From Aequorivita antarctica (GTDB taxonomy: Bacteria > Bacteroidota > Bacteroidia > Flavobacteriales > Flavobacteriaceae): a DNA stretch of 64,000 nt. Of this stretch, positions 1-64,000 are shown one piece after another; position 1 is the stretch's first letter, and each line of letters starts with the position of its first letter. A program made the translations under genes and the position numbers. The DNA is taken from contig NZ_VORT01000004.1 of assembly GCF_007997155.1 (NCBI RefSeq), positions 248,001-312,000 of the forward strand, in the 5' to 3' direction. The notes beneath the pieces are model-generated. The model worked only from the letters and a program-made list of their open reading frames with translations. It was not told where the DNA came from and ran no database searches.

Positions 1-2527
1 ACATTTCTAGTAAGGTAGTTATCAATCCACCAGAAGCAACATCGTGTCCAGCTAGGATTTTTCCTTCTTTAATCAGTGCCTGTAAAGTGTTGAAAACAGT
101 TTTCACATAGTCCGCACTTTTTACATCTGGAGCTGCATTTCCGATTGAATTCAAAACCTGTCCAAAAGAAGAACCGCCTAATTTAAACTTATCCTGAGAA
201 ATATTGATGTAATAGATACTTCCACCGTTTTTCTGAAGAACGGGTTCCACAACTTTCTTAATGTCATTACAATTTCCAGCGGCAGAAATAATTACGGTTC
301 CAGGAGAGATCACTTCCCCGTCTTTGTATTTCTGCTTCATTGAAAGTGAATCTTTTCCAGTTGGAACGTTGATTCCCAAATCAATTGAAAACTCTGAAAC
401 GGCTTTCACTGCTTCATATAATCTTGCATCTTCGCCTTCATTGTTACAAGGCCACATCCAGTTTGCGGAAAGAGAAACGCTTTTCAATCCATCTTTCAAT
501 GGCGCCCAAACTATATTGGTCAAAGATTCAGTAATAGCATTTCGCGAACCTGCAGCAGGATCAATCAAGGCCGTTAATGGCGAATGACCTATAGAAGTGG
601 CAACGCCTTCCTTTCCGTGGTAATCCAGCGCCATTACCCCGCAATTATTCAACGGAAGTTGCAACGGCCCTGCGGTTTGTTGCTTTGCAACGCGACCCGT
701 TACACAACGGTCTACTTTATTGGTAAGCCAATCTTTACAAGCCACGGCTTCCAATTGAAGCACTTGCTCTAAATATTCTTTTATTTTTGAAACTTCATAA
801 TCAGGATTTTTGTAATTCCTGTTTACGGTTTTGTCTTTCATTATGGTTTTTGGGGAGCTGCCAAACATATCCTCCAAAGCGAAATCCATTGGTTTTTCAC
901 CTTTTTTATTTTCAAAGCAAAAGCGTTGATCGCCGGTAACCACGCCAACTTCATACATTGGGGAGCGTTCGCGATCGGCAACTTTTTTCAGCTTTTGGAT
1001 ATTTTCTTCATTAATAATCAATCCCATTCGTTCTTGGCTCTCATTGCCCATAATTTCCTTTGCGGATAGGGTAGGGTCGCCAATGGGAAGTTTATCGAGT
1101 TCAATTCTCCCGCCAGAATCTTCAACCAATTCGCTCAAACAGTTTAAATGTCCACCCGCACCGTGATCGTGGATGGAAACTATTGGGTTTTCATCACTTT
1201 CAACCATTGCGCGAATAGCGTTTGCAGCACGTTTTTGCATTTCGGGGTTGCTTCGCTGGATTGCATTCAGCTCAATTCCGCTGTGGAATTCACCTGTATC
1301 TGCTGAAGACACTGCAGCACCACCCATCCCAATTCGGTAATTATCGCCACCTAGGACTACTATTTTATCACCTACTTGCGGTTTGCCTTTAATGGCTTGG
1401 GTCGCTTTTCCGTAGCCAATTCCGCCTGCTAACATTATAACTTTATCAAAACCCAATCGTCGTGCTTCCTCTTCATGTTCAAATGTTAAAACGGAACCAG
1501 CAATTAATGGTTGCCCAAATTTATTCCCAAAATCTGAAGCGCCATTACTAGCTTTAATCAAAATATCGAGCGGCGTTTGGTATAGCCAATCGCGTTCTTT
1601 CATTCCTTTTTCCCATGGTCTTTCATCATTCAACCGTGAATAGGAAGTCATATAAACCGCTGTTCCGGCTAATGGCAACGAACCTTTTCCGCCAGCCAAA
1701 CGGTCGCGAATTTCACCACCGCTACCAGTTGCTGCACCATTGAATGGCTCAACGGTTGTTGGGAAATTGTGGGTTTCAGCTTTTATTGAAATCACACTCT
1801 CAAAATCCTTTTCTTCGTACCAATCAGGTTTGTCACCACTTTTTGGTGCCCATTGTTTCACTTTTGGGCCTTTTACGAAAGCCACGTTGTCTTTATATGC
1901 CGAAACAATATCGTTTGGATTTTCGGCAGAAGTCTTTTTAATAAGTTTGAATAGGGAAGAGGGCATTTCCTTGCCGTCAATTTCAAATACCCCGTTGAAA
2001 ATTTTGTGGCGGCAGTGCTCGCTATTCACTTGGCTAAAGCCGAAAACTTCACTGTCGGTAAGTTTTCTTCCAAGTTTTTCAGATAGATTTTCCAGATATT
2101 CAACTTCTTCAGCGTTTAAGGCTAAACCTTCTTTTTGGTTGTATTCTGAAATATTTTCAATCTCCAAAATGGCTTCCGGCTGCACGTGAATATCAAAAAT
2201 ATCTTGATTCAATTCTTTGAATTTCTGCGAAAGCATCGGGTCAAAAGTTCCTTTTTCAAAAGTGCTATTATGAAATTCCTCAATACGGACTATTCCTTCC
2301 ACAGCCATATTTTGAGTGATTTCAACAGCATTTGTGCTCCAGGGCGTAACCATTGCAGCACGTGGGCCAATAAAAAAATCCGTCGGGTTTATGGACAGGA
2401 CGGATTGCTTTATTTTAGGTTGGTTGCCAAAAAGCCACTCCAACTTTTTAATGTTTTCTTCTGAAATATTTCCGTGGGTTTGGACTGCAAAAACGGTGTT
2501 TTCAACATTCCCAAAAAAGTGAATCAT
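1..2527 (-). CDS. purL: Phosphoribosylformylglycinamidine synthase (3'-truncated by window edge)
   Basis: Catalyses the ATP- and glutamine-dependent conversion of FGAR to FGAM, the fourth step of de novo purine synthesis, in the cytoplasm. The frame is open from the ATG at 2527 to the window edge (about 842 residues). The family's large single-chain form is about 1200-1300 residues, so the glutaminase domain lies outside the window. Visible landmarks are the ATP/Mg-binding segment AETHNFPTTVEPFNGAATG near residue 250 followed by GGEIRDR, a glycine-rich GGIGYGKA segment, and HDHGAGGHLNCLSELVE. The gene is monocistronic at its 5' end, with a -7 box at 2592-2599 and a palindromic hairpin at 2559-2581 in the leader. 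Identity is secure from motifs and length. Confidence 0.95.
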   Translation of the reverse strand, partial: MIHFFGNVENTVFAVQTHGNISEENIKKLEWLFGNQPKIKQSVLSINPTDFFIGPRAAMVTPWSTNAVEITQNMAVEGIVRIEEFHNSTFEKGTFDPMLSQKFKELNQDIFDIHVQPEAILEIENISEYNQKEGLALNAEEVEYLENLSEKLGRKLTDSEVFGFSQVNSEHCRHKIFNGVFEIDGKEMPSSLFKLIKKTSAENPNDIVSAYKDNVAFVKGPKVKQWAPKSGDKPDWYEEKDFESVISIKAETHNFPTTVEPFNGAATGSGGEIRDRLAGGKGSLPLAGTAVYMTSYSRLNDERPWEKGMKERDWLYQTPLDILIKASNGASDFGNKFGQPLIAGSVLTFEHEEEARRLGFDKVIMLAGGIGYGKATQAIKGKPQVGDKIVVLGGDNYRIGMGGAAVSSADTGEFHSGIELNAIQRSNPEMQKRAANAIRAMVESDENPIVSIHDHGAGGHLNCLSELVEDSGGRIELDKLPIGDPTLSAKEIMGNESQERMGLIINEENIQKLKKVADRERSPMYEVGVVTGDQRFCFENKKGEKPMDFALEDMFGSSPKTIMKDKTVNRNYKNPDYEVSKIKEYLEQVLQLEAVACKDWLTNKVDRCVTGRVAKQQTAGPLQLPLNNCGVMALDYHGKEGVATSIGHSPLTALIDPAAGSRNAITESLTNIVWAPLKDGLKSVSLSANWMWPCNNEGEDARLYEAVKAVSEFSIDLGINVPTGKDSLSMKQKYKDGEVISPGTVIISAAGNCNDIKKVVEPVLQKNGGSIYYINISQDKFKLGGSSFGQVLNSIGNAAPDVKSADYVKTVFNTLQALIKEGKILAGHDVASGGLITTLLEM

Positions 2528-2558
2528 CCTTTTGAATATTAGTTCATTTTTGAAGTTT

Positions 2559-2581
2559 CACCTTCGCTAATAGCTTCGGTG
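2559..2581 (-). promoter_or_regulatory. Palindromic hairpin in the purL leader
   Basis: On the + strand the site reads CACC-TTC-GCT-AAT-AGC-TTC-GGTG: an outer 4-bp stem, a symmetric 3x3 internal loop and an inner 3-bp stem. A close copy sits at 26064-26085 upstream of fumC, with the second outer base pair swapped from A-T to T-A. It lies 10 bases downstream of the -7 box, so it should form at or very near the 5' end of the purL mRNA. Function is inferred only. Confidence 0.55.
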
Positions 2582-2591
2582 AACAAAGGTG

Positions 2592-2599
2592 CAAAGGTA
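2592..2599 (-). promoter_or_regulatory. Bacteroidota -7 promoter box of purL
   Basis: Minus-strand TACCTTTG matches TAnnTTTG. A second near-copy (TTTG core, CACCTTTG) lies at 2584-2591. No TTG is found at the usual 17-23 base spacing upstream, so the -33 element is weak or absent. Confidence 0.45.
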
Positions 2600-2745
2600 A
2601 CTAAATTTGAAGATAATTTAAATTTCAATAGCGCCATTAAGTAAAAAGTGTTCACATTTATTAAGTATTTGACTCATAGTAGTTAGATAAAATTTAATTG
2701 TTATCTTGTCGAACTTTATTCACTAAACGCTAAACCCTAAAACAG

Positions 2746-5667
2746 ATGAAGCAAAAAAAATTACTTTCCACAATTTTATTTTTTCTAAGTATTGGCCTAT
2801 TTGCCCAAACAAAATTTCCACCAGAACAGATTATCGTTGGAACTTTTGTTGGACAGACAATCCCTTTACGAGATTATCCGACTATGCCAGACAATCTCAA
2901 TTTAGATCCACAAACATTGACGGTAGTGCCAAACGAATCTACCACCCAAATTGAAATCAATGAGGTGCCACCCACTGTTATTGATAACCTTCAGAAAACA
3001 CTTGGTCAAATTAACACAAGGGGTTTAGAGCAGAATTTTATTGGTGCTTCTTCTTCAGAGTCTGGTTTTTATCCACCTGATCCAACAGGAGCGGTTGGAC
3101 CTAATCATTATGTTCATTCGGTAAATTCACTGGTAAAGATTTTTAGTAAAACTGGGACTCTATTAGTAGGGCCAGTTTCTTTAGGTACTTTTTTAGGATT
3201 TGGCGGCAACAGTGGAGACCCTATTGTTTTGTATGATCAATTGGCGGACAGATGGCTTGTGAGCGAGTTTGGAAATATAAACGGAGGTAATTCTTTGGCA
3301 ATTGGAGTATCGGCAACGAATGATCCTGCAGGTGCTTATAATGTATATCAATTTTCCTTTAATGGTTTTCCAGATTACCCACATTATGCCGTATGGCCTG
3401 ATGCTTATTATGGAACGGTAAATCTAGGCGGAGCTACAACACGTGCTTTTGCAATGAACCGTGATAAAATATTAAACGGAAGTCCCAATCCTGAAATCGT
3501 AATATTTACACTTCCAGGAATTGTGGTGAATCCAAACCAGGTGAAGAGTCCTGAGGCAGCGAACCTTTTGGGTAGTAATATTGCCCCGAACACCCCAGGA
3601 TATGTTACTTATCTTCAAGATGATGCTTGGAGTGGAATTTCTAATGACCATTTAAAAATTTGGGAAATGGATATGGATTGGACAAATACAGCAAACTCTA
3701 CTATCTCCGCTCCACTTGAAATTCCTACTGATCCTTTTGATGCGGGAGAAATATTTGGACAGGGTGCAATAGCGCAGCCTGGAACCAATCAAAAACTTGC
3801 CGGACACGGCGGAATAATTTCTTTTGGCGCAAACTATAGAAGTTTTCCAGGCCATAATTCTTGGCTTATAACTTTCAATACTTTTATTGATGCGAATGAA
3901 ACAGGCGGTATTAGATGGATTGAACTGAGAAATGATAGTTCAAATCCTTGGTCTATATATCAAGAAGGTACATACGCACCAGCTGACGGCCATAGTAGAT
4001 TTATGAGTAGTTCTGCAATGGATATTTATGGAAATATTGGGCTAGCATATAGTATTGGAAGCGCTACTTTACCAGTAGGTATTCGATATACAGGACGATT
4101 TGACGGTGATCCCTTAGGAACCATGACAGTAGCAGAAACTACTATTAAAAATGGTGTAGGTGTGCGAACCAATACCTACAGATACGGAGATTACGGACAT
4201 ACCACAATGGATCCCGATAATTTAACTTTTTGGCACACGGCAGATTTCTTTTCAAACAATAATGCTTGGAGAACCCAAATTGCTTCTTTTAAGATTTCAA
4301 CTGGATTTACGGCAGATGTAGGTGTGAATGCAATTATTCAACCCGAAAATGGTCAATTAACAAATGCTGAAACCGTTGAAGTTAGCATAAGAAATTATGG
4401 GTCAGCATCTCAAGCAAATATTCCTTTGGAACTTCGTGTTGATGGTAATTTAATAGCCAGCGAAACTTATTCAGGAACAATTACTTCAGGAAGTACTGCC
4501 ACCTATACTTTTTCACAAACGGCAAACTTATCAACTCCGGGACAAACCTATACCATTGAAGTAAGAACAAATTTATCTGGAGACCAGTTTCCCGCCAACG
4601 ATCCATTAACCAAAGAAGTTACTAATCTTTTGTCAAACGATGTAGGTGCTCTTGAAATTACAGCACCAGTTTCTGGCCCAGGTCTGGATAATACAGAAAC
4701 GATCACTGCAACTATTAAAAACTTTGGAGCTTCTTCTCAATCTAACTTTAATGTGCAATATGTACTTGATGGTGGAGCACCTGTGGTGGAAACATTTGCG
4801 GGATCTATTGCATCTGAACAAGAAGCGAGCTATAGCTTTACACAAACTGCAGATTTTTCTACATTGGGAACGCATAGTCTTACTGTTTCTACTTCCTTAA
4901 CAGGTGATGGAAATCCTTCAAACGATGCGGTTACTTCTGAAATTGAAAATTTAATTTGTCAGCCTAGTGGGAACTGTTCTGCTGGTCACGGTTTCCGATT
5001 GTTTTCGGTAGCTGAAATCAACAATCCTTCTGATTGTGAAGGATATGGCGATTTTACGAATTTAATCGCAAATTTAGCACCAAATACCACGACCCCATTG
5101 ACCATAACGACAAACTTTGGAGGTCAATTTATTAAAGTTTGGATTGATTATAACGATGACTCCATTTTTACAGCAGATGAGGTAGTGGTTGACAATTACC
5201 AAATTGCCCCCGGCCAAGGACCTGGAACTTATACCGAAACTATAGATTTGGTTGTTCCAGCAGTAAATGCTGTAGGTGAACACAGAATGAGAGCCAAAGC
5301 CAATTGGAACGGACCTGTACCAGCGAATGCTTGTGATGATACAGCTTTTGGGGAAACAGAAGACTATACTGCAAATATAGGTACTCTAGGTGTAGAAGAT
5401 ATGGCCATCAGAAATGGTGAATTGTTAATAACCAGTACTGACAACAAGCATTTTGATGTATCCTTGATCTCTGATTATGACGGTATGGGCTATATTTCAG
5501 TTTATAACACACTTGGTCAGGAATTGGGCATCAAGCCTATTGGTAAAGTGGATGGCGCTTATCATTTAAAATTAGATATGTCCTTCGTTGCAAGCGGAGT
5601 GTATATAATCAAGGCAGGTGGTCAAACTACAAAAGCAGTCAAAACCGCAAGAATTATTGTGAAATAA
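2746..5667 (+). CDS. Secreted GEVED/CARDB-domain protein with T9SS type A sorting domain (paralogue 1)
   Basis: A predicted surface or secreted protein of 973 residues. Order of parts: signal peptide (1-20, ending FAQ); a long N-terminal region, probably a propeller-like fold, with motifs such as PPDPTGAVGPNHYVHSVNS; two CARDB-like adhesion modules starting near residues 522 and 630 (both begin DVG); a GEVED domain from about 736 to 878, containing KVWIDYNDDSIF and the eponymous GETEDY; and a C-terminal type A sorting domain (about 880-973) for export by the type IX system. No catalytic residues were recognised. It is followed by a terminator and then a paralogue of nearly equal length, so it appears to be transcribed alone. 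Adhesion or binding is the likely role, but the ligand is unknown. Confidence 0.85.
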   Translation: MKQKKLLSTILFFLSIGLFAQTKFPPEQIIVGTFVGQTIPLRDYPTMPDNLNLDPQTLTVVPNESTTQIEINEVPPTVIDNLQKTLGQINTRGLEQNFIGASSSESGFYPPDPTGAVGPNHYVHSVNSLVKIFSKTGTLLVGPVSLGTFLGFGGNSGDPIVLYDQLADRWLVSEFGNINGGNSLAIGVSATNDPAGAYNVYQFSFNGFPDYPHYAVWPDAYYGTVNLGGATTRAFAMNRDKILNGSPNPEIVIFTLPGIVVNPNQVKSPEAANLLGSNIAPNTPGYVTYLQDDAWSGISNDHLKIWEMDMDWTNTANSTISAPLEIPTDPFDAGEIFGQGAIAQPGTNQKLAGHGGIISFGANYRSFPGHNSWLITFNTFIDANETGGIRWIELRNDSSNPWSIYQEGTYAPADGHSRFMSSSAMDIYGNIGLAYSIGSATLPVGIRYTGRFDGDPLGTMTVAETTIKNGVGVRTNTYRYGDYGHTTMDPDNLTFWHTADFFSNNNAWRTQIASFKISTGFTADVGVNAIIQPENGQLTNAETVEVSIRNYGSASQANIPLELRVDGNLIASETYSGTITSGSTATYTFSQTANLSTPGQTYTIEVRTNLSGDQFPANDPLTKEVTNLLSNDVGALEITAPVSGPGLDNTETITATIKNFGASSQSNFNVQYVLDGGAPVVETFAGSIASEQEASYSFTQTADFSTLGTHSLTVSTSLTGDGNPSNDAVTSEIENLICQPSGNCSAGHGFRLFSVAEINNPSDCEGYGDFTNLIANLAPNTTTPLTITTNFGGQFIKVWIDYNDDSIFTADEVVVDNYQIAPGQGPGTYTETIDLVVPAVNAVGEHRMRAKANWNGPVPANACDDTAFGETEDYTANIGTLGVEDMAIRNGELLITSTDNKHFDVSLISDYDGMGYISVYNTLGQELGIKPIGKVDGAYHLKLDMSFVASGVYIIKAGGQTTKAVKTARIIVK

Positions 5668-5695
5668 TTTTCAAAAAAAGTAATTTTTATAATGA

Positions 5696-5730
5696 AACCG
5701 TCTCAAATTAAGTTTGCGGCGGTTTTTTTA
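5696..5730 (+). terminator. Rho-independent terminator after the first GEVED protein
   Basis: AACCGTC pairs with GGCGGTT (one G-U wobble) around a 15-base loop and is followed by a run of T. It separates the two paralogues into distinct transcripts. Confidence 0.65.
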
Positions 5731-5844
5731 TGAATTGAAAAGTTTCTTCAATTTTAAAGCTATTGTTAACTAAAATAATGACCTACAGTTAAATGATTTA
5801 AAATATATGCTGTATCTTTCCTCTCCTAAAATAAAAATTAAACC

Positions 5845-8763
5845 ATGAAATTCAAAAAACTACTATTTGCAACCTTTCTACTATTTGGGATTGGGGTTTA
5901 TGCCCAACAAACTTTTCCGCCAGATGAGGTTATCGTCGGTACTTTTATAGGAAAAACCATTCCTTTAAGAGATTACGCAATTCAAGAAGAAAATCACGAT
6001 CAGAGTATTAAAGAAATCAAGTTAGTCTCCAATAGATCCCGATACAATCCGCAGGTAAATTCGAACGCATTGCCAAATGGAATTGAACAAAACGTTCAAA
6101 AAGGTTTTGGCGAAATCCAAACGCGCGCCATTGAACAGAATTTTATTGGCGCTTCTTCCTCTGAATCTGGCTTTGTACCGCCAGATCCAACAGGGGCTGC
6201 AGGACCAAATCATTATGTTCATTCTGTAAATTCCATTGTGAAAATTTTCAGTAAAACAGGCACGCTGTTAGTTGGTCCTGTTGCTTTGGGAACTTTCTTG
6301 GGAATCAGTTCAAATTCAGGAGACCCGATAGTTATGTATGACCAACTTGCAGACCGCTGGTTTGTAAGTGAGTTTGGTTCTTTGAACAATTCGTTGGCTA
6401 TTGGCGTTTCTGAAACCAACGACCCAACAGGGGCTTATAATGTATATCAATATAGTTTTGGAAGTTTCCCAGATTATCCACATTACAGTGTTTGGCATGA
6501 TGCTTATTATCTCACCGCAAACATAGGAACTACCAATAAAGTTTATGCGGTGGAAAGAGATGTAATGCTCGCTGGAGGTGCAAGCCCAAAAATTGTTGGA
6601 TTTCCTCTTCCTGGAAGCACTCAAAACACAAACACCGTTTTGAGCCCTGAGCCCGCAAATCTTTTGGGAACAAACTTTCCAGCAAATGCACCGGGTTATG
6701 TAACCTATCTTCAAGACGATGGATGGTCGGGCGTAAGCTTTGACCATTTGAAAGTTTGGGAAATAGACTTGGATTGGACTAATACGGGCAATTCAACCAT
6801 TTCTGCACCTTTGGAAATTCCAACAGATCCGTTTAACTCTGTGTTTGCCCCATTTGGCTCTGGTGATGTTCAACAACCGGGAACTGGTCAAAAAATTGAT
6901 ATGATTGGGGGTGTAATTTCCTATGCCGCAAACTACCGCAGTTTTGCAGGACACAACAGTTGGGTCATTACATTTAATACAGATATAGACAATAACGATA
7001 CCTCAGGTATTAGATGGATTGAATTGCGAAATGATGCTTCCAATCCATGGTCCATATTTCAGGAAGGAACGTACGCTCCCGCTGATGGAAATAGCCGTTT
7101 TATGGGAAGTGCTGGAATGGATGCCGCAGGAAACATAGGCTTGGCTTTTAACGTTGCCAGCGGAACGCTCCAAGCGGCCATTCGCTATACAGGCAGATTT
7201 GATGGAGATCCTTTGGGACAAATGACCGTTGCTGAAACCGAGATTGTTCCAGGTGCCGGAGTGCAAACATTTACAAATAGATTTGGAGATTATTCACACC
7301 TTACTATGGATCCTGATAACTTCACTTTCTGGCATACTGCAGAATATTTTTCTTCAAATAACAACTGGAGAACACAGATTGCAGCTTTCACACTTTCAGG
7401 AGGTTTTGCAAAAGATGTTGGGGTTAATGCCTTAATCCAACCCGTGAATGGTCTGTTGACCAATGCTGAAACAGTTGAGGTAAGCATCCGAAACTTTGGA
7501 ACCGCCTCTCAGAGCAATATTCCTTTAGAACTTCGCGTGGACGGAAATTTAATGGCTTCTGAAACTTTTTCAGGTACTGTTACAGCTGGTTCAACTGCGA
7601 CTTATACATTCGCACAAACTGTTGATTTATCTACTTCTGGACAAACGTATTCTATTGAAGTTAGAACAAATTTATCTGGAGATGAATTTCCAGCAAACGA
7701 TCCTTTTACAAAGGATATTACCAACCTTTTGGCAAACGACGTAGGTGCAATAGAAATTACGGCGCCTATTTCTGGCTCTGGCTTGGGCAACGAAACTATT
7801 ATTGCGACAATTAAAAATTTCGGTGCTGCTTCACAATCAAACTTTAATGTACAATATGTAATTGATGGTGGTACGGCTGTGGTTGAAACATTTACTGGAC
7901 CTATTGCTTCTGAACAGGAAATGACCTATAGTTTTACCCAAACCGCAGATTTTTCTACTTTGGGAACTTACAATGTTACTGTATCAACTTCTTTAGGAGG
8001 AGATGGCAATTCATCTAACGATGCAGTTTCAACCGTAATTGAAAATATTTTGTGCCAACCTAGTATGGATTGCTCTTTTGGAGATGGTTTCCAATTAGTT
8101 TCAATAGCAGAAATCAATAATCCATCCGGTTGCGAAGGATACGGCGATTTTACAAACCTTATAGCCAATTTGGCTCCGGATAGCACTAACGACCTTACTG
8201 TGACTACCGGCTATGGAGATCAATTTGTAAAAGTTTGGATTGATTTCAATGACGACTCCATCTTCACAGCAAATGAGGTTGTTGTAAATAACGTAGTGAT
8301 TGCACCTGGTCAAGGTTCAGGAACCTACACTGTGACTATGGATTTAGTGGTACCAGCAGGCGCAGCAATAGGGCCACACCGTATGCGCGCCAAAACCAAT
8401 TGGGATGGCCCAGTGCCAAATGATGCATGTGAAGAAACCAATTTTGGAGAAACTGAAGATTACACTGCAAACATTGGCACACTCGGCGTAGATGATTTTT
8501 CCGTGCGGAATGGTAATTTGATTATCACTTCAGAAGGAAACAAACAGTACGAAGTTTCACTTACAACAGCTTATGACGGTGCCGCCTATTTAGCGATTTA
8601 CAATATGTTAGGTCAACAGCTTAAAGTGAAAATGATCGATAAATTAGGCGATTCTTATAAAGCCAGACTCGATATGAGTGAAGCGGCAAGCGGAGTTTAT
8701 ATTGTGAGAGTAGGTGGAAAAGATACAAAATCATTTAAAACGGGAAGAATTATTGTTGAATAA
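5845..8763 (+). CDS. Secreted GEVED/CARDB-domain protein with T9SS type A sorting domain (paralogue 2)
   Basis: 972 residues, collinear with the preceding gene over its full length: signal peptide ending VYAQ, the shared PPDEVIVGTFIGKTIPLRDY opening, PPDPTGAAGPNHYVHSVNS, two CARDB-like modules, a GEVED domain (KVWIDFNDDSIF, GETEDY) and a type A sorting domain ending in TGRIIVE. The most divergent stretch between the paralogues is the linker at about residues 45-80. This is a tandem duplication in which both copies remain intact. The gene has its own upstream spacer of about 180 bases and its own strong terminator. A structural or adhesive extracellular role is inferred from domain content; no enzymatic site was recognised. 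Confidence 0.85.
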   Translation: MKFKKLLFATFLLFGIGVYAQQTFPPDEVIVGTFIGKTIPLRDYAIQEENHDQSIKEIKLVSNRSRYNPQVNSNALPNGIEQNVQKGFGEIQTRAIEQNFIGASSSESGFVPPDPTGAAGPNHYVHSVNSIVKIFSKTGTLLVGPVALGTFLGISSNSGDPIVMYDQLADRWFVSEFGSLNNSLAIGVSETNDPTGAYNVYQYSFGSFPDYPHYSVWHDAYYLTANIGTTNKVYAVERDVMLAGGASPKIVGFPLPGSTQNTNTVLSPEPANLLGTNFPANAPGYVTYLQDDGWSGVSFDHLKVWEIDLDWTNTGNSTISAPLEIPTDPFNSVFAPFGSGDVQQPGTGQKIDMIGGVISYAANYRSFAGHNSWVITFNTDIDNNDTSGIRWIELRNDASNPWSIFQEGTYAPADGNSRFMGSAGMDAAGNIGLAFNVASGTLQAAIRYTGRFDGDPLGQMTVAETEIVPGAGVQTFTNRFGDYSHLTMDPDNFTFWHTAEYFSSNNNWRTQIAAFTLSGGFAKDVGVNALIQPVNGLLTNAETVEVSIRNFGTASQSNIPLELRVDGNLMASETFSGTVTAGSTATYTFAQTVDLSTSGQTYSIEVRTNLSGDEFPANDPFTKDITNLLANDVGAIEITAPISGSGLGNETIIATIKNFGAASQSNFNVQYVIDGGTAVVETFTGPIASEQEMTYSFTQTADFSTLGTYNVTVSTSLGGDGNSSNDAVSTVIENILCQPSMDCSFGDGFQLVSIAEINNPSGCEGYGDFTNLIANLAPDSTNDLTVTTGYGDQFVKVWIDFNDDSIFTANEVVVNNVVIAPGQGSGTYTVTMDLVVPAGAAIGPHRMRAKTNWDGPVPNDACEETNFGETEDYTANIGTLGVDDFSVRNGNLIITSEGNKQYEVSLTTAYDGAAYLAIYNMLGQQLKVKMIDKLGDSYKARLDMSEAASGVYIVRVGGKDTKSFKTGRIIVE

Positions 8764-8796
8764 ATTCTTTAGTTGAAATTAATAAGTTAAATTAAA

Positions 8797-8826
8797 AAAG
8801 AGCGGGCAAACACCCGCTCTTTTCTA
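8797..8826. terminator. Bidirectional terminator between GEVED paralogue 2 and the RsmB-like gene
   Basis: AAAGAGCGGG (8797-8806) pairs perfectly with CCCGCTCTTT (8813-8822) around a 6-base loop, with A-runs before and T-runs after. It serves the two convergent genes. Confidence 0.85.
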
Positions 8827-8845
8827 TTTTCCAATAAACTGATTC

Positions 8846-10054
8846 TTATTTTTTCTGAAGCAAAGAAATATAAAAACCATCAAATCCGCTTTTGCTTGGC
8901 ATTATTTTTTCTTCACTCAACAGTGTGAAATCTTTTCCTTCTTCTCTACTTAAAAAACCTTTTACTTGCAATTCGTTTTCCGAAGGAAGTATAGAGCAAG
9001 TAGCATAAACCAATTGTCCACCCGGCTTTACCATTCGTGAATAACTATCTAGCAGCTCTTTTTGTGTGGCGCGAATTTTATCAAGAAACTCAGGTTGTAA
9101 TTTCCATTTTGCATCAGGATTTCGTCTTAAAACCCCTAAACCAGAGCAAGGCGCGTCAATTAAAACTTTATCTGCTTTATCGATTAATTTTTTTATCACT
9201 TTCGTGGAATCAATCACACGGGTTTCAATATTAAAAATATCGTTTCTGCGGGCACGACGTTTTAGCTCGTTCAGCTTGTTTTCGTAGATATCCATTGCAA
9301 TTAGTTGGCCCTTATTTTCCATCATTGTAGCAATATGAAGACTTTTTCCTCCTGCTCCAGCGCAAGCATCAATTACGCGCATTCCAGGTTTTGCATCGAG
9401 TATTTCTGCAACTTTCTGTGAAGAGGCGTCTTGTACCTCAAACAAACCATTCTTAAAGGCATCGGTCGTGAAAACGTTGCCGCGTTCTTTTAGTTTCAAG
9501 GCATCGGGGTATCCTTTTAAAATCTCTGTTTCAATTTCTAAATCTGCCAATTCATTTTGAAGTTTTTCAACGGTAGTTTTTAAAGTATTTACACGTAAAA
9601 CTACATCGGCCTGCTGGTTTAGGGCAGCAATTTCCTTATCCCATTTTTTACCCAATTCTTTTTGGCCCAATTCATCCAACCAATCAGGAATGGATTCTCG
9701 ATACTTTCGGATTTTTGAAAGCTCGTCAAATTTTCCTTTAATTCTGCGAGTTGGTGTATCCTCAAATTGTTTCCATTCTGGGATTGCAATTCCGTTCAAA
9801 GTTGCCCAAACAGTAAATAATCTAAAAAGATTTGGACGGTCAAAGGGTTCACGCACTTCGGCGATTTCAGAATACAAGCGCTTCCAACGCACAATATCAT
9901 AAGTTGTTTCTGCAATAAAACCACGGTCGCGAGCGCCCCATCGCTTGTCGCGTTTCAAGGTGTTTTTTAATACTTTGTCTGCTTGCTTATTTTCATTGAA
10001 AATTAAGTCAAGTGAATCTATTGTGGCGAATACTAAGTTTCGGTGTAATTTCAT
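8846..10054 (-). CDS. RsmB/NOP-family rRNA cytosine-C5 methyltransferase
   Basis: A SAM-dependent enzyme that methylates C5 of a cytosine in RNA; in this family most often C967 of 16S rRNA. 402 residues. The N-terminal about 140 residues resemble the NusB-like RNA-binding region. The Rossmann methyltransferase domain carries the SAM motif DACAGAGGKS (229-238). Both family cysteines are present: the nucleophile region YATCS (Cys353) and DAPCSG (Cys303), which releases the product. Length fits the family. The exact target base cannot be read from sequence, so the rsmB name is withheld. It is monocistronic, with a -7 box at 10074-10081. Confidence 0.9.
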   Translation of the reverse strand: MKLHRNLVFATIDSLDLIFNENKQADKVLKNTLKRDKRWGARDRGFIAETTYDIVRWKRLYSEIAEVREPFDRPNLFRLFTVWATLNGIAIPEWKQFEDTPTRRIKGKFDELSKIRKYRESIPDWLDELGQKELGKKWDKEIAALNQQADVVLRVNTLKTTVEKLQNELADLEIETEILKGYPDALKLKERGNVFTTDAFKNGLFEVQDASSQKVAEILDAKPGMRVIDACAGAGGKSLHIATMMENKGQLIAMDIYENKLNELKRRARRNDIFNIETRVIDSTKVIKKLIDKADKVLIDAPCSGLGVLRRNPDAKWKLQPEFLDKIRATQKELLDSYSRMVKPGGQLVYATCSILPSENELQVKGFLSREEGKDFTLLSEEKIMPSKSGFDGFYISLLQKK

Positions 10055-10073
10055 TATTAAATTTAATTGACTG

Positions 10074-10081
10074 CAAAGGTA
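10074..10081 (-). promoter_or_regulatory. -7 promoter box of the RsmB-like gene
   Basis: Minus-strand TACCTTTG, an exact TAnnTTTG match, ending 19 bases before the start codon. No clear -33 TTG at proper spacing. Confidence 0.45.
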
Positions 10082-10097
10082 TCACAATACCTATAAA

Positions 10098-10115
10098 TAC
10101 TTTTGATTACTTTTG
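10098..10115 (+). promoter_or_regulatory. Two overlapping -7-like boxes before the propeller lipoprotein
   Basis: TACTTTTG occurs at 10098-10105 and again at 10108-10115, both matching TAnnTTTG, 15-32 bases upstream of the chosen ATG. A -33 element at correct spacing was not found. Confidence 0.35.
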
Positions 10116-10130
10116 GCAAAAATAAACTCT

Positions 10131-11174
10131 ATGCGCTTTGTCCTCATCTTTCTAGCTGTTTTTGTATTTATTTCCTGCGAAAATAAAACTGAAATTGAAT
10201 TTAATTCAGTTGAAATCACTCCCGTTTTTATAGATAGTTTAAGCATCCGCGCGATGCAGCCTTTGGATGAAAACAGAGTGTGGTTTGCTGCAGATAAAGG
10301 AAAAGTGGGTTTGATTGATGGTGATACTCCAAAACTTGCAATTATAAAATACGGCGATTCACTACTTCATTTTCGTTCCATTGCGAGCACGAAAGAAGCT
10401 GTATTTGTGTTGAGCATCTCCAATCCAGCGGTTTTGTATAAAATAGGTTTCAACGGAAGTGAAGCCACTAACATTGAAGAGGTTTATAACGAAAAAGGTG
10501 ATAATGTTTTCTACGATTCAATGAAATTTTGGAACGAAAACGAAGGCATCGCCATTGGCGACCCTGTTGAAAACTGCATGTCGATAATCATAACTCGCGA
10601 TGGGGGAAATACGTGGGAAAAATTACCGTGCGAAAACCTTCCGAAAGTTGAAAAAGGCGAAGCAGCCTTTGCAGCAAGTAATTCTAACATTGCTATTTTC
10701 GGCGATAATGCTTGGGTAGCGACTGGTGGAAGAAAATCGCGTGTAATGCACACTGCTGATAAAGGAAAAACTTGGAAGATTTTTGATACACCAATCATTC
10801 AAGGTAAAGCGATGACGGGCATTTTCAGTATTGATTTTAGAGATGAAAACAACGGAATCATCTTCGGTGGAAACTGGGAAGACAAACCTTTTAACGAGGG
10901 AAACAAAGCTATAACCCAAAACGGAGGTAAAACATGGAAATTGATTGCAAATGGCAAAAAACCAGGTTATTGCTCTTCGGCAAAATATGTTCCGGGAACT
11001 GAAGGGCAGGGGATTGTAGCCGTTAGTTTACTGGGGATTTCTTTTAGCGGTGACGGCGGTAAAAACTGGAAAGAACTCTCAAAAGAAGGCTTTTTCGCTA
11101 TTGAATTTGTGAATGACAGTGTTGCTTTTGCCTCGGGAAATAATAGGATTTCGAAATTGATTTTTAGAAAGTGA
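10131..11174 (+). CDS. YCF48/BNR-type beta-propeller lipoprotein
   Basis: 347 residues from the ATG at 10131. A longer frame could begin at a TTG at 10113, but the ATG puts the lipoprotein signal at the very N-terminus, with lipobox Cys16 (VFISC). The mature part has repeated blade motifs of the photosystem-assembly Ycf48/BNR kind: ITRDGGNTWEKL, TADKGKTWKIF, ITQNGGKTWKLI and FSGDGGKNWKEL. Such proteins are often annotated as oxidoreductases, but no cofactor site is visible. A periplasmic or outer-membrane scaffold role is inferred. It is divergent from the RsmB-like gene and converges with the symporter, and their stop codons abut. Confidence 0.8.
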   Translation: MRFVLIFLAVFVFISCENKTEIEFNSVEITPVFIDSLSIRAMQPLDENRVWFAADKGKVGLIDGDTPKLAIIKYGDSLLHFRSIASTKEAVFVLSISNPAVLYKIGFNGSEATNIEEVYNEKGDNVFYDSMKFWNENEGIAIGDPVENCMSIIITRDGGNTWEKLPCENLPKVEKGEAAFAASNSNIAIFGDNAWVATGGRKSRVMHTADKGKTWKIFDTPIIQGKAMTGIFSIDFRDENNGIIFGGNWEDKPFNEGNKAITQNGGKTWKLIANGKKPGYCSSAKYVPGTEGQGIVAVSLLGISFSGDGGKNWKELSKEGFFAIEFVNDSVAFASGNNRISKLIFRK

Positions 11175-12878
11175 TTATTCTTCAGAAAGTATTATTTCCG
11201 GATTATCGTTCTTCGGCAATAAAACTTGCAATAAAATTGCAATTCCCATAACAATAGCACAACCCACTAAATTCAGCCACAGATAAGGCATTAGGTCAAT
11301 ATACCAAAAATAAATAATGATTATCTGCGTGATTAGTGCAGCGATAAAAACAGCTTTACTATGAACGTACTTTATAAAAAACGCAAGCAGAAAAATTCCC
11401 AGAACATTTCCGTAGAAAATGGAACCGATAATGTTTACGAGCTGAATAAGATTATCGAATAAATGTGCAGTACAAGCTACAAAAATTGCTATGATTCCCC
11501 ATAAAAGCGTAAACCCTCGCGAAGCTGCCACGTAATGTTTGTCCCTTTTCCCTGGTACGTTTCGTTTGTAAAGGTCAATAGTTGTTGTGCTGCCCAAAGC
11601 ATTCAATTCTGAAGCGGTTGAGGACATTGCCGCACTTAAAATTACCGCCAAAAGCAAACCTATCAATCCGCGTGGAAGGTTGGTTAATATGAAATGTATA
11701 AAAACATAATCTTTATCGTTGGTTTCGGCGCTGGGATTTGCCTTTTTTATTAACGCAACAGATTGTTCGCGCAATTTATTTTCAGAAGTGTTCAGCTGTT
11801 TTATTTCTTGAACATAATTTTGTTTTTCCAATTCACTTTCAGCCTTGGAATAGCTTATTTGTGTTGCGGCCAGTTGTTTATCAATGGCTTCTTTCTTTAC
11901 TTCCAAAGCCTTGTATTCACCAGCATATACGGATTTCTTGACGTCTTTTACGGCAGAAGGGTTAAAGTGAAGCGGGGAGCTGTTAAACTGATAAAAAACA
12001 AAAACCATAATTCCCACTAGCAGGATGAAGAACTGCATCGGTACTTTCAGCAGACCATTCATTATTAAACCCATTTGGCTCTGTTTCACACTTCTTCCAG
12101 AAAGATAGCGTTGCACTTGGCTTTGGTCTGTTCCAAAGTAGGAGAGGGCTAAAAATGTTCCACCTATAATTCCACTCCAAAAGGTATAACGGTTATCAAA
12201 ATCGAAGGAAAAATCGAGTATATCCATTTTACCGTTGGCACCAGCGATTTCAAGTGCTTTGGAAAATGTTATGTCTAATGGCAGATAATTCAGAATTAAA
12301 AGAAAAGCAATCAGCATTCCGAAGAAAATAACCGCCATTTGTTGTTTTTGGGTAACGCTCACAGCCTTTGTGCCACCACTTACGGTATAAATAATTACGA
12401 GTACGCCGATGATGATATTCAAATAAATTAAATTCCAACCAAGTACTGCTGAAAGTATGATGGAAGGTGCAAAAATTGTAATCCCGCAAGCTAGCCCGCG
12501 TTGGATTAAAAATAAAATAGCAGTAAGTGTTCGTGTTTTTTTATCGAAACGACTTTCTAGATATTCGTATGCCGTATAAACATTGAGTTTATGATAAATT
12601 GGAATAAATACCAAGCAAATTATTACCATTGCAATCGGCAACCCAAAATAGAACTGTACAAAGCCCATCCCGTCGTGAAAGGCCTGCCCGGGCGTGGAAA
12701 GAAATGTAATAGCACTGGCTTGAGTCGCCATAACGCTCACCCCAATAGTCCACCAATGCGCCGTATTGCCGCCTTTTAAGTAATCGCCCACATCTTTTTG
12801 TTGACGCGATTTCCACGTGCCATAAAGCACAATAAAAAGAAGCGTCCCAATTAAAACAATCCAGTCAATCTGTTGCAT
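11175..12878 (-). CDS. Sodium/solute symporter (SSS family) with cytoplasmic or periplasmic coiled-coil insert
   Basis: A multi-pass inner-membrane transporter of 567 residues, expected to couple Na+ entry to uptake of a small solute. The SSS pattern is clear: an N-terminal helix, the GGNTAHWWTIGVSVMATQ stretch (about 37-54) and ALSYFGTDQSQVQRYLSG (about 244-261). Unusually, residues about 300-392 form a hydrophilic, heptad-like insert rich in K, E, Q and A between two membrane segments. It lies directly downstream of a 36-residue membrane peptide and a secreted PIG-L deacetylase, suggesting uptake of a product released by that enzyme. The substrate is unknown; sugars, sialic acids and amino acids all occur in the family. 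Confidence 0.88.
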   Translation of the reverse strand: MQQIDWIVLIGTLLFIVLYGTWKSRQQKDVGDYLKGGNTAHWWTIGVSVMATQASAITFLSTPGQAFHDGMGFVQFYFGLPIAMVIICLVFIPIYHKLNVYTAYEYLESRFDKKTRTLTAILFLIQRGLACGITIFAPSIILSAVLGWNLIYLNIIIGVLVIIYTVSGGTKAVSVTQKQQMAVIFFGMLIAFLLILNYLPLDITFSKALEIAGANGKMDILDFSFDFDNRYTFWSGIIGGTFLALSYFGTDQSQVQRYLSGRSVKQSQMGLIMNGLLKVPMQFFILLVGIMVFVFYQFNSSPLHFNPSAVKDVKKSVYAGEYKALEVKKEAIDKQLAATQISYSKAESELEKQNYVQEIKQLNTSENKLREQSVALIKKANPSAETNDKDYVFIHFILTNLPRGLIGLLLAVILSAAMSSTASELNALGSTTTIDLYKRNVPGKRDKHYVAASRGFTLLWGIIAIFVACTAHLFDNLIQLVNIIGSIFYGNVLGIFLLAFFIKYVHSKAVFIAALITQIIIIYFWYIDLMPYLWLNLVGCAIVMGIAILLQVLLPKNDNPEIILSEE

Positions 12879-12989
12879 CTAGGCGTAATTTTGCATTAGT
12901 AAATAAAACAGATAGATATAGACGGCATTGAGCAGGAGCACTATGGTGTAGCTCCATTTCCAGACGAATTTTTGTTTTTCTTTGGTCAC
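12879..12989 (-). CDS. Small single-pass membrane protein (36 aa, GTG start)
   Basis: The frame starts at a GTG at 12989, ten bases after the deacetylase stop, and its TAG stop abuts the symporter ATG. Composition is membrane-like: a basic N-terminus (VTKEKQKFVWKW) followed by one strongly hydrophobic helix (about residues 13-32) and a short polar tail. The tight fit between two co-oriented genes and the transmembrane character support a real gene. A longer in-frame start exists at 13067 but would overlap the deacetylase. It may be an accessory subunit of the symporter; that is inference. Confidence 0.6.
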   Translation of the reverse strand: MTKEKQKFVWKWSYTIVLLLNAVYIYLFYLLMQNYA

Positions 12990-12999
12990 GTTTTGAGAA

Positions 13000-15492
13000 T
13001 TATTTTCCGATTGAAAGCATATTTGCAAACAATCTGTAAGCTCCGGGAACGCCTGCTGGAAGTTCACGGAAAAAGCTCAATCCAGTATAAATATAATACC
13101 CTTTTCCGTATTTGGCTACAAGAAGCGAGCCTTTTGTTGGAGCTTCCCCTTTGTCGTGCATTCCGAGTATTGGAGTGAACTCCTTTGCCCATTCATCGGG
13201 AAAATATAAACCGCGTTCCTGTACCCAACCTTCGAAGTCTTTTTGAGTGATTTTATTGGGCGTATTTAGTAGTGGGTTTTCAGGCGAAAGTATTTTTACT
13301 TCTGAAAACTCATCAGTCACTCGGTCGCGTGAAAGTTTTAGATTGTAAGGTGCAAGATTTTCAGTGATTAAACCACGGTTAGTATTGTACTGCACAATCA
13401 TTGTTCCACCGTTTTCAATATATTTATTTAGGATAGGTTGTGTAAAAGCAAGTTCGGATACTGTATTGTAAGCCCGAATTCCAACCACAATTGCATCAAA
13501 ATTTTGAAGATTTTCTTCTGAAATTGTTGCTGGGTCAATCGTTGAAACCGAATAGCCAATCTGTTTCAAACTTTCAGGAATGGCATCACCCGCACCGTTT
13601 ATGTACCCAATATTCTGACCTTTTTTCTGAATATCAATTTTAGCAACTTTCGCTTCCGAAGGCAATAAAACACTTTGATACGGAATGTGTTCGTAATCGA
13701 TGGTAACCAATTCTTTATTAAAAATCTTTCCGTCAGCGCTTACTATTGTTTTTAAATAGCCTTCGCTTTGTCCCTTTGGTGGCGTTACCGTGAAGCTGAA
13801 GGTTTTAGTTTCACCGTTTCTTTCAAGTTGAAAGGCTTGCTGCGCTGGCTCCACTTTCCAGCCATCCGGATGTTGGAGGCTTACATTTCCTGATATGCTA
13901 TCTTTTCCAGCACGGACGATTACCGAAACAATTTCAGCTTCTTCACTTGCAAAAATCAAAACTTTTTCAGGAATGGAAGCGGTAACTTCGGGCAGTACTT
14001 CCAGAGGACGATATACTTCACCTTTTACGGGATCATTGAATTTGTAAACTATGGTTTTTGTGAAAGGAATTATAGTATTGCCAAATCGTAGTTCAAAGAT
14101 CAATTGCTCCAACGGCGGAGTTTCGGGTAAACCAATAAGTTCCTCGGGCGCAGCGTACATTCCAACGGTCCCTTTCTCATTTAACCAATACGGAGAAGAG
14201 TAGGGTGGGTTGCTATTTCCAGCATCAACAGTTATTTCAATGTTTTTCTTGTCATTAAAAGGAAGTATTGCTGATGTATTCCAAAGAACTTTTCCTTCAG
14301 AATTTTTTACGGATTGTAAAACAACATCACTTTCCCCGCGGTTGATGGCTTCAATATTTACTTTAAAATTTTCGTTCGGATTAATCGAATTTGCTTCGGA
14401 TGCGACTTCAATAAAGATACCGCCGCAATCTAAAATGAGTTGATTAAGTTGTTCAAGTTTAATTTTTCGCCAGTGTGTATCTTTCAAACTTGAAACAAGT
14501 GGATACGCTTTCAGCAACTGCGGAAGCATTTTTGAGGGGTTTTTAAAGTTGAAATTTTCTTCCAATGGATTCAGAATCGCTCCTATATCATTTCCACCTT
14601 CAAGTCGGGACCAATTGGTATTTATGCCTTCAAAAAGATTGTTTTCTGAAGGTTTGCTTCCTTTCAACAATTCCAAATATTCAGTTTCAGTTCCGCGGGA
14701 ACCAGTACTGCCAAACCCTTGTGATTTATGCATACTACGGCTTAAGGAAGCTATTTCGCCATTTGATAATCCGAGGTCAGAGAAGTAGTTTCCAGTTTCG
14801 ACGGAAACCAGCTTAGATTTGTCAGCTTTTTCAAACTTTTCTTGGCTACCATAAAACCACCACGAAGTATTAAAAAACAAACGCTGCGGCTTCCAAACAC
14901 CAAATTTTTTGGCAGATTTCGGGAATTTTGAAGCATTGTCAACCATATCAAAAGCCTCAACGCTTAGCATAGCTGAAGCGGTGTGATGGCCGTGTGTGCT
15001 ACCTGGGCTACGATGGTCAAAACGGTTAACAATAATATCGGGCTTAAATTTTCGGATTGTCATCACCACATCGCTAAGCACATCATCTTTTGTCCAAAAC
15101 TCAAAGGTTTCATCTGGGTTTTTACTGTAACCGAAATCGTTAGCGCGGGTAAAAAATTGTTGCCCGCCATCGGTTTTTCGGGCAGCCACCAGTTCCTGTG
15201 TTCGGATTACTCCCAAAAGCTCGCGGAGTTCAGGACCAATTAAGTTTTGTCCGCCGTCTCCCCGCGTAACGGAAAGATAGGCAGTATTTGCATGCACATC
15301 GTTCACCAAATATGAAATGAGTCGCGTATTTTCATCATCGGGATGTGCGGCTATAAAAAGTACTGAACCCACAAAATTCAATTTTTGAAGATCGTGATAA
15401 ATTTCGGAAGCAGCAGGTTTTTTGGGAGCTTGTGCGGTGGCAACTATAGTAAAAAATAAAAATAGAAGTCGGAAGAAAAATGGTTTATGCAT
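13000..15492 (-). CDS. Secreted PIG-L family deacetylase with large C-terminal extension
   Basis: An 830-residue protein with a signal peptide (about 1-20, ending ATAQA). The PIG-L/LmbE zinc deacetylase domain occupies about residues 40-260: the AHPDDE motif (49-54) supplies the first zinc ligands and catalytic Asp, RGDGGQ follows near 77, and HGHHT (167-171) supplies the distal ligand. The family removes acetyl groups from N-acetyl-amino sugars. The remaining about 550 residues include Ig-like (NEW3-type) modules and a C-terminal region resembling glutamine-amidotransferase-like folds (VVGIRAYNT, VQYNT). The gene heads an operon with a small membrane protein and a sodium symporter, pointing to glycan or amino-sugar scavenging. 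The substrate is not determinable here. Confidence 0.87.
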   Translation of the reverse strand: MHKPFFFRLLFLFFTIVATAQAPKKPAASEIYHDLQKLNFVGSVLFIAAHPDDENTRLISYLVNDVHANTAYLSVTRGDGGQNLIGPELRELLGVIRTQELVAARKTDGGQQFFTRANDFGYSKNPDETFEFWTKDDVLSDVVMTIRKFKPDIIVNRFDHRSPGSTHGHHTASAMLSVEAFDMVDNASKFPKSAKKFGVWKPQRLFFNTSWWFYGSQEKFEKADKSKLVSVETGNYFSDLGLSNGEIASLSRSMHKSQGFGSTGSRGTETEYLELLKGSKPSENNLFEGINTNWSRLEGGNDIGAILNPLEENFNFKNPSKMLPQLLKAYPLVSSLKDTHWRKIKLEQLNQLILDCGGIFIEVASEANSINPNENFKVNIEAINRGESDVVLQSVKNSEGKVLWNTSAILPFNDKKNIEITVDAGNSNPPYSSPYWLNEKGTVGMYAAPEELIGLPETPPLEQLIFELRFGNTIIPFTKTIVYKFNDPVKGEVYRPLEVLPEVTASIPEKVLIFASEEAEIVSVIVRAGKDSISGNVSLQHPDGWKVEPAQQAFQLERNGETKTFSFTVTPPKGQSEGYLKTIVSADGKIFNKELVTIDYEHIPYQSVLLPSEAKVAKIDIQKKGQNIGYINGAGDAIPESLKQIGYSVSTIDPATISEENLQNFDAIVVGIRAYNTVSELAFTQPILNKYIENGGTMIVQYNTNRGLITENLAPYNLKLSRDRVTDEFSEVKILSPENPLLNTPNKITQKDFEGWVQERGLYFPDEWAKEFTPILGMHDKGEAPTKGSLLVAKYGKGYYIYTGLSFFRELPAGVPGAYRLFANMLSIGK

Positions 15493-15524
15493 AAAATTAT
15501 GGTGCTGATTTATTCGAAACCCTT

Positions 15525-15532
15525 CAAAGATA
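15525..15532 (-). promoter_or_regulatory. -7 promoter box of the PIG-L operon
   Basis: Minus-strand TATCTTTG matches TAnnTTTG exactly, 32 bases before the start codon. No proper -33 element was recognised. Confidence 0.4.
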
Positions 15533-15546
15533 CTTATTTGTAAAAA

Positions 15547-16107
15547 TTAATCGTGGGGCAGTTCTTCCTTATTTTTATCAAGTTCGTGTTGGTGCTCATA
15601 AAATTCTTCTGTTTTAATGATACTCACGCCTTTTTGCATCATCATACTATTAGGGTAGGTAACAATTTCATTGTTTGCGGTGTGAAGAATAATATGAAAG
15701 GTTTTAATGTCTTCAATAATACCTTCGCAAGGCATTTCTTTATCGTGAATTTTTATATAATCACCAATTTTATACGGAAAAGTGAAAAACATAATCACGC
15801 CACTTGTAATGTTGCTGAGTATGGACCATTGTGCAAAAAAAGCGATGCCTATTACCGCAAAAACGGAAGACATTACAAGCCCCAGGTTTCTAAAATCTAC
15901 TCCCCAAATAAGTATCAAGCCAAAAACAATCAAGAAGAAAGTTGCGAAATCTACATGTTTCATAATAAGTCCTGTGCGGTGTTCAAGCCTTTCTATTTTT
16001 TTCGCAAAGTTGCGCACAGTTTTCTTAAGCATCATTCTTATTAGAAGCAATACCAAAATCAATACGCCAGATTCGATGAGTTGTAGGGAGTATTCTTGTA
16101 TATTCAT
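15547..16107 (-). CDS. Small MscS-type mechanosensitive channel
   Basis: 186 residues, short for the MscS family. Three hydrophobic segments (about residues 10-25, 50-70 and 75-105) precede the pore-lining helix and a compact beta domain containing FTFPYKIGDYIKI, the hallmark MscS middle-domain sequence. The usual larger C-terminal vestibule is largely absent. The role would be pressure release or ion flux at the inner membrane during hypo-osmotic shock. It is the last gene of a minus-strand run and begins 5 bases after the lipoprotein stop, so co-transcription is likely. Confidence 0.8.
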   Translation of the reverse strand: MNIQEYSLQLIESGVLILVLLLIRMMLKKTVRNFAKKIERLEHRTGLIMKHVDFATFFLIVFGLILIWGVDFRNLGLVMSSVFAVIGIAFFAQWSILSNITSGVIMFFTFPYKIGDYIKIHDKEMPCEGIIEDIKTFHIILHTANNEIVTYPNSMMMQKGVSIIKTEEFYEHQHELDKNKEELPHD

Positions 16108-16112
16108 GTTTT

Positions 16113-17048
16113 TTAATTCAATTGAAGTGAATCGCGCAAGTATAGGTGCTCATTTCCATTTTTGGACCAATAATCGCTTTTTATTCTTTTTAATTTTGTA
16201 GCTGTAGTTTTCAATCGCAGGGTGTCGTTCTGGCCTGCGGCGTTTACTTCTTCCCATTTTTCAATTTCATATGGAAAAGTACTATGAAAAAAGAGCATCA
16301 ATTGACGCTGCAAATCGGGATAATTTAAGGTGTAAATGGTTATGGAATCGCCCTGTTTCAAACTTGCGAAAGCATTGTGTTCCTTAATTTCTTTGTGTTT
16401 AAGACGTAAATATTCAAAAGAAGGGATAATCATAACATCACCCGTGGGTAACTCTTCAGGATTGATTCTGATAAGATTCCAAAGTTCATTTTCCAAATAG
16501 GTTTTGGGCAAGGAGAGTTTTTGATCTGCTTCGCCTTGAAAATAGGAGTGGGACTCTATTTCGAAATTCTCACGATTGTTCAATTGCATATACACTTGAC
16601 CGCACCATTCCTGTACACTGTTTGTAAGTTTTAACGCATGCTCTTTTTCAGAAATTGGACTGAAAGTGCTCGTCATTATGGAATAGGGGTAAATACCAGT
16701 GTTGAAATTCTTCATTTGGTTCAACTTCAAAACTGAAATATTTTCTTTGGAAGCACTGTTCGCTTTTACCTGTGCGTCCGGTAGAAAATCTTCTGACACA
16801 AAGATGTTAACGGCTGTTCCTTCACGGATTTCGCCGTAACGTTCCTGCATTAAACTATAGGAAGTGATTTCGGCAGTTCCGTTGTACCAATACTCTTTAA
16901 ATTCTTTTGAAACAACTCTCGGAGTGATGTTTTTAGCCCCTTCTTTTATAGTCGGATCCTTTTGTGTATCACTTTTTTCTTCGGAAGAATTACATCCGTT
17001 TAGCACAATTAAAAAAGCAAGAAGTGGAAAAAGTCTGAAAAAGTTCAT
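16113..17048 (-). CDS. Uncharacterised lipoprotein downstream of maf
   Basis: 311 residues from the ATG at 17048. A longer start at 17096 would overlap maf and bury the lipoprotein signal. The N-terminus has a classic signal with lipobox Cys19 (IVLNGC). The body is soluble and mixed alpha/beta with conserved-looking stretches (YWYNGTAEITSYSL, EWCGQVYMQLN, NELWNLIRINPEELPTGD) but matches no enzyme motif I recognise. Homologues may be labelled septum formation inhibitor Maf by neighbour transfer; the sequence itself has no Maf motif. A cell-envelope location is inferred. Confidence 0.7.
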   Translation of the reverse strand: MNFFRLFPLLAFLIVLNGCNSSEEKSDTQKDPTIKEGAKNITPRVVSKEFKEYWYNGTAEITSYSLMQERYGEIREGTAVNIFVSEDFLPDAQVKANSASKENISVLKLNQMKNFNTGIYPYSIMTSTFSPISEKEHALKLTNSVQEWCGQVYMQLNNRENFEIESHSYFQGEADQKLSLPKTYLENELWNLIRINPEELPTGDVMIIPSFEYLRLKHKEIKEHNAFASLKQGDSITIYTLNYPDLQRQLMLFFHSTFPYEIEKWEEVNAAGQNDTLRLKTTATKLKRIKSDYWSKNGNEHLYLRDSLQLN

Positions 17049-17082
17049 TATTCGAGGAATTTTATTCAAAAATACCACAAAT

Positions 17083-17670
17083 TCAACGGTTGGCAATCTG
17101 GCTTAACGTTTTATAAACAAGTCGCGTGGGTAGCCCCATTACATTAAAATAACAGCCCTCAATTTTTTCGATGCCGATGTAACCGATCCATTCCTGAATG
17201 CCATAACCTCCGGCTTTGTCAAAAGGTCTATAGTTTTTTATGTAGAAATCAATTTCTTCTTCAGAAAGTGGTTTGAACCAAACTTTTGTTACATCGTGGA
17301 CTATTTTTTGAAACCCTTTTGAAGTAAAACAAACAGAAGTAATAACCTCGTGCATTTCTCCGCTCAAGAGCTGAAGCATTTTTCTTGCTTCGTCATAATT
17401 TTTTGGTTTTCCGAGGGCTTTTTCATCTTTCCAAACAATTGTATCGCTGGTAATTAGGATATCATTTTCGCTTAGATCAACAAAAACTGATGCCTTAAGT
17501 TGAGAGAGGTAATCGGTGATTTCTGAATGGTTTAATTCAATAGAATAAGTTTCTTCAATTTCTTTTACCTGAATAGTAAAGTCTAAATTTAATTCCCTAA
17601 AAAAGTCTTGCCTCCTCGGCGAACCTGAAGCTAAGATGATGTTGTAGTCAATTAGTTTTTTGCGAAGCAT
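17083..17670 (-). CDS. maf: Maf-family nucleoside triphosphate pyrophosphatase
   Basis: 195 residues, the usual length. Maf proteins hydrolyse dTTP, UTP and modified or non-canonical NTPs to monophosphates as a house-cleaning function in the cytoplasm. The signature ILASGSPRR (12-20) forms the nucleotide-binding loop; ITSDTIVW and GKP follow, and the C-terminal GGYGIQEW segment is typical. It sits 3 bases downstream of the UbiA-type gene and upstream of the unknown lipoprotein. Confidence 0.9.
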   Translation of the reverse strand: MLRKKLIDYNIILASGSPRRQDFFRELNLDFTIQVKEIEETYSIELNHSEITDYLSQLKASVFVDLSENDILITSDTIVWKDEKALGKPKNYDEARKMLQLLSGEMHEVITSVCFTSKGFQKIVHDVTKVWFKPLSEEEIDFYIKNYRPFDKAGGYGIQEWIGYIGIEKIEGCYFNVMGLPTRLVYKTLSQIANR

Positions 17671-17673
17671 ATA

Positions 17674-18585
17674 TTAAGAAATTGTAAGTGAAAATAGCGG
17701 AATGGAACATATACCTAAAAACATAATGATTTTTAAGAGTTTCGAAAGAAATCCATATTCTTTCATTGTAGCAGCGTCCCAAGATTTTATGCAGAAATAA
17801 AGTAGGGGCGCAACAATTGCAAAAAGGAAATACAACATTAAAATTTGCTGGTTGTACAAATGCTCATACATATAAAACACAACGCCCAAAACCATAAAGC
17901 CTCCTAAAGAAAATACTATTGCCGTTGTTCTCTTTCTGCCTAAAGCGATAGCCAAGGTGTTCATTCCTCCTTTTTTGTCGCCGTTTATGTCTTGCAGATC
18001 TTTCACTATTTCACGGATTAAATTAATGCAAAAGGCAAACAAAGCATAAAACAAAACAATTTTAAAAACTGCTGATTGTGTAGTTTGGTTTTGTAGCGTA
18101 ATCGCCGGAAGTAAATCGAAAAGTGGCACTATTATCAAACTCATAGCCACCAAAGTTGAAATCAGTAAATTTCCAATAAGCGGCATGCCTTTTAAATAGG
18201 AGGCATACAAATAGAGTAAGGCGGAAAATATGATGAATAGAGCAGCAAACCCTGGTTTTCCTATGCTGTTGGCAAGATAAAAACCTATTCCAACACCAAT
18301 TACATTTAGAAAAATAAAAAGCAGATTGGCATTTGATTCAGAAATCTTTTTGCCGATTAATACTTTATTCGGTTTGTTGATTTTGTCAATTTCCACATCG
18401 TAAATATCATTGATAATATTTCCCGCGGCCGCAATACAAAGTGTTGCTATAACAAGCAATGAGAAGCTGAAGGTATTTAAAACCGTTTCAGCACTAAAAG
18501 GTTGGAATAGTCCGTATTTAATAAAAACCTGTGTCAAAGCTATGAAGAGCAGGTTTTGATAGCGGATGAGGTTTAGGTAGTTCAA
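17674..18585 (-). CDS. UbiA-family prenyltransferase
   Basis: An integral-membrane prenyltransferase of 303 residues that joins an isoprenoid diphosphate to an acceptor. It has about eight to nine hydrophobic helices. The first aspartate motif is NDIYDVEID (59-67), followed by KINKP. The second aspartate-rich loop is DLQDINGDKKGGMNT (near 216-230). Automated systems often call flavobacterial members geranylgeranylglycerol-phosphate geranylgeranyltransferase, but the acceptor cannot be set from sequence. It lies between the KdsC-like phosphatase (23-base gap) and maf. Confidence 0.85.
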   Translation of the reverse strand: MNYLNLIRYQNLLFIALTQVFIKYGLFQPFSAETVLNTFSFSLLVIATLCIAAAGNIINDIYDVEIDKINKPNKVLIGKKISESNANLLFIFLNVIGVGIGFYLANSIGKPGFAALFIIFSALLYLYASYLKGMPLIGNLLISTLVAMSLIIVPLFDLLPAITLQNQTTQSAVFKIVLFYALFAFCINLIREIVKDLQDINGDKKGGMNTLAIALGRKRTTAIVFSLGGFMVLGVVFYMYEHLYNQQILMLYFLFAIVAPLLYFCIKSWDAATMKEYGFLSKLLKIIMFLGICSIPLFSLTIS

Positions 18586-18608
18586 GTTTTTTTGGTAGGA
18601 ATTAAGAT

Positions 18609-19142
18609 TTAATCATATTTGGCACTCAGGCCTTTGGTTGTCATCCACTTTCCCTGTACTTTCAGCACTTGTTCAATCACATCGCGAACGCAGCCTTTGC
18701 CACCATTTTTGTGTGAAACGTATTTTGAAATAGCCTTAATTTCCTGCACGGCATCTTGCGGACAGGTGGGAAGGCCAACTTCCTGCATAATTTCAAAATC
18801 GGGCAAATCGTCGCCCATATAAAGTGTGTTTTCGCATTTTAAGTTATTTGTTTTTAAATAATCTTCCAAGATTTTGGTTTTATGGTGGGCACCCAAAAAG
18901 ATGTCTTTTATTCCCAAATTTTGAAGTCGCACTCGCACCCCTTCGTTTGTTCCCCCAGAAATAATACAAACGTGAAAACCCTGTTCTACAGCAGTTTTAA
19001 GACCGTAGCCGTCTTTTATATTCATGGTTCGGTACATTTCGCCCTGGGTATTAACTTGAATTGTTCCATCTGTTAGTACACCGTCAACATCAAAGATGAA
19101 TGTGGTAATCTGGTTTAGATATTCTTTATAGCTTTTTTCCAT
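18609..19142 (-). CDS. KdsC-like HAD phosphatase (KDO 8-phosphate phosphatase)
   Basis: 177 residues. The HAD nucleophile motif FDVDGVLTDG (17-26) and the metal-binding GDDLPD (110-115) are intact, and there is no cap domain, as in KdsC/YrbI enzymes. Expected reaction: KDO 8-phosphate to KDO for the lipopolysaccharide inner core. The start overlaps the preceding DUF2520 gene by 17 bases, indicating translational coupling. Related sugar phosphatases (such as Neu9P phosphatase) cannot be excluded. Confidence 0.85.
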   Translation of the reverse strand: MEKSYKEYLNQITTFIFDVDGVLTDGTIQVNTQGEMYRTMNIKDGYGLKTAVEQGFHVCIISGGTNEGVRVRLQNLGIKDIFLGAHHKTKILEDYLKTNNLKCENTLYMGDDLPDFEIMQEVGLPTCPQDAVQEIKAISKYVSHKNGGKGCVRDVIEQVLKVQGKWMTTKGLSAKYD

Positions 19143-19890
19143 AATTTTGCTTTAGTTCTTCCGTAAACAATTCATAAAGTTTCAAATACGGACTATCGAC
19201 CAACAAATGTAAATGTTTTTCAATGGTTTTTTTATCGTTTCGTTTTGCGGGACCAGTTTGCGCTTGTTGTGGTGAAAGGCTTTCTATTTTTGAAGCGGTT
19301 TCCGCAATTAGTGGTTTAAGCAAGTCAAACGGCAAATTTTCATCTTTTAAAATCTCACTGCCAATTTCATATAAATGATTGACAAAATTATTAACAAATA
19401 CTGCTGCCAGATGTAGTTTCGCTCTTTTTTCCGAAGAAATTTCAACCACTTTTCCTGAAATAGTTTCACCCAGTTTACGAAGTACTTCCAAATCGTTTGG
19501 GTTTTCGGCTTCTATGCAAATAGGAATATCTTTAAAATCCACTTCGCGATGTTTTGAAAAAGTTTGCAATGGATAAAAAATACCACGCCGGTTTTTTGAA
19601 GAAAGTACGTCCATTGCAGCACCGCCAGAAGTATGAACCACTAATTTATCTTGAAAGTACAAGGTTTCAGAAAAACTAGAAATAGCATCATCTGGAATTC
19701 CGATAATGTAAACGTCGGCATCTTTAATTTTTGAAATATCATCTGTAAAAGGAATGTTATCAAAAGGCGAAATCATCTTAATATAATTTCTATTAAAAAC
19801 CTGATTTACAGTAACTTTTGGCGTGTTGTGTAAGACAGTAAACAAATTACTGTTAACGTTTCCGAATCCTAAAAAAACCACATTTATCAT
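19126..19890 (-). CDS. Rossmann-fold plus DUF2520 protein
   Basis: 254 residues. The N-terminal half is an NAD(P)-binding Rossmann domain with FLGFGNVNSN near residue 7 and a ketopantoate-reductase-like layout (VYIIGIPDDAI, VVHTSGGAAMDVLS). The C-terminal half is the helical DUF2520 domain (AKLHLAAVFVNNFVNHL). Dehydrogenase activity is likely, but the substrate is unknown. It is the first gene of the run that continues with the KdsC-like gene, UbiA, maf, the lipoprotein and MscS. Confidence 0.82.
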   Translation of the reverse strand: MINVVFLGFGNVNSNLFTVLHNTPKVTVNQVFNRNYIKMISPFDNIPFTDDISKIKDADVYIIGIPDDAISSFSETLYFQDKLVVHTSGGAAMDVLSSKNRRGIFYPLQTFSKHREVDFKDIPICIEAENPNDLEVLRKLGETISGKVVEISSEKRAKLHLAAVFVNNFVNHLYEIGSEILKDENLPFDLLKPLIAETASKIESLSPQQAQTGPAKRNDKKTIEKHLHLLVDSPYLKLYELFTEELKQNYGKKL

Positions 19891-19918
19891 TGTGCGAAGT
19901 TAGCATTTATTAATTTTT

Positions 19919-20506
19919 TCAACGGAACACTTTGTGTTTAATGAGTTTTAATTCACCGTCCTGCTCCAGTTGCTTTATAGCACGGATCACTGTTTCAACA
20001 CGCTGTCCGGTTAAATCTGCAATTTGCTGACGGGTCAGTTCCACTTGAAAAAGTTCTTCGGAGCCATATTTGCTTTTTAAAAAATCGATCAATGTAAGAA
20101 TACGGTGTTCTGGCGGATGTACGGAGATTTCTTTTAGAATCGTAGCTTTATAATAGAGCCGTTTTGCGAGGGCTTTGGTGAACTTTAAATTTACTTCGGG
20201 ATTTTTGGTAAGCAGTTCAAACAATTTAGTTTTGCTTAACTTGTAAAGCGCTGTTGGTTTTACAGCAGATGCAGAGGCGGGGTATTTAAAATCGCCGAGC
20301 AAAGGTGGCTCTCCAAAACTTTCACCATCATAAAAAATTCCTTGTACAAATTCCTTTCCCTGTTCATTCAAATTGAACATTTTTACTTCCCCAGTTTTAA
20401 TCTGAAAATAGAAACCCGCACGTTTTCCTTCAGAGAGAATTACTTCAGAAGCTTCCCTGTTTTCAAGGGTTGCGCCGTACTCCAACAATAAATTTTCTGG
20501 AATCAT
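19919..20506 (-). CDS. Crp/Fnr-family transcription regulator
   Basis: 195 residues: an N-terminal cyclic-nucleotide-binding-like beta barrel (about 15-125, with GESFGEPPLL where the phosphate-binding cassette lies) and a C-terminal winged helix-turn-helix with LTRQQIADLTGQRVETVIRA (about 156-175). There is no N-terminal cysteine cluster, so an Fnr-type Fe-S cluster is unlikely. It is divergent from a small membrane protein, truncated haemoglobin and CcsBA. A palindrome starting 4 bases before its start codon suggests autoregulation together with control of those genes. Confidence 0.88.
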   Translation of the reverse strand: MIPENLLLEYGATLENREASEVILSEGKRAGFYFQIKTGEVKMFNLNEQGKEFVQGIFYDGESFGEPPLLGDFKYPASASAVKPTALYKLSKTKLFELLTKNPEVNLKFTKALAKRLYYKATILKEISVHPPEHRILTLIDFLKSKYGSEELFQVELTRQQIADLTGQRVETVIRAIKQLEQDGELKLIKHKVFR

Positions 20507-20509
20507 TGG

Positions 20510-20529
20510 TTTATGATTTGCCTCATAAA
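20510..20529. promoter_or_regulatory. CRP-geometry operator between the Crp/Fnr gene and the trHb/ccsBA unit
   Basis: TTTATGA-N6-TCATAAA is a perfect 7-bp inverted repeat with a 6-base spacer, the spacing of CRP sites (TGTGA-N6-TCACA). It lies 3 bases upstream of the regulator's start codon and about 57 bases upstream of the divergent ATG at 20587, where a Crp/Fnr protein could control both directions. Confidence 0.6.
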
Positions 20530-20586
20530 ATAAGACATGGTTCGGATTGTAAATTTACACCTTCTAAAAAACAAAACAATATTATT

Positions 20587-20874
20587 ATGAAGTCATTATC
20601 TATAAAATCATTGCAGCAAGAATTTGAATACGATTATTATATGTACGTTCCATTATCTATCGTTTTGAACAGTTGTATCGGCTCTATTGCCGCTATGACC
20701 ATTTTGGCACAAGGAACCTCATTGATTTCTGGGATTGAACTGACGCTTTGTGTTTCGCTTTGTATGGGCTATAATGCGGTTTTGCTTGCTGGTTCAAACA
20801 GAAAGTTTGCGTTCTGGTTATTGACAGTAAGTTTAGTAGTTAATATCTTATTGATTTTGATAACTTTGCTATAA
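20587..20874 (+). CDS. Small membrane protein of the redox module
   Basis: 95 residues from the ATG at 20587. The longer frame from 20470 would run through the operator and into the divergent gene, so the later start is chosen. Three hydrophobic helices are apparent (about residues 20-45, 48-67 and 73-95), with a short charged N-terminus and the loop AGSNRKF. No family was recognised. It ends 3 bases before the truncated-haemoglobin start, so it is very probably in the same transcript, and it is probably regulated by the adjacent Crp/Fnr protein. Confidence 0.7.
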   Translation: MKSLSIKSLQQEFEYDYYMYVPLSIVLNSCIGSIAAMTILAQGTSLISGIELTLCVSLCMGYNAVLLAGSNRKFAFWLLTVSLVVNILLILITLL

Positions 20875-20877
20875 AAA

Positions 20878-21279
20878 ATGATCAAAATGAAAATTGAATC
20901 CCGTGAAGAAGTGTCTTTGCTGGTTAGAACGTTCTATTCAAAAGTGAGAAAAGACGAACTTCTTGGGCCTATTTTCAATGGAATTATCACCGATTGGGAG
21001 ATTCACTTGGAATTGCTTACCGATTTCTGGGAAACCAACCTTTTCTTTAAGCGAAAATACATCGGAAACCCTATGCACACCCACATTGAAGTAGATAAAA
21101 AAGTTGGCGGCACTATTAACGAACTTCACTTTGGCACTTGGATTAATCTATGGCATGAAACCATTGACGAACTTTTTGAAGGCGAAACGGCCAATGTTGC
21201 AAAAAACCGTGCCCGAAATATGGGAACCTTCATTCATCTGAATATTTTCAACGCCCGAAATCAAGACGCGGAAAAGTGA
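20878..21279 (+). CDS. Group III truncated haemoglobin
   Basis: 133 residues, matching the short 2/2 globins. The proximal-histidine region is the ELHFGTWINLWHETID stretch, with His84 in the HFxxW motif typical of group III. NPMHTHIEV precedes it on the distal side. Functions reported for the group include O2 and NO binding and redox sensing; the role here is inferred. It lies between a small membrane protein and the cytochrome c assembly gene, and is likely under the adjacent Crp/Fnr regulator. A second in-frame ATG three codons in could also be used. Confidence 0.87.
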   Translation: MIKMKIESREEVSLLVRTFYSKVRKDELLGPIFNGIITDWEIHLELLTDFWETNLFFKRKYIGNPMHTHIEVDKKVGGTINELHFGTWINLWHETIDELFEGETANVAKNRARNMGTFIHLNIFNARNQDAEK

Positions 21280-21347
21280 GAATAGTTATCAGATTTCAGT
21301 AGTCTAAATGGGCGCAATTCATTATTTTTACGCCAAAATTTCCTGTA

Positions 21348-24300
21348 ATGCAAAAAAAGATTGCTTCCGTTCTTTTCTCTACCCGTTTAACAGCCGTTTT
21401 ATTTATCGTTTTTGCAGTCGCTATGGCAGCAGGAACCTTTTTGGACGCAGATTCACAAAGTCCGCCAACGCCCTACACAAGAGAGCTTATATACAATGCT
21501 TGGTGGTTTGAAGCCATTATGTTGCTTTTCGTCATCAATTTTGTGGGGAACATTTTCCGCTACAATCTTCACAAACGCGAAATGTGGGCATCGTTAACGC
21601 TCCATTTGGCCTTTATTTTGGTTATTATTGGTGCTTTTGTTACCCGTTATATTGGTTTTGAAGGTATAATGCATATTCGCGAAGGACAGACTGAAAATTC
21701 TATCCTCTCAGACCAAACCTATTTGGATGTTTTTATTGATGGCGATTATATAGTGGATGGCGTAGCGCAGCGCAGAAAACTGAAGCCAAAAAAACTTAGG
21801 CTTTCCGAAAAGCTAAATAACAACTTCACTATCAACACAGATTACAACGGCCAAGCTGTTAGCATTAAATTCAAAAACTTTATCAAAGGGGCCAAAGAAG
21901 GGTTAACGAAATCTGAAAATGGCGAGGACTACCTTAAAATAGTGGAATCTGGTGATGGCGAGCGACATGATCACTGGGTGAAAGTTGGTGAGGTTTCCGA
22001 TATTCACAACATACTTTTCGCAATAAACAAACCTACTGATGGCGCAATAAACATTACCTATTCCGAAGATGGAAACTATACTATTTCCAGTCCTTTTGAA
22101 GGAAACTTTATGCGAATGGCAGACCAAGTTCAAGGTGATGTAGCTGCAGATAGTGTTCAACCATTTAATTTGCGTTCGCTTTACCGAATGGCCGGCATTT
22201 CTTTCGTAGTCCCAGACCCGATTACCAATGGGAAATTTGGCATTGTTAAAGCAGAGGCTGGCGAACCCGCCAACCAAGACGCTTTGATTTTGGAAGTCTC
22301 TTCAAAGGAAGAAACCCAAATAGTAGAACTCCTTGGTGGAAAAGGTACGGCAATCAGTCCCACCGAAGCCGAAATAGCAGGTTTGAAGGTTTATTTGGGC
22401 TATGGTTCTGAAAGTATGGATCTGCCTTTCAGCATCACATTGAATGATTTTATTGCTGAAAAATATCCTGGAACCGAAAAAGGCTACTCTTCCTTTAAAA
22501 GTAAAGTAACAGTTATACAGCCTGACAAAACTCATTTTGATGCAGATATTTTTATGAACAACGTCTTAGATCATCAAGGTTATCGTTTTTTCCAGTCGGG
22601 CTTTGACCCAGACGAAGGTGGAACAATTCTTTCAGTAAACCACGACTGGTGGGGAACTTGGATAACCTACATTGGTTATTTTCTGCTATATATTGGATTG
22701 ATGGGAATTCTATTTTTTAAAGGTAGCCGTTTTAAAAATCTAGAAAAAATTCTCAACCGTATCAAGAAAAAGAAAGCTAAGATGACATTGTTGCTGATGT
22801 TCTTCCTTTCCCTTTCGGGAATGGCCCAACAGGCCAAAGAACCAGCGCATACTACGGTTCCAAAACAACAGATAGATTCGTTGATAAAAGCGAATGCTGT
22901 TAGCAAAGAACACGCAGCAAAGTTTGGGCATTTGATAATTCAGGACAATGGCCGGATGAAGCCTATCAACACTTTTGCAAGCGAGCTTTTGCGAAAAATA
23001 AGTCGCAGCGATAATTACGAAGGCTTGGATGCGAATCAGGTTTTTATTTCGATGACTGAATTTCCAAGACTCTGGGTTGAAGTTCCTTTAATATACCTAA
23101 AACGAGGCAATGATAGTATCCGACACGTTGCTGGTGTGCCTGAAGGACAGAAAGACATCGCACTATTAGATCTTTTTGACGAAAAAGGAAACTATAAGCT
23201 GGAGCCTTATTTGGAAGCAGCTACCCGTACTACAAACCCTAACCAGTTTCAAAAGGATTTTATTAAGGCACACGAAAATTTTTCACTTTTGAATGCCGCC
23301 TTAAGTGGAAGTATTTTAAAAATATTTCCGATCCCAGAAGATTTAGGCAACAAGTGGGTTTCGTTCCCAGAGTTGGGCGATGCGAATTTGAAGGGAATGG
23401 ATTCGCTCTATGCCAAAAACATTCTTCCGCTATACTTTGACAGCTTGAAGAAAGCACGCGAGACTGATGATTATACACAGGCTAATGAGTTTTTGGAAAG
23501 CATTACTAACTTTCAGAAAAAGTATGGTAGTGAAGTGATGCCTTCGGAAAACAAACTTCGGGCCGAAACCATTTACAACAAAGTCGACATCTTTAACCGA
23601 CTTTACAAATATTTCGCTGTATTTGGCATTTTGATGTTTGTCTTTATCATAGCACAACTCTTCAAGGATCGAAAGATATTGAGAGTTCTCATAAAAAGTT
23701 CAAAAGTTTTAATGTGGGTTTTCTTTGCATTAATGACGCTTGGTTTGGCACTGCGTTGGTATGTAAGCGGTCACGCGCCTTGGAGTGATGCATATGAATC
23801 GGTGGTTTATGTGGCCTGGGCAACGGTTTTCTTTGGCCTCTCTTTTGGGCGTAAAAGTGATTTGACCACGGCCTCAACAGCTTTTGTGGGCGCAATTATC
23901 CTATGGGTGGCGCATGAAAATTGGTTGGATCCATCCATTGCGAACCTACAGCCTGTTTTAGATAGCTATTGGTTGATGATCCACGTAGCGGTAATCGTTA
24001 TGAGCTACGGACCTTTTACCCTCGGAATGATTTTGGCTGTAACCTCACTTTTCCTGATGATTTTCACTACCAAGGACAATTATAAAAACATGGAAATTAA
24101 CATCAGTGAACTGACTGTTGTTACTGAAATGGCTTTGACCGCTGGTTTGGTATTGCTCACCATCGGAAACTTTTTGGGCGGACAATGGGCCAACGAGAGT
24201 TGGGGCCGTTACTGGGGCTGGGACCCAAAGGAAACCTGGGCACTTATAAGCATTATGGTTTATGCTTTTGTAATTCACGCACGATTAGTTCCAGGATTAC

Positions 24301-24533
24301 GCGGACGTTGGACATTTAACGTTTTTGCGCTTTTTGCCTATGCTTCTATTATGATGACCTATTTTGGAGTTAATTTCTATTTAAGCGGCCTACATTCATA
24401 TGCCAGCGGTGATGCTCCTGCTACTCCAACTTTTGTTTGGTGGATAACTTTGTTTGCAGTGATTCTTAGTATTGTATCGTATTTCAGGTATAAGAAGTTT
24501 TATGGGAAGAAAAAGAAGAAATTGAAAACATAA
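21348..24533 (+). CDS. ccsBA: Fused cytochrome c biogenesis protein CcsBA (system II)
   Basis: 1061 residues, the expected size of a ResB/CcsB-CcsA fusion that moves haem across the inner membrane and attaches it to apocytochrome c. The N-terminal part (about 1-460) is CcsB-like with helices near the N-terminus and at about 440-460. The C-terminal part (about 750-1050) is CcsA-like with the haem-binding WWD segment NESWGRYWGWDPKETWA near residue 950 and conserved histidines. A signal-peptide-like stretch (MTLLLMFFLSLSGMAQQ, from residue 479) marks the old junction between the two halves. It is downstream of the haemoglobin gene, consistent with respiratory function. Confidence 0.92.
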   Translation: MQKKIASVLFSTRLTAVLFIVFAVAMAAGTFLDADSQSPPTPYTRELIYNAWWFEAIMLLFVINFVGNIFRYNLHKREMWASLTLHLAFILVIIGAFVTRYIGFEGIMHIREGQTENSILSDQTYLDVFIDGDYIVDGVAQRRKLKPKKLRLSEKLNNNFTINTDYNGQAVSIKFKNFIKGAKEGLTKSENGEDYLKIVESGDGERHDHWVKVGEVSDIHNILFAINKPTDGAINITYSEDGNYTISSPFEGNFMRMADQVQGDVAADSVQPFNLRSLYRMAGISFVVPDPITNGKFGIVKAEAGEPANQDALILEVSSKEETQIVELLGGKGTAISPTEAEIAGLKVYLGYGSESMDLPFSITLNDFIAEKYPGTEKGYSSFKSKVTVIQPDKTHFDADIFMNNVLDHQGYRFFQSGFDPDEGGTILSVNHDWWGTWITYIGYFLLYIGLMGILFFKGSRFKNLEKILNRIKKKKAKMTLLLMFFLSLSGMAQQAKEPAHTTVPKQQIDSLIKANAVSKEHAAKFGHLIIQDNGRMKPINTFASELLRKISRSDNYEGLDANQVFISMTEFPRLWVEVPLIYLKRGNDSIRHVAGVPEGQKDIALLDLFDEKGNYKLEPYLEAATRTTNPNQFQKDFIKAHENFSLLNAALSGSILKIFPIPEDLGNKWVSFPELGDANLKGMDSLYAKNILPLYFDSLKKARETDDYTQANEFLESITNFQKKYGSEVMPSENKLRAETIYNKVDIFNRLYKYFAVFGILMFVFIIAQLFKDRKILRVLIKSSKVLMWVFFALMTLGLALRWYVSGHAPWSDAYESVVYVAWATVFFGLSFGRKSDLTTASTAFVGAIILWVAHENWLDPSIANLQPVLDSYWLMIHVAVIVMSYGPFTLGMILAVTSLFLMIFTTKDNYKNMEINISELTVVTEMALTAGLVLLTIGNFLGGQWANESWGRYWGWDPKETWALISIMVYAFVIHARLVPGLRGRWTFNVFALFAYASIMMTYFGVNFYLSGLHSYASGDAPATPTFVWWITLFAVILSIVSYFRYKKFYGKKKKKLKT

Positions 24534-24545
24534 AATTAAAAACCA

Positions 24546-24584
24546 CGAATTCACGAATATTTTAAATTTATATTCGTGAATTCG
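24546..24584. repeat. Perfect 15-bp inverted repeat between ccsBA and fumC
   Basis: CGAATTCACGAATAT (24546-24560) pairs with ATATTCGTGAATTCG (24570-24584) around the 9-base AT-only loop. It sits between two convergent genes but lacks the GC-rich stem and T-run of a normal terminator. The CCACGAATTCACGAAT word resembles dispersed palindromic repeats that I recall from other genomes. It may act as a weak bidirectional terminator. Confidence 0.6.
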
Positions 24585-24614
24585 GGGTCAAATAAATCGA
24601 CAATCTAAAATCTT

Positions 24615-26000
24615 TTAGACCATATCCTCCGGCTTAACCCATTCATCAAACTCTTCCGCAGTTACATAACCAAGGTTTACAGCTTCTTCTTTTAGAGTAG
24701 TTCCGTTTTTGTGTGCGGTGTTTGCTATTTCAGCAGCTTTGTAATACCCAATTTTTGGGTTCAAGGCGGTAACGAGCATCAAACTGTTGTTCAATTGTTT
24801 TTTGATTACTTCGTAATTTGGTTCAATGCCTTGGGCGCAGTGAACATCGAAAGAAACACAAGCGTCACCAATCAATTGTGCAGACTGAAGGAAGTTTGCA
24901 GCCATCACAGGCTTGAAAACGTTCAATTCAAACTGGCCTTGCATTCCACCAACAGTAATGGCCATATCGTTCCCAATAACTTGCGCACTAACCATTGTTA
25001 ATGCTTCACACTGTGTTGGGTTTACTTTCCCAGGCATAATTGAGGAGCCTGGCTCGTTTGCTGGAATATTGATCTCGCCAATTCCACTTCTTGGACCGCT
25101 GGAAAGCATTCGAACGTCGTTCGCAATTTTATTCAGTGAAACAGCTAACTGTTTTAAAGCACCGTGCGATTCTACAAAAGCATCGTGAGCGGCAAGTGCT
25201 TCGAATTTATTTTTTGCGGTTACAAAGGGTAATTGGGTAAACTTTGCAATGTATTCTGCAACTTTAACATCGTAGCCTTTTGGGGTGTTTAAACCAGTTC
25301 CAACTGCGGTTCCGCCCAAAGCGAGTTCCGCCAAATGTGGAAGTGTATTTTTTAATGCGTTGATACCATATTCCAATTGTGCAGCATAACCGCTAAATTC
25401 CTGCCCAAGGGTTAGGGGAGTGGCGTCCATAAAATGGGTGCGGCCTATTTTTACAACACCTTTAAAATCTTTAGCTTTTTTGGAAAGCGTTTTCTGAAGT
25501 TGTTCAACGCCGGGAAGGGTAGTTTCAATCAGTTTTTTATATGCTGCAATGTGCATTCCCGTTGGGAAAGTATCGTTAGATGACTGCGATTTGTTTACAT
25601 CATCATTCGGTTGAAGTGTTTTATCGCCTTCGCCAATGGTCTTTCCAGACATTTGATGGGCGCGGTTTGCTATCACTTCGTTTACGTTCATATTACTTTG
25701 GGTGCCACTTCCGGTTTGCCAAATTACCAATGGAAACTGATCATCATGTTTTCCTTCTAAAATTTCATCACACACTTTTGCAATCAGATCTCTTTTTTCT
25801 TCGGCAAGAACGCCGAGTTCACAGTTGGTGTATGCCGCAGCTTTCTTCAAATAGGCAAAACCATAAATTATTTCCAAAGGCATGGAAGCTTTCGGTCCAA
25901 TTTTAAAATTTTCAAACGAACGCTCTGTTTGTGCGCCCCAAAGTTTATCGGCGGGTACTTTTACCTCGCCCATGGTGTCTTTTTCAATTCTGTATTGCAT
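24615..26000 (-). CDS. fumC: Class II fumarate hydratase
   Basis: 461 residues. Converts fumarate to L-malate in the TCA cycle without an iron-sulphur cluster. Family signatures present: [18 protein letters not shown] (substrate site), [28 protein letters not shown] and the superfamily signature [11 protein letters not shown], which contains the mobile loop with the catalytic serine. Length is standard for the homotetrameric enzyme. It is monocistronic with a well-formed promoter and a leader hairpin like that of purL. Confidence 0.95.
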
Positions 26001-26063
26001 TTTGAATGAATTTATTGTGAATTATATTGAATTCCTTAGCCAAGGTTTAGGAAATTTTTGAAA

Positions 26064-26085
26064 CTCCTTCGCTAAAGCTTCGGAG
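26064..26085 (-). promoter_or_regulatory. Palindromic hairpin in the fumC leader
   Basis: The + strand reads CTCC-TTC-GCT-AA-AGC-TTC-GGAG. This is the same architecture as the purL leader element at 2559-2581, with a compensatory change in the outer stem. It starts 8 bases after the -7 box, so it would lie at the mRNA 5' terminus, nearly 65 bases from the start codon. Confidence 0.55.
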
Positions 26086-26093
26086 CTCGAGGG

Positions 26094-26124
26094 CAAAGGT
26101 AAGGAAAAGCCAAAAGTTGTTCAA
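26094..26124 (-). promoter_or_regulatory. fumC promoter
   Basis: On the minus strand, TTG (26124-26122), a 20-base spacer and TACCTTTG (26101-26094): a full match to the Bacteroidota -33/-7 consensus with correct spacing. Confidence 0.65.
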
Positions 26125-26168
26125 CCCGCTCAGCTGTTTATTTGTTGTGAATAAATCAGATCGTTTTG

Positions 26169-26200
26169 TTGTCGTTTTTCAAAAAAACCTTTTATCTTTG
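26169..26200 (+). promoter_or_regulatory. Promoter of the 56-residue membrane protein
   Basis: TTG (26169-26171), 21-base spacer, TATCTTTG (26193-26200), 26 bases upstream of the ATG. It fits the Bacteroidota consensus. Confidence 0.6.
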
Positions 26201-26226
26201 GGGCATCAATTTAAAAACGTTACACC

Positions 26227-26397
26227 ATGTTTACATTTGAACAATATTTAGGATTTCTTGCTTTTTTAACCATACTTACTATGGGCTTTTGGTTAATGAT
26301 ATTCTTGGTGAGCATTCTTCCATACTGGATAGGCGGTTCACTTTATGAGAACTGGAAAATGAAACGTGCGGAAAAGAAAAACAAAGAATTGAAATAA
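26227..26397 (+). CDS. Small membrane protein (56 aa)
   Basis: An ATG at 26227 opens a 56-residue frame ending at 26397. The N-terminal two-thirds is hydrophobic, with one or two membrane helices (about residues 8-34), followed by a polar tail rich in lysine and glutamate (KMKRAEKKNKELK). It has its own consensus promoter and a strong terminator, which together make a complete small transcription unit. No family was recognised. It resembles short envelope-stress or assembly-type membrane peptides only in general character. Confidence 0.7.
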   Translation: MFTFEQYLGFLAFLTILTMGFWLMIFLVSILPYWIGGSLYENWKMKRAEKKNKELK

Positions 26398-26418
26398 TTT
26401 TTTTTTTTAAAAGATATA

Positions 26419-26449
26419 AAAAAAGGGAGCCAATTTGGTTCCCTTTTTT
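26419..26449. terminator. Bidirectional terminator after the 56-residue gene
   Basis: A 13-bp stem with one G-U wobble (six A plus GGGAGCC pairing with GGTTCCC plus six T) around a 5-base loop. It also faces the convergent outer-membrane receptor gene. Confidence 0.85.
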
Positions 26450-26468
26450 ATTTGCAATCAATCACAGT

Positions 26469-28985
26469 TTAGCCTTCAAAACCACCATCGTCAACACCTC
26501 CGCCTCTGTCTGGACGTTGACGCTGTTTCTTTTGGTTAAAACGATAGGTGAAGGTGAGTGTTACTTGGCGCTGTCTCCATTGGAATTCGCTTTCACTGGT
26601 AAAATAATCTGTCGTGGTTAGGCTATTCCTTTTTCGTGTGTTGAACAAATCACTTACGTTCAACCCCAAGGTACCGTTATCGTCCATTATATCTTTGCTC
26701 ATGGCCATATCTACCGAAAGAATTCCATCAGATTCAGTTTGAGAATTGTTTGAAGGTCCTCTGTAAAAAGCATTGGTCTGCCATTCAATTTTTGCAGGAA
26801 GTTTTACTTTGCTGCTAAAACGACCAAAATAGCTTGTATTCTCTGCTCCGTAATCTATATCGTTATAAAATCCTTCAGTTTTAAACAGGAAATAGTTAAA
26901 GCTGCCATTAAGATTAAGCCATTTGGTAGGATTGTAAAGCAAACCTAACTCAAAACCATAACGTTCGTTAGTAGAAAGATTAATAGGTAACGTACGAATA
27001 ACTGGAATACCGTTGCTGGTTAATTCGCCGGTTTCTTGTTGTACTCTTTCAAATGCATCGGTTTCATGCTGGTAGTAAATAGAAGTGGTCAAGGTGAGTT
27101 TTTTCCAACGTTTTAAATAACCCAAATCAAATGCGCTGGCATATGCTGGATCCAAACCAGGGTTACCCTGAAATACGTTTGCTTCACTTGAACGTGAAGG
27201 GAAAGGGTTTATAAACCAGTGACGGGGTCTGTTGATTCGTCTGTTGTAGCCTAATGTAATGTTTTCGTTTTCTTTTAATTCAAAAGTAAGATTCACCGTT
27301 GGAAATAAGCCAGTGTAGTTTTTATCGAAATTTAAATTTAAAGGAGTGTCTTCTGAAACATTTTCGGCATCTACTTTGCCTTTTAATTGGGTGTTTTCAA
27401 CGCGAAGTCCAAGTAGGAAAGAGAAGTCTCCAAATTTATTTCCGTATTGTGAATAAAAGGCGTGGACGTTTTCATCATATGTGAAAATATTGGAAAGACT
27501 ATCATTTTTCACAAAATTACCAGTGGTTCCCATTTCCTGAAGTAAAGTATAATCTGTTTTGGTCTCTTCAAGATTACCGCGATAACCTGCCTCAAACTGT
27601 GCGTTTTCACCAATGGGCAACACATAATCTACTTGTGCTAAATATTCCTTTTGGTTTTCTTTACTTATGATATCTTCCGCAGGAAGAACTTCAAAATTTG
27701 GCAGTGTTCTTTGTTGGATAATTAACGATCGCTCTCTGTCTTTACCGCGATCATATTGAAGATCGGCAGTTAATTTATGACCCTTTTCATTAAAGTTGTT
27801 TACATAGTTTAATGAAAACTGATAGTTGGAATCATCCTCATCCTGATTCTCGACTCTTGTAATTTGCTCTTCAACAGTATTGTTGTTATAGTTTGAAGTA
27901 TTGTTGGTTGTTTCGTCATTACCATCGCCTTTGCGATAAAAACCACTTGCGGTAATTGAAGATTCATCACTTAAGAAATATTCAATACCCAAATTTGTAT
28001 TGAAACCTTTCCCCATTCTGTTATATTTTCTATTTTCAATAACTTGATCAAATTGTGGATCTATCATTATAGGATCTCCATTATCGTCCAATACAGGGTC
28101 GCCATTATCGTCCAAGAGGGGACGTGAAAAATATTTGTTGTTAAAATAGGCTTTACCTGGACTATTTCTATAATATACGCCCGTGGTATTGAAAATGTTG
28201 AATTTGTCCGTGCGCAAGTTTATATTTCCTGAAGCACTGCTGTTTAGCGGTACGCCTATACTCGTGCTAATAGAGCCGTTGAGACCGAGCGTTTTTTCTT
28301 TTTTAAGAATAATATTCAAAATACCGGCAGTTCCTTCGGCGTCGTAACGGGCGGAAGGTGATGTAATTACTTCAACTCTTTCAATGGCTTCGGCTGGAAG
28401 CTGTCGCAGTGCATCGGTTGAACCAAAACCTGCAATTGCAGAAGGTTTTCCGTTAATAAGTATTTTAACGTTATCATTTCCGCGAAGCGCAATTGTGCCA
28501 TCCACATCAACCGTTACGGATGGAACGTTATTCAATGCGTCGCTCACTGTTGCGCCACCCGCAGTAAGATCTTTACCAATATTATATATCTTTTTATCGA
28601 GTCTAATTTGGACTTCGGTATTTTCAGCACGCACCACAACTTCATCCAAACTAGCGGCATCCAAAGCCAATCTCACATCTGGAAGGGTTGTATTCTTTGT
28701 CAAATTTTGGTTTGGAACCTCTTTGGATTTATAGGAAATAAACTCATATTTCACGGTGTAAACCCCGGCAGGTATATCAATGCTGTATTTACCTTCAATA
28801 TCGGTTATCCCGCCAGTAACGGTCTTTCCTTGTTTGTTAATAAAAGAAACCGTAGAGTATTCCAACGGATAGTTGGTGCCCACTTCAAGTATGGTTCCTT
28901 TTACGGTAATTTGTTTTTTTTCAGGGTTTTGCGCTAACAGAATTGTTGTTGCAAATAAGAACAGGAGCGAGAGTGATAACTTCAT
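26469..28985 (-). CDS. TonB-dependent receptor-like outer-membrane beta-barrel protein
   Basis: 838 residues. Signal peptide (about 1-18, ending LLAQ); a carboxypeptidase-regulatory-like beta-sandwich (about 24-110, VKGTILEVGTNYPLEYSTV); a TonB plug domain (about 130-235, LNNVPSVTVDVDGTIALRG, RVEVITSPSARYDAEG); and an OMP_b-brl_3-type 22-strand barrel to near residue 820. The last strand TLTFTYRFN is followed by a 17-residue glycine-, arginine- and aspartate-rich tail, so the usual terminal aromatic residue is internal. A tandem LDDNGDP repeat lies in an extracellular loop near residues 290-305. There is no SusD partner nearby and the substrate is unknown. Confidence 0.88.
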   Translation of the reverse strand: MKLSLSLLFLFATTILLAQNPEKKQITVKGTILEVGTNYPLEYSTVSFINKQGKTVTGGITDIEGKYSIDIPAGVYTVKYEFISYKSKEVPNQNLTKNTTLPDVRLALDAASLDEVVVRAENTEVQIRLDKKIYNIGKDLTAGGATVSDALNNVPSVTVDVDGTIALRGNDNVKILINGKPSAIAGFGSTDALRQLPAEAIERVEVITSPSARYDAEGTAGILNIILKKEKTLGLNGSISTSIGVPLNSSASGNINLRTDKFNIFNTTGVYYRNSPGKAYFNNKYFSRPLLDDNGDPVLDDNGDPIMIDPQFDQVIENRKYNRMGKGFNTNLGIEYFLSDESSITASGFYRKGDGNDETTNNTSNYNNNTVEEQITRVENQDEDDSNYQFSLNYVNNFNEKGHKLTADLQYDRGKDRERSLIIQQRTLPNFEVLPAEDIISKENQKEYLAQVDYVLPIGENAQFEAGYRGNLEETKTDYTLLQEMGTTGNFVKNDSLSNIFTYDENVHAFYSQYGNKFGDFSFLLGLRVENTQLKGKVDAENVSEDTPLNLNFDKNYTGLFPTVNLTFELKENENITLGYNRRINRPRHWFINPFPSRSSEANVFQGNPGLDPAYASAFDLGYLKRWKKLTLTTSIYYQHETDAFERVQQETGELTSNGIPVIRTLPINLSTNERYGFELGLLYNPTKWLNLNGSFNYFLFKTEGFYNDIDYGAENTSYFGRFSSKVKLPAKIEWQTNAFYRGPSNNSQTESDGILSVDMAMSKDIMDDNGTLGLNVSDLFNTRKRNSLTTTDYFTSESEFQWRQRQVTLTFTYRFNQKKQRQRPDRGGGVDDGGFEG

Positions 28986-29103
28986 TAAATATTTTAATCA
29001 ATTTGACCAGCGAAAATAGCCGTGGTTTAATTGGAAATTGCTAATTTCTTGTTAAATCTATTCTCGTGCAGATGGGAATCTGTTAATCTTTGAAAATCGA
29101 AGT

Positions 29104-29445
29104 TTATAAAATATCAAGGACCTTTTCAGGTGGCCTGCCAACAACTGCGTGAGTGCCCTTTATTGCAATGGGACGCTCAATAAGTTTGGGGTTTTCAACC
29201 ATTGCATCTATGATTTCCTCATCTGTAAGTTTTTTGTCTTTGTAGTTCTTTTTCCACTCAATTTCCTGTGTTCTAACAAGTTCAATGGGCTTAATGCCAA
29301 GAAGTTCAATAACCTGTCTCAGTTCTTGGTGCGTTGGCGGATTTTCAAGATATCTTACAATTTCTATGGTTTCACCTTCTTCTTCTAAAAGGTGGAGGGC
29401 TTCGCGTGATTTGCTGCAGCGTGGGTTGTGGTATAATGTTGTCAT
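29104..29445 (-). CDS. ArsC/Spx-like reductase family protein
   Basis: 113 residues with the thioredoxin-like ArsC fold. The catalytic N-terminal cysteine is in YHNPRCSKSREAL (Cys10), and the C-terminal LIERPI and GRPPE segments carry the arginines that bind the oxyanion or substrate in classical glutaredoxin-linked arsenate reductases. There is no arsR, arsB or acr3 nearby, so a role in arsenate resistance is unproven; a general thiol-redox or Spx-related role is possible. Confidence 0.8.
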   Translation of the reverse strand: MTTLYHNPRCSKSREALHLLEEEGETIEIVRYLENPPTHQELRQVIELLGIKPIELVRTQEIEWKKNYKDKKLTDEEIIDAMVENPKLIERPIAIKGTHAVVGRPPEKVLDIL

Positions 29446-29487
29446 ATTTCTAATTCAATATTCAAAGATTGCATTGCGATTAATGGG

Positions 29488-29967
29488 CTACTTTTTTAAT
29501 AATTCTTCCAATTCCAACTCATAATCATACTGCAAATCTTCGTGAAGTGTTTTCACTTTTTTTGAAATGTAATCAATTTGCCTGTTGTATAGATTCGTAA
29601 GCGTTGTATTCCGTTTTATGGAAGGTGTGAAATCTTTTAGTTTATGGCAAAAATAGAGCAAAAGTTCCACTTCGGTTTCTTTGTTTTGCGAATACCGGAT
29701 GAATTTTTTCAGCTCCCGCAAAATCTTCCGAATGCTCTTTTTTATGTAGAAAAAAGTCTTGATGTTGATAGTTTCAAAATCGGCATCTACTTTGGTTTTT
29801 ATGCTTTGGATGAAGGCTTCTTCATCTTCAGATTCAAACAATAAATAGGTGAGCAGTTCCTTGTTTTCTTTTTTAAATTTTGAAAGACGAAGACAAAGTT
29901 CTAGCAGTTCCTGTGTGGAACGTTGGTTGAGTTCGGTTTTTATTTCTTTTAAGGATGCGGCTTTCAT
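29488..29967 (-). CDS. Conserved-looking hypothetical protein, all-helical
   Basis: 159 residues, highly charged (rich in K and E), without signal peptide or membrane helices. Predicted to be almost entirely alpha-helical with an LLELCLRLSKFKKENKELL opening and a possible coiled coil at the C-terminus (ISKKVKTLHEDLQYDYELELEELLKK). No motif was recognised. It lies 42 bases upstream of the ArsC-like gene on the same strand and may be co-transcribed with it. Confidence 0.65.
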   Translation of the reverse strand: MKAASLKEIKTELNQRSTQELLELCLRLSKFKKENKELLTYLLFESEDEEAFIQSIKTKVDADFETINIKTFFYIKKSIRKILRELKKFIRYSQNKETEVELLLYFCHKLKDFTPSIKRNTTLTNLYNRQIDYISKKVKTLHEDLQYDYELELEELLKK

Positions 29968-30109
29968 AAAATTTCGTTGGAAGTAAAAATACTATTGATA
30001 TTTAATAATCGATTAAGAATTATTGATAAAAATTTATTTGAAGATTTTACACTTAAATTTTCCAAGTGAGAATCATTTTTATGTACTTTTAAAATCGCAA
30101 AAAATAAAA

Positions 30110-30844
30110 ATGGTATTTAAAAAAACTCTACTCCCTTTTTCGCTCTTTCTTCTAATTGGAGTTGTTGCGTTTTCCCAAACCACTTCGCAAAGCAAAATAT
30201 ACGAAACCTATGACAATATAGTTGGCTTGGATAATACGGGCCTCTATAACGGGACAGAGTTTAATGATCTGTTTTTGAACACGGACGGAACATACAGATA
30301 TCTCAACGGTTACGATTACGCCCAGGGTTCCATAACTTACAACGGTCAATATTATGTAAATGTATTTCTGAAATACGACCTTTTGGAAGATAATTTACTA
30401 ACGCATTCCAATGATAACCTGAGTATTTTCAATGTGAAATTGATTCCTGAATTTGTTGAATCGTTCTCCATTTTCAACCACAACTTCGTGAGGTTAGCAA
30501 ATACCAATTTGGGGCTTCCGGGCAACGGATATTTTGAAGCAGCCTACATTGGTAATGAACAGGATCTTTACATAAAGCACATTAAAAGGAAAAAGGACAA
30601 ACCATTGAAAAGTGGGATCCAATATAAGTTTTCTGAAGATAATTTTTATGTATTAAAGAATAGAGGGAAGTATATAATTATTAGTTCGGAAAGAGAGCTT
30701 CGGAAATTGCTTCCCGAAAAAGAAGAAGAAATTCGTAATTTTTATAAAAGCTACAAAGCCCTCTATAAATCAGATACTGAAAGTTTTATGATAAAACTGG
30801 TTAAATATCTCGACGGTTCTAAATCAGAAGAATTCAAACAATAA
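30110..30844 (+). CDS. Secreted protein of unknown function, first gene of TonB receptor operon
   Basis: 245 residues from the ATG at 30110. The longer frame from 30023 would place an unrelated stretch before a clean signal peptide (MVFKKTLLPFSLFLLIGVVA, cleaved near FSQ), so the later start is preferred. The mature part is beta-rich with many Tyr, Asn and Asp residues, then a lysine-rich helical end (LLPEKEEEIRNFYKSYKALYK). No family was recognised. It lies 17 bases upstream of an STN-type TonB-dependent receptor and is presumably a periplasmic or surface accessory. Confidence 0.7.
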   Translation: MVFKKTLLPFSLFLLIGVVAFSQTTSQSKIYETYDNIVGLDNTGLYNGTEFNDLFLNTDGTYRYLNGYDYAQGSITYNGQYYVNVFLKYDLLEDNLLTHSNDNLSIFNVKLIPEFVESFSIFNHNFVRLANTNLGLPGNGYFEAAYIGNEQDLYIKHIKRKKDKPLKSGIQYKFSEDNFYVLKNRGKYIIISSERELRKLLPEKEEEIRNFYKSYKALYKSDTESFMIKLVKYLDGSKSEEFKQ

Positions 30845-30861
30845 TTTCAAGTATTTTTTTT

Positions 30862-33624
30862 ATGCAAAATAGATTTTTTGCCATTATTATGTTTTTATTA
30901 GCCACTGCGGGATTGTTTGGGCAAACCGAGCAAAACTTTACAGTGTCATTCAATAACACCCCTTTGAAGGAAGCGGTTTTAAAGGTAGAAACCCTTTCAA
31001 ACAAAAAAATCTATTTTGATGAATCTTGGTTGAAAGGACATTTTGTAACCAAAACTTTCGAAAATGAATCACTTCGTGATGTTTTGAACGGTCTTTTCAG
31101 CAATACAAACATCAATTTCGTTTTAAAAGATGGAAATGTTTTTCTGTTGAATAATACCTATGTTTATTCAGAATTACCCTCAGATTATTTTAACGAAGCA
31201 AAGCCTGACGAAAAGGTTATAGAAGATAACAATAACGCCCCAATTTTTCAGGAGGAATATGCCGAACGGCAAACGGTCCAAACTAGAAAAATGATAACCA
31301 TTGGAAAGCAGCGGCCCAATGCTGCTAACAAAACTTACATACTTTCAGGTGTTTTTAAAAATTCAAAAACTGGTGAGCCATTGCAAAATCTTTCCATTTC
31401 AACGATTGATAGAACAAAATATACCGTAACCGATTCTGAAGGTCGCTTTAGTATTCGTCTTCCGTATGGCTTGAATAAACTGGAAACGAATCTTTTGGGT
31501 TTTGAAAAGATCCGGCAAGACGTTATTATGTATGGAGACGGTACGATAAATATTGAATTGCGTGAAAACACTGAATCTTTGGAAGAAGTAGTGGTTAAAT
31601 CCAAAAAGGACGCCAATGTACGTGATGCAGTAGTAGGCGTAACAAATATTGACATTGAATCCATAAAAACAATCCCTTTGGTTTTAGGCGAACGCGACAT
31701 TTTAAAAGTTGCCACAACATTGCCTGGAATAAAAACAACTGGCGAAGGTTCAAGTGGTTTCAACGTGCGTGGTGGAAGGGCAGACCAAAACCTTATTTTG
31801 TTGGATGACGCTGTACTTTACAATCCATCGCACTTTTTAGGTTTCTTTTCGGCAGTAAACCCTTTTACCACTGGAAGTTTGGAAATCTATAAAGCCAGTA
31901 TTCCTGCTGAATACGGCGGACGGCTTTCCTCGGTTTTTGATATAGAAACCAAATCGGGCGATATGGAAAAGTTTAAAGGTGAAGGTTCCGTCGGCCCAAT
32001 AACTGCGAACTTGGCTGTAGAAGTTCCGGTAGTAAAGGAAAAAGCATCGTTGATTGTAGGTTTCCGTGCTACTTATTCTGATTGGATTTTAAGAAGTCTT
32101 GATGAAGAGGAATTGAAAAACAGTGAAGCTTCGTTTTATGATGGCATCGTAAAATACAAGCACAATATAGATAACAACAATTCCATTCAAGGTACTTTTT
32201 ATTACAGCAAAGACCGTTTTAGCATAACTTCCGACTCTATTTTTGATTACAACAACCGCTTAATTTCACTTAAATACGGTCATAGTTTTAATGAAAAGAG
32301 TAGGGCAGAGCTCATTTTGGTTAACAGTCAATATAAATATGGAATCAATTATGAAGCCGATGCCAACGAGGATTTCGATTTTGGATATGAATTAAACGAA
32401 TATCAGGCAAAACTCAATTTCAATTATAAACTGAGCGACAAACACAAGCTGAGTTACGGACTCAGTAGCAAGTTGTACTCCATAGACCCTGGAAATATTG
32501 AGCCAATTGGAACAAATTCTGATGTGCAAGCAAAGACTATTGATCGCGAAAAAGGATTGGAATCTGCCGTTTATCTCGCAGATTTATTTGAAGTGACGGA
32601 TAAATTACTGCTTGATTTAGGCTTGCGTTACTCTTTTTATTCGGCGCTTGGGCCTGCAACTCAAAACGTTTATGAAGAAGGTGTTCCTAAGAATGAAAGC
32701 TCAATAATTGAAGTGAAAGAGTATGGTAATAACGAATCTATCAAAACCTATGGAGGCCCAGAATACAGAATTTCCGGACGTTATTTGTTGGGGAACGATT
32801 TTTCGGTAAAAGCCGGTTTCAACAGAACCATTCAATATTTGCATCTGCTATCGACTAACACTACACAATCGCCAACGGATATTTGGAAGCTTTCAGATTT
32901 AAACATTGCGCCACAACGCGCCAATCAATACAGTTTGGGGTTCTTCAAAAATCTTTCTGGAAAAGATGTGGAATTCAGTATTGAAGGGTATTACAAAACA
33001 ATGGACGACCTTCTGGATTATAAAATTGGTGCTCAGTTAGTTTTAAATAATGACCTTGAAACTGAGCTACTTCAAGGTGAAGGAAAAGCCTATGGTGTGG
33101 AATTTCTTGTGAAAAAGAATTCTGGTCGTTTTAACGGATATCTGGGTTACAGTTATTCGCGTTCCTTAGTGAAATTAGACAGCCAAATTAGGCAGGAACG
33201 CGTGAACAATGGCGAATTTTTCTCAGCAAATTATGACAAGCCACACGATTTTTCGGTGGTTGCAAACTATAAGCTTACTAAGCGTTTCAGCTTTTCAGGG
33301 AATTTCACCTATCAAACTGGACGCCCAATTACATACCCAATCGGGCGTTATGTAATTGCTGGCGAAGAGCAGGTGCTTTACAGTGATCGCAACCAATTCC
33401 GTATTCCAGACTATTACAGGCTTGATTTGGGCGTAAATATTGAAGGTAACCACAAATTGAATAAACTCGCGCACAGTTTTATCAATATTTCTGTATATAA
33501 TGTTTTGGGAAGAAACAACCCGTACTCTGTATTTTTTGTGAACGAGGAAGGACAGATAAAAGCATACCAAACCTCTATATTTTCTGTGCCTGTGCCAACC
33601 ATTACGTATAACTTTAAGTTTTAA
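30862..33624 (+). CDS. TonB-dependent receptor with N-terminal STN domain
   Basis: 920 residues. Signal peptide ends near residue 21. A secretin/TonB N-terminal (STN) domain follows (about 24-95, FNNTPLKEAVLKVETLSNKK), then a carboxypeptidase-like beta-sandwich (about 160-235), a TonB plug (about 265-385, GFNVRGGRADQNLILLDD near residue 300; PAEYGGRLSSVFDI) and a C-terminal barrel ending in the aromatic residue FKF. In receptors such as FecA, the STN domain signals to an anti-sigma factor; none is encoded in this window. It is tightly coupled to a DUF4249 lipoprotein (2-base gap). Substrate unknown. Confidence 0.9.
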   Translation: MQNRFFAIIMFLLATAGLFGQTEQNFTVSFNNTPLKEAVLKVETLSNKKIYFDESWLKGHFVTKTFENESLRDVLNGLFSNTNINFVLKDGNVFLLNNTYVYSELPSDYFNEAKPDEKVIEDNNNAPIFQEEYAERQTVQTRKMITIGKQRPNAANKTYILSGVFKNSKTGEPLQNLSISTIDRTKYTVTDSEGRFSIRLPYGLNKLETNLLGFEKIRQDVIMYGDGTINIELRENTESLEEVVVKSKKDANVRDAVVGVTNIDIESIKTIPLVLGERDILKVATTLPGIKTTGEGSSGFNVRGGRADQNLILLDDAVLYNPSHFLGFFSAVNPFTTGSLEIYKASIPAEYGGRLSSVFDIETKSGDMEKFKGEGSVGPITANLAVEVPVVKEKASLIVGFRATYSDWILRSLDEEELKNSEASFYDGIVKYKHNIDNNNSIQGTFYYSKDRFSITSDSIFDYNNRLISLKYGHSFNEKSRAELILVNSQYKYGINYEADANEDFDFGYELNEYQAKLNFNYKLSDKHKLSYGLSSKLYSIDPGNIEPIGTNSDVQAKTIDREKGLESAVYLADLFEVTDKLLLDLGLRYSFYSALGPATQNVYEEGVPKNESSIIEVKEYGNNESIKTYGGPEYRISGRYLLGNDFSVKAGFNRTIQYLHLLSTNTTQSPTDIWKLSDLNIAPQRANQYSLGFFKNLSGKDVEFSIEGYYKTMDDLLDYKIGAQLVLNNDLETELLQGEGKAYGVEFLVKKNSGRFNGYLGYSYSRSLVKLDSQIRQERVNNGEFFSANYDKPHDFSVVANYKLTKRFSFSGNFTYQTGRPITYPIGRYVIAGEEQVLYSDRNQFRIPDYYRLDLGVNIEGNHKLNKLAHSFINISVYNVLGRNNPYSVFFVNEEGQIKAYQTSIFSVPVPTITYNFKF

Positions 33625-33626
33625 GG

Positions 33627-34838
33627 ATGATGAAGACAATGATATTATTTACTGTTCTTTTTGGAACACTTCTTTTTCAAATGGGTTGCACCGAACCTTA
33701 TCAAATAGAAACAGTTGACTATGAGAACGTTTTGGTGGTAGAAAGCACCATTACCGACCAAGTGAAGCCACAAATTGTAAAACTAAGCAGAACTTCTTCT
33801 CTTGATAACACTGATGTTTTAACAGAAAACAACGCAACTGTAACCGTTGTGGGCAATAATGGTGACAATTTTAGTTTTTTTCAGGATAATGAAACAGGCT
33901 TCTATATTTCAAATCAATCATTCCGTGCCCAGCCAAATGCTTCCTATACTTTGAATATTATTACCCAAGATGGAAAACGCTATACTTCGTCTACAGTAAC
34001 CCTGCCTCCCTCAGTGGAAATGGACGAAGTGTATACCGAACGTATTGTTAGTCCCACTGATGATAAAGACGGCGTTCAGGTTCTAGTTAATACTCAAGAC
34101 CCAACAGGCAACTCAAAATATTATAGGTACGAATATGAGGAAACTTATAAAATTACAGCGCCAAATCCATCGCGTTTCATTACTGAAATTACAAACTATA
34201 ACCTAAATACGGGTACTTATGACGTGGAGCTTATAGAAAGAGAACCAGAAGAAATTTGTTATTCCACAGAAATTTCCACGGGTATAACGCAAACTACAAC
34301 CACAGAGCTGAATGAAAACAGAGTTTTTCGTTTTCCTGTTCGCTACCTTTCAAAATTAGATGCAAAAATACAAACGCGTTACAGTATTTTAGTGAAACAA
34401 TATGTGCAGAGTGTTGAAGCTTATACCTTTTATAAAATAGTGAAAGATTTAGGAAGTATAGAAAGCTTACTGTCCCAAGGCCAACCGGGCTATGTGGCAG
34501 GAAATATGAATGCTGAAGCAAATCCCAACGAAAAGGTGCTCGGCTTCTTTGAAGCTTCTTCCATGACATCAAAGAGGATTTATTTCAACTATGAGGATTT
34601 CGGGTTGGGAAAACCACCCTATTTTGTGGATTGCGAGGTTTTATTATTGGATTATAACGATAACACCACTTTAGATAATGATCCGGATGAACGTGAAGCT
34701 CTTTATTATTACGTTACTTCTAAAAATTATCAAGTTATACGATTGGCACAAGGAACTATTTATACGGTTGTACCGCCAGAATGTGGCTTATGCACTTCGT
34801 TTTCATCAAATGTAAGACCCGATTTTTGGGAAGATTGA
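33627..34838 (+). CDS. DUF4249 outer-membrane lipoprotein
   Basis: 403 residues. The lipoprotein signal has lipobox Cys21 (LFQMGC) followed by TEPYQIETVDYENVLVVES, the standard opening of DUF4249 proteins, whose genes regularly follow TonB receptors in Bacteroidota. Beta-sandwich-rich; a conserved double-cysteine pair PPECGLC lies near the C-terminus. By analogy to SusD-like partners it may act as a surface-exposed ligand-binding lid, but this is inference. It starts 2 bases after the receptor stop and ends 2 bases before the next gene. Confidence 0.85.
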   Translation: MMKTMILFTVLFGTLLFQMGCTEPYQIETVDYENVLVVESTITDQVKPQIVKLSRTSSLDNTDVLTENNATVTVVGNNGDNFSFFQDNETGFYISNQSFRAQPNASYTLNIITQDGKRYTSSTVTLPPSVEMDEVYTERIVSPTDDKDGVQVLVNTQDPTGNSKYYRYEYEETYKITAPNPSRFITEITNYNLNTGTYDVELIEREPEEICYSTEISTGITQTTTTELNENRVFRFPVRYLSKLDAKIQTRYSILVKQYVQSVEAYTFYKIVKDLGSIESLLSQGQPGYVAGNMNAEANPNEKVLGFFEASSMTSKRIYFNYEDFGLGKPPYFVDCEVLLLDYNDNTTLDNDPDEREALYYYVTSKNYQVIRLAQGTIYTVVPPECGLCTSFSSNVRPDFWED

Positions 34839-34840
34839 TT

Positions 34841-36571
34841 ATGACAAAAAAACTATTTTTCATATTGTTTATTTTTTTTGGTACTGTAGTGAAAGCACAA
34901 GTTCCGAAGCAGGATGTATCGGTAGATACCAATGTTTTTCCTAAAGAAAAAGTTGCGCTTTCCATTAACTCCAACCTGCTGTTGGCAGGGGAATTGCTTC
35001 AGTACAAAACATTCATTCTTGATGCTTCCAATAAAGAAAGCAAACTCAGCAAAGTAATGTATGTTTCAATGAGGAATGAAAACGATTCCGTGGTTTTCAA
35101 TAATAAACTGAAAGTTGAAAACGGAACAGCGAATGGAGACTTCTTTATCCCTTCCACATTAAAAACAGGAGCTTACAGGCTTATTGGCTACACCAATTTC
35201 TCAAGAAATAACGCACAGGATGCCTATTTTCAAAAGAATATTTACATCATAAATACCTTTATAAAAGCGACTGACACAAAAAAAACGGTCGATACCGTTA
35301 AAGTGAACTTCGCGGTAAAAATTGATGCAGATTTTTCTGAAGCAGAGAGCAATAATACTAATACTATCCAAATCACTTCAAACAAGCAATCTTATGGCTT
35401 TCGTGAAAAAGTAACCTTGAGTCTTGAAAACAACTTGGGCAACATTGGCGGAAACTATGTTCTTTCGGTCAGAAAGATAAATCCGATTGAAATTTCAGGT
35501 AATGTATCAAGAAACATTAAAAATATGTCCTCGGAAATATTTTATATCCCAGAACTACGCGGAGAGTTAATTTCCGGCGTTGTGCTTTCCAATGGAAGCG
35601 GTCTACCCTTTGCAAACAAAGTAGTTTCACTTACAATTCCTGGGAAGGATTTCGTATTCAAAATGGCGAAAACTGATGCCAACGGGAGGTTTTTCTTTTC
35701 TGTATCCGAAGGATATGATGCTGAAAAGAGTATTGTTCAATTAATTGATTCCGAAAAGGAAGCAACCAATTATACACTAGTTTTGGAAAAAAAAGATTTT
35801 GACTTGGGTAAAAGCGAAGCAAAAGTATTGCTGTTGGACTCAAATTTAAAAGATTGGTTGCAAGAGCGAAGTGTACAAGTTCAGATAGAAAACGCATATT
35901 TTGAATTTAAAAAAGACAGTATTCTAAGTAACAAAGTTAATCCCGCATTTTATGATAACTTGGGTAAGGTCTTTTTGTTGGACGATTATACGCGTTTCTC
36001 AACAGTTAGGGAAACTTTTGTAGAAGTAGTTACGTTGGCTGCCGTTCGTGGTGTGGGTGAGAACAGTAAGTTTTCTATAAATAATGCATACAATCCAAAC
36101 GGAGTTGCAAAATTTAATGAAATTGCACCTTTGGTACTTATGGATGGGATGCAAATTCTGAACAACGAAGATCTTATAAATTACAATGCACGCGAAATAA
36201 AGAGCATTCAAGTTATTACCCAACCCTATCGTTATGGTCCTAAAATATATAGTGGTATTATCTCTGTTGAAACCAAAAAAGGAGATTTTGTTCCTACAAT
36301 TTCAAACTATACTAAAGAACTGAATTTACCGCCCGCAGTTAAGAAAAAGGCACAGTACCGTACAGACTATAACAATAAAGGTACACTTTCAAGAATCCCA
36401 GATTTTAGGTCGCAACTGCTTTGGCAAGCCAATGTGCCTCTTAAAGGAGAATATTCAACTTCATTTTATACTTCTGATGTTTCTGGGAGTTTTGAAATAA
36501 CCCTAGAAGGATATACCAATGAAGGAGTATTTATTTCTGCTAAAAATTATTTCAAAGTAGCTGAAAATTAA
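34841..36571 (+). CDS. MG2-like protein with a barrel-less TonB-plug-like segment
   Basis: 576 residues from the ATG at 34841, two bases after the DUF4249 stop; the longer frame from 34781 lacks a signal peptide. A signal peptide (ending VKAQ) leads into an N-terminal macroglobulin-like MG2 domain (about residues 30-125, NLLLAGELLQYKTFILDAS), a central beta-sandwich region (about 220-330), and near residue 432 a plug-like stretch VLMDGMQILNN...IKSIQVITQPYRYGPKIYSG that resembles the TonB-box-distal plug of SusC-like receptors. No barrel follows. It completes the four-gene operon. Confidence 0.75.
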   Translation: MTKKLFFILFIFFGTVVKAQVPKQDVSVDTNVFPKEKVALSINSNLLLAGELLQYKTFILDASNKESKLSKVMYVSMRNENDSVVFNNKLKVENGTANGDFFIPSTLKTGAYRLIGYTNFSRNNAQDAYFQKNIYIINTFIKATDTKKTVDTVKVNFAVKIDADFSEAESNNTNTIQITSNKQSYGFREKVTLSLENNLGNIGGNYVLSVRKINPIEISGNVSRNIKNMSSEIFYIPELRGELISGVVLSNGSGLPFANKVVSLTIPGKDFVFKMAKTDANGRFFFSVSEGYDAEKSIVQLIDSEKEATNYTLVLEKKDFDLGKSEAKVLLLDSNLKDWLQERSVQVQIENAYFEFKKDSILSNKVNPAFYDNLGKVFLLDDYTRFSTVRETFVEVVTLAAVRGVGENSKFSINNAYNPNGVAKFNEIAPLVLMDGMQILNNEDLINYNAREIKSIQVITQPYRYGPKIYSGIISVETKKGDFVPTISNYTKELNLPPAVKKKAQYRTDYNNKGTLSRIPDFRSQLLWQANVPLKGEYSTSFYTSDVSGSFEITLEGYTNEGVFISAKNYFKVAEN

Positions 36572-36597
36572 AACTTTGTGTTAAAATTGTTCGCTCT

Positions 36598-36632
36598 TTT
36601 GTTAAAATACAGAGAAAAATGTTTTAACTTTA
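36598..36632 (+). promoter_or_regulatory. Possible promoter of the small DUF1328-like gene
   Basis: TTTG (36598-36601), 23-base spacer, TAACTTTA (36625-36632). This is one mismatch from TAnnTTTG and lies 38 bases before the ATG. Confidence 0.35.
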
Positions 36633-36670
36633 GTTCAATATATTCAACAACCTAAACCAATTTTCTTCTC

Positions 36671-36841
36671 ATGCTTCATTGGAAAGCAATATATATTATC
36701 TTGGCCATAGTTTTCGGAGTTATTGGCTTCATTGGTATTGGCGATGGTGGGCTGGAGCCCGCAAAATATATTTGCGGAATATTTGTAATATTATTGTTGA
36801 CTTTCTGGGCTGCAGAAGTTATTTCTAGAAAACGCGGATAA
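36671..36841 (+). CDS. Small membrane protein, DUF1328/YtjA-like (56 aa)
   Basis: A 56-residue frame (ATG at 36671, TAA at 36841) with two membrane helices separated by a glycine-rich turn (VIGFIGIGDGG). The pattern MLHW...AIVFGVIGF.GI...AKYICGIFVILLL resembles DUF1328 (YtjA-like) proteins, which are about 55 residues with two helices. The C-terminus is basic (SRKRG). It follows the MG2-like gene by 99 bases and lies directly upstream of the orphan TPP riboswitch. Function unknown. Confidence 0.65.
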   Translation: MLHWKAIYIILAIVFGVIGFIGIGDGGLEPAKYICGIFVILLLTFWAAEVISRKRG

Positions 36842-36859
36842 AACTTTATCTGTTAAAGT

Positions 36860-36894
36860 TTTGATATAGAAGTAGTTTGTGTAAATTATTTTTG
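36860..36894 (+). promoter_or_regulatory. Promoter dedicated to the TPP riboswitch RNA
   Basis: TTTG (36860-36863), 23-base spacer, TATTTTTG (36887-36894): an exact match to both Bacteroidota promoter elements. It would start transcription at about 36899-36901, just ahead of the aptamer. Confidence 0.6.
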
Positions 36895-36909
36895 TACATT
36901 TATGAAACT

Positions 36910-36994
36910 ATCATATCGGGGTGCTTAAGTTTAAACAGCTGAGAATAAACCCGTAAAACTTCTAAAAGGATAATGCCAACAGAAGGAATATGAT
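36910..36994 (+). ncRNA. TPP riboswitch aptamer (orphan)
   Basis: The conserved core of the thi-box is present in order. P1: ATCATAT (36910-36916) pairs perfectly with ATATGAT (36988-36994). P2: CGGG (36917-36920) pairs with CCCG (36950-36953), with the conserved GGGGTGC. The CTGAGA motif is at 36939-36944. P4: CTTCT (36959-36963) pairs with AGAAG (36981-36985). P5 carries GGATAATGCC (36968-36977). The aptamer should bind thiamine pyrophosphate. A strong terminator starts 4 bases after P1, but no gene on this strand follows within 1.3 kb; the next gene, prfB, runs the opposite way. TPP riboswitches normally precede thiamine biosynthesis or transport genes. Confidence 0.88.
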
Positions 36995-36997
36995 TTG

Positions 36998-37043
36998 CAA
37001 AGGGAACTTAGATTTATTCAAATCTTGTTCCCTTTGTTTTTTT
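36998..37043 (+). terminator. Terminator of the TPP riboswitch expression platform
   Basis: CAAAGGGAAC (36998-37007) pairs perfectly with GTTCCCTTTG (37027-37036), and an inner AGATTT/AAATCT stem lies inside. Seven T follow. T-run orientation shows it terminates + strand transcripts. Confidence 0.92.
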
Positions 37044-37071
37044 ACCATTGTTTAGTTCTGCTTATCATTGA

Positions 37072-38179
37072 CTATAGCTCATCACTCTTCTCCTTCTGCC
37101 CAGTCATCATTAAATAAGCCTTTAAAAACGAATCAATCTCACCATCAAGCATAGCATCAGTATTGCCCGTTTCATGACCTGTGCGCACGTCTTTTACCAA
37201 TTTGTAGGGGTGTAAAACATAGTTGCGTATTTGTGAGCCCCATTCTATTGCAAGTTTGCTATCCTCAATTTCCGCACGTTGGGCGAGTTGTTTACGGAGT
37301 TCAATTTCGTAAAGCTGCGATTTAAGCATTTGCATTGCCTTTTCGCGGTTGTCCAACTGACTTCTAGTTTCGCTGTTGTGGATAATGATTCCGGTAGGGT
37401 GGTGGGTAAGAATGGCCTTGGTTTCTACTTTGTTTACGTTTTGTCCTCCTGCGCCGCTGCTTCGGGCAAAATCCCACGAGATATCGGCAGGGTTTATTTC
37501 AATCTCAATGGTGTCATCTACTAAAGGATAGACATAAACACTCGCAAAACTCGTGTGCCGCTTCGCATTACTATCAAAAGGAGAAATACGTACCAAGCGG
37601 TGAACGCCATTTTCACTCTTTAACCAGCCGAAGGCATATTCACCGTCAATTTCTAGTGTTACGGTTTTCACTCCAGCAACATCACCTGCTTGAAAGTTGA
37701 GTTCTTTTACTTTATAACCGTTTTTTTGCGCCCACATTAGGTACATCCGCATCAGCATTTCGGCCCAATCGCAACTTTCGGTGCCACCGGCACCAGCAGT
37801 AATTTGAAGCACGGCACTCATATCGTCGCCCTCTTCACCAAGCATATTGCGGAATTCAAGTGCTTCAATTGCACTTTCTGCCTTTTCATAAGCTGTATCC
37901 ACATTTTCTGCTTTGCCTTCGCCTTCTTTGTAAAAATCGAGCAGGATTTCAGCTTCTTCGGTAAGGTTTGTAGCGGTTTCGTAGTCGGTGACCCATTTCT
38001 TTTTGGTTCGCAGCACTTTCATAAAAGCTTCTGCTTCGCGCGGGTTGTTCCAAAAATTGGGGTCAAATGTTTTTTCTTCGTCGTTGGTAATCTCTATGCT
38101 TTTGCCAGCAATGTCAAAGATAGCGCCTCAAGGCATCTAGCCGCGCCTTAAGGTCTTTGATTTGGTCTGTTGTTGTCAT
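37072..38179 (-). CDS. prfB: Peptide chain release factor 2, with programmed +1 frameshift
   Basis: RF2 recognises UGA and UAA stop codons and triggers peptidyl-tRNA hydrolysis. The coding sequence starts at the ATG at 38179, reads 21 codons and reaches an in-frame TGA (38116-38114) in the classic context AGG-CGC-TAT-CTT-TGA-C. A +1 slip on CTT continues in the frame read from 38115 to the stop at 37072, giving about 368 residues, normal for RF2. The catalytic GGQ is in SSGAGGQNVNKVET. The frameshift provides autoregulation: low RF2 favours slippage. It is not a sequencing error. Confidence 0.95.
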
Positions 38180-38192
38180 ATATACTAATTGG

Positions 38193-38230
38193 CCCGCCCT
38201 TCGGCTCCGCTTAGGATAAACTGCGGCGGG
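38193..38230. repeat. Palindromic repeat upstream of prfB
   Basis: CCCGCC (38193-38198) and GGCGGG (38225-38230) flank a stretch containing CTTCGGCTCCGCTTAGGATA. This GC-rich block stands out against AT-rich surroundings and resembles a widely dispersed bacterial repeat word (CTTCGACTACGCTCAGG-like). It lies 14 bases upstream of the prfB start codon, so it would be in the leader if the promoter is farther upstream. Confidence 0.5.
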
Positions 38231-38400
38231 TATTGTTTAATTGGAAGTTCAATTTAATAATTTTGAAAACGATATTTTAAATCATATTCGAATGTAAAAA
38301 TACTATTAACTTCGTGAGCTAAAAGTATTTTTCGGCTAATTTTATACTTTCTTAGAAATACATATTTCAGAATTAATTAAACCTCTCGAAATTTTCAATT

Positions 38401-39030
38401 ATGAAAAAAATATTTTTCTTTCTTGCATTAATTACAACAAGCATCGGTTTTGCCCAAAACGATGAAGCCTTTGTAAATTCGCTGGTTGCCCAAAAAATGG
38501 CGGAGCTTGAGATGCAGGAAAATCCCGAATATTTTTTAAGAAAAGATTATTGTGATGGAAACATCCAAATGTTTGTAATGCCTGATGGAAAAAACTGCAG
38601 CTCGAAATCAACTTATTATGCTGTGTATGTTTTTTGGAAAGAAGGCGAAGATATAATGAAGATTCAGAAATTTGACAATTGTGGAAGTTTTATGTCTTTT
38701 TCTATCAGCATCAGCAAAAATATCAAGAAAGCGCTAAAGGAAAAGCAAGCTCTAAAAACAGAAAACGTGAAGCCTTATAAGGGCGAGAAGGTTGACAACA
38801 GCGCCTTTGAGAATATGTCTGTGCAATCCTGCCATAAAGAGTATAAATTTATTTTTGATGGTAAGGTTTTTGAAAAAAGTTTTAAAGAATTTGATTTGAC
38901 CAACAATTCCAAATACAAAAATGTAAATTCAGATCACAACAAATCATTGATGCTCATAAAGCTAGATGAAGAAATTTCTGAAATGATAAAGAATTTTGAT
39001 GAAAGCGGAAAATTTTTCCGAGAAAAATAA
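38401..39030 (+). CDS. Secreted protein of unknown function upstream of threonine aldolase
   Basis: 209 residues with a clear signal peptide (MKKIFFFLALITTSIGFAQ). The mature protein is lysine-rich with five cysteines (DYC, KNCSS, DNCGS, SCHK), suggesting disulfides in the periplasm or outside. No family was recognised. It ends 4 bases before the threonine aldolase start and may lead the operon that continues to pncB and pncA, although its function need not be linked. Confidence 0.7.
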   Translation: MKKIFFFLALITTSIGFAQNDEAFVNSLVAQKMAELEMQENPEYFLRKDYCDGNIQMFVMPDGKNCSSKSTYYAVYVFWKEGEDIMKIQKFDNCGSFMSFSISISKNIKKALKEKQALKTENVKPYKGEKVDNSAFENMSVQSCHKEYKFIFDGKVFEKSFKEFDLTNNSKYKNVNSDHNKSLMLIKLDEEISEMIKNFDESGKFFREK

Positions 39031-39034
39031 AAGT

Positions 39035-40060
39035 ATGATTATAGATTTAAGAAGTGATACCGTAACCCGCCTCACGCCGGGAATGATGAATGCAATTATA
39101 AACGCTGAAGTGGGCGACGATGTTTATAAGGAAGACCCCACAGTCAACAAACTGGAACAGAAACTTTCAGAAATGTTTGGGATGGATGCTGCACTTTTTT
39201 TTCCCACCGGAAGTATGGCCAACCAAGCCGCAATTAAAATGCACACCCAACCGGGCGAACAGTTGATCGCTGATAAATGGGCACACGTGTATAATTATGA
39301 AGGCGGAGGCGTTTCTTTCAATAGCGGGGTTTCCTGTAAATTAATTGACGGCAACCGTGGAATGATAACCGCCGCACAAGTTGAGGAAAGTATTAATCCG
39401 CCCGATTTTTACCACAGCCCGCTTACCAGTCTTGTTTGTTTGGAAAATACCACCAATAAAGGTGGCGGTGCCTGTTATGATTTTTCTGAAATTGTAAAAA
39501 TTCGTAAAGTATGCGATAGCCACGGTTTGGGGCTTCATCTGGACGGCGCGCGGATATGGAACGCCTTAGTTGCAAGAAAGGAAACTCCAAAAGACTACGG
39601 AAAGATTTTCGATACTATTTCAGTTTGCCTTAGCAAAGGTTTGGGCACACCAATGGGGAGTGTTTTATTGGGCAAAAGAGAAATAATGAAAAAAGCCATG
39701 CGGGTGCGTAAAGTGCTAGGTGGCGGGATGCGACAAATAGGCTTTATGGCTGCTGCAGGTATTTATGCTTTAGATAATCATATGGAACGCTTGGCAGAAG
39801 ATCATAAAAAAGCTTCGGAGATTTCGGCAACGCTTGCAAAGCAATCTTACATTAAAAAAGTGGAGCCAACCGAAACGAATATTGTGATTTTCTATCTCTC
39901 TGAAGCTGTGTCCGAAGAAAAATTTATGGATGATTTGCTTCAAAAAAACATAAAGATAAGCGGAATGGGGCAGGGGAAACTTCGCATTGTGACTCATTTG
40001 GACTATACTGATGAAATGCACGAAAGGTTTCTACAAATTCTTAACAATTATAAAAAATAG
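39035..40060 (+). CDS. Low-specificity L-threonine aldolase
   Basis: 341 residues from the ATG at 39035; the longer frame from 38996 overlaps the previous gene. A PLP fold-type I enzyme cleaving L-threonine and allo-threonine to glycine and acetaldehyde. Typical features are the opening IDLRSDTVTRLTPGM, the GDDVYKEDPTV segment, the PLP-phosphate region PTGSMANQAA, LHLDGARIWNA (Asp contacting the pyridine ring) and CLSKGLGTPMGS with the Schiff-base lysine. It is followed 9 bases later by pncB. Confidence 0.9.
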   Translation: MIIDLRSDTVTRLTPGMMNAIINAEVGDDVYKEDPTVNKLEQKLSEMFGMDAALFFPTGSMANQAAIKMHTQPGEQLIADKWAHVYNYEGGGVSFNSGVSCKLIDGNRGMITAAQVEESINPPDFYHSPLTSLVCLENTTNKGGGACYDFSEIVKIRKVCDSHGLGLHLDGARIWNALVARKETPKDYGKIFDTISVCLSKGLGTPMGSVLLGKREIMKKAMRVRKVLGGGMRQIGFMAAAGIYALDNHMERLAEDHKKASEISATLAKQSYIKKVEPTETNIVIFYLSEAVSEEKFMDDLLQKNIKISGMGQGKLRIVTHLDYTDEMHERFLQILNNYKK

Positions 40061-40069
40061 AGTTTTCTT

Positions 40070-41470
40070 ATGTTCAATATATCAGCTTCCTATACCGATT
40101 TGTATCAATTGACAATGGCTCAGGTTTACTTTAAAACCAAACCAAACAGTACAGCGGTATTTGATTATTATTTTAGGAACAATCCTTTCAAAGGGGGATA
40201 TACCATTTTTGCAGGACTTGAGAATATCCTCAATATTATTGAAAGTTTGCGATTTACAGATGCGGATGTTGAATATCTAAAAACACACGATTTTGAACCT
40301 GAATTTTTGGAATATCTTCGGGATTTCAGGTTTAACGGTTCTATTTTCTCAACTTTCGAAGGCGATATTGTTTTCCCAAACCGTCCTATATTACAAGTGG
40401 AAGGCTCCATTATGGAAGTGCAAATCGTTGAAACTGTTTTGTTGAACATGCTGAATTTTCAAACCTTGATTGCCACCAAAGCAAACCGAATCCGCCACAG
40501 TGCTGGCGATAAGGTTTTGCTCGATATGGGTTTACGCCGCGCTCACGCCACGGGCGGTTATTATGCCAGCCGTGCTGCTGCCATCGGTGGTTTTGACAGT
40601 ACGAGCAATGTAAAATCTGCTGAAGATTTCAACATTCCATCATCGGGAACTATGGCACATTCCTTTATTCAAAGCTATGTGGACGAGTTGGAGGCGTTTC
40701 GAGATTTTGCTAAAATTCGTTCAAAAAATTGTGTTCTGTTGGTGGATACTTATAATACTTTAAAAAGTGGAATGCCCAACGCAATTAAAGTTGCCAAGGA
40801 AATGGAAGATAGGGGAGCGCGCTTGTTTGGAGTGCGTTTGGACAGTGGTGATTTGGCTTATTTGGCAAAAAGAACCCGTAAAATGTTGGACGATAATGGG
40901 CTGCATTATGTGAAAATTGTAGCTTCCAATCAATTGGATGAATACGTTATAAAAAGTTTGAACGAACAAAATGCACCAATTGATGTTTTTGGCGTGGGCA
41001 CCAATTTGGTAACCGGCAAGCCCGATGCCGCTCTGGATGGAGTTTATAAACTTTCGGAATATAACGGGGAACCGAGAATAAAACTTTCAGAAAACATCAT
41101 TAAAATTTCGCTTCCCTCCAAAAAGCAAGTGTATAGAATGATTGACCAGAATGGAATGTTTTATGGTGCTGATGTAATAGGCCTTGCTTCAGAAGAAAAA
41201 ATAGCTCAGATGTTTCATCCGTTTGATGCCAATAAAAGTCTGGATTTGCAACCGTTTAAACACGAACCTTTGTTAAATGAAGTGATGGCAAGTGGAAAAA
41301 GAACAATTCAGAAAAGAACGGTTGCTGAAATAGCAGAATATGCCAAAAATCGTTTGGCGCTTTTGCCCGATGAATATAAACGTTTTCAAAATCCGCATAT
41401 TTATAAAATTAGTTTGAGCGCAGCCTTAAAGTCAAAACGCGACGAGTTGATCAAAGAACATAAGTTTTAG
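40070..41470 (+). CDS. pncB: Nicotinate phosphoribosyltransferase
   Basis: 466 residues. Joins nicotinate to PRPP with ATP, giving nicotinate mononucleotide in the Preiss-Handler NAD salvage route. Family motifs include YTDLYQLTMAQVYF at the N-terminus, DMGLRRAHATGGYYASRAA, GTMAHSF (catalytic His), VRLDSGDLAYLAKRTR and GVGTNLVTG. Length is appropriate. It ends 4 bases before pncA, so nicotinamide would be deamidated and used by products of the same transcript. Confidence 0.93.
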   Translation: MFNISASYTDLYQLTMAQVYFKTKPNSTAVFDYYFRNNPFKGGYTIFAGLENILNIIESLRFTDADVEYLKTHDFEPEFLEYLRDFRFNGSIFSTFEGDIVFPNRPILQVEGSIMEVQIVETVLLNMLNFQTLIATKANRIRHSAGDKVLLDMGLRRAHATGGYYASRAAAIGGFDSTSNVKSAEDFNIPSSGTMAHSFIQSYVDELEAFRDFAKIRSKNCVLLVDTYNTLKSGMPNAIKVAKEMEDRGARLFGVRLDSGDLAYLAKRTRKMLDDNGLHYVKIVASNQLDEYVIKSLNEQNAPIDVFGVGTNLVTGKPDAALDGVYKLSEYNGEPRIKLSENIIKISLPSKKQVYRMIDQNGMFYGADVIGLASEEKIAQMFHPFDANKSLDLQPFKHEPLLNEVMASGKRTIQKRTVAEIAEYAKNRLALLPDEYKRFQNPHIYKISLSAALKSKRDELIKEHKF

Positions 41471-41474
41471 AAAA

Positions 41475-42080
41475 ATGAAAACCTTAATTATTGTAGATGC
41501 GCAAAACGATTTTATGCCCGGTGGATCTCTTCCCGTTCCGGATGGCGATAAAATAGTTCCAGTAATAAATAGAATTCAGGACAAATTTAATTTGGTGGTT
41601 GCAACCCAAGATTGGCATCCACAGAATCATATTAGTTTTGCTTCAAACCATCCAGGGAAGTCAATATTTGAAGAGATTGAGGTTGCGGGAAAACCACAAA
41701 CCTTATGGCCGGACCATTGTGTTCAAAATACCGACGGGGCGCTTTTTCACCCAGATCTCCAAACTGAAAGATGGGAAGCGATTTTTCGAAAAGGAACGGA
41801 TTCAAAAATAGATAGCTACAGTGCTTTTTATGATAACGGACATTTAAAATCTACTGGTCTTGCTGGATATCTGAAAGAGAAAGGTGCCAGCCAGCTTTTT
41901 TTCTGTGGCTTGGCTGCAGATATTTGTGTTTATTACTCCATTTATGACGCTTTTAAAGAAGGTTTTGCCTGCTTTTTTATAGAAGATGCTACCCAAGCTT
42001 TGGATTTAGAGGGTTTTAAAGAAATCAAAAAAGAATTGATCCATTTAGGAATTCAGTTTATTACTTCGGAGGAAATTTAG
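41475..42080 (+). CDS. pncA: Nicotinamidase/pyrazinamidase
   Basis: 201 residues. Hydrolyses nicotinamide to nicotinate, feeding PncB. The isochorismatase-like fold shows IIVDAQNDFMPGGSLPV with the catalytic Asp, the metal-ligand region ATQDWHPQNHISFASNH, and the nucleophile segment FCGLAADICVYYS with the catalytic cysteine. It is the last gene of the operon containing threonine aldolase and pncB and converges with the M1-like gene. Confidence 0.93.
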   Translation: MKTLIIVDAQNDFMPGGSLPVPDGDKIVPVINRIQDKFNLVVATQDWHPQNHISFASNHPGKSIFEEIEVAGKPQTLWPDHCVQNTDGALFHPDLQTERWEAIFRKGTDSKIDSYSAFYDNGHLKSTGLAGYLKEKGASQLFFCGLAADICVYYSIYDAFKEGFACFFIEDATQALDLEGFKEIKKELIHLGIQFITSEEI

Positions 42081-42155
42081 GTTTTTTTATTTTAGGCTAT
42101 TCAAGAGTTCGCGATGGTTTTCTCAAATTTTTAATACACAATCGTGAGACTCTCA

Positions 42156-44969
42156 TCAATACCATCTTCGCGTAAACAGTCCCAATAGAGTTTTCGGGCT
42201 TAAGGTTACGATAAACCGAACTTTTTCATCATAATGCGGCAAGTTTGGCTCAAAGCCCAAACTAGAATATACAGGGAAATAAAGCTCAAAATAGTCGGCA
42301 ACCAAACTGAGTCGGATTCCACTGTCAAAAACGGTGTTAGTGCCGCGAGCCTTATTGTGAATGAGTCCTACGTCGCCATAAGCGTAGATCCATTTCCAAA
42401 TATTGGTGCTTGCATTAACGGTCGTTATCCAACTGTTAGCAAACGCTGGCTCTAGTTGAGATTTAAACCCTCCTTCAGCAATTATTAACTGTTGGCTGAA
42501 AAGTCCTGAGTCTTCACTTCGTCCATAATAATTATAATCGAAAAGATAATCGTTGGGACGATCCAAAGCGAAACTGAAGAAATCTTCATTTTCGCGCGTA
42601 TCATTAAAAAGAAAGGCACCGGCAAAAAACCGTAGATTCAATTGGCGATTGCTCAAAAAGAGTTTTCTATATTCAAGATTCACAGAAACCTTACTGAACT
42701 TAGATGAGATTTCATAATCTACTACACTCCTAAAATAATTGATTAGGTTGGGATTGGAATACACATATTGCAAGTTAAAAACGCTGTAGTTTGGTTCTTG
42801 CTCTGGATTGTTTGGGTCCTCATCTTGATATACGTTTACATTACGGATATTGATGAATTGTTTTTCATTATTCCGCAAATCACCATTCCTGAAGGCAAAA
42901 GTGATATAGGGTGTAAAACGTTTGTAGAACAATCCGCGATCGTAAGAATAGTAATTCCCCGAAAAACCATAACGCATAGCGTAAAGAGTGCCTTCATCTA
43001 TTCTTTGGGTATAACTTACGGATGCTCGACCCACAAGTGTTTTGGAGCGAAAACCGAATTGTGGCTCCAAACTATAATGAACCGCTTTTGGCAGAACTGT
43101 TTTGTTGTAAAGTCGAAGTCCTGCCGAAACACCATCATAAAGATTGTACTCAAAAATTGGCATAAAGAAAAACTGTGTGTAGTTCGGGTCTTCTACATCT
43201 TGAAAAAGCCGGAATTGTAAAGGTTTGTTCAACAAGCCATCTACGGACTTAAAATTATTTCTGCGATTGAATTCTGGAATTTCTCCTTCGTAATTCAGCG
43301 CCAACTTCCTGATGTTTGCTGAAGGTATGGTAATGGAGAAAACACTATCTATGGGTTTTGTCCAAGTTTTAAAAACAACTTCATCTTTGTTGAGTCCATA
43401 CAATGAAACGGGAAGTTCTGTCTTTCGGTTGTTTTTGATGAAAACTTCTAAAGAATCTCCCTTCTTTTTAACCTTTTTTATTTTAAAATCTATCGTGGTT
43501 CGAGTGTCTGCAAAATCTTCAAAAAACCAATTAATTGGAAGGTCAGTTTGTTCCGATAAAAATGCTTCAAAATCTGAAGATTTAATGGGTTTCAGTCTTT
43601 TTTCAGCATAAAAATCTTTTATACTTCTATTCAAAATGTCATCGCCCAAATAATTATCCAAATACCTTAAGCCACTTGCTCCGTAGTATCCTGTAGCAAT
43701 ATTCATATTAAACTTCAATAAAGAATCCTTGGGAGTGGTCAGAGACTGGTGAATATTTGCACGGGCCATGTTAAAATAAAGCATCGGGTATTGGTCATTG
43801 AACTCAAGGTCTGCAAGGTGCGCCCAACGGATGACCCACCAGTTACTCAAATTTCCTATCATCTTCATTTTAGGATAATAGGTGTCCACATATTCCATCA
43901 TCAAATAAATCTGCAACGCATCCTGCAACCAATAATCGTCTCTGGAGTTGAGCACCAAAGTATTGTCTATATAATGGCGGGTTATGGTTTTCAGCTGTTC
44001 CATATCATACTCAAAACCATCTGGAAAAGGACTGATGAAGCTAGGCAACTGGTTAAGCCCATAAACGGGATTGGTTTTGTAGTCATTCTCGCTTATAACT
44101 ATTTTATCAAAAGGATAAGGGCCAAGTTTAGTGTCTAAAAAACGAACAACCCGATCTATCATTAGCGCTTGCACTGGCGGATTTACTTTGCTATTTTGAA
44201 GATTGGTTATTATTTTTAGTTTATCGGTTTCAATGGTTTCAAAATCTGGATTTTTCTCAAAGTATAAAACCGCTTTTGTACGATCTTTCCCATATAACTC
44301 CGTGGTTTTTATATTTCCTAAAATGTTTTCAGAAACCACATCAAAATCTGAAGTAACGATATAATGCTTCGGCAGATGGAGTAAAACTGAAAACTCCGAA
44401 GGTGTCAAAAATAAATCGTCTGTGTTTTTATTGCTATAAACCTGCCATTCGCCATCGTAAACGGCCGGTGCAATATACCAATAGCGCAATATGTAATCAT
44501 TGATTTTATTTACCCCATAGCGCGTGTACCGATCGTCGGAAACTTTTACAGTGTATTCCAAATTGAAGGTGTAGCTATCTCCTGGTTTTATTGGAATTTC
44601 TGGGATAATTCTTAAAATATCAACAGCTTCGCCCCGTTGCCACTGCAATGGAACAGAGGAGTTGTTATAAATTTTTTCGATATCAGTTCTTCCTCGGTCT
44701 TCATTTTTTTCAAAGTGAAATGCACTTTCATAATTTTCGGCAAAACGTTTGCCCAGAGGTGTGGTTTTGGACGAAAAACTGTTTGCCCAGTCGAAAAGAT
44801 AGATTTCCTTTAAAGTATCTTCCGAATTGTTTTTATAAGTAATTTGCTGTTTAACGCTAAGCGTTTTTTGCGAAGGGTTCAGGGTGGCATCAATTTTCAG
44901 AGTGTGCTGTGCCATTGCTTGAATAGTCAAACAAAAAAAGATGCTATATAAAAGGGTTCGGATTATCAA
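42156..44969 (-). CDS. Degenerate M1-type peptidase domain fused to an outer-membrane beta barrel
   Basis: 937 residues with a signal peptide (ending AMAQ). Residues about 22-500 follow the M1 aminopeptidase plan: an N-terminal beta saddle, a thermolysin-like core and a GLNQL segment (304-308) in the position of GAMEN. However, where HExxH should be there is RHYID (331-335), and the distal glutamate motif NEGFA reads QDALQ (349-353), so zinc binding is probably lost. Residues about 600-937 are rich in alternating aromatic strands (LYAMRYGFSGNYYSYDRG, NLEYRKLFLSN) and end in an aromatic residue, as expected for a surface-antigen-like barrel. A binding or scaffold function is inferred. Confidence 0.75.
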   Translation of the reverse strand: MIIRTLLYSIFFCLTIQAMAQHTLKIDATLNPSQKTLSVKQQITYKNNSEDTLKEIYLFDWANSFSSKTTPLGKRFAENYESAFHFEKNEDRGRTDIEKIYNNSSVPLQWQRGEAVDILRIIPEIPIKPGDSYTFNLEYTVKVSDDRYTRYGVNKINDYILRYWYIAPAVYDGEWQVYSNKNTDDLFLTPSEFSVLLHLPKHYIVTSDFDVVSENILGNIKTTELYGKDRTKAVLYFEKNPDFETIETDKLKIITNLQNSKVNPPVQALMIDRVVRFLDTKLGPYPFDKIVISENDYKTNPVYGLNQLPSFISPFPDGFEYDMEQLKTITRHYIDNTLVLNSRDDYWLQDALQIYLMMEYVDTYYPKMKMIGNLSNWWVIRWAHLADLEFNDQYPMLYFNMARANIHQSLTTPKDSLLKFNMNIATGYYGASGLRYLDNYLGDDILNRSIKDFYAEKRLKPIKSSDFEAFLSEQTDLPINWFFEDFADTRTTIDFKIKKVKKKGDSLEVFIKNNRKTELPVSLYGLNKDEVVFKTWTKPIDSVFSITIPSANIRKLALNYEGEIPEFNRRNNFKSVDGLLNKPLQFRLFQDVEDPNYTQFFFMPIFEYNLYDGVSAGLRLYNKTVLPKAVHYSLEPQFGFRSKTLVGRASVSYTQRIDEGTLYAMRYGFSGNYYSYDRGLFYKRFTPYITFAFRNGDLRNNEKQFINIRNVNVYQDEDPNNPEQEPNYSVFNLQYVYSNPNLINYFRSVVDYEISSKFSKVSVNLEYRKLFLSNRQLNLRFFAGAFLFNDTRENEDFFSFALDRPNDYLFDYNYYGRSEDSGLFSQQLIIAEGGFKSQLEPAFANSWITTVNASTNIWKWIYAYGDVGLIHNKARGTNTVFDSGIRLSLVADYFELYFPVYSSLGFEPNLPHYDEKVRFIVTLSPKTLLGLFTRRWY

Positions 44970-44984
44970 GAAGTTTTGAGGAAT

Positions 44985-45674
44985 TTAAAAGTTTGGGCTT
45001 AGGTTGTATTCGTTGTAAAAATCATTCAATATTTGGAGCACCTGATCTTCTGTATCAACTAGATGAACTAGTTCTAAATCTTCTGCTCCCACATTATTAT
45101 GCGCTTCCAAAAGCGTTGTTTTTATCCATTCAAAAAGTCCTCCCCAAAATTCGGTTCCTACAAGTATCAGGGGGAATTTATCAATTTTATGAGTTTGAAT
45201 CAGTGTTAATGCCTCGAATAATTCATCAAGCGTTCCAAAGCCTCCCGGCATCACCACAAATCCTTGTGAGTATTTTACGAACATTACTTTTCGCACAAAA
45301 AAGTAATCAAAATCAATGCTTTTATCGCTGTCAATGTATGGATTGTCGTGTTGTTCAAAAGGAAGTGTAATATTCAAACCCACGGAAGTCCCACCAGCTA
45401 GGTGTGCGCCTTTGTTTCCAGCCTCCATAATTCCAGGACCACCACCCGTAATTACTCCATACCCATTTTCGGTTATTTTTTTGGCAATACTTTCTGCCAA
45501 TTTATAATATTTATTATCGGGTTTTGTACGGGCAGAGCCAAATATGGACACACAGGGACCAATCCGACTCATTTTTTCATAACCACCGACAAACTCTCCC
45601 ATTATTTTGAAAATGGCCCAGGAGTCATTTGTTTTTACTTGATTCCAGTTTTTCGGTATTTGTTCGTCTCTCAT
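44985..45674 (-). CDS. LOG-family (TIGR00730) Rossmann protein
   Basis: 229 residues. The family hallmark PGGFGTLDELFEALTLIQ and the nucleotide-binding GGGPGIMEAGNKGAH are both intact. Characterised relatives (LOG) hydrolyse cytokinin riboside 5'-monophosphate or other nucleoside monophosphates to base and ribose phosphate. The N-terminal extension (about 1-50) is typical of the longer bacterial type. It lies 15 bases upstream of the M1-like gene, with a 76-base gap downstream of uvrA on the same strand. Confidence 0.85.
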   Translation of the reverse strand: MRDEQIPKNWNQVKTNDSWAIFKIMGEFVGGYEKMSRIGPCVSIFGSARTKPDNKYYKLAESIAKKITENGYGVITGGGPGIMEAGNKGAHLAGGTSVGLNITLPFEQHDNPYIDSDKSIDFDYFFVRKVMFVKYSQGFVVMPGGFGTLDELFEALTLIQTHKIDKFPLILVGTEFWGGLFEWIKTTLLEAHNNVGAEDLELVHLVDTEDQVLQILNDFYNEYNLSPNF

Positions 45675-45697
45675 TTTTTTTATTCAAAGTTCTAAAT

Positions 45698-45738
45698 TTA
45701 AAATTCAAGGTTTTTTAATGTTGAACCTTGAATTTTAA
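45698..45738. repeat. Perfect 15-bp inverted repeat between uvrA and the LOG gene
   Basis: TTAAAATTCAAGGTT (45698-45712) and AACCTTGAATTTTAA (45724-45738) around an 11-base loop. AT-rich, no T-run suitable for termination in the minus direction. Probably a dispersed palindromic repeat. Confidence 0.6.
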
Positions 45739-45750
45739 TATCGATAATTG

Positions 45751-48582
45751 CTAATGTAATTCTTTTTTAAGGAACCGGGCGGTATAGCTTTTTTTGTCGT
45801 CGGCAATTTGTTCGGGTGTGCCCAAAGCCATTATTTTCCCACCTTGTTTTCCACCTTCAGGGCCAATATCTATTATATAATCAACGGTTTTTATAACGTC
45901 CAAATTGTGCTCAATAATAAGTACAGTATTGCCTTTTTCTACCAATTTGTTCAATACAACCATCAATACGCGAATATCCTCAAAATGAAGTCCTGTTGTG
46001 GGTTCGTCCAGAATATAAAAAGTATTTCCAGTATCTCGCTTGGAAAGTTCTGTTGCCAGTTTAATACGTTGTGCTTCGCCACCGGAAAGCGTTGTGGACT
46101 GTTGGCCCAGCGTAATGTAACCGAGCCCAACGTCTTTTATGGTTTTAACTTTTCGGTGGATTTTCGGGATGTTTTCAAAAAAATCGTCGGCTTCGTTGAT
46201 GGTCATATCCAAAACATCAAAAATTGATTTTCCCTTATAACGAATTTCCAAAGTTTCTCTGTTGAAACGTTTGCCTTGGCAGGTTTCACATTCCACATAA
46301 ACGTCGGGAAGGAAATTCATCTCAATTACTCTTAAACCAGCACCTTTGCAAGTTTCACAGCGACCGCCTGCAACGTTGAAGCTAAAACGACCGGGTTTGT
46401 AACCGCGAATCATCGCTTCAGAGGTTTTGGCGAAAAGATTCCGTATTTCGGAAAAGACGCCCGTATAAGTAGCTGGATTACTCCGCGGTGTTCTACCGAT
46501 GGGTGATTGATTAATGTCTATTACTTTGTCAATGTTCTCAAGCCCTTCAATTTTTTTGTAAGGCATCGGTTTTTTTACACCGTTGAAAAAATGCGCATTC
46601 AAAATAGGGTAGAGGGTTTCGTTGATGAGCGTACTTTTTCCGCTCCCCGAAACACCTGTAACACCAATCATTTTTCCCAAAGGAAATTGAACAGAAATGT
46701 TTTTCAAATTGTTTCCTGAAGCACCTTTCAGCGTTAGCGTTTTACCGTTTCCTTTTCGGCGATTCTTCGGAATTTCTATTTCTTTTTTTCCGTTTAGGTA
46801 ATCCGCTGTAAGGGTATCGTGCTTCTTTATTTCCTCGGGAGTTCCTTCTGAAACAATTTCGCCACCATGCCTTCCTGCAGCAGGCCCAATGTCAATAACA
46901 TGGTCGGCACTTTCAATCATTTCTTTATCGTGTTCCACCACAATTACCGAATTGCCGATTTCTCTTAATTGCTTCAGTGAATAAATTAATCGTTCATTGT
47001 CGCGTTGATGTAGACCAATACTGGGCTCGTCTAAAATATAAAGCACGCCAACCAATTGCGAACCGATTTGTGTTGCTAAGCGAATTCGCTGCGCTTCGCC
47101 ACCAGAAAGTGATTTTGAACTGCGGTCCAAAGCCAAATAGGTTAGGCCAACATCCACCAAAAACTGAAGTCGTGAGCGGACTTCTTTTATGATTTCCGAA
47201 GCAATTTTTAACTGTGTTTCGGAAAGATTTTTTTCGAGATTCTTAAACCATTCTGCCAGTTCCACAACGTCCATATGGGCGAGTTCGGCAATGTTTTTTT
47301 TATTCACTTTAAAGTAAAGTGATTCTTTTCGAAGGCGTGTTCCGTTACATTCAGGACAAGGAATCTTGTCCATGTATTCCTTGGCCCAACGTTTTAGGGA
47401 AGTGGATTCGTTGGCATCAAATGTATTTTGGATAAAGGTAGCAACGCCTTCAAAATCAATTTTATAGTTTCGAGTGATGCCCAAAGTTTTAGACTCGATT
47501 TCGAATTTTTCATTTCCGCCGAAAAAGATAACGTCTTTTGCTTGCTGAGGAATACTTTCAAAGGAGTCGCTCATTTTAAAATTGAAGCGTTCCGCAATAA
47601 GCTCCAACTGTTTAAAAACCCAGTTATTTTTTTGCGTCCCATGTGGAACCAAAGCCCCTTGTTTTATGGAAAGTTTCGGGTTTGAAACTAGTTTGTTTAG
47701 ATTGACTTCATAAAGTTTACCAAGCCCTTTGCAATTAGGGCACATCCCTTTTGGGGAATTGAACGAAAAATTGTTTGGCTCTGGATTTGGATATGAAATC
47801 CCTGACGATGGACACATCAGAGAACGGCTAAAATAGCGGGCTGCATCGGTGTCATTGTCAAGCACCATCAACACATCATCGCCGTGGTACATTGCGGTGT
47901 TTATGGTTTCGGAAAGCCGTTTGTCGTTATCATTTCCTTCTGAAACTTTCAGTCTATCAATTACTATTTCAATTTCGTGGGTTTTGTAACGATCCACTTT
48001 CATTCCCTTTACAATATCGCGCACTTCGCCGTCCACACGAACTTTCAGAAAACCTTGTTTTGCAATCTGCTCGAAAAGCTCGCGATAATGCCCCTTTCGG
48101 GAGCGTACAACAGGAGCTAGGATGCTCACTTTTTTATCAGCGAAATCTTCTAGAATGAGCTGCTTAATTTGCTCATCGCTGTAGCTGACCATTTTTTCGC
48201 CTGTGTTGTAGCTATATGCATCACTTGCTCGGGCGTAGAATAGGCGAAGAAAATCATAAATTTCGGTAATGGTACCCACGGTGGAACGCGGACTCTTACT
48301 TGTAGTCTTTTGTTCAATCGCAATTACAGGCGAAAGCCCTTCAATTTTATCGACATCGGGACGTTCCAAGCTTCCGAGAAATTGACGTGCATAAGCCGAA
48401 AAAGTTTCAATATAACGGCGTTGTCCTTCGGCATAAATAGTATCAAACGCCAAAGAGGATTTCCCACTGCCCGAAAGGCCTGTGATTACTACTAATTTTT
48501 CTCGTGGAATACGAACGTCAATGTTCTTTAAGTTATGGACGCGCGCACCCAAAACTTCAATATAATCCTCATTTTTTGACAT
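45751..48582 (-). CDS. uvrA: Excinuclease ABC subunit A
   Basis: 943 residues from the ATG at 48582; a TTG three codons earlier is not needed. UvrA is the damage-recognition ATPase of nucleotide excision repair. It has two ABC modules with Walker [15 protein letters not shown] (N-terminal) and [14 protein letters not shown] (C-terminal), signature sequences [14 protein letters not shown] and [14 protein letters not shown], and zinc-binding CxxC pairs ([24 protein letters not shown] and CETCQGKR). The -7 box ends only 6 bases before the ATG, implying a leaderless or nearly leaderless message. Confidence 0.96.
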
Positions 48583-48588
48583 AGCTTG

Positions 48589-48596
48589 CAAAGGTA
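48589..48596 (-). promoter_or_regulatory. -7 promoter box of uvrA
   Basis: Minus-strand TACCTTTG, exact match, ending 6 bases before the start codon. No -33 TTG at consensus spacing was seen. Confidence 0.45.
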
Positions 48597-48672
48597 CTCA
48601 ATAGAATGGAAAATAAAGAATGCATGGCATCCCGTAGGTGTTAATTTTTAATGAAAAATCAGACTTAAAACT

Positions 48673-49686
48673 TTAGCGATTTACTTCCTTAGAAAGAAAA
48701 ATATGAAATGTAATAGCAACATAGAAAATTGTGCTTATTACGATGGAATAGCTTACAATGACAGCTAGGACTGAAAAATTGAGCATCAAATAAGTAATTG
48801 GAACCAATACGCCAAAAACTATTAGCAGTAAGAAAACAATGTACAAGTAATAAATCAATCGCGGTGTTTTCCTGTCTATGTGGCTTTGAAATTGGGAGAG
48901 TTTAGGGATTACATCTTTTGTTAGATACTCCCACAGTTTTGAGAAAAAAACTTCATTAAACGAGGATTTTTCAAACACATCATTGTCTATTGTGTTGGCA
49001 AGGGTTAGAATTTTTTCTCTGTGGCGTTCAAAAACGGCATCCAAATTTAGCGATTCTTTGTAATTTCCAAATTTATAGCCAAAAACATACCACAAGCCAG
49101 ACCCACATTTGTGTTCCACCCATTTCTCTATAATATTGTTGTTATAAAAAACTGGATAATTTATAGTTTCTGGAATTTGCTTTTCTTTTGGATCTGTCAT
49201 CAATAGCGATTTCAATTCCATATAAAGATTTTCGGTTTCGCCAAAATGATGTGTTTCCTGGAGAAATTCAATAGCCAATTTTGACTTGCCTTTATAAAAC
49301 TCCTTTACATCAAAATAGCTGAGATTTGAGTAATCTTTCTCCATGTAATCCTTTAGACCCGGAAGCCAAATATCTGAGTTGAACAAGATTTCCGAAATTG
49401 TTCGGAAATTGTGCATTTTTTGTGTTGTCTTGCTTATTTTGTGAATTATTTTGGCTTTATAGGATTTTTGGTTCATTGCAGAAGTAGCCAAAAAAACCAT
49501 TAAAATCGCTGATAAAAAACCACTGACCCCAATATAAATACCGGTAAGTTTCTTTAAATTTTCTTCAAAACCAAGGGTGTTTAGGTATTTGTCGTAGAGT
49601 AGAAAAATAAGCCCTACACAGATTGCACCACTTATCACAAAAGTGATAATGGAATACAAATCCTTGAACACAAATTTACTTCTCAT
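48673..49686 (-). CDS. Membrane protein of unknown function
   Basis: 337 residues with two N-terminal membrane helices (about 12-32 and 48-70), a soluble central region of about 200 residues rich in charged and aromatic residues (HKISKTTQKMHNFRTISEIL, WVEHKCGSGLWYVFGYKFG) and two C-terminal helices (about 275-300 and 305-330). No motif was recognised; the layout is like sensor or effector membrane proteins, but nothing more can be said. It has no close co-oriented neighbours (about 90 bases before uvrA and 286 bases after ggt), so it is likely transcribed alone. A 13-bp palindrome lies just upstream. Confidence 0.65.
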   Translation of the reverse strand: MRSKFVFKDLYSIITFVISGAICVGLIFLLYDKYLNTLGFEENLKKLTGIYIGVSGFLSAILMVFLATSAMNQKSYKAKIIHKISKTTQKMHNFRTISEILFNSDIWLPGLKDYMEKDYSNLSYFDVKEFYKGKSKLAIEFLQETHHFGETENLYMELKSLLMTDPKEKQIPETINYPVFYNNNIIEKWVEHKCGSGLWYVFGYKFGNYKESLNLDAVFERHREKILTLANTIDNDVFEKSSFNEVFFSKLWEYLTKDVIPKLSQFQSHIDRKTPRLIYYLYIVFLLLIVFGVLVPITYLMLNFSVLAVIVSYSIVISTIFYVAITFHIFLSKEVNR

Positions 49687-49697
49687 AGGCTAAACAA

Positions 49698-49710
49698 CGC
49701 CATATTGGCG
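49698..49710. promoter_or_regulatory. Short palindrome upstream of the unknown membrane protein
   Basis: CGCCA-TAT-TGGCG, a perfect 5-bp dyad with a 3-base centre, 11 bases before the start codon at 49686. It could be an operator or leader hairpin. The rest of the 286-base gap (49687-49972) is AT-rich, with another 8-bp inverted repeat (TAATGCAC/GTGCATTA) at 49931-49962 and no coding frame. Confidence 0.3.
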
Positions 49711-49972
49711 AAAAGGCAATAAAACGGGGATTTTTTGAAATAGAAATTTATTACAGAAAAATGAAATAATTAATTTCTGCAACAAGAGATAAAGAAAAGA
49801 TTATATATGTTTCTGCAATAGAAGAAATAAATAGTTTTTTCAAAAGGTCTCAATCTAAATTTTGTAAAAATCCTTGGTTAATTCCCTCAAATCTAACCTT
49901 TTTAATTGCCCAAATATACACCTTTCGACGTAATGCACAACATTTCGATTAAGCGTGCATTAAAGTTTTAAT

Positions 49973-51685
49973 TTAATAACCTACTGCTGTATCATCACCA
50001 CGATTATCGGCACCCCCTTCAAGTTTACCACTTGGCAAGATCAAAATAGCATCCACATTACCAATTTCCGGTAATATTTCGCTATTTGAAAGATATCCTT
50101 TTGTCTCAAGATCTTTTAAAACTTCTGTAGGAAAACCTTTTTGTTCCAGTAAGATCACATCAGGCATCCATTGGTGGTGGAAACGCGGGGCATTTACAGC
50201 TTCTTGCATATTCATTTTAAATTCATAAACATTCAAAAATGTCTGCAGTACCGAAGTAATTATTGTGGAGCCACCCGGTGTTCCCAAAATCATTAATAAC
50301 TTTCCGTCTTTTTCAACAATTGTGGGTGTCATAGAGCTTAGCATTCTTTTTTGGGGTTCAATAGCGTTTGCCTCTCCGCCAATCAAACCGAACATATTTG
50401 GCGTTCCAGGTTTGGCGCTAAAGTCGTCCATTTCATTGTTTAGGAAAAAACCCAATTCCGAAATATAAAGTTTTGAACCATAGGAAGCGTTAAGGGTTGT
50501 AGTAACTGAAACTGCATTTCCGAATTTATCAACGATGGAATAATGGGTGGTTTCCATACTTTCATAACCACTTATTTTCCCAGGTTTTATTTCTTCGGAG
50601 GGTGTTGCCTTTTCTAATGAAAAATTCTTCATACGCTGTGAAAGATAAGTTTCGGAAAGCAATGAGTCTACTGGAATATCAATAAAATCAGGATCGCCTA
50701 AATATTCGCTTCGGTCTGCATAAGCACGTTTTTCTGCTTCTACCAAAACTTGAATATATTTTTGTGAGTTATGGCCGTATTCAGAAAGTGGAAATGGTTC
50801 TACCATTTTTAAAATCTGCCCCAAACAGATTCCGCCACTAGAGGGCGGTGCCATGGAAATTAATTTTACATCTTTATATTTAAAAATCAGTGGTTCGCGC
50901 CAAATGGCTTCATAAGCATCCAAGTCTTTTTGAGTAATAATTCCTCCTTTTTTCTTTAAGAAATCAATCATTATCTTTCCCGTTTCACCAGAATAAAATT
51001 CCGCACGACCATTTTTTGCAATTTTAGAGAGGGTATTGGCTAGTGCTACATTTTTTAAAGTATCACCTTCTTGATAAACTTCAGTAAAAATGGAAGACTT
51101 GCCGTTTGTTTTTTCAAATTGCTCCTTGTACTCATCAAAACGAGCTTTCTGTTTTTGAGTAATTATAAAACCTTTTTTGGCAAGCTCTATCACAGGTTTT
51201 AGGAGAATTTCCATAGGAAGTGATCCAAATTTTTCGTGAACTGCGAAAATGCCTGCAATGCTTCCGGGAACACCCACAGCCAGACCGCCATCAGTGCTTT
51301 TTTCTGGAATGAAATTGCCTTCTTTGTCTAAATACATATCTCTTGAGGCAGCTATGGGCGCTTTTTCTCGAAAATCCAAGGAACCGATTTCTCCATATTC
51401 GGTTCTGTAAACCATAAATCCGCCACCGCCAATATTGCCAGCATTTGGGTGCGTTAGAGCCAAAGCCATTTGTGTGGCAATCATCGCATCAAAAGCATTG
51501 CCGCCTATCTTTAAAATTTCCGTACCGATTTTTGAGGCTTCCGCACGCGCAGAAACAACCATGGCACTATCGGCAATCACACCTTTTTCTTCAATTTTTG
51601 GAGGTTCTACTTGGGTTTGGGCCTGTGGCTTTTCTTTACAGGAAATCAACACAAGTATTAAAAGCAAAAAAGAAACATATCTCAT
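49973..51685 (-). CDS. ggt: Gamma-glutamyltransferase (lipoprotein or secreted)
   Basis: 570 residues, standard length. Cleaves glutathione and other gamma-glutamyl compounds outside the cytoplasm after autoprocessing into large and small subunits. The N-terminus is a lipoprotein-type signal (LVLISCKEK). The processing and catalytic site is the threonine in [19 protein letters not shown] (about residue 380). [11 protein letters not shown] and [11 protein letters not shown]-like segments follow the family, and the oxyanion region [10 protein letters not shown] is present. The start overlaps the AcpH-like gene stop by 4 bases (ATGA). Confidence 0.93.
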
Positions 51686-52266
51686 AATTCTATAAGTTTT
51701 TGTTTGGAAAAAGTCCTAAGTTCTTCGAAAAAAGAAGTGAATTCGGCTTCAAATTCATCGTAATATTCTTCGAGTTCTGCCACGGCTAAATTCATTTTTG
51801 AAACACCTTTTGTACGGACGTTCATTTGCGCCAAAATCTTACTGATTCCTTCAACGGTGGCATAGCTTAGCAGCCAATTATCAGCAATCATATAAGGCAT
51901 CATTCGTTGGATTCGCGCCGGGAGTATTGTGAAATTTTTCCGAAGCAATTCATAAAAATCCTGAACATATTCATCCAAAGGTTGGTCTGAATACTTGCTC
52001 CAGTTTTTTGCCAAAAAGTGGTCGTATAATATATCTACAATCACGCCGCTGTAATGACTGTAATTTTTGTGAAGTCGCGCCGTACTTTGGTGCACGGTGG
52101 GATGAGCGTCAGTAAAGGTGTCTATGCCGCGGTGTAGTAAAATTCCCTTTGCAATGGACGGAGGAAACTTTTCATAGCGTTTTCCTTTAATGCCATCGGC
52201 TATAAAGTTGCCAATGATTATGCTTTCATTTTCACCAGAGAGATAGATGTGGGCTAAAAAATTCAT
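51682..52266 (-). CDS. AcpH-like acyl carrier protein phosphodiesterase
   Basis: 194 residues with the DUF479/AcpH pattern: [10 protein letters not shown] at the N-terminus, [10 protein letters not shown], the [12 protein letters not shown] motif with metal-binding His and Asp residues, and YDHFLAKNW. In E. coli, AcpH removes the 4'-phosphopantetheine arm from acyl carrier protein. The gene immediately precedes ggt with a 4-base overlap, so the two are probably translated together, though a functional link is not obvious. Confidence 0.83.
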
Positions 52267-52306
52267 TCAATAAATATATGTATTTTTGAACTGTAAAAAC
52301 TGAAAA

Positions 52307-53377
52307 TTGAATAGGTTACCCAATTTGGACCCACTGCGGTTTTTTCTCGCTTCCTTCGTGTTGCTATTTCACTTACCCCAACTTTCCGCAAATCAGGGCC
52401 TACCTTATTTTGATGGACTTCCTATCTATCACCGTGGGTTGGAGGCAGTTTATATGTTTTTTGTATTGAGCGGATTTTTGATAATTCGACTTATTTATCG
52501 TGCCAAAAAGCGGGATGCTTTCTCCATAAAAGATTTTTATATTCGAAGAATTCTGCGAATTTTTCCGCTTTATTATCTTGTTTTGGGCTTCGGACTGCTC
52601 TTTTACAATGTGATTTTACCCTTTTTGAATATTCCTTTTGAAATAAACTACACTTGGAAAGAAGCCTTTTTATACAACGTTTTCTTTCTTCCGAATGTCT
52701 TTGCGAAAATATACGAACCTGGCGGGATACTTGAAATTCTTTGGTCCATCGGGATTGAGGAGCAATTTTATCTCGTGATTGCACCTTTGCTTTTTTTCAT
52801 AAATGTGAAATGGATTTTGCGGGTTTTAAGCGTATTGTTAATTGGTTATTTCATCCTTTATTGGTCCGATGTTTTTGAAATGCTTCGGAAATATACTTTT
52901 GTGTTTTTCTACCTTTTTTCAGGCGGGGTTATTGCTATTCTTGAAGAAAAGAAAAAGTTGGAATTTTTGAAGCGTTCGGCAGTTTTTCCATTACTGATTT
53001 GCATTGCGACTTTGCTCTATTTTGTAACAGATTGGTTTCTATTTGAACCTATGTGGTTTCGGGCTTTATTCACTTGTTTGCTATTCGCATTTTTTATCCA
53101 TTCACTGGCATTTAATAGTAGAGGAGTTGAAGTGAACAATAAAATATTGAATCATTTCGGAAGTATTTCCTACGGAATTTATATGTTTCACGCTATAGTT
53201 TTAAATGCTGTTGTATTTTTGTTTTTGAAATTGGAAGTGCTCCAAAACCTTAATGAAACTTTAACCATAATTTTAATGCACCTGCTTACCTTCGCAGGCA
53301 CACTTTTAATTGCTCATTTGTCTTACACCTACTTTGAGCTTTACTTTTTAAAATTGAAAAATAAATTTAGAAAATGA
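52307..53377 (+). CDS. Acyltransferase family 3 (OafA/YrhL-type) membrane protein
   Basis: 356 residues with about ten membrane helices. Opens with the family pattern NLDPLRFFLASFVLLFHLP, including the conserved histidine at about residue 22, and has FYIRRILRIFPLYY, the RRxxRIxPxY-like signature. Such proteins O-acylate sugars of lipopolysaccharide, capsule or other envelope glycans. The start appears to be TTG at 52307: an in-frame TGA lies two codons upstream and the first ATG is about 50 codons too late. Donor and acceptor are unknown. Confidence 0.85.
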   Translation: MNRLPNLDPLRFFLASFVLLFHLPQLSANQGLPYFDGLPIYHRGLEAVYMFFVLSGFLIIRLIYRAKKRDAFSIKDFYIRRILRIFPLYYLVLGFGLLFYNVILPFLNIPFEINYTWKEAFLYNVFFLPNVFAKIYEPGGILEILWSIGIEEQFYLVIAPLLFFINVKWILRVLSVLLIGYFILYWSDVFEMLRKYTFVFFYLFSGGVIAILEEKKKLEFLKRSAVFPLLICIATLLYFVTDWFLFEPMWFRALFTCLLFAFFIHSLAFNSRGVEVNNKILNHFGSISYGIYMFHAIVLNAVVFLFLKLEVLQNLNETLTIILMHLLTFAGTLLIAHLSYTYFELYFLKLKNKFRK

Positions 53378-53380
53378 CTT

Positions 53381-53440
53381 TTGAAGTACGAAATACGAAA
53401 TGTGAAGTACGAAGTACAATTAACATTAAACATTAACAAT
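53381..53440. repeat. Short-word repeat tract upstream of the phosphohexomutase gene
   Basis: The gap between two genes consists almost wholly of imperfect repeats of GAAGTACGAA-like words followed by ATTAACATTAAACATTAAC. It looks like slippage-derived or dispersed intergenic repeat DNA and occupies the region where the promoter of 53446 would lie. Confidence 0.5.
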
Positions 53441-53445
53441 AGGAA

Positions 53446-54867
53446 ATGACACTAATTAAATCTATATCAGGAATCCGCGGTACTATTGGCGGGACGCAAG
53501 GCGAAAACTTAACTCCAATTGATGCTGTAAAATATGCCGCAGCATACGGAAGCTGGGTAAAACAACAACGCAATAAAGAAACTTATAAAGTGGTCGTGGG
53601 CCGTGACGCGAGGATTTCAGGTGAAATGATGCAGCAATTGGTAATGAACACGCTCATCGGGATGGGGATTAGCGTGATAGACCTTAATCTTTCCACAACG
53701 CCAACGGTTGAAGTAGCCGTTGCATTGGAGCACGCCGATGGCGGAATTATACTTACCGCAAGTCACAACCCAAAACAGTGGAACGCTCTGAAATTGTTGA
53801 ACAATAAAGGTGAATTTTTAAATTCAGAAGCAGGGCAGCAAATCCTCGACATTGCCGAAAACGGAACGATTGAATTTGCTGAAGTTGATAATCTGGGCGA
53901 AATCCATAAAAATGATGCATATATCGATTTGCATATTGACGAAATACTGAACCTGCCTTTGGTGAAAGCTGATGCAATAAAACGATGCAAGTTTAAAGTG
54001 ATTGTGGATGCTGTTAATTCCACTGGCGGAATTGCCGTGCCTTTACTTTTAGAAGCTTTGGGCGTGGAACCTGTAAAATTGCACTGCACCCCAAACGGGG
54101 AGTTTCCGCATAATCCTGAGCCTTTAAAAGAACACTTGGGCGATCTGATGGAAAGTGTTGTAAAAAACCGAGCCGACTTCGGAATAGCTGTTGATCCTGA
54201 TGTTGACCGACTTGCCTTTATAGATGAGAAAGGTGAAATGTTTGGTGAAGAATATACGCTGGTTGCCGTTGCCGATTATGTTTTACAGAATACTCCAGGA
54301 AATACGGTGAGCAATATGTCATCTTCTCGAGCTTTACGCGATGTTACCGAAAAGCACGGCGGAACTTATACTGCTAGCGCCGTTGGGGAAGTAAATGTGG
54401 TAGAAAAAATGAAGGAAACCAACGCCGTAATAGGAGGTGAGGGCAACGGTGGTATTATTTATCCTGAGCTTCACTACGGTCGCGACAGTTTGGTGGGAAT
54501 TGCTTTGTTCTTAAGCTTTTTAGCTGAAGAAAAAATTGCCGTGAGCGAACTTCGGAAAAGATATACCGCTTATTTTATGAGCAAAAAGAAGATTGAATTA
54601 ACACCACAGTTGGATGTTGATGCCATTTTGAAAGCTATGGAGGCAAAATATGCTTCTGACCTGCGTGCCACCGAAGCTTCAGCGAAGGTGCAAGACATAA
54701 ACACGATTGATGGTGTAAAAATTGATTTTGCAGAAAACTGGGTACATCTTCGGAAATCAAACACGGAGCCAATTATCAGGATTTATACTGAAGCAAAAAG
54801 CCAGGAAGAGGCAGATGTTTTGGCGGATAGGATTATTGGGGAAATAAAAGCAGTTGCTGGATTGTAA
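53446..54867 (+). CDS. glmM: Phosphoglucosamine mutase-type phosphohexomutase
   Basis: 473 residues. Expected to interconvert glucosamine 6-phosphate and 1-phosphate on the path to UDP-GlcNAc for peptidoglycan and LPS. Alpha-D-phosphohexomutase features: catalytic serine in IILTASHNPKQWNA (Ser106), the Mg-binding DPDVDR (250-255), the sugar-binding loop GGEGNGGIIYPELHYGRDS, and the phosphate-binding RKSNTEPIIRIYTEA near the C-terminus. Phosphomannomutase or phosphoglucomutase activity cannot be ruled out from sequence alone, hence moderate certainty of the symbol. Confidence 0.87.
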   Translation: MTLIKSISGIRGTIGGTQGENLTPIDAVKYAAAYGSWVKQQRNKETYKVVVGRDARISGEMMQQLVMNTLIGMGISVIDLNLSTTPTVEVAVALEHADGGIILTASHNPKQWNALKLLNNKGEFLNSEAGQQILDIAENGTIEFAEVDNLGEIHKNDAYIDLHIDEILNLPLVKADAIKRCKFKVIVDAVNSTGGIAVPLLLEALGVEPVKLHCTPNGEFPHNPEPLKEHLGDLMESVVKNRADFGIAVDPDVDRLAFIDEKGEMFGEEYTLVAVADYVLQNTPGNTVSNMSSSRALRDVTEKHGGTYTASAVGEVNVVEKMKETNAVIGGEGNGGIIYPELHYGRDSLVGIALFLSFLAEEKIAVSELRKRYTAYFMSKKKIELTPQLDVDAILKAMEAKYASDLRATEASAKVQDINTIDGVKIDFAENWVHLRKSNTEPIIRIYTEAKSQEEADVLADRIIGEIKAVAGL

Positions 54868-55743
54868 TTAATCCCTTTTCCGAAGCTTCCACCGTTTATG
54901 CGACCATAAATAATACTCAGGCTTTTCGCGAATCTGGTTTTCCAAAGCATCAAAGAACATTCGGGTTACTTGAAAATCAGGGTATTCTTTTGGGTTGTCT
55001 GCCAATGGAACAAAAGTTGCCATGTAATAGCCTCGTTTTACTTTTTCAACTTTTAAATAAAGTACAGCGAAATCGAGCTTTTTGGCCAATTCTTCAGTTC
55101 CGGTAAACATTGGAACATCTATTCCCATAAACGTGTCGCGGTGTTTGAAAGCGCCTAGTTTTGGGGTTTGATCTGAAAGTATGTAAGTTAGCGTTTTGAC
55201 TCCTTTTTTCCACTTTCTAAAAAGCACGCCGACAATCTTTTTGTTGCTCACAATGATGCCGCCAAAGTGCTCCCGAGTCTTTTTTACCAAAGCATCAAAT
55301 TGTTTGCTGTCTAAAGGTTTGTAAACAGCGTGGGCTTGATGTTGCATTAACTTGTTTAAAATACCGCTCCATTCCCAATTACCGTAATGTCCTGCCATTA
55401 GTAGGATGCTTCGGTTTTCTTGGTAATATTTATCAAGTATTTCAACATTTGTAACCACAAAACGCTTACGGATTTCTTTTTCAGAAATAGTGAATGACTT
55501 TATGGTTTCAAAAATAATATCGCACAAATGTTTAAAGAATTGTCGTGCTATTCGGTTTCTTTCTTCCTGTGTTTTTTCAGGAAAAACCAAAGCCAGATTG
55601 TCCTTCACGACTTTCTTGCGATAGCCAACAACATAATATACCAGAAAATACAGCGCACTAGATTTAAAGTACAAAATACCCATTGGCAGTTTAGAAAGTA
55701 ACCAAAGAATTGGATAAACCAGTATATAAAGCAATCTTTGCAT
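54868..55743 (-). CDS. LpxL/HtrB-type lipid A or lysophospholipid acyltransferase
   Basis: 291 residues with an N-terminal membrane anchor (about 5-35). The catalytic HX4E motif is in AGHYGNWEW (around residue 118). DQTPK and a conserved FTGTEELAKKLD segment follow. The family transfers a fatty acyl chain onto lipid A precursors at the inner-membrane surface; some Bacteroidota members act on other lipids. It converges with glmM (adjacent stop codons) and is preceded by TAGTTTTG, a possible -7 box, at 55758-55765. Confidence 0.85.
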   Translation of the reverse strand: MQRLLYILVYPILWLLSKLPMGILYFKSSALYFLVYYVVGYRKKVVKDNLALVFPEKTQEERNRIARQFFKHLCDIIFETIKSFTISEKEIRKRFVVTNVEILDKYYQENRSILLMAGHYGNWEWSGILNKLMQHQAHAVYKPLDSKQFDALVKKTREHFGGIIVSNKKIVGVLFRKWKKGVKTLTYILSDQTPKLGAFKHRDTFMGIDVPMFTGTEELAKKLDFAVLYLKVEKVKRGYYMATFVPLADNPKEYPDFQVTRMFFDALENQIREKPEYYLWSHKRWKLRKRD

Positions 55744-55836
55744 AGGAATTGTTACCGCAAAACTAATTAAATTTATTGCAAGAATTAGAATTCAAAATTC
55801 ATTAAAAATTAATAATCCAATAACTCCTTTATCACA

Positions 55837-56487
55837 ATGCAAAATCTACATATTGCAACTATAATAATCATCGCCGCAAATGTTATAATTTCCCTGAAAG
55901 GCTTTAATGATTTTTCTTTTTTTGAGAAATATAAATTCAATATCGCGGGAATCCGTCGAGGTGAACATATTAGAATGTTTAGTTCTGCTTTTTTACATGC
56001 AGACTTTTCACATTTACTGTTTAATATGCTTACATTATATTTTTTCGCAAATGTTGTAATTATGAGCGTGGGCGTAACCTATTTTGTAATCATTTATGTT
56101 GCTAGCCTTTTGGTGGGAAACCTTCTCTCATTCTATTTTCACAAAGATGAATACCACTACAGTGCTATTGGTGCCAGTGGTGCGGTGATGGGCATTTTGT
56201 ATTCGGCCATACTTTTCTTCCCAAATATGGGGCTGTATCTTTTCTTTATTCCAATAGCCATTCCAGCGTGGCTTTTTGGAATGGCATATTTGTTGTATTC
56301 TATCTATGGAATGAAAAAGAGATTGGGGAATATTGGTCACGATGCCCACATTGGAGGAGCATTAGGCGGATATGTTTTAACACTTTTGTTTGCTCCTTAT
56401 TTGTTTGAAACCAGCTTGTGGATTGTTGTTTTACTGGCTATTCCATTAATTATTTTATTCATTATGCATAAACTAGGAAAAATATAA
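55837..56487 (+). CDS. Rhomboid-family intramembrane serine protease
   Basis: 216 residues with six membrane helices. The conserved LFNMLTLYFF region (61-70) resembles the HxxxN helix region. The catalytic serine is in AIGASGAVMG (Ser114) and the catalytic histidine in DAHIGGALGGYV (His171), spaced as in active rhomboids. Substrates are unknown. It ends 57 bases before the SIMPL-domain gene; co-transcription is possible. Confidence 0.88.
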   Translation: MQNLHIATIIIIAANVIISLKGFNDFSFFEKYKFNIAGIRRGEHIRMFSSAFLHADFSHLLFNMLTLYFFANVVIMSVGVTYFVIIYVASLLVGNLLSFYFHKDEYHYSAIGASGAVMGILYSAILFFPNMGLYLFFIPIAIPAWLFGMAYLLYSIYGMKKRLGNIGHDAHIGGALGGYVLTLLFAPYLFETSLWIVVLLAIPLIILFIMHKLGKI

Positions 56488-56544
56488 AGAAGAGAAAAGA
56501 AAATAGAATAGAGAAAAAAGAAGAATAATTAATAATAGAAAACT

Positions 56545-57231
56545 ATGAAAACCTTACAAACACTTTTAATTTTAGCACTAACAACCACTACCATTATGGC
56601 ACAAAACACTTTACCACCACCTACAATAGACGTTACTGGAGAAGGCATTGTTCGTGTTGTACCAGATGAGGTTACAATCAACATTCGCGTTGAAAATACA
56701 GGTGAAAATACCAAAACTCTCAAAGAACAGAACGATGCAACTATTAGTGAAGTTTTAAAGTTTCTGAAGAAAATGAACATCGAGGATAAAGATGTGAAAA
56801 CAGAATATATGAACCTCAGTAAAAACTACGATTACAACAGCAAAACATACACTTTCGCTGCCAATCAATCGCTTTCAATAAAGCTAAGGGATTTAAAAAA
56901 ATACGAACCAGTAATGAAAGGACTTATAGATACTGGCATCAACAGAATTGACGGGGTGTCATTTTCATCCTCAAACAAAGAAGCTCTGCAAAGTCAAGCC
57001 CGTAAAAAAGCGGTAGAAAACGCTAAGATGAAAGCTGAGGAATATACCTCAGTTTTAAACCAAACTGTGGGGAAGGCAGTTTCTATAAGTGAGTTTAATA
57101 ATTCTGGAGGACCGCAGCCTATGTATAAATCGGCGATGATGGATTCTTCTTCAGGAAGTGGAGATCAAACTATTGCAGTGGGTGAAATGGAAATAAAAAC
57201 CACTGTTAACGTTAGCTTCCTACTTAATTAA
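56545..57231 (+). CDS. SIMPL-domain (DUF541) secreted protein
   Basis: 228 residues. Signal peptide ends near IMAQ (about residue 20); the mature protein starts PPPTIDVTGEGIVRVVPDEV, the typical SIMPL opening. The domain continues through LKKMNIEDKDVKTEYMNLS and RDLKKYEPVMKGLIDTGINR. Periplasmic SIMPL proteins form oligomers, and one (BP26) forms a channel-like ring, but their role is generally unclear. A strong terminator follows. Confidence 0.85.
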   Translation: MKTLQTLLILALTTTTIMAQNTLPPPTIDVTGEGIVRVVPDEVTINIRVENTGENTKTLKEQNDATISEVLKFLKKMNIEDKDVKTEYMNLSKNYDYNSKTYTFAANQSLSIKLRDLKKYEPVMKGLIDTGINRIDGVSFSSSNKEALQSQARKKAVENAKMKAEEYTSVLNQTVGKAVSISEFNNSGGPQPMYKSAMMDSSSGSGDQTIAVGEMEIKTTVNVSFLLN

Positions 57232-57251
57232 ATAAATAAGTTTTCCGAATA

Positions 57252-57290
57252 AAAAAGCCTCGACTTCCATTTGGAATCGAGGCTTTTTCT
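57252..57290. terminator. Bidirectional terminator between the SIMPL gene and the P5C dehydrogenase gene
   Basis: AAAAAGCCTCGA (57252-57263) pairs with TCGAGGCTTTTT (57277-57288); an inner TTCC/GGAA stem continues above a single bulged C. T-runs follow on both strands. Confidence 0.9.
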
Positions 57291-57305
57291 TTTTTTTTAA
57301 AAAAT

Positions 57306-58931
57306 TTATCCCATGAAAGGATATCTATAATCCGTAGGTGAAACAAATGTTTCCTTCACCATTCTTGGCGAAATCCATCGGTATAGGTTTTGCTTGCTTC
57401 CAGCTTTGTCGTTTGTTCCACTGTTACGAGCACCACCGAAAGGTTGTTGACCAACAACAGCTCCCGTAGGCTTGTCGTTAATGTAGAAGTTACCTGCTGC
57501 GTTTTCAAGTATTTTTACAGCTTCTTCCAAAGCATATCTGTCTTCACTGAAAACAGCACCCGTTAAAGCATATTCACTGGTTTCATCAACCAAGTGCAAG
57601 GTTTCTTCCCATTTCTTGTCATCATAAACGTATACAGTAAGTACAGGTCCGAATAGCTCAGTACACATTGTTGTGTATTTTGGATCTTTTACTACAATTA
57701 CAGTAGGTTCAATGAAGTAACCCTTGCTCTTGTCATAATTTCCACCTGCAATGATTTCAGCGTTTTTGTCTTTTTTGGCAGCATCTATATAGCTAGCAAG
57801 TTTATCAAAAGACCCTTCGTGAATTACTGCGGTTATGAAATTGCCCATATCATCGGGACTTCCCATTTTAAAGGACTTGATATCTGCAACCAAATATTTT
57901 TTAACATCTTTCCAGATACTTTCAGATATATAGCAGCGGCTTGCGGCGCTACATTTTTGTCCTTGAAATTCAAATGCGCCACGAGCCATAGCTGTTGCAA
58001 CTTGTTTTGGGTCTGAAGTTTTATGAGCGACGATAAAATCTTTTCCACCTGTTTCACCAACAATTCGAGGATAGGTTTTATAGTTGTGGATATTGGTTCC
58101 AACTTTTTGCCAAATATCTTTAAAAACATGAGTTGAACCTGTAAAGTGGATTCCACTGAAATCTGGACTTGCAAGTATAGTATCAGTAATCATAACAGGA
58201 TCTCCCATTACCATATTTATTACCCCGGCAGGAACGCCAGCTTCTCTGAAAACATCCAGAATTACTTTTGCTGAATATACTTGGCTGTCACTTGGCTTCC
58301 AAACAACTACGTTACCCATTAATGCAGCACTAGCGGGAAGATTTCCAGCAATAGCGGTAAAGTTGAAAGGAGTAATTGCATACACAAAACCTTCTAGGGG
58401 ACGGTACTCAATACGGTTCCAAGCAGCGGAAGTAGATTCTGGTTGCTCAGCAAATATTTCAGTCATATACTGAACATTGAATCGTAAGAAATCGATAAGC
58501 TCGCAAGCTGCATCAATTTCAGCTTGGTATATATTTTTTGATTGCGCAAGCATTGTAGCTGCATTGATCTTAGCTCTGTAAGGTCCAGCAATTAACTCTG
58601 CTGCGCGAAGAAAAATTGCTGCACGTTGCTCCCAAGGCATTGCCGCCCATTTTTTTCTAGCATCCAATGATGTAGAAATAGCTTCTTCCACATTTTTTTT
58701 AGTGGCTTTATGATAAGTTCCCAACAAGTGTTTGTGATCGTGTGGGGGAGACATAGTAGCGGTTTCTTTTGTTTTTACCTCTTTTCCATTGATATATAAA
58801 GGTACTTCCACTTCTGAATCGTACATTTCTTTGTAGGTTTCAAGTACTTCCTTACGCTCTGGTGAACCTGGCACATAGCTTTTTATAGGTTCATTTACGG
58901 CGATTGGTACTTCAAAAAATCCATTTCCCAT
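57306..58931 (-). CDS. pruA: L-glutamate gamma-semialdehyde (P5C) dehydrogenase
   Basis: 541 residues. Oxidises glutamate semialdehyde to glutamate with NAD+, the second step of proline breakdown. Aldehyde dehydrogenase landmarks are intact: PFNFTAIAGNLPASAALMGN, the NAD-binding FTGSTHVF, general base Glu293 in GETGGKD, nucleophile Cys327 in EFQGQKCSAASRC, and FGGARNSGTNDKAG near the end. The length matches the stand-alone enzyme, not a PutA fusion. It has a -7 box at 58963-58970 and is monocistronic; proline dehydrogenase is not in the window. Confidence 0.93.
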   Translation of the reverse strand: MGNGFFEVPIAVNEPIKSYVPGSPERKEVLETYKEMYDSEVEVPLYINGKEVKTKETATMSPPHDHKHLLGTYHKATKKNVEEAISTSLDARKKWAAMPWEQRAAIFLRAAELIAGPYRAKINAATMLAQSKNIYQAEIDAACELIDFLRFNVQYMTEIFAEQPESTSAAWNRIEYRPLEGFVYAITPFNFTAIAGNLPASAALMGNVVVWKPSDSQVYSAKVILDVFREAGVPAGVINMVMGDPVMITDTILASPDFSGIHFTGSTHVFKDIWQKVGTNIHNYKTYPRIVGETGGKDFIVAHKTSDPKQVATAMARGAFEFQGQKCSAASRCYISESIWKDVKKYLVADIKSFKMGSPDDMGNFITAVIHEGSFDKLASYIDAAKKDKNAEIIAGGNYDKSKGYFIEPTVIVVKDPKYTTMCTELFGPVLTVYVYDDKKWEETLHLVDETSEYALTGAVFSEDRYALEEAVKILENAAGNFYINDKPTGAVVGQQPFGGARNSGTNDKAGSKQNLYRWISPRMVKETFVSPTDYRYPFMG

Positions 58932-58962
58932 ATTATTTTATTTTTTCTGTTTATGAAGAGTG

Positions 58963-58970
58963 CAAAGGTA
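58963..58970 (-). promoter_or_regulatory. -7 promoter box of pruA
   Basis: Minus-strand TACCTTTG, exact match, 31 bases before the start codon. Confidence 0.45.
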
Positions 58971-58980
58971 CGAAATTTTT

Positions 58981-59107
58981 AGTGTACAGTGTTCAGTAGC
59001 AGTAGGCAGTTTTTCTCTTGCATATGAATAAATATCCTCATTTTATAAGGACAAGATTTACTTAATTTATTAGTTTTACTGATCACCGCCACTGAACACT
59101 GAACACT
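58981..59107. repeat. 127-bp region bounded by 17-bp inverted repeats (MITE-like or dispersed repeat)
   Basis: AGTGTACAGTGTTCAGT (58981-58997) and ACTGAACACTGAACACT (59091-59107) are inverted copies matching at 16 of 17 positions. The 93-base interior is AT-rich and non-coding. The element fills the whole space between pruA and the NRDE gene. No target-site duplication is evident. Confidence 0.5.
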
Positions 59108-59116
59108 TTTTAAAAT

Positions 59117-59839
59117 ATGTGTACCGTAACTTTTATTCCGAAATCTAACAACGATTTTATACTGACTTCTAACCGTGATGAAGCTCCGGGACGCGAAACT
59201 TTTCCGCCAAAAATATATGAAGAGGATGGCGTTAAACTGCTTTACCCGAAAGATGCTGTTGCTGGTGGAACTTGGATTGGTGTAAGCGAAAAGAAAAGAG
59301 CTATAACTTTAATGAACGGCGGTTTTGTTACTCATGAGCGCAAACCTTTTTACCGAAAGAGCAGGGGGTTGGTTGTAAAAGATTTGATGAAATGCGACGT
59401 TTTGAAAAATGAAATTGAAAACTATGATTTCAATGGAATAGAACCATTTACGGCAATTTTAGTTGAATGGAAGACCCAAGTGCAATTATTCCAACTAGTT
59501 TGGGATGGCTTGGGGTATCATTTTTTCGAGGAACCTTTAGCACCAAAAATATGGTCTTCTTCGCCATTATATCCAGAAAATTTAAGGAAAAAAAGGGAGC
59601 AATGGTTTTCAGAATTTTTGTTTGAAACAGTAAAATCTTCGGAAGAAGAAATCCTTCAGTTTCACAAGACTGCAGGGGAAGGAGATTCAAACAGTAACCT
59701 AATTATGGATCGTGGTTTCATTAAAACGAAAAGCATCACTCAAATTGTTAGAAATAAAGTGGGTATTGAGATGCGTTATGAAGATTTACAAACGAATAAA
59801 ATCAGTAATTCCGTGTTCAGTAATGAAGGTTCGACGTAG
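59117..59839 (+). CDS. NRDE/TANGO2-family protein
   Basis: 240 residues. Begins MCTVTFIPKSNNDFILTSNRDE, the defining NRDE opening, with Cys2 placed as a potential N-terminal nucleophile and the NRDE motif at about residues 18-21. Related TANGO2/HRG-9 proteins have been linked to haem handling in eukaryotes; the bacterial role is uncertain. It converges with apaG with only 11 bases between stops and no obvious terminator. Confidence 0.83.
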   Translation: MCTVTFIPKSNNDFILTSNRDEAPGRETFPPKIYEEDGVKLLYPKDAVAGGTWIGVSEKKRAITLMNGGFVTHERKPFYRKSRGLVVKDLMKCDVLKNEIENYDFNGIEPFTAILVEWKTQVQLFQLVWDGLGYHFFEEPLAPKIWSSSPLYPENLRKKREQWFSEFLFETVKSSEEEILQFHKTAGEGDSNSNLIMDRGFIKTKSITQIVRNKVGIEMRYEDLQTNKISNSVFSNEGST

Positions 59840-59850
59840 CGGGTAAGAGG

Positions 59851-60237
59851 TTAATTCATCGAAAAGGGCGCGCTCAAATTGAAAAGTGGAATGGAGACTC
59901 TAAACTTTCGGGTAGTTGTAAAGTTAACCATATTGTAATGCCCCTTCATTGCTCCAAAAGGTGACAAAAGAAGACAGCCACTAGTGTAAGAGTGCTTCTC
60001 TCCAGGCAAGAGTATTGGTTTCTGACCTATTACACCTTCACCTTCCACAATTTCTGTATTGTTTAGTGAATCCTTGATTTTCCAGCTGCGTGAAGTTAGC
60101 TGAACTGTGTCTTTGCTTTGGTTCTCAATGGTCACGTTATAGGCAAAGGCATATTGCATTTTACGGTTTTTGTAAAACGTGCCGTCGAACTCGGTCTTTA
60201 CCGAAATTTTAATTCCGTGGGTTACTTGTTGTACCAT
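59851..60237 (-). CDS. apaG: ApaG-domain protein
   Basis: 128 residues, standard for ApaG. The beta-sandwich fold is marked by VTHGIKISVKTEFDG at the N-terminus, YAFAYNVTIENQS, LTSRSWKIKDS and the glycine-rich VEGEGVIGQKPILLPGE, then SPFGAMKGHYNMV. ApaG has been linked to Co/Mg efflux phenotypes, and the domain occurs in eukaryotic polymerase-interacting proteins; its molecular role is unsettled. It starts 6 bases after the DUF3667 gene stop, so the two are likely in one transcript. Confidence 0.88.
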   Translation of the reverse strand: MVQQVTHGIKISVKTEFDGTFYKNRKMQYAFAYNVTIENQSKDTVQLTSRSWKIKDSLNNTEIVEGEGVIGQKPILLPGEKHSYTSGCLLLSPFGAMKGHYNMVNFTTTRKFRVSIPLFNLSAPFSMN

Positions 60238-60243
60238 GTTTTT

Positions 60244-61338
60244 TTAATAAATCGCTGCGCTTGCTGCCACGAAAATTAGTGCGGCAAAAGTCAATCCTAT
60301 TACAAATACAGTGTTTAAAAATACAAATTTTATTAAAGTTAGCACCCTGCTTTGATGGTAAAAATTACGCAATGCTTTATAGAAGTAAAATGGCCCAATA
60401 AACATGAACAGGCATCCCAAGAAAAATTTTGATCCAATTATAAAGTCTGGAATAATAAAAAGGAGCATTGCCAAAAAGATAAAACTGAAAATGTGGAATA
60501 TGAAAACCATATGTTCCATATAGGTATATTTTTTCCGAGAATAAATAAGCCAGAAAAACAAAGCGAAAAAGGGTGTAAAGAAAAAGAGGAAAAAAGGTAT
60601 TTTGGAAATAACATAATTTATAAAGTCATTAGGATTTTCTTTTATCTTCTCTACAGTCATGTTTTTTGAATAGACCCATCTGTTAAACGATGTATTTCTG
60701 TGATGCATACTGTCTAGTGCAGTTGCAGCATTTTTCACTTTGTTTTTTTCGTAAAAACTATTGTATAAAGAAAATCTTTCTGTATAACTTTTTATAAAGT
60801 TCATTGTGTCCAACTCTTTTTCTGAAAGATATTTTAAAGGTTTCTTTGGCTCTTGCTTTTCTACAGAATCGGCAAATCTAATTGCATCTGCGCTGGTCAT
60901 TTTAATATTCTGCTCTAAGGAATCCAAGTCAGCGTTATCCATTATTTTGGAACTCAAGTTTAAATTTTTGTCAATACTTGGGTTTATAACATCAATTAAA
61001 CTATTCAACAAAAAGTAGACTATAGATACACTTAAAAAGAAACGAAAGGGGTTAGCATATTTTAATCTTTGACCTTTGGCATAATTTCGGGTAATGATTC
61101 CTGGCCTGAAGAGAAGATCTTTCAGAGTGTTTCGGAATCGAGAATCGAAAACTACAATGCTATTAAGGAATTCTCCGAAAAAGTCTTTTGCAGAAAGCTG
61201 CTTATTGCTGTTCAGTTGGGAACAATGTGGGCAATAAACATCGCTAAGGTCAAGTGGGTGGCCACAGTTTAAACATTTTTCGCCACGGAATTGCATGGAC
61301 TTTCTCCCTGTGGAAATTTCATCTTTTTTGTGTTTCAT
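60244..61338 (-). CDS. DUF3667 zinc-ribbon membrane protein
   Basis: 364 residues. An N-terminal zinc ribbon has Cys22/Cys25 and Cys36/Cys39 (KCLNCGH...VYCPHC), followed by the DUF3667 segment KDFFGEFLNSIVVFDSRF and LLFRPGIITRNYAKGQRLKY. Five or so membrane helices occur from about residue 90 and through 240-364, with a soluble loop between. The family is common in Bacteroidota, but its function is unknown. It sits between the T9SS Plug gene and apaG on the same strand. Confidence 0.82.
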   Translation of the reverse strand: MKHKKDEISTGRKSMQFRGEKCLNCGHPLDLSDVYCPHCSQLNSNKQLSAKDFFGEFLNSIVVFDSRFRNTLKDLLFRPGIITRNYAKGQRLKYANPFRFFLSVSIVYFLLNSLIDVINPSIDKNLNLSSKIMDNADLDSLEQNIKMTSADAIRFADSVEKQEPKKPLKYLSEKELDTMNFIKSYTERFSLYNSFYEKNKVKNAATALDSMHHRNTSFNRWVYSKNMTVEKIKENPNDFINYVISKIPFFLFFFTPFFALFFWLIYSRKKYTYMEHMVFIFHIFSFIFLAMLLFIIPDFIIGSKFFLGCLFMFIGPFYFYKALRNFYHQSRVLTLIKFVFLNTVFVIGLTFAALIFVAASAAIY

Positions 61339-61386
61339 TACCCTCTGAAAAAAAGAAATTGTCGCATTAACTTATATTTTAGCCAA

Positions 61387-62640
61387 TCAATTGTTGTTGA
61401 TATTTGTGGAGTTTGCATAGCCTATCCCAATAATACGGTCATAGCGTGCACCCAAATCGCGGAAATAAACTACTACGGTATAATTGTTTTCAGTTTGCCA
61501 AAAATCACCACTCACTGCACCTTGTTCTATGCTTCCGTCACGGTTTACCACTACATATTTATAGCTGTAGTACCCTTGTTTAAAAAGACGTGTGTTTGTG
61601 TAGCTGTCTGTTTTTGGTTCGTATTTCATATAAGTGGTTCCGTCAATGGTCCAATTGTTGAAATTGCCGTAAATGTGAAGTTCCTTATCGCCCAGATCGT
61701 CGTAATACTGTAGGTTGAAGTGCATTCGCACATATTCGGCTTCTAAATCTTGGTTACGGGCATCTACATTGCGAACTACAAAATTTCCGTTTAAGTCGGG
61801 GTTGTAGGTATAAGGCCTGTCGTATCGAGGAATGTTTGTGTATAGGTAGTTTTCATAAACGTCCGTCAATTCTATAGAGCGTATACCATTTGTGGCAGAG
61901 CGTTCGTCTTTATTATCAAAAGAAAGGAATTCATTACCACCACCGAAGGAGGCTTCTGTGTCGTATCTATAGATCAACTCGTTGCCCATAGTGTATTGCG
62001 GCACCAAATCTGTAATGGCGGTATTAAGGTTGTTGTTTTGTAGCACAAGGGTTTTAACCGTTTGCTTCGGATTTATCAATAATAGGTCTGGTGAATTTAT
62101 AGTAAACTGAACTACTTGCTTTTCATTGATAACTTTCAAATTACGGGCGCGTTTTATTTCTACCCCCACTTTTGCGATGTTTTCCATCACCAAAAATTTT
62201 CGGGTGAAAACAAGTTCGCCATCGCTATTGAAGATGCTGAGTAGATAGTTACCGCTTTTTTTTATTTCCCGAGTGTCGCGGTTGGGAATAGTGAGTTCGT
62301 AGTGCGAAAATATTTGCAGCGTGTTCAGCGAGTTTTGATAAGTATCTATGCGCACATCGTCAAAACCATCTAGGTATTCACTTTTGGAAAGATCGGTGGG
62401 CGACCAGTCAAAATTGTAATGTGTAATGGTGTAATAATAATCTTCTTCATCGCCATTGAGTGCGTCAAATGAAAGTTGTAGTCGGCTTCCCAAGTTTATG
62501 ATGGGCAGTTGACTTTGATCTGTACCACCACTGAACTGGATGGTACTGATGTATGATGGTTCAACTTTTTCCACGATTTGGGAGAAAGTTGGGAATACCG
62601 TAAGCAATAAAAGAAGCGTTGAAGAAAGTGTTTTTAACAT
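61387..62640 (-). CDS. Type IX secretion system Plug protein (DUF5103)
   Basis: 417 residues with a signal peptide (ending FPTFSQ). The sequence follows DUF5103: IQFSGGTDQSQLPIINLGS, the ITHYNFDWSPTDLSKSEYLDGF stretch (partly shown), and a C-terminal beta-sandwich (ELHIYGNFNNWTI, YYSYKYVVVNRDG). The flavobacterial Plug protein of this family binds the periplasmic side of the SprA translocon and seals it when PorV is absent. Its presence agrees with the T9SS-sorted proteins encoded in this window. It starts a minus-strand group with DUF3667 and apaG. Confidence 0.85.
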   Translation of the reverse strand: MLKTLSSTLLLLLTVFPTFSQIVEKVEPSYISTIQFSGGTDQSQLPIINLGSRLQLSFDALNGDEEDYYYTITHYNFDWSPTDLSKSEYLDGFDDVRIDTYQNSLNTLQIFSHYELTIPNRDTREIKKSGNYLLSIFNSDGELVFTRKFLVMENIAKVGVEIKRARNLKVINEKQVVQFTINSPDLLLINPKQTVKTLVLQNNNLNTAITDLVPQYTMGNELIYRYDTEASFGGGNEFLSFDNKDERSATNGIRSIELTDVYENYLYTNIPRYDRPYTYNPDLNGNFVVRNVDARNQDLEAEYVRMHFNLQYYDDLGDKELHIYGNFNNWTIDGTTYMKYEPKTDSYTNTRLFKQGYYSYKYVVVNRDGSIEQGAVSGDFWQTENNYTVVVYFRDLGARYDRIIGIGYANSTNINNN

Positions 62641-62725
62641 GATGTTGATTTAAAAAGCTAAGATAACAAATTTTGTGCCTCTTACATTAACGGTTTTTGG
62701 AAAGCAATTGATGTTTTCATCTCTT

Positions 62726-62983
62726 TCATATTTTCAATTCGGCAATTTTCTTTTTTTCTTTGAAATTTCTCCCATGTTGAAAGTTGGAATTTTGGGCTCC
62801 GAGGTTGGAAAGGAAAAGTTTGTAGTATTTGACTGCTTCTCTGATATCTCCTTTCAAATCGTAGGTTTCTGCTAAATACAATTCATTTTCGTAGCCTTTT
62901 GATAATGATGAAGCTTTTTGAAATTGAACAATTGCTTCGTCATGTTTTTTAAGATTGGACAATGCGAAATCTATGTATTGCAA
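62726..62983 (-). pseudogene. TPR-protein C-terminal fragment
   Basis: An 85-residue frame with two TPR-like helix pairs (DEAIVQFQKASSLSKGYENE; DLKGDIREAVKYYKLFLSN). It can only begin at a TTG, because a TAA lies two codons upstream, and there is no signal peptide or N-terminal half. Best read as the remnant of a longer tetratricopeptide protein. A short real TPR adaptor cannot be excluded. The flanking gaps (62641-62725 and 62984-63025) show nothing recognisable. Confidence 0.4.
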
Positions 62984-63025
62984 GGCTTATTTTATTAACT
63001 TCTTGCACATTTTAACTGTTTGGCA

Positions 63026-64000
63026 TTAATTTTTGATCAGTTTTATTGTTTGCAAATTTTCGTTCGATTTTATTTTACAAAAATACAAACCGCTATTTAG
63101 CTCCGTTAAATCAAGCTCAATTTTACTACTTCCAGGTTGTAATTCTTTAGTATGTATATCAATCACCTTTTTTCCTAAGACATCAAAAACTGTAATTTGA
63201 ATAATTTGGGATTCGTTTACATCAAATTCCAGAGTTGTGAATTCAACGACTGGATTTGGATAAACCTTAATAGACGCAGGATTTTGTATATAACCGGTTA
63301 CTCCTAACGGCCCGGGATTATAGTGGTAAACAGTCATATCACTCGAACTAATTGCATATAGACTCGCATCACTTGCGAACATACTTGCCAATCCCCAACC
63401 CCCAAACTTATTGGGAGTGTCTAGCCAGATCTGACTTCCGGTATTGTTATATTCCACTATGGGCATTTGAATGAAAGAAGGATTATTGGGATCCGGGGAA
63501 GGACCGCCCTTTCCGGTTACAATTACTTCTCCCGTTGACTTTGCTAAAATATGGTAGGGTTCTTCATCATTAAAGGTGGTCCCGTCATAAATGGCATACC
63601 AAAGCAAAGTGCCTTCGGTATCAGTTTGCAGGGTCTTCCAATCAAAATAAGCAGAAGATGGGGTAGATCCGCCATAGCCAATTGCGCTAATCCGGTTGTT
63701 CAGATAAACAAATTTTCTAGAAATTTCAGTACCACCAAAATCATAATCATGATCCCATAAAAAGGTTCCAGCCGAATTGTACTTTGTAATTCTCATATCT
63801 ATTCCACTGGAAGGCGATACGGCATTTTCCAAGCTGCTCAATACATACACATTATAGTTTTCATCAATATCAATATCTGAAGCAATAAACCCTTCTGCTG
63901 CTGCTGTCCATAGCAAAGCTCCCGATGTGTCATAGACAAAAACAGGTGCGACATTTGCAGTGGGGCTACCCGTTGCCATTACGATTCTATCGTCTTTAAT
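63026..64000 (-). CDS. T9SS type A-sorted secreted protein (5'-truncated by window edge)
   Basis: The frame is open through the window edge, so the start lies beyond 64000; the internal ATG at 63979 is not the start. At least 324 residues are visible: repeated propeller-like units with NSAGTFLWDHDYDFGG, DTEGTLLWYAIYDG and NNTGSQIWLDTPNK, then a classic C-terminal sorting domain beginning VKVYPNPVVEFTTLEFD and ending GLYFCKIKSNENLQTIKLIKN (partly shown). It is a predicted extracellular or surface protein exported by the type IX system, with no enzyme motif in the visible part. Confidence 0.85.
   Translation of the reverse strand: MKDDRIVMATGSPTANVAPVFVYDTSGALLWTAAAEGFIASDIDIDENYNVYVLSSLENAVSPSSGIDMRITKYNSAGTFLWDHDYDFGGTEISRKFVYLNNRISAIGYGGSTPSSAYFDWKTLQTDTEGTLLWYAIYDGTTFNDEEPYHILAKSTGEVIVTGKGGPSPDPNNPSFIQMPIVEYNNTGSQIWLDTPNKFGGWGLASMFASDASLYAISSSDMTVYHYNPGPLGVTGYIQNPASIKVYPNPVVEFTTLEFDVNESQIIQITVFDVLGKKVIDIHTKELQPGSSKIELDLTELNSGLYFCKIKSNENLQTIKLIKN

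Follow-up and report, generated by a model that had tools for sequence, protein, structure and literature searches.

A TPP aptamer with its own promoter elements and terminator is conserved without a gene among Flavobacteriaceae and may specify a free-standing small RNA

We analyzed a stretch of 64,000 nucleotides from Aequorivita antarctica (contig NZ_VORT01000004.1, positions 248,001 to 312,000; the whole of this stretch is called the window) and found on its plus strand a TPP riboswitch aptamer that has promoter elements and a terminator of its own and no gene directly behind it. Comparative evidence gives good support to the view that aptamer, promoter elements and terminator are kept together as a gene-less unit across genera and at unrelated loci. 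We consider it rather probable that this unit specifies a free-standing, constitutively terminated, TPP-binding small RNA of about 135 nt that probably acts in trans. A TPP-binding small RNA of about 140 nt was one of two readings offered in a preliminary description of this DNA, and it is supported as far as can be judged from sequence. The predicted transcript covers positions 36907 to 37043 (+), with the start placed at about 36907, and scores 146.3 bits against a covariance model, R2 (see below), to which the sequence itself contributed.

The Rfam model of the TPP riboswitch (THI element, RF00059) matched positions 36907 to 37004 (+) with 49.9 bits and an E-value of 1.2e-8 when 901 bases were searched with Infernal, which upholds the aptamer assigned in the preliminary description, though the score lies below the Rfam gathering cut-off of 54.3 bits; for that reason the window gave 0 RF00059 matches at the default cut-off. 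Two of the 21 intact Aequorivita copies (G021 and G001) score above this cut-off and the other 19 below it, while six of seven relatives' loci, chosen partly on the basis of earlier high scores, exceed it. Inspection of pairings and motifs bore out the perfect helices that had been claimed. P1 (ATCATAT/ATATGAT, 36910 to 36916 with 36988 to 36994), P2 (CGGG/CCCG, 36917 to 36920 with 36950 to 36953), P4 (CTTC/GAAG, 36959 to 36962 with 36982 to 36985) and a P5 of 2 bp have zero mismatches in the window copy, all on the plus strand. In the RF00059 alignment, P2 encloses P3 and the CTGAGA motif (36939 to 36944) within 36917 to 36953, and P4 encloses P5 and its loop L5, GGATAATGCC, within 36959 to 36985. 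The aptamer thus contains GGGGTGC, CTGAGA and GGATAATGCC, and the optional P3a is missing.

The same features were followed through a set of 54 loci, made up of 21 from Aequorivita and 33 from 31 other genomes (G353 included). CTGAGA is present at 52 of these loci and replaced by CTGAAA at the other two, GGGGTGC is present at 48, and the L5 sequence TAAT shows no variation among the 28 sequences of our alignment A2. Two-sided changes were found in five of the seven P1 pairs, one P2 pair has such changes in 11 sequences, and covariation was also seen in the P4 and P5 region. Across A2 as a whole (27 distinct rows), two-sided changes occur in 18 of 35 pairs and 95.1% of cells are paired, values reached by 0 of 500 shuffles that ignore kinship among the sequences; when the partners were slid by 1–3 columns, paired cells fell to 41–53%. 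The structure tested in this way was partly derived from the same sequences.

The aptamer is followed by an intrinsic terminator at 36998 to 37043 (+), composed of the 5' arm CAAAGGGAAC, the 3' arm GTTCCCTTTG, an upper stem and a T7 tail. The strong terminator noted previously is therefore present, but it begins about 3 bases after P1 rather than 4. Bases 36900 to 37045 fold with -35.6 kcal/mol (z -3.5), a value equalled by one of 200 shuffles. A mechanical terminator scan did not list the hairpin at 36998 to 37043, though it is plain in sequence and fold. Terminator stems normally drift in sequence. Here the exact arm CAAAGGGA occurs at 43 of the 54 loci and the looser form CAAAG[GA][GA]A at 51, and stem variants mostly co-vary with the opposite arm. 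Since the stem sequence itself is held, against this usual drift and across genera, it is probably read by some partner. Chance reuse of a common terminator was considered and rejected, the hairpin pattern being found at one place in the own genome. Viral contigs searched with one strict pattern gave no match.

Comparison across loci also identified two upstream elements, a GTTAAA box at 36852 to 36857 (+) and TACATTTA at 36895 to 36902 (+), a probable -7 promoter element of the form TAnnTTTA, with a spacing of 37 bases between them in the window. The box lies 32–42 bases upstream of the -7 element at 37 of the 54 loci, 36 of these at 36–38 bases, and TAnnTT[TC][AG] stands just before or at the RNA start at 49; as 21 of the 54 loci belong to one genus, these tallies are not independent counts. 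Among 18 Aequorivita genomes, mean pairwise identity is 87% in the GTTAAA box (GTTAAAGT) and 81% in the -7 element, against 46% in the spacer. In the window alone the pair is not significant (39 of 100 shuffles contain one), and its support as a putative promoter is comparative. The promoter proposed in the preliminary description, TTTG-N23-TATTTTTG, can be read literally at 36860 to 36894 but is not the conserved element. The start predicted there, about 10 bases before P1, likewise has to be moved, as the conserved -7 element would place transcription initiation almost at P1. A hidden short ORF was rejected as not conserved, with an ATG just before or at P1 in two of 21 Aequorivita (G000 and G006). 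As a marker for a wider regulon, GTTAAA-N36-38-TAnnTTTR was rejected, since it is rarer than its reversed control in three genomes (28 versus 49, 34 versus 44 and 31 versus 46). Individual sites resembling GTTAAA-N36-38-TAnnTTTA occur in three Aequorivita genomes, e.g., G000:C11:475326-475376 and G000:C11:390982-391032, and hint at an upstream box common to several genes.

In the window, the next plus-strand gene starts at 38401, 1.3 kb off, and the interval holds nothing but short ORFs antisense inside prfB. The prfB gene (peptide chain release factor 2, with PCRF and RF-1 domains) occupies 37072 to 38022 on the minus strand and is a convergent neighbour outside the unit; the absence of a plus-strand gene for more than 1.3 kb and the convergent prfB had both been described correctly. 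Upstream of the long prfB frame, CTTTGAC at 38113 to 38119 (minus strand) is presumably the usual programmed frameshift site of RF2. The RNA does not lie in the leader of a thiamine gene, as a cis-acting riboswitch would.

Within the genus, a 176-base stretch of the locus matches 23 of 27 other Aequorivita genomes and finds no match in G008, G012, G019 and G026. Twenty of these others and the own genome have an intact unit (21 of 28 Aequorivita genomes), and at all 21 loci the first downstream gene is on the opposite strand. In G018 aptamer and promoter have decayed and the hairpin persists, and G027 retains the hairpin without the aptamer. The sequence that adjoins the hairpin in G013 looks foreign, lacks the usual congener neighbours and encodes different proteins (L067, C77:21700-29700); this is probably a chimeric contig, and the genome was counted neither as intact nor among the six of 28 in which the RNA is missing or broken. 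Mean pairwise identity is 89% for the aptamer and 87% for the terminator, compared with 40% at four-fold sites of prfB, 54% at its third positions taken together and 38% for the intergenic sequence upstream. These figures come from the 18 of 21 intact genomes with a whole prfB (G004, G003 and G009 were left out). Judged by these identities, the free-standing RNA is under strong purifying selection and is no young relic.

The prfB gene is the direct neighbour of the RNA in 17 of the 21 intact Aequorivita genomes, and the RNA stands beside prfB in three named Aequorivita contigs as well (L147–L149); A. soesokkakensis is among the species that have the RNA. Other sequence or opposite-strand genes separate the two in G016, G003 and G025, whose RNA is thus not next to prfB, and G004 has no prfB within about 4 kb of the RNA. 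Large genes of cell-surface type were observed at two of these loci, between terminator and prfB in G016 (L056 2383-4059) and in place of prfB in G004 (L050 4111-8080), and the borders of these genes show additional, partial matches to the hairpin of the terminator.

The thiamine synthesis gene thiC was found in two of 28 Aequorivita genomes, both of which have a TPP riboswitch before the operon in addition to the free-standing RNA. With thiC in just these two, the genus would mostly depend on uptake of thiamine or a precursor. The RNA is intact in 19 of 26 genomes without thiC and in both with it, so its presence does not follow thiamine synthesis.

To describe the distribution outside Aequorivita we used two covariance models. 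Model R1, built on aptamer and terminator of the 21 Aequorivita sequences, uncovered the first other genera, and model R2, built from 28 sequences of many genera, was run on 397 sampled Flavobacteriaceae genomes. R2 matched at 75 bits or more in 33 of the 397 genomes, belonging to 23 genera (22 besides Aequorivita); 17 of the 33 contributed to the model and match by construction, and 16 had no part in it. The large covariance searches used strict filters, and all genome counts are accordingly lower bounds. At an E-value of 1e-5 or better, R2 matched 131 genomes, which fall into two score groups, the 33 that reach 75 bits and a remainder that does not go beyond 67.1 bits. The lower group was characterised from sixteen loci that we read, each of which has a same-strand gene close behind and no conserved hairpin. 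One genome with an intermediate score of 67.1 bits (G353) possesses the conserved hairpin, and we included it in the family. Among 196 genomes of the order, none outside Flavobacteriaceae exceeded 58 bits. As the RNA is missing or broken in six of 28 Aequorivita and was undetected at 75 bits in 364 of 397 genomes of the family, it is dispensable.

Thirty-five non-Aequorivita loci were fetched and two were dropped, one being an ordinary riboswitch before thiamine synthesis genes (G443b) and the other a 65.1-bit match with no conserved hairpin and with a same-strand gene directly behind (G272). At the 33 loci retained, the RNA lies directly beside prfB in G150 and G251 and one gene away from it in G127, G103 and G322. 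Elsewhere the neighbours, named by eye from the sequence, include hisI-like (G327, G125), murI-like (G393, G379, G258b), recG-like (G122) and other genes, and in G146, G347, G443, G293 and G063 the RNA follows an M28-like peptidase gene. Conversely, among 80 named prfB loci a strong R1 match was present in the flank examined in five, the strongest other match reaching 25.7 bits; in an Altibacter MAG (L150) the RNA is adjacent and convergent to prfB. The next downstream ORF is convergent at 24 of the 33 loci and on the same strand at nine. The same-strand genes start 162–289 bases on and encode six protein types, and a Pfam search with one protein of each type returned a fatty acid hydroxylase, a GHL10 glycosyl hydrolase and four without a match, with no thiamine-related match among the six. 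Across relatives, the RNA is conserved without a gene, and no recognised thiamine gene stands directly behind it at any of the 54 loci. G258 (L274, L275) and G314 (L268, L269) each have the RNA at two separate loci. The L269 copy (G314 C27:739700-747800) is divergent and precedes what, judged by eye, seem to be conjugative-transfer genes, the first of which has no Pfam match; the RNA may therefore be carried by mobile elements as well.

Classical attenuation requires that one strand can pair either within the aptamer or within the terminator. When we looked for helices of at least five pairs shared by half of the 28 sequences, none joined an aptamer strand to the 5' arm of the terminator. When aptamer and 5' arm were folded alone, arm–aptamer pairs were absent in 25 of 28 sequences, the exceptions being G293 with six pairs (the P2 strand and its neighbours), G122 with two and G251 with one, and P1 kept at least five pairs in 23 of the 28 folds. 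The 3' arm could pair weakly with the aptamer GGGG (25 of 28) or with the 3' strand of P4 (17–18 of 28), but it is made after its own 5' arm; by such pairing, or by that of the 5' arm in G293, some coupling may still occur. With no conserved antiterminator strand found, we infer that termination is constitutive and yields a separate RNA of about 135 nt, and since there is neither a gene in cis nor a constant neighbour, the RNA is likely, by exclusion, to act in trans. In the mechanism that we propose, RNA polymerase would start at about 36907, transcribe the aptamer and stop at the built-in hairpin, and TPP would fold P1 to P5. The RNA, folded or unfolded, would then act on a partner, RNA or protein, elsewhere than at its own locus; contact would most likely be made by the conserved AAAGGGAA/UUCCCUUU hairpin, or by strands of the aptamer that become accessible at low TPP. 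Such an RNA would signal thiamine status without belonging to any mRNA. We give an even chance to the broader proposal of a dedicated family of TPP-sensing small RNA genes in Flavobacteriaceae, among them a genus in which most genomes have no thiC; each gene would join a TPP aptamer to a hairpin of conserved sequence under a conserved promoter of its own, and its RNA would report thiamine status in trans.

Several other explanations were weighed against this free-standing RNA. If TPP altered the efficiency of termination, some read-through RNA would be the output, and the unit would be a regulated attenuator. The gap of about 3 bases between P1 and terminator resembles that of attenuators, and the weak pairing of the 3' arm, the six-pair alternative in G293 and the nine same-strand genes at non-Aequorivita loci would suit such a switch. 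In 25 of 28 sequences, however, the 5' arm is unpaired with the aptamer before the 3' arm exists, and neighbours vary between genera, the same-strand genes themselves being of six types, which makes a regulated attenuator unlikely. A related proposal, which takes up the antisense RNA suggested in the preliminary description and in which read-through at low TPP would lower release factor 2, fits the adjacent and convergent arrangement in 17 of 21 Aequorivita, G150, G251 and the Altibacter MAG. It also has a precedent in the one antisense SAM-I riboswitch described for Clostridium acetobutylicum (PMC2258182), which is alike in being convergent to a gene; there the target operon fits the ligand, whereas the convergent neighbours of the present RNA differ from locus to locus and we recognised no thiamine-related gene among them. 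In four Aequorivita genomes, however, RNA and prfB are not adjacent (G016, G003, G025 and G004), the flank examined contained no strong match at 75 of 80 named prfB loci, most other genera carry the RNA beside hisI-, murI-, recG-like or other genes, and no conserved antiterminator was found. We regard this antisense control as very improbable.

The aptamer might instead have changed its ligand, to a relative of TPP or another metabolite, and still be free-standing. Scores under the RF00059 cut-off in 19 of 21 Aequorivita copies and the CTGAAA variant at two loci would be in keeping with this, and a free-standing aptamer has no gene to betray its ligand; but CTGAGA is kept at 52 of 54 loci, L5 TAAT is invariant in A2 and several members exceed the TPP cut-off, and a changed ligand is in our judgement quite unlikely. 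That the hairpin alone matters, as a terminator or insulator between convergent genes with the aptamer incidental, would agree with its persistence in G027 and G018, in which the aptamer is gone or decayed. The aptamer is, however, equally conserved, it shows two-sided changes in P1, P2, P4 and P5 and it accompanies the hairpin at unrelated loci, while the own genome has the pattern at one place; we hold this explanation to be highly improbable. The preliminary description also considered a recent gene loss, which would make the unit a relic of a thiamine gene with its control region still undecayed. Aptamer and terminator do resemble a normal attenuator leader, and the same two genomes, G018 with aptamer and promoter decayed and G027 without the aptamer, could be cases of such decay. 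Against it, 21 of 28 Aequorivita genomes keep the unit intact without a gene, at 87–89% identity compared with 40% at four-fold sites, and the same unit occurs in different places in 22 other genera with no recognised thiamine gene behind any of the 54 loci, so that a relic is scarcely credible.

Riboswitches are generally thought of as parts of mRNAs. The RNA described here shares with ordinary TPP riboswitches the aptamer fold, the binding motifs and a terminator directly after the aptamer, but it has no gene directly behind it, conserved promoter elements of its own, a conserved terminator stem sequence and no conserved antiterminator that we found. In Listeria, SreA and SreB are reportedly trans-acting SAM riboswitches released from ordinary riboswitch leaders, as Loh et al. 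are said to have described in 2009; they are alike in being aptamer–terminator RNAs described as acting in trans, whereas the present RNA is free-standing without a leader gene and its ligand is probably TPP. The RZ small RNA of Sinorhizobium meliloti is reported to derive from a SAM-II riboswitch (PMC9373788). It likewise is a terminated riboswitch RNA forming a small RNA, but it reportedly comes from the metZ leader, whereas the RNA here looks like a separate transcription unit. Barrick and Breaker (2007; PMC2258182) drew attention to a few aptamers that look functional yet lack fitting genes, and left it open whether these act in trans or were recently orphaned. For the present set, the orphaned-relic answer to this question can be excluded, and the trans-acting answer becomes testable. 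The aptamer is of a known kind. In a literature search with thin coverage of subscription journals, no conserved free-standing TPP RNA family was among the matches listed, which is weak evidence of absence. If a family of gene-less metabolite aptamers is conserved in at least 23 genera and in unrelated places, this would show directly that aptamers are kept as sensors in their own right.

Possible targets were sought from the RNA itself. Its conserved bases all lie in the aptamer or the terminator stem and no free conserved seed was seen, which is unusual for a base-pairing small RNA. Exact matches to CAAAGGGAAC or its complement in six genomes, observed versus reversed, numbered 10 versus 4, 8 versus 4, 10 versus 4, 20 versus 11, 12 versus 12 and 15 versus 15, where the counts include the two or more of the RNA's own; this 10-mer scan gave a slight excess in four of the six genomes and no clear target. 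Thiamine transport (pnuC-like) genes were set aside as a target, as six of 28 such loci read by eye gave nothing decisive, with a TPP aptamer just upstream in one (G025) and none in five.

The mRNA of a TonB-receptor-like, putatively thiamine-related gene is the first candidate target and is offered as a lead only. The hairpin arms of the RNA (AAAGGG/CCCUUU) resemble two strands in the leader of this gene that may switch its mRNA, AAAGGGG of the aptamer and CCCCUUUU near the start codon. Against this lead, the leader element also occurs where R2 listed no free-standing RNA (G172, G064; L143, L144), and no clear covariation with that element is seen for hairpin variants such as CAAAGGAAAC. In the own genome, this leader (L074, C32:252100-260200; gene named by eye) is the one further TPP-like match, at 21.6 bits. 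It belongs to the same aptamer class as the free-standing RNA, and differs in that its gene follows about 100 bases on, its P3 is enlarged and its terminator is unrelated. In Aequorivita the TPP aptamer of the leader begins with AAAGGGG, and a strongly conserved GAATAA-CGCCCCTT-TTATTCG lies near the start codon (L074, L075–L086 and L382–L388). Base pairing would be possible between the GAATAA-CGCCCCTT-TTATTC element and the AAAGGGG on the 5' side of the leader's aptamer, and from its sequence this leader looks like a translational expression platform.
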